This document shows positions 1 to 7,843 of a DNA stretch of 7,843 nucleotides, in pieces (positions within the stretch are counted from its first letter, which is position 1; each line of letters starts with the position of its first letter). The translations under genes and the position numbers were made by a program. The notes below the pieces were generated by a model that saw only the letters and a list, made by a program, of their open reading frames with translations, did no database searches and had not been told where the DNA came from. The DNA comes from an uncultured Bacillota bacterium. Lineage in GTDB: Bacteria; Bacillota; Clostridia; Peptostreptococcales; Anaerovoracaceae. The stretch is taken from assembly GCA_902465215.1 (NCBI GenBank), contig CABQMM010000054.1, positions 1 through 7,843 on the forward strand, in the 5' to 3' direction.

Positions 1-43
1 GTAAATAGGTCTCCTATAGCACTCCCACCATTTTGCTAATAGC

Positions 44-85
44 AACTCATAACTCGTAACTCCTAACTCTTATCTCTTAACTTAC
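44..85. repeat. Heptamer tandem repeat array (AACTCNT)
   Basis: Six adjacent 7-bp units: AACTCAT, AACTCGT, AACTCCT, AACTCTT, ATCTCTT and AACTTAC. The first four differ only at position six, which carries A, G, C and T in turn. The last two are degenerate. No coding frame explains it. It lies in the leader region of the first small gene; function is unknown. Confidence 0.8.
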
Positions 86-149
86 AAGGGTAATAAGGGT
101 ATAAGGCAACAAAGTTAAAAGGGCAAAAAGGTCATCACAATGGCAGCAT

Positions 150-180
150 GGTTTTCTTTCTGCCGCAAGAAAACCGCGCT
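150..180 (+). terminator. Rho-independent terminator or leader attenuator
   Basis: A 9-bp perfect stem (GGTTTTCTT at 150-158 with AAGAAAACC at 167-175) with an 8-nt loop is followed by GCGC and five T. It ends just before the ribosome site of the gene at 202, so it either ends an upstream transcript or attenuates this gene. It also makes the upstream ATG at 148 an unlikely start. Confidence 0.55.
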
Positions 181-201
181 TTTTGTTCGGAGGAGGATTT
201 T

Positions 202-557
202 ATGCTTTTTGATTTTGACAGATTCACGATCACAGCAAAGCTCGCATACCGGCGAATAGGCGGTAGCCGTTTCAGCCTCGAGGATGTTCTCGGAATCTTC
301 CGGTACTACTTTGAGACATACGAGCTTGTATTCGGCGAGGCTCACCCGATGATAAGCCTAAACCAGGCGGCGAGCATCATAGAGAAAATGCCGTATATGC
401 TGAACTCGGTGGTCTATCCGGGGACGAATTAGACCCGGAGCAATACCCGACGCTGATTGACCAGCATTTTGCAACGAATTATAAAAATTGCGATTTCAAT
501 ATCAACCATTTCTTTTCTGGCTTTATCCGAAACTATCGCTTCTTTGAAACAATGTGA
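202..557 (+). pseudogene. Conserved small element gene broken by a frameshift
   Basis: From ATG 202, preceded by GGAGGAGG at about 189-196, the frame reads 76 residues and stops at TAG 430-432. A second frame, open from 315 with no usable start, continues with coding-like protein to TGA 555-557 (includes LDPEQYP and CDFNINHFFSGFIRNYR). One extra G in the GGGG run near 420-423 would join them into one protein of about 118 residues reading ...VVYPGDELDPEQYP.... From memory, short proteins of integrative elements in Clostridia share this shape: an N-terminal SLEDVL..F.YYF segment and a C-terminal CDYNINHFFSG-type segment. Function is unknown. Most likely a one-base deletion in a G run; a sequencing error is the main alternative. 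No classical slippery heptamer is visible. Confidence 0.7.
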
Positions 558-568
558 TGAAGTTGGAG

Positions 569-587
569 AAGCGGAGATTCCGCTTTT
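569..587 (+). terminator. Short hairpin terminator after the frameshifted gene
   Basis: Stem AAGCGGA (569-575) with TCCGCTT (579-585), a 3-nt loop, then further T residues. It begins 12 bases after the stop at 557. Placement suits an intrinsic terminator, but the T tract is short. Confidence 0.45.
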
Positions 588-614
588 GTCGGTTCTTTCT
601 GCCTCTCCCCCTTT

Positions 615-652
615 TTGCTGACGCCAGAGCAGGGCGAATAATGCACGAAGGA
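615..652 (+). repeat. 38-bp imperfect direct repeat, copy A
   Basis: Aligns without gaps to 837-874, matching at 28 of 38 positions. Both copies run from a weak -35-like hexamer (TTGCTG here, TTATTG in copy B) through CGCCRGAGCRGG to a -10-like hexamer (AATAAT or CATACT, 16-bp spacer) and end in GAAGGA, which serves as ribosome site in copy B. It looks like a duplicated promoter-leader module. Promoter activity is inferred and the boxes are weak. Confidence 0.5.
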
Positions 653-697
653 TATTTCGCGGAGGAAAGCGGAGGCAAGCCAACCGGAGGAATTTAT

Positions 698-760
698 ATG
701 AAACCAGTATCTTTTCGGGGGTGTTCTATAAAATACACACCCTTCGGCTACGGTTCGTAA
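698..760 (+). CDS. Possible 20-residue leader peptide
   Basis: ATG 698 follows a good ribosome site (GGAGGAA, 686-692) at normal spacing. The frame encodes 20 residues beginning MKPVSF and ending PFGYGS, with stop TAA 758-760 inside the first unit of the 10-bp array. A hairpin (GGGTGT 719-724 with ACACCC 737-742) lies within the frame. The position between copy A of the 38-bp repeat and the HTH gene would suit a regulatory leader peptide. The only support is the ribosome site and layout, so chance is quite possible. Confidence 0.3.
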   Translation: MKPVSFRGCSIKYTPFGYGS

Positions 761-840
761 CGGTGCGTCACGGTATGTTACGGTACGTGACCGTTTTCTT
801 CCGCTTTTTGCCGGATTTTTCCGCCCTGCTTCGGTTTTAT
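750..840. repeat. 10-bp-phased repeat array (four CGGTnnGTnA units, then phased T tracts)
   Basis: Positions 751-790 hold four direct repeats in exact 10-bp register: CGGTTCGTAA, CGGTGCGTCA, CGGTATGTTA and CGGTACGTGA. The same register continues through 791-840 with CCG-started decamers carrying T runs (CCGTTTTCTT, CCGCTTTTTG, CCGGATTTTT, CCGCCCTGCT, TCGGTTTTAT). About nine helical turns are therefore phased: iteron-like sites next to DNA expected to be curved. It lies 44 bp upstream of the HTH gene, so it may be an operator array or part of a replication origin. Confidence 0.8.
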
Positions 841-874
841 TGTCGCCGGAGCGGGACGCATACTGTATGAAGGA
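837..874 (+). repeat. 38-bp imperfect direct repeat, copy B, leader of the HTH gene
   Basis: Partner of 615-652. Its GAAGGA end belongs to the ribosome site (AAGGAGA) of the HTH gene starting at 884. It contains one GAGCGGG word (849-855) just upstream of the -10-like CATACT (859-864). Confidence 0.5.
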
Positions 875-883
875 GATGATGCA

Positions 884-1270
884 ATGGCAAATAACCAAAA
901 GAAAACCGCCGCTCTGGTAGCTCTTGCAGACAGCAAAACGTTATCGGAGGCAGCAGGAAAAGCGGGGATCTCTCCGAGAACCCTATACACATACATTCAC
1001 GACGATCTTGAATTTTCCAAGGCTTACAGAGATATACAGGAACAGACAAAGATAACGATAATGGAGAGTATAGCCGGGAGCGTAGAATCAGCCATCGGGG
1101 TTATAAAGTCCATCATGGAAAATGAAAAGACGCCCGCGGCGGTACGTCTTAGGGCTGCAACATCTATCGTGAGCATTTACGAGAACCAGCGCTCCGCCGT
1201 CGCCGATATGACGAGCGGCTATATCTCTGACAATTCCGACTTGTGCGATGATTTTTTCAGCTTCAAATGA
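884..1270 (+). CDS. Small helix-turn-helix DNA-binding protein (phage/element type)
   Basis: 128 residues. The start at 884 has ribosome site AAGGAGA seven to eight bases upstream. Residues about 10-40 (ALADSKTLSEAAGKAGISPRT) form an HTH of the kind that opens phage small-terminase-like and resolvase-like proteins: a helix, the turn around AGISPRT, then a recognition helix LYTYIHDD. Residues about 45-105 form an Ala/Ile-rich helical region (ESAIGVIKSIMENEKTPAAV) that resembles the repeat helices of such phage proteins. The tail is acidic. It is alone in its transcription unit, directly downstream of the phased array at 750-840, so it may bind that array, but the sequence does not prove it. 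An accessory element regulator fits; terminase function is not supported because no phage genes adjoin it. Confidence 0.75.
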   Translation: MANNQKKTAALVALADSKTLSEAAGKAGISPRTLYTYIHDDLEFSKAYRDIQEQTKITIMESIAGSVESAIGVIKSIMENEKTPAAVRLRAATSIVSIYENQRSAVADMTSGYISDNSDLCDDFFSFK

Positions 1271-1543
1271 TCGAGCAATCACAAAAGCCGCTTTCCCACC
1301 TTCCGAGCGGGTGCGATCGGCTGCGAATATAGTAGTTTGTAGTATTTTCAAAAGTAAGGCTTTGACAGGTTCGCGCCGGTCTGAATATAGGTTTTCTCAA
1401 GTTCTCGGCGTTTTAAATGTTAAGTTTTATTAAGTTTTTGAACGTTGGGTTTTGCCAAGTTCTTACTCCACGAATAGCTCTGGAAAAATCGACCGCGACA
1501 CGTCCCGCTCCTGCTCTCCTAAACAGGCAAGGCCCGCAAAGGC

Positions 1544-1800
1544 GAAGCGGCGACAAAGCGGCGAGAATATCCCGTTTGCGAGGATCAAAAACGCCGTCGA
1601 ACAAAGAGCGAACAAAGAGAAATCGCCGTCTTGAATATTTCTCCGTGAAGCCGCGAGAAAGCCGCGAGAGAACGTGTTAAAGCATGGATGAAGCAAGAGA
1701 ACATCAACCATTGAACCCCGAGCGAACCCCGAGAAAACGGCTGCTGAGTACGTCCCAGCGAAGCCGTGACAAAGCCGTGAGAACCACACAAACCCCGAGA
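1544..1800. repeat. Array of paired 11-bp direct repeats with pair-specific cores
   Basis: Five doublets, each made of two tandem 11-bp units: 1544-1565 (core GCGGC), 1598-1619 (exact CGAACAAAGAG twice), 1647-1668 (GCCGC), 1713-1734 (CCCC) and 1760-1781 (GCCGT), plus a lone unit at 1790-1800 (AAACCCCGAGA). Units share the frame RAA-core-GAS. The core is the same within a doublet and different between doublets. Doublet starts are 54, 49, 66 and 47 bp apart. An 11-bp period does not fit coding. Confidence 0.75.
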
Positions 1801-1813
1801 AAACGATAGGTGT

Positions 1814-1853
1814 ATTTTTCCGACTGAAATCCGGGAAAATGAGTGTGCCACAC
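1814..1853. other. Candidate origin of transfer (hairpin plus GAGTGTGCC)
   Basis: An inverted repeat, ATTTTTCCG (1814-1822) with CGGGAAAAT (1832-1840, one T-G wobble) and a 9-nt loop, is followed immediately by GAGTGTGCC. GTGTG-C-CACAC (1843-1853) is a perfect small palindrome. An inverted repeat directly 5' of a GTG-containing nick region is the layout of MOBQ/MOBP relaxase origins (R1162 type). This is an inference from architecture; no relaxase gene is present in the window. Confidence 0.35.
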
Positions 1854-1875
1854 GAAGGGATGATATAGCGCAAGA

Positions 1876-1899
1876 AGAGCGGGACAAGCATCCCGCTCT
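1876..1899 (-). terminator. Terminator of the leftward operon
   Basis: A perfect 9-bp stem, AGAGCGGGA (1876-1884) with TCCCGCTCT (1891-1899), loop of 6. It starts 22 bases after the stop of the last leftward gene. The minus-strand tail is TCTTGCG, so the T tract is weak. The arms are the GAGCGGG word and its complement. Confidence 0.6.
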
Positions 1900-1920
1900 C
1901 CGTCTATCATATTGATCGGC

Positions 1921-2076
1921 TTAACCGCCCCCGTCGAGAAGTCCGGCGCTTTCCAGAATACCAACGACCGCCGCACGCGTCTCCGGGTCTTGTATCGCCA
2001 TTTCGAGAAACCTGGTAAACTGCTCATCGGTCATGCTGCTTACCATCTCTATAAGCTCTTTCCGCTCGTCTGTCAT
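1921..2076 (-). CDS. 51-residue protein of unknown function
   Basis: Last gene of the leftward operon. ATG at 2076 overlaps the TGA of the preceding XRE-type frame by ATGA, the usual sign of translational coupling. The 51 residues start MTDERKELIEMVSSMTDEQF and end in a Gly-rich tail LLDGGG, with TAA at 1921-1923. The protein is acidic and predicted all-helical (DEQFTRFLEMAIQDPETRAA, then a second short helix VVGILESAGLL). No family is recognised. The coupling suggests it works with, or is dosed with, the regulator upstream. Confidence 0.65.
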   Translation of the reverse strand: MTDERKELIEMVSSMTDEQFTRFLEMAIQDPETRAAVVGILESAGLLDGGG

Positions 2077-2468
2077 TTCCGCGTACCCCCTACGATCTGC
2101 AAAAGCTGTTGATTGAATGATTCAAGCCGTATGTTTTCTCCGGCAAGTTTCGCGTTGTCGAGTTCGAGCGCGTGAATCTTGCTTTCAAGAACGTTTTCAA
2201 GACTTCCGGTAGCCGCTTCCGCGCCGTCCTGCACCAATCCGGCCAGAGTGTCAAGCGACAGGCTAAAGAACGCGCAGAGCGTGGCCACATACTCAAACGA
2301 CGGGTTGACAACTTGACCGACAAGGAACCTTGTAAGGAAGTTGTACGGAACACCGGAAAGCTCGCTGATCTTCTACGTAGAAAAACCGGATTTCCGCTTT
2401 TCATCCACAAACGGCTTATAAATATCCCCAATGCGCGGGCTTATGTACTGAATCGTCACATCATTCAT
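2073..2468 (-). pseudogene. XRE-family regulator interrupted by an in-frame TAG
   Basis: ATG 2468 has ribosome site GAGGGAGGT. The frame gives 31 residues (MNDVTIQYISPRIGDIYKPF..., ending SGFST), then TAG (2373-2375), then continues in the same frame for 100 residues to TGA 2073-2075. After the TAG come KISELSGVPYNFLTRFLVGQ and a segment ending LSLDTLAGL, matching a Cro/CI-type HTH with its usual '..NPSF..va.l..ff..SLD.L' end. A C-terminal coiled coil follows (about ESKIHALELDNAKLAGENIR). The TAG lies between helix 1 and the recognition helices, so without readthrough the HTH is lost. The following gene is coupled to this frame. Either a nonsense mutation (one change from CAG, AAG or GAG) or a suppressed amber codon. 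A restart at GTG 2288 would lack the HTH. The TAG sits in a perfect 12-bp palindrome, TTCTACGTAGAA. Confidence 0.75.
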
Positions 2469-2482
2469 TTTTGTAACCTCCC

Positions 2483-2698
2483 TCAAAATTTGTTCGCAAG
2501 GTTTACCAGCAGAATCAAAACCAACTGAAATAAGCCATTGAAAAGCACGCCGCCGATAGCAAACGCGGCCTTGACGCAGTCCGCCGCGATCTTCTCGCTT
2601 GCCCCGTGCCGTTGCGCAAGGATGCTCACAAAGCACATAGCCATAGACGCCAACGCCGCAAGCAGCAGCGGCAGAATAAAAACGATCTCATACCCCAT
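2483..2698 (-). CDS. Small membrane protein with two predicted helices
   Basis: 71 residues starting MGYEIVFILPLLLAALASMA. ATG 2698 was chosen over ATG 2707 because GGAGG lies nine bases before 2698 but directly abuts 2707. Hydrophobic segments at about residues 5-28 and 45-67 are joined by a polar loop (QRHGASEKIAADCVKAA), with a short basic end (NLANKF). The start overlaps the end of the preceding acidic gene by 11 bases, so the two are co-translated. No family is recognised; small two-helix proteins of this kind are common in conjugative elements but their roles are unclear. Confidence 0.65.
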   Translation of the reverse strand: MGYEIVFILPLLLAALASMAMCFVSILAQRHGASEKIAADCVKAAFAIGGVLFNGLFQLVLILLVNLANKF

Positions 2699-3020
2699 CT
2701 TCGTCATCCTCCATCAAGAATTTAGCTAAGTCCTCGCTTATATCGTCCGGCGGGCATTCTTCAAGCAGCTCCCGGACTTTGTTCTTGAAATCCGCATAAG
2801 AGCCGACGCCGGATGCTTGATACACGCGCCCCAGCTCGATACCGTCCTTAAAGGCTTCACTCTCCGCGCCGTCTATCGCGGTCAGAATATCCCCGAATAT
2901 CCGTTCGCCCACTGCTGCGGAGATCGCCTTTATAGCCGCTGCTGTCTCTTCGGTGCGCTTTCGGTAATAGTGGATACCGAAATCACCGAGCACGGACTCG
3001 ATCTTTGTTATCCGTATCAA
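2688..3020 (-). CDS. Hypothetical acidic protein of the leftward operon
   Basis: 110 residues. The start is a TTG at 3020, seven bases after AAGGAGGA (3028-3035); no ATG fits. The protein opens IRITKIESVLGDFGIHYYRK and ends in an acidic tail (LAKFLMEDDEDGV). It appears helical, with a central stretch (AIKAISAAVGERIFGDILTA) and a conserved-looking SYADFKNKVRELLEECPPDD. No known domain is recognised. It lies 118 bases after the ArdC-like gene. That gap holds an opposing promoter and small RNA (3034-3139) whose -35 box overlaps this gene's ribosome site, so expression may be modulated there. Confidence 0.65.
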   Translation of the reverse strand: MIRITKIESVLGDFGIHYYRKRTEETAAAIKAISAAVGERIFGDILTAIDGAESEAFKDGIELGRVYQASGVGSYADFKNKVRELLEECPPDDISEDLAKFLMEDDEDGV

Positions 3021-3033
3021 TGTTAAATCCTCC

Positions 3034-3062
3034 TTGATTTGAGAGAGCGGGCGCGGTATAAT
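3034..3062 (+). promoter_or_regulatory. Sigma-A promoter for an antisense RNA, with GAGCGGG inverted repeat
   Basis: TTGATT (3034-3039), 17-bp spacer, TATAAT (3057-3062). GAGCGGG (3045-3051) lies in the spacer and its complement CCCGCTC at 3072-3078, so an inverted repeat brackets the -10 box. The -35 overlaps the minus-strand ribosome site of the gene starting at 3020. Confidence 0.65.
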
Positions 3063-3068
3063 CTACTT

Positions 3069-3139
3069 GCACCCGCTCCGGGTGTTCTTCAAACTCTTTG
3101 CCTGTTGCTTTGGTCGGCTGTCAGGCAAGGGGCTTTTTT
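3069..3139 (+). ncRNA. Candidate ~70-nt antisense RNA
   Basis: Runs from the promoter at 3034-3062 to the terminator at 3096-3139, opposite to the leftward operon and filling the gap between two of its genes (stop at 3139, start at 3020). A small hairpin (CACCC...GGGTG) opens the RNA. No rightward frame with a ribosome site is present in it. It would pair with the operon's intercistronic mRNA. Existence is inferred from promoter and terminator only. Confidence 0.45.
3096..3139 (+). terminator. Rho-independent terminator of the 3069 RNA
   Basis: Stem CTTTGCCTG (3096-3104) with CAGGCAAGG (3122-3130), nine pairs including one T-G, 17-nt loop, then GGC and six T (3134-3139). Confidence 0.65.
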
Positions 3140-3462
3140 CATGCAATCGCCTGGACTTGAGAAGCGCCGAAGAATCGGGCGTTATATACCGCACCGTCTC
3201 CCTTGCTCCCCCAGATCAGCGCGCAGCCGAAAAGAGCCTTGCTGCCGTGCATGACCTCATAGCCCAGCTCGCGCCATCCGCTCCATGTTCTGACCTCTTC
3301 CGTGATACCGGCGGCGGCTTTCGCGTTCTCGACGGTCGCGGCGTTGATCGGCTCCGCTTTGGCGGACAACCATGCCCGGTGCAGCGCTTCCCCGAATGTA
3401 AGGCCGCCCTTGCGGTACAGGCTCCACGCCCGGAGCATGATCTTCTTGAGATTCCATTTCAT
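3139..3462 (-). CDS. Small ArdC-N-like protein of a mobile element
   Basis: 107 residues, first gene of the leftward operon. ATG 3462 follows AAAGGAGGT. The start (MKWNLKKIMLRAWSLYRKGG) is a basic helix with a short motif seen in many Clostridia element proteins: 'lkkiM..AW.lyrk....F...L..AW..AK'. Residues about 60-105 (WSGWRELGYEVMHGSKALFG ... YNARFFGASQV) resemble the N-terminal part of ArdC antirestriction/ssDNA-binding proteins, which carry 'W...G..VrkGeka.....vFdvsQt'. Only this part is present; the ArdC metalloprotease-like C-terminus is missing. A role in protecting incoming single-stranded DNA is inference, supported by the oriT-like site nearby. Transcription likely starts at 3595-3623, leaving a leader of about 125 nt. 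Confidence 0.6.
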   Translation of the reverse strand: MKWNLKKIMLRAWSLYRKGGLTFGEALHRAWLSAKAEPINAATVENAKAAAGITEEVRTWSGWRELGYEVMHGSKALFGCALIWGSKGDGAVYNARFFGASQVQAIA

Positions 3463-3594
3463 CTTGTGTACCTCCTTTGTTTTTTCAGGGAGCGGGCGGC
3501 GTCTGGAATGTAGCAGCTACTTGGCCATTGTCCTGTCACCAGTATGTCTGCCGCCCTGTTTGACTTGTTCAAGGTCTCTCCCTTAACCGTCTAT
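3463..3594 (-). promoter_or_regulatory. Structured leader of the leftward operon
   Basis: Non-coding stretch between the inferred transcription start (about 3588) and ATG 3462. It contains the palindrome GTAGC-A-GCTAC (3510-3520), the word CAGGGAGCGGGCG (3486-3498, identical to 4173-4185), and a GGGCGGC/GCCGCCC inverted repeat (from 3494; 3550-3557 region). Function unknown; a folded 5' leader is likely. Confidence 0.35.
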
Positions 3595-3623
3595 ATATTA
3601 TCATATTGCGCAATGATATGCAA
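3595..3623 (-). promoter_or_regulatory. Probable promoter of the leftward operon
   Basis: Minus strand: TTGCAT (3618-3623), 17-bp spacer, TAATAT (3595-3600). The palindrome ATTGCGCAAT (3605-3614) sits inside the spacer, so a repressor bound there would block it. It diverges from the promoter at 3671-3699. Confidence 0.5.
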
Positions 3624-3679
3624 TTCGCAAAATAACAGTATTGCGCAATTATATTTGTACAGATTGTATATTGCGTAAT
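3605..3679. promoter_or_regulatory. Operator cluster ATTGCGCAAT
   Basis: Perfect palindrome ATTGCGCAAT at 3605-3614 and 3640-3649, near-copy ATTGCGTAAT at 3670-3679, and a partial ATTCGCAAAAT between the first two. The outer sites overlap the two divergent promoters. Probable binding sites of a local repressor; the ribbon-helix-helix protein encoded at 3770 is the obvious candidate. Confidence 0.65.
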
Positions 3680-3699
3680 ATTGCATTATGCGGTATAAT
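3671..3699 (+). promoter_or_regulatory. Promoter of the ribbon-helix-helix gene
   Basis: TTGCGT (3671-3676), 17-bp spacer, TATAAT (3694-3699). The -35 is inside the operator near-copy at 3670-3679. The spacer and -10 share a 16-base stretch (3681-3696) with 5156-5171. Confidence 0.65.
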
Positions 3700-3769
3700 A
3701 TAGCTACAATGGGAGGGGAGAAGCGTCCGTAACAAATCCCCCCTAATGAATCAAGCAGGAGGGTGCGTA

Positions 3770-4144
3770 ATGGCAGAAGAAAGAAAGCCCGCGTCTAAAG
3801 CGCAGCAGAAAGCGCAGAACAAGTGGATTGCAAGTGCGTATGATCGTATTAACCTGACCGTAGAAAAAGGCCGCAAGGACGTTATAAAGGCATTTGCCGA
3901 TGCGCAAGGGGAAAGCGTCAACGGCTTCATAAACCGCGCTGTAAACGCCGCCATGAGCGGAGAACAGGCAGAAGGAGATCACGCTCCCACTCCCCTCGTA
4001 ACGCCGGAACGCTTTGCAAAGATCAGCGAGCATATAAAGCATACCGGCGAGACGCCGGAGGAGTTTGTAGGCCGTGCCATAGAGGACACCATAGCGCGTG
4101 ACGCGGTATCTCTTAGAATTGGGATCAATCCGGCGGGAAAATAA
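3770..4144 (+). CDS. Ribbon-helix-helix (Arc/MetJ-type) DNA-binding protein
   Basis: 124 residues. ATG 3770 is chosen because AGGAGGG (about 3757-3763) lies six bases upstream; ATG 3746 lacks a site. A basic start (MAEERKPASKAQQKAQNKWI) leads into the ribbon-helix-helix: strand RINLTVEKG at about residues 26-34, helix A KDVIKAFADAQG, turn ES, helix B VNGFINRAVNAAM. This is the Arc-like pattern 'r..l.v..g..e.ik..A...g.s.n.fi..Av...m'. Residues about 80-110 (PERFAKISEHIKHTGETPEE, FVGRAIEDTI) look like a second helix pair of the same type without its strand. The palindrome cluster over its promoter suggests autoregulation and control of the divergent operon. Such proteins also act in relaxosomes and partition. 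Confidence 0.8.
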   Translation: MAEERKPASKAQQKAQNKWIASAYDRINLTVEKGRKDVIKAFADAQGESVNGFINRAVNAAMSGEQAEGDHAPTPLVTPERFAKISEHIKHTGETPEEFVGRAIEDTIARDAVSLRIGINPAGK

Positions 4145-4183
4145 AAAACACCCGCTCTCATGCTTGACATAGCAGGGAGCGGG
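4142..4183 (-). terminator. Minus-strand terminator overlapping the antisense promoter
   Basis: Read on the minus strand, CCCGCTC (complement of 4177-4183) pairs with GAGCGGG (complement of 4151-4157) and is followed by GTGTTTTTTAT. It would end leftward transcription coming from the peptide gene at 4348. The same inverted repeat flanks the -35 box of the opposing promoter. Confidence 0.6.
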
Positions 4184-4192
4184 CGATATAAT
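4164..4192 (+). promoter_or_regulatory. Perfect consensus sigma-A promoter of an antisense RNA
   Basis: TTGACA (4164-4169), exactly 17 bp, TATAAT (4187-4192). The spacer carries CAGGGAGCGGGCG. No rightward gene with a ribosome site follows, only a roughly 100-nt stretch ending in a strong terminator. Confidence 0.85.
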
Positions 4193-4198
4193 GAGCAT

Positions 4199-4301
4199 AT
4201 AAAAGGGCGCTGCGACAAGCGGTTAGCCTCTTTCAGATTCGGAACATTTGAGTAAGCTCAAAAGAAACCGTCACTTGCCAGAGTGGCGGTTTCTGCTTTT
4301 T
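4199..4301 (+). ncRNA. Candidate ~100-nt antisense RNA (type I antitoxin-like)
   Basis: Starts about seven bases after the consensus promoter and ends in the T tract 4297-4301. It is fully complementary to the 3' part of the minus-strand transcript that encodes the 25-residue peptide, including its last ten codons and stop. A perfect promoter, a short RNA with a strong terminator, and antisense overlap with a tiny gene are the hallmarks of type I antitoxin RNAs. Not matched to a named RNA family. Confidence 0.6.
4263..4301 (+). terminator. Strong rho-independent terminator
   Basis: A 12-bp stem (4263-4274 with 4283-4294; AAACCGTCAC with GTGGCGGTTT, one T-G pair) with an 8-nt loop, followed shortly by TTTTT (4297-4301). 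It lies over the end of the minus-strand peptide frame. Confidence 0.8.
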
Positions 4302-4348
4302 ACGATGATCGTCACGGTGAACCGTCCGATATGTAACGTAATACGCAT
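4271..4348 (-). CDS. 25-residue peptide, candidate type I toxin
   Basis: ATG 4348 follows a very strong ribosome site (AAAGGGGGTGG, about 4353-4363). The peptide begins MRITLHIGRFTVTIIVK and ends in a basic tail, SRNRHSGK; stop TGA at 4271-4273. It is short, with a central beta/hydrophobic run (FTVTIIV) and net positive charge. The ribosome site is partly shut in a hairpin, CCACCC...GGGTGG, separated by GAAAGG, a device seen in type I toxin mRNAs. The mRNA would run on to the terminator at 4183-4142, across the whole antisense RNA from 4199. Toxicity is inference: the peptide lacks the long transmembrane helix of Fst or TxpA, so a regulatory peptide or simply a structured RNA remain possible. 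Confidence 0.5.
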   Translation of the reverse strand: MRITLHIGRFTVTIIVKSRNRHSGK

Positions 4349-4597
4349 AGCTCCACCCCCTTTCGGGTGGTGTAAGCCAACCGCCTGCCGTTTTGTGCAG
4401 CGCCCTGGTACTCCCGTAGAAGCACCAACGACACAATAACACGGATTACGGCAGACTGCAAGGATTTTCGCATCTTATTACGATAAGCGTGGCGTAAAAG
4501 CCCTACGGAGCGCCGATGCAAGCAGATAGTTGCAAATGGTTGCATTAACTTTCTCCAAGGTTTTTTCGGGAAAAAGGAAACCACAAACCGAGCAAAA
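4349..4597. other. Leader of the peptide gene and non-coding element end
   Basis: No gene is supported. 4357-4371 holds the hairpin that covers the peptide's ribosome site. Open frames here (minus 4233-4442, minus 4312-4584) have no ribosome sites and read through the structured leader. No clear minus-strand promoter was found. GTTGCA occurs twice ten bases apart near 4528-4543. Confidence 0.4.
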
Positions 4598-4708
4598 GTT
4601 TTCCCTTATGTTTTCCCTTACCACGATATCACGCGATAATACTTGCTATTACGGATGGCTGAAAAAGTCCTTGCTTTCCAATGGTTTAGCGGATTCGATA
4701 TCACTCGA
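4598..4708. repeat. Direct repeats near the element end, possible integrase arm sites
   Basis: GTTTTCCCTTA occurs twice in tandem (4598-4608, 4610-4620). CGATATCACxCGA occurs at 4624-4636 and 4696-4708, differing at one base. TAATA-CTTGC-TATTA (4637-4651) is an inverted repeat. All lie within 140 bp of the tRNA-derived core, where tyrosine recombinases and their excision factors bind arm sites. Confidence 0.55.
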
Positions 4709-4738
4709 AAAAACGTGAAAAAAACGTACATCGGGTAA

Positions 4739-4761
4739 TTCGAATCCCTCCTTCTCCGCCA
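4739..4761 (+). other. Attachment site: 3' end of a tRNA-Ser gene (attR-type)
   Basis: The 23 bases contain TTCGAAT (T loop), CCCTC (T-stem 3' side), CTTCTCC (acceptor 3' side), discriminator G and CCA. The implied acceptor 5' strand GGAGAAG plus discriminator G fit tRNA-Ser. The bases just upstream (GGTAA) do not pair with the T-stem and no tRNA body precedes, so only the 3' end is present. Elements that integrate in tRNA 3' ends restore the full gene at one end and leave this copy at the other. Confidence 0.8.
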
Positions 4762-4764
4762 ATG

Positions 4765-4800
4765 AAAAACCCTGTATTCTCAATGGATACAGGGTTTTTT
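4765..4800 (+). terminator. Native terminator of the tRNA-Ser gene
   Basis: A 13-bp stem of A5 plus CCCTGTAT (4765-4777) with ATACAGGG plus T5 (4787-4799), loop of nine, ending in T6. It begins four bases after the CCA, as expected for a single tRNA transcription unit. It can act in both directions. Confidence 0.85.
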
Positions 4801-4803
4801 CTA

Positions 4804-4938
4804 TGCTGTTTTCGGAAAGTTGAAACTGCGCTGCGTAAAGTTAAACGCGAGCTAATCGCCGCCAAAGGGCGCGGAGACGATGAGGAGTATACCACAAAGG
4901 CTGTACGGTATCGTCTATACAGATTTTGTACAAGATAG
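4804..4938 (+). pseudogene. Possible remnant of a phage minor capsid gene
   Basis: A 44-codon open frame without a start reads CCFRKVETALRKVKRELIAA then KGRGDDEEYTTKAVRYRLYR and ends FCTR at TAG 4936-4938. The charged helical text (RKVKRELIAAKG, DDEEYTTKAVRYR) looks like real coding sequence and resembles the C-terminal helices of phage minor capsid proteins. No promoter or ribosome site, so only a 3' scrap. Its end overlaps the point where the IS5 transposase fragment breaks off. The family call is from memory of motif style only. Confidence 0.3.
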
Positions 4939-5126
4939 ATTCTCAGCATCCGTTCCAAATCGTAGGGCTTGTTGCCGCGCTCTCCTTTGTAGTAGTACGG
5001 CCTGATACTGCTTATCCATTTCTCCCATGGTACGATGCGCTCAATCTCGCCTAATAATTCTCGTTTCTTTGTCCGCACCTGCGATAATTCGTCGCTCAGG
5101 GCGGACAGACTCAGTTGTTTATCCAT
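4914..5126 (-). pseudogene. IS5-family transposase, N-terminal fragment
   Basis: From ATG 5126 the minus strand encodes about 70 residues typical of the InsH N-terminal domain of IS5-family transposases: ALSDELSQVRTKKRELLGEI, ERIVPWEKWISSIRPYYYKG, then RGNKPYDLERMLRIYLVQNL. The family continues '..NLYNLSD..' with the DDE catalytic core; here similarity stops after VQNLY near 4914 and the frame runs on as unrelated sequence through the tRNA terminator. The whole catalytic core is missing. A minus-strand TATAAT (5133-5138) seven bases upstream of the start may be the original transposase promoter, giving a nearly leaderless mRNA. Confidence 0.8.
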
Positions 5127-5195
5127 ATCTATATTATACCACTTTTTGCGGCTATTTGCATTATGCGGTATTGCCTTAGGAAAGGACGGACAGAA

Positions 5196-5591
5196 ATGAA
5201 AAGGAAAACCGTTCTCATTTGTCTGATGGCGCTGCTTGCCGCCGGACTCGCCGTATTTTTCCTCATGCGCGGCAGCCATGGCTCCGATGCCTTTCGCGGC
5301 TCGTTCGTTAAGAATTCGGATTCCTATTTGCTGGATGTGGAGCGCTTGACCGGCACGGACACCCACACGCTTGAGCTGCAAAAGGGCGATGTGCTGCAGG
5401 TCCATTTTTCCGTGGAAAAAGGCTCGCTCAGGCTGACGATTACCGCACCGGACAGCACAGAGCTGTACGCGGGCAATGGCACGGAGGCAGCGGATTTCAC
5501 GGTGAACATCCCGGCGGACGGCATCTACGCCATCTCCGCAGAGGGACGGCAGGCAGCGGGAACGCTGTATATCCAGAAAAGCGCAGAGTAA
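5196..5591 (+). CDS. Small membrane-anchored or secreted protein, unknown function
   Basis: 131 residues. ATG 5196 has a modest ribosome site (AGGAAAGGA). A KRK start and a hydrophobic run at about residues 6-25 (VLICLMALLAAGLAVFFLM) form a signal anchor or signal peptide; no lipobox Cys is placed correctly. Residues about 35-131 look beta-rich and extracellular: LELQKGDVLQVHFSVEKGSL, LRLTITAPDSTELYAG, TVNIPADGIYAISAEG. This layout (strength of a charge or penalty term, then 'P..G.Y.i...g..a.G.l.i') resembles small beta-sandwich domains of secreted Firmicutes proteins. No named family is recognised. The region upstream contains an element-like promoter stretch (5146-5174), so expression may now depend on it. 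Confidence 0.7.
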   Translation: MKRKTVLICLMALLAAGLAVFFLMRGSHGSDAFRGSFVKNSDSYLLDVERLTGTDTHTLELQKGDVLQVHFSVEKGSLRLTITAPDSTELYAGNGTEAADFTVNIPADGIYAISAEGRQAAGTLYIQKSAE

Positions 5592-5670
5592 ATCTTTTCA
5601 GCAGTCTCTTTGTTTTGGACGGTATTCGCGCCTCCATTCCGGGGAAAGGCCGATTTTCGCAGAAAGCGTA

Positions 5671-5699
5671 TTTTCAAACGGCGAGTGAGGTTTTATAAT
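5671..5699 (+). promoter_or_regulatory. Promoter of the DUF554 gene
   Basis: TTTTCA (5671-5676), 17-bp spacer, TATAAT (5694-5699). Transcription would start near 5706, which leaves ATG 5726 with its GAGGT ribosome site but excludes ATG 5705. Confidence 0.6.
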
Positions 5700-5725
5700 G
5701 GCAGATGGAAAGTGAGGTCATCTCC

Positions 5726-6448
5726 ATGCTGCTCGGTTCTCTCGTCAACGGTATCGCCGGTTCCGCCGTCGGACTGTTTCTCCGCTTTTTTCTCCGCCGT
5801 TCCTCCCGCCGAAGCGCGGGTGAAAATGGAATCGGAGATCGTTTGCAGAAAATCGTCATGCAGGGGCTCGCGCTGTGCACGATGTATATCGGCATCAGCG
5901 GCTCGCTCAAGGGGCAGAACACGCTCATTGCGATCCTCTCGCTCGTGATCGGCGCTGTGATCGGCGAAATTCTCGATCTGGACGGGGCGATGAACCGCGC
6001 CGGGAACTGGGTGCAGAAAAAGGTGTCTCACCCCGGCTCGGAGGACGCAAACTCGACCGTGGCGGAGGGTTTCGTTACCGCATCGCTTCTCTTCGGCGTC
6101 GGCGCGATGTCGATCGTCGGCTCGCTCAACAGCGGGCTGCTGGGCGACCACAGCATGCTTTTTGCCAAGTCGCTTCTCGACGGCGTTTCTTCGGTTGTGT
6201 TCAGCGTGTCCTTCGGCATCGGCGTGCCGCTCTCGGCCATCGCCGTTTTTGTCTACGAGGCGCTCGTCACGCTGGCCGCGAGCGTCCTCGCTCCCCTGCT
6301 CAGCGACGCCGTGATCGCCGAAATGACCTGCGTCGGCTCGCTGATGATCATCGGTCTCGCTCTCAACATGCTGGAGCTTACGAAGATCAAGGTGATGAAC
6401 TTCATCCCCGCCGTTTTCCTTCCGATCCTTCTTTGCCGCTTTATGTGA
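5726..6448 (+). CDS. DUF554 family integral membrane protein
   Basis: 240 residues from ATG 5726; ribosome site GTGAGGT is eight bases upstream. The family usually begins 'M..G.lvN..g...G...G', matching MLLGSLVNGIAGSAVGLFLR. A KIVMQGLALCTMYIGISGSL segment, an ILSLVIGAVIGEILDLD helix ending, and the FVTASLLFGVGAMSIVGSLN motif typical of DUF554 follow. The stretch LLGDHSMLFAKSLLDGVSSV matches the family's 'gd...l..Ks.lDg..s' signature. About six to seven membrane helices are expected. The biochemical function of DUF554 proteins (including E. coli YqgA) is not established; a transport role is often suggested. The gene has its own promoter and is followed by a terminator, so it is monocistronic. 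Length is normal for the family and the frame is intact. Confidence 0.9.
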   Translation: MLLGSLVNGIAGSAVGLFLRFFLRRSSRRSAGENGIGDRLQKIVMQGLALCTMYIGISGSLKGQNTLIAILSLVIGAVIGEILDLDGAMNRAGNWVQKKVSHPGSEDANSTVAEGFVTASLLFGVGAMSIVGSLNSGLLGDHSMLFAKSLLDGVSSVVFSVSFGIGVPLSAIAVFVYEALVTLAASVLAPLLSDAVIAEMTCVGSLMIIGLALNMLELTKIKVMNFIPAVFLPILLCRFM

Positions 6449-6467
6449 AAGCAATATAACATCCGTC

Positions 6468-6519
6468 TCTCCCTCAGTCAGCGGCTTTGCCGCTGCCAGC
6501 CCCCTCGTCAGAGGGGGCT
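6468..6519 (+). repeat. Dispersed palindromic repeat with two hairpins
   Basis: TCTCCCTCAGTCA leads into a hairpin AGCGGC-TTT-GCCGCT (6480-6494) and a second one, AGCCCCCTC-GTCA-GAGGGGGCT (6498-6519). From general knowledge, near-identical double-hairpin units are scattered between genes in gut Clostridia such as Faecalibacterium relatives. Only one copy is in the window. Confidence 0.5.
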
Positions 6520-6524
6520 ATTTT
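6498..6524 (+). terminator. Terminator after the DUF554 gene
   Basis: A perfect 9-bp stem AGCCCCCTC/GAGGGGGCT with a 4-nt loop, then ATTTTA. It begins 50 bases after the stop at 6448. Confidence 0.7.
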
Positions 6525-6534
6525 ATACTGTCTA

Positions 6535-6563
6535 TTGACTTATTTTTTATATTGATATATGCT
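6535..6563 (+). promoter_or_regulatory. Promoter upstream of the UvrA-like gene
   Basis: TTGACT (6535-6540), 17-bp AT-rich spacer, TATGCT (6558-6563), 64 bases before the ATG at 6627. Confidence 0.55.
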
Positions 6564-6626
6564 TCGGCTTCCGAACGATAGGTCGTTAATTGGCAGCTGC
6601 ATTTTTCGAAGGAGGCTTTTGCATTT

Positions 6627-7737
6627 ATGGAGCAAAAAGATAAGATCATCATCCGCGGTCTGCGGCAGAGCAATCTCAAAAACGTCTCGCTGGACATCCC
6701 GAAAGGGAAAATTGTGGTATTTACCGGCGTTTCCGGGGCGGGAAAATCCAGCATCGTGTTCGACACGATTGCCGCAGAGAGCCAGCGGCAGATGAACGAA
6801 ACCTATACTGCCTTCATCCGCGGCAGGCTTCCCAAGTACGAAAAGCCGAAGGCCGAACGGATCGAAAATCTCTCCCCCTCCGTGATCGTCGATCAGTCGC
6901 GTCTCGGCGGCAACGCCCGCTCGACCGTCGGCACGATCAGCGATATGTACGCCGCGCTGCGGCTTTTGTATTTGCGCATCGGCGAGCCGTATGTTGGAAC
7001 GGCTTCCTGTTTTTCGTTCAACGATCCGAACGGCATGTGTCCCGAATGCTCCGGCATCGGCAAGGTGATGACGGTCGATGTGGAAGGGCGCATCGACCCG
7101 GAAAAGACATGGAACGAGGGCATGGCGGATCTCCCCGCCTTTCACGTGGGCAACTGGTACTGGAAGCAGTACGCCGCCTCCGGCCTCTTTCCGCTCGACA
7201 AGAAGTGGAAGGATTTTTCCGCGCAGGAGCGAAACCGCGTGCTCTACGGCGCGGATACGGGGGACGGAAAGCGGCTGAATAAACATGTGGACGGCATTTC
7301 GCACTATCTTCACCGGATGCTCATAAACCGCGACACCTCCGCGATGAAGGAAGCAGCGCATGATCGACATCGGGCTGCCGTACCTTTCCATGGACCGCGA
7401 ATCGTCCACACTCTCCGGCGGCGAGCGGCAGCGCGTGAAGCTCGCCAAGCATCTGGATAAGCGCGGCAGCATTTATGTGCTCAATGAGCCGACGACCGGA
7501 CTGCACGCCTCGGATATCCGGAAGATCATGGCGCTGCTCGACTCTCTTGTCGAGCACGGGAACACCGTGATCGTCATCAAGCACAATCTTGATGTAATGA
7601 AGCAGGCGGACTATATCATCGACGTCGGTCCCGACGGCGGTACTGCGGGCGGGGAGATCGTCTTTACCGGCACGCCGCAGGAGATGGCGGAGCATGCGCA
7701 TACCATCACCGCAGAGTATCTCCGCAAATCCCTATAA
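6627..7737 (+). pseudogene. Small UvrA paralogue (excinuclease-like ABC ATPase), internally deleted
   Basis: ATG 6627 follows AAGGAGG. The first frame gives the N-terminal ABC half: Walker A GVSGAGKSS at about residues 34-42, FDTIAAESQRQMNETYTAFI, VDQSRLGGNARSTVGTISD, zinc-type CPECSGIGKV, and FHVGNWYWKQY. Around 7345-7360 the text jumps to another frame and continues with the C-terminal ABC half: MIDIGLPYLSMDRESSTLSG, signature LSGGERQR, Walker B, and the usual end (GTPQEMAEHAHT...YLRKSL). The family is about 750 residues; here about 370 codons remain, so the first signature and Walker B and the second Walker A are gone. Walker B reads VLNEPTTGLH (family VLDEPT) and the later segment IVIKHNLD (family IVIEHNLD): Asp to Asn and Glu to Lys, both single G-to-A changes. 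Inactive by any reading. Paralogues of this type are linked to damage or drug tolerance. Confidence 0.85.
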
Positions 7738-7740
7738 AGT

Positions 7741-7773
7741 CAAACGAGACCCGCTGCGCTTACGCTTCGTTTG
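7741..7773. repeat. Inverted repeat after the UvrA-like gene
   Basis: CAAACGA (7741-7747) and TCGTTTG (7767-7773), 19 bases apart. No T tract follows, so it is not a clear terminator. Confidence 0.4.
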
Positions 7774-7798
7774 AAAAGGCTGCGGCGAGCCGATAGGT

Positions 7799-7831
7799 AT
7801 TTTCTCCGATGCACATGTCGCCGGAGAAAAT
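7799..7831. terminator. Hairpin near the window end, possible terminator
   Basis: A perfect 10-bp stem, ATTTTCTCCG (7799-7808) with CGGAGAAAAT (7822-7831), 13-nt loop. The T-rich arm faces left, so it could terminate either strand; the 3' side on plus is A-rich. Confidence 0.4.
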
Positions 7832-7843
7832 AATCAAAACTCT

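Follow-up and report, generated by a model that had tools for sequence, protein, structure and literature searches.

Type I toxin-antitoxin systems of several kinds resemble the locus described here. In the TxpA/RatA and BsrG/SR4 systems of Bacillus, the toxin mRNA is overlapped at its 3′ end by the antisense RNA, and we know of no end pairing or inverted modules in either of them. Both family names appear in the excerpts of PMC6563280, which describe type I modules of Clostridioides difficile, a member of the class Clostridia, with convergent overlapping genes, copies in prophages, and toxins of 34-59 residues that have a transmembrane domain and a charged C-terminus. The Fst/Ldr par loci, in the excerpts of PMC7472228, have convergent promoters, a hairpin common to both RNAs, 5′ repeats, a ribosome site held in a stem-loop and a 5′ upstream helix, and Fst relatives are said there to occur in Clostridia. 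The aapA/IsoA loci of Helicobacter and its relatives are described in the excerpted text of PMC6733600 as multicopy chromosomal loci that encode a peptide of about 30 residues and a cis antisense RNA, and in which the 5′ and 3′ ends of the mRNA pair and transient hairpins cover the ribosome site. AapA1 has an alpha-helical segment by NMR, and the membrane type I toxins tabulated in the excerpts of the same source all show a helical transmembrane domain (PMC8309996).

The closest mechanism to that of the present locus is AapA-like end pairing combined with a 3′-overlapping antisense RNA, rather than that of Fst. The aapA/IsoA features listed above recur here, and the long-distance 5′-3′ pairing of the mRNA was found by both covariation and prediction. 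The family described here belongs to a different phylum, its antisense RNA sits inside the 3′ half of the mRNA and holds the complement of the 3′ pairing arm, and its peptide is predicted to be beta rather than alpha-helical. The family peptides may bear some likeness to the AapA peptide. The features given for Fst/Ldr par are likewise present, but the repeats here are inverted instead of direct (DRa/DRb), the two RNAs share their starting sequence and are not complementary there, and the mRNA would continue past the shared hairpin; the PxxxG helical toxin motif of Fst/Ldr was absent by eye from 35 family peptides. As in the Bacillus systems, the antisense RNA overlaps the mRNA 3′ end and five units carry holin-like peptides of the MVTYS type, whereas the main peptide type had no likeness to theirs in a Pfam scan. 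The C. difficile modules share the class, the convergent overlapping genes and the copies in prophages, and are set apart by the description of their toxins given above. The word stems Ruminococc and Oscillo do not occur in the excerpted text of that review of Clostridia, which treats the C. difficile systems (PMC6563280). No publication on such a locus in Oscillospirales was among those listed in a search that lay mostly outside the subscription literature, and one may be in print.

Layout of the locus

The window is the whole stretch of DNA that was analysed, 7,843 nucleotides in length. The features of the unit that it carries are as follows.

4143-4185, minus strand: predicted toxin mRNA terminator, hairpin 4149-4185 plus T6 (A6 on the plus strand, 4143-4148)
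4164-4192, plus strand: antisense (antitoxin) promoter TTGACA-17-TATAAT, 12/12 match
4199-4301, plus strand: predicted antisense RNA of about 100 nt, both ends placed from promoter and terminator
4204-4229, plus strand: antisense 5′ module, with arm 1 at 4204-4213 and arm 2 at 4219-4229
4263-4294, plus strand: antisense terminator hairpin of 14 pairs with a T-rich tail
4271-4348, minus strand: ATG frame of 25 codons for the 25-residue peptide MRITLHIGRFTVTIIVKSRNRHSGK, the candidate toxin
4353-4370, minus strand: Shine-Dalgarno-holding hairpin of the predicted fold
4374-4406, minus strand: mRNA 5′ module, with arm 1 at 4397-4406 and a box at 4374-4384; predicted partner, the complement of 4204-4229
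4407-4426, minus strand: 5′ hairpin GGTGCTTC-TACG-GGAGTACC at the presumed mRNA start, -9.3 kcal/mol
4433-4462, minus strand: weak candidate mRNA promoter CTTGCA-18-TATTGT, best match 7/12, at chance level

The main elements named by an earlier sequence-only reading were all recovered: a perfect TTGACA-17-TATAAT promoter on the plus strand, a 25-codon frame on the minus strand, a ribosome site inside a hairpin (by predicted fold), an antisense RNA of about 100 nt followed by a terminator that overlaps the last codons of the frame, and, on the minus strand, a terminator hairpin formed around the antisense -35 box, an arrangement that recurs in 15 of 87 units. That reading had limited the unit to 4142-4371; the true extent adds the mRNA 5′ module and the 5′ hairpin, neither of which it named. 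The antisense promoter is the sole 12/12 match within the window, where 13 promoter-like sites were found compared to 6.1 expected from shuffles. Of the six ribosome-site bases checked, four were nearly always paired in the prediction and two were unpaired with a probability of 0.42. The DNA of hairpin 4263-4294 doubles as the last peptide codons and the stop, and the minus-direction hairpin 4149-4185 encloses the antisense -35 box.

The predicted antisense RNA has a fold energy of -39 kcal/mol, and the complement of its 5′ module is the 3′ arm of the mRNA end pairing. A repeat search gave the arms as 4204-4222 and 4388-4406 (19 nt, 79% complementary); the antisense RNA and the peptide mRNA would therefore start nearly alike. 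The two predicted RNAs overlap by 104 nt, and their complex was calculated at -284 kcal/mol compared to -127 and -39 kcal/mol for the RNAs themselves. Pairing of the antisense 5′ box with the mRNA ribosome site was also considered and was dropped after a look by eye.

Spread of the family

The unit at 4142-4462 is, by sequence comparison, one member of a dispersed family found in Oscillospirales and on phage contigs, and the comparison took in over 80 relatives, some clostridial and some on phage contigs. The antisense 5′ module pattern was present in 76 stretches of genome contigs, of which six were judged to be chance matches; the remainder came mainly from Oscillospirales or Clostridia (Gemmiger, Faecalibacterium, Oscillibacter, Flavonifractor, Anaerotruncus, Dysosmobacter and others). 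Three unannotated phage records also matched. Similar DNA occurred at eight places in the 860-kb replicon of Vescimonas fastidiosa (a plasmid record), where the gene table, which is incomplete, shows no annotated feature beneath the match; three of these copies are flanked by nadE and a LysR regulator gene, at the one place where neighbouring genes were read.

The distribution is patchy. In a sample of the order, 10 of 394 genomes matched the module pattern with at most one mismatch, and all except one (L236) held a real unit on reading, which leaves nine. The exact pattern was found in one of 391 genomes in the class sample and one of 398 in the phylum sample, and in each sample that genome was the centre genome. 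These prevalence figures are lower bounds, since divergent modules exist.

The fetched loci gave 125 distinct module matches, from which 11 without a promoter-like site were removed (nine chance matches, and L108 and L230, which both look like solitary units). The 114 units that remained all have the antisense 5′ module; L228 among them is probably a chance match. The mRNA module was also present in 91 of them and missing in 23; among the 91, L102:1378 takes the module of its neighbour, and L119 and L146 are misaligned. An early degenerate peptide pattern was set aside; of the 100 stretches that matched it, two (L003 and L037) were real by reading.

Selection on the peptide

The peptide was present in 84 of the 91 two-module units by script and in 85 by reading; the seven that the script scored as lacking it comprise five holin-like units, L177, which has another peptide, and L175, in which reading recovered it. 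In codons 2-17 the pN/pS ratio was 0.09 in the subfamily of the window (15 distinct coding sequences) and 0.34 in the MPI subfamily (22 distinct coding sequences), the two subfamilies, picked by start motif and length, making up 37 of the 81 distinct coding sequences. The remaining same-strand frames gave 1.4-3.5. One reverse frame gave 0.19 and 0.41, which we attribute to the match between its third positions and those of the true frame. For the tail codons, which lie within the terminator hairpin, the ratio rose to 0.58 and 0.68.

These findings show, at the level of sequence, a conserved peptide gene under purifying selection. The core is thus conserved at the protein level and the NRHxxx tail chiefly as a structure of the RNA or DNA. 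Loss of the frame with retention of the RNA, the outcome that the sequence-only reading had set against itself, was looked for across the relatives and did not occur; single copies with a lost frame do exist, such as L249, in which the module is kept and the frame stops early.

Predicted structure of the peptide

The peptide had been described as less hydrophobic than known toxins, and this was borne out by a best 15-residue Kyte-Doolittle mean of 1.26 in relatives with the same core compared to 2.2-2.5 in the holin-like peptides. The family peptides carry a mean net charge of +4.9 and are amphipathic in beta form. Over the first 18 residues, which alternate as a beta strand does, the beta moment in 68 peptides was 0.62 compared to 0.50 in shuffled sequences, and the alpha moment 0.40 compared to 0.48; the four other peptides, which differ in this respect, gave a beta moment of 0.39 (0.45 shuffled) and an alpha moment of 0.48 (0.43 shuffled). 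Peptide alignments comprised 35 (A2) and 28 (A3) of the 68 peptides. For a 30-residue relative, with the frame taken from an upstream in-frame GTG and 28 sequences as input, AlphaFold2 gave a two-strand beta hairpin (strands 6-12 and 15-21; mean pLDDT 75.5, pTM 0.31). No alpha-helical transmembrane segment was found by the moments of the 68 peptides or in the AlphaFold2 model of the one relative. The predictions suggest that the peptide takes a beta structure resembling a hairpin.

Rfam, Pfam and NCBIfam gave no accepted match to the locus or to its peptide, and NCBIfam and PADLOC gave none for the family peptides. The Rfam matches at gathering score were tRNAs alone, on the loci of 12 relatives. 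Spy779816 in Rfam scored 25.9 bits on the minus strand of the window against a cut-off of 67 and was rejected as a likeness between stems. A sequence profile search of the PDB returned one match, to an unrelated chain (E = 1.3), among sequences that may or may not include AapA1, and Foldseek against the PDB returned no fold relative (best E 8.5). No membership of the family in any described family was shown by these comparisons.

Pairing of the mRNA ends

When the arms of 76 distinct sets were compared over 18 positions, 1259 of 1368 positions were identical. Among the differing positions, 80 pair as G.U on the mRNA strand compared to nine that do so only on the plus strand, and 20 are transversions. 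Broken pairs numbered 29, compared to a mean of 66 when partners were re-dealt (minimum 57 in 2000). Removal of three doubtful rows gave 1227 identical positions, 80 mRNA G.U, seven plus-strand G.U and 18 transversions in 74 sets. The end pairing thus covaries in these sequences, and does so specifically on the mRNA strand.

An alignment of 41 mRNAs, hand-picked from 80 listed, gave the same picture. Cells of the stated structure were paired in 94.8% of cases compared to 90.6% in shuffles, double-change cells numbered 91 compared to 24.7, and 15 of 38 pairs had changes on both sides. Four of five covariation measures were reached by none of 500 shuffles; the fifth, further pair types, stood at 37 compared to 33.1 and was reached by six of 500. 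Because these sequences are related to one another and themselves served to draw the structure, the P values overstate the signal. When the structure was slid by 1-3 columns, pairing fell to only 35-50%. Double changes occurred in 7 of 10 pairs of end helix 1 and in 2 of 7 pairs of the Shine-Dalgarno hairpin, where 88% of cells were paired. The outermost two pairs were often broken (17 and 12 of 41). The covariation across relatives that the sequence-only reading had proposed as a check is thus present in the mRNA structure, along with the kept peptide frame.

A second bait, the terminator hairpin alone, gave ten units that have a family-like peptide and lack the known module. In nine of the ten, a script found another arm common to both 5′ ends (for example GCAAGGGGC, GGAGCGCCG and GGGTGCCGC), each match being reached by 1-7 of 100 shuffles. 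In the tenth, L263, CCCGGTCAT was found by reading at both 5′ ends, and L269, missed by the script, was read as likewise sharing an arm between its 5′ ends, GGGTGCCGCC with GGGTGCTGCC. L260 has antisense-like features and no peptide.

By folding, for which 83 of the 91 units were used, all but one unit (82 of 83) had an end pairing of 15 or more expected pairs. The ribosome site was unpaired at 0.15 with the 3′ arm and 0.14 without it and was thus equally hidden either way; folding alone therefore does not show that breakage of the end pairing frees translation.

Terminators and promoters

The end pairing requires an mRNA that passes through the antisense gene. A scan of the 150 nt past the antisense 5′ end gave a minus-direction terminator in 31 of 87 units compared to 3.5 expected from mononucleotide shuffles (the other four of the 91 being too close to the locus edge), and the opposite-direction control gave 7 of 87. 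The same scan gave no terminator at the expected mRNA end in 56 of 87. By our own count, 15 of the 31 terminator hairpins, that of the window included, contain the complement of the -35 box; a few of these are near-identical copies, and otherwise the same layout is made with differing sequences.

The antisense terminator hairpin had 98.4% of cells paired over 11 pairs in the 41 mRNAs, with three pairs changed on both sides. By reading, in 40 of 41 rows a G.U pair of the antisense RNA in the shared hairpin at the frame end corresponds to a mismatched A.C in the mRNA, as would suit a hairpin that terminates mainly the antisense RNA. The idea that terminator loops confer pair specificity within a genome found no support, the loops differing no more within genomes than by chance (10 of 59 pairs identical compared to 6.4 expected, with genomes grouped by hand).

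The antisense promoter scored a mean of 11.6/12 and was perfect in 67 of 91 units, a set pre-filtered for a promoter-like site. An mRNA promoter of at least 9/12 within 70 nt was present in 50 of 91 units compared to about 5 expected from shuffles, lying 6-13 nt from the module in 24 units and 22-35 nt in another 24; in the latter there is mostly a hairpin between promoter and module, like that of the window. The window copy has the 5′ hairpin and an mRNA promoter of only 7/12. With its mRNA promoter at chance level, this copy may be weakly expressed or decayed.

Variants of the unit

In five units (two at L141, and L166, L169 and L232), all from the two genomes G006 and G007, the encoded peptide is of the MVTYS type, hydrophobic over one stretch and basic in its tail; these units keep the modules, the ribosome-site hairpin and the terminator at the stop codon. 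We call them holin-like on the basis of a sub-threshold match (E = 0.098) of one of three such peptides to Pfam PF16935 (Hol_Tox/TxpA), which had no match among six main-type peptides. L177 carries yet another peptide on this chassis. The units L261, L268, L270, L248 and L269 have the same layout with divergent new peptides, such as MKITLVIEFLEYVLRIAFRKK, MEITLVIKFLEYNIRIVLKKSKNRHSDQ and MSLHVTFKWKGFIFIFRVTRDNRHPAR; the family is therefore wider than the baits used.

About 16 of the 114 units are, by reading, solitary antisense genes without the peptide half. Some resemble deletion remnants, with tail codons or a truncated frame (L106, L138 and L178). Six (L124, L148, L150, L174, L178 and L182) abut the 3′ end of one conserved gene whose product has the tail GCQHC.LFRSCPYRH, and the solitary RNA may have a role of its own there. 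L152 and L176 abut a small gene starting MPSKLPHYALRIPSEIMDKLKYIADRSGRSANKEIEQL, which by eye looks like a DNA-binding protein of the antitoxin type.

Surroundings of the unit in the window

Directly upstream, a small protein is encoded at 3746-4144 (plus strand), with ribbon-helix-helix matches only below threshold. At 4731-4761 lies the 3′ part of a tRNA, GGTAATTCGAATCCC...CTCCGCCA, whose 5′ half is missing; ARAGORN finds no tRNA there, and an inverted repeat with a T-run comes next. This is probably the attachment-site end of an integrated element, with the unit about 0.3 kb inside. At 3034-3130 (plus strand) there is a promoter-like TTGATT-17-TATAAT with GAGCGGGC in its spacer, CCCGCTC next to it and a hairpin ending in a T-run farther on; the element may have a further small RNA gene here. 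A repeat search showed that CAGGGAGCGGGCG recurs at 3486-3498. Two overlapping frames at 6627-7460 and 7360-7737 (plus strand) make up one ATPase-like coding sequence, presumably UvrA/ABC-ATPase-like, and the split suggests a frameshift.

Discussion

The sequence-only reading had taken the locus for a type I toxin-antitoxin locus, or a relative of one, that serves element maintenance and encodes a peptide of a possibly new type. A locus like those of type I, with a new kind of peptide, is well supported by comparison, through the coding selection, the covarying mRNA, the strong antisense promoter and the holin-like peptides on the same chassis. A small protein-coding gene is conserved as a peptide, as its pN/pS indicates, and the sequence holds a complementary antisense gene with its own promoter and terminator. 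Element maintenance is so far without support, and three copies lie between nadE and the LysR gene in the 860-kb Vescimonas replicon. Since both the peptide and the end pairing have been kept by evolution, the family is likely a new one of RNA-restrained self-poisoning peptides. We therefore hold it probable, from sequence comparison, that this is a type I toxin-antitoxin system of a new family, locked end to end in the manner of AapA, with a peptide predicted to be a cationic amphipathic beta hairpin. Counting against this reading are the low hydrophobicity of the peptide, the chance-level mRNA promoter of the window copy, a ribosome site predicted to be as hidden without the 3′ arm as with it, the 56 of 87 units that gave no terminator at the expected mRNA end, and the origin of the holin-like units from two genomes.

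In the proposed mechanism, the mRNA would start near 4426, cross the whole antisense gene and stop at the hairpin around the antisense -35 box, with the antisense RNA of about 100 nt nested in its 3′ half. The mRNA 5′ module at 4374-4406 would pair with the last module and close the message into a stable loop, and the local hairpin would hide the ribosome site, so that the full-length mRNA would be inert, as in AapA. If AapA is a guide, the message would become active once its 3′ end is removed. The antisense RNA would pair with the 3′ UTR and the last part of the frame and lead to mRNA decay; when the antisense RNA is exhausted, synthesis of the peptide would follow, with harm to the cell, probably at the membrane.

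The peptide is a candidate toxin, and the same antisense control could act on a peptide that is not toxic to its own cell but serves in signalling, in tuning of the membrane or as a secreted antagonist. Its moderate hydrophobicity, cationic nature (mean +4.9) and amphipathic beta form would suit such a product, many secreted antagonists being likewise cationic and amphipathic. However, five units place a holin-like peptide on the same chassis, and the double locking and the solitary antisense copies better fit a harmful product, which makes this alternative unlikely. Neighbouring genes were read at one place, and an exporter or processing gene may lie beside other copies. Less likely again, and in our judgement very improbable, is that the small RNA alone is functional and acts in trans, with the peptide-bearing form as its regulated sponge: in about 16 of 114 units the antisense gene lacks its peptide half, and several of these genes occupy one position, after a particular conserved gene, but the coding selection on the peptide is clear and some solitary copies (L106, L138 and L178) look like deletion remnants. 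The poorest account is a MITE-like mobile DNA repeat with inverted ends transcribed by chance and the peptide and RNAs as by-products, which matches the dispersed multicopy unit, inverted ends, tandem copies and solitary halves but is contradicted by promoters that lie outside the inverted ends and are kept, by arm differences that preserve pairing on one strand (80 compared to 9), by the peptide pN/pS of 0.09 and by arms of different sequence that still pair.

The toxin-antitoxin reading can be drawn more widely, to include helical holin-like toxins slotted into the chassis and solitary antitoxin genes shed as antidotes, an extension that we regard as plausible while stopping just short of favouring it. 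Oscillospirales are common gut bacteria. A non-helical candidate toxin in the family would broaden what a type I toxin can be, and the conserved end-to-end lock would offer a second lineage in which to test the inert-message model. In addition, the family shows how a single hairpin can supply both a terminator and the promoter that opposes it, an arrangement that recurs with different sequences.
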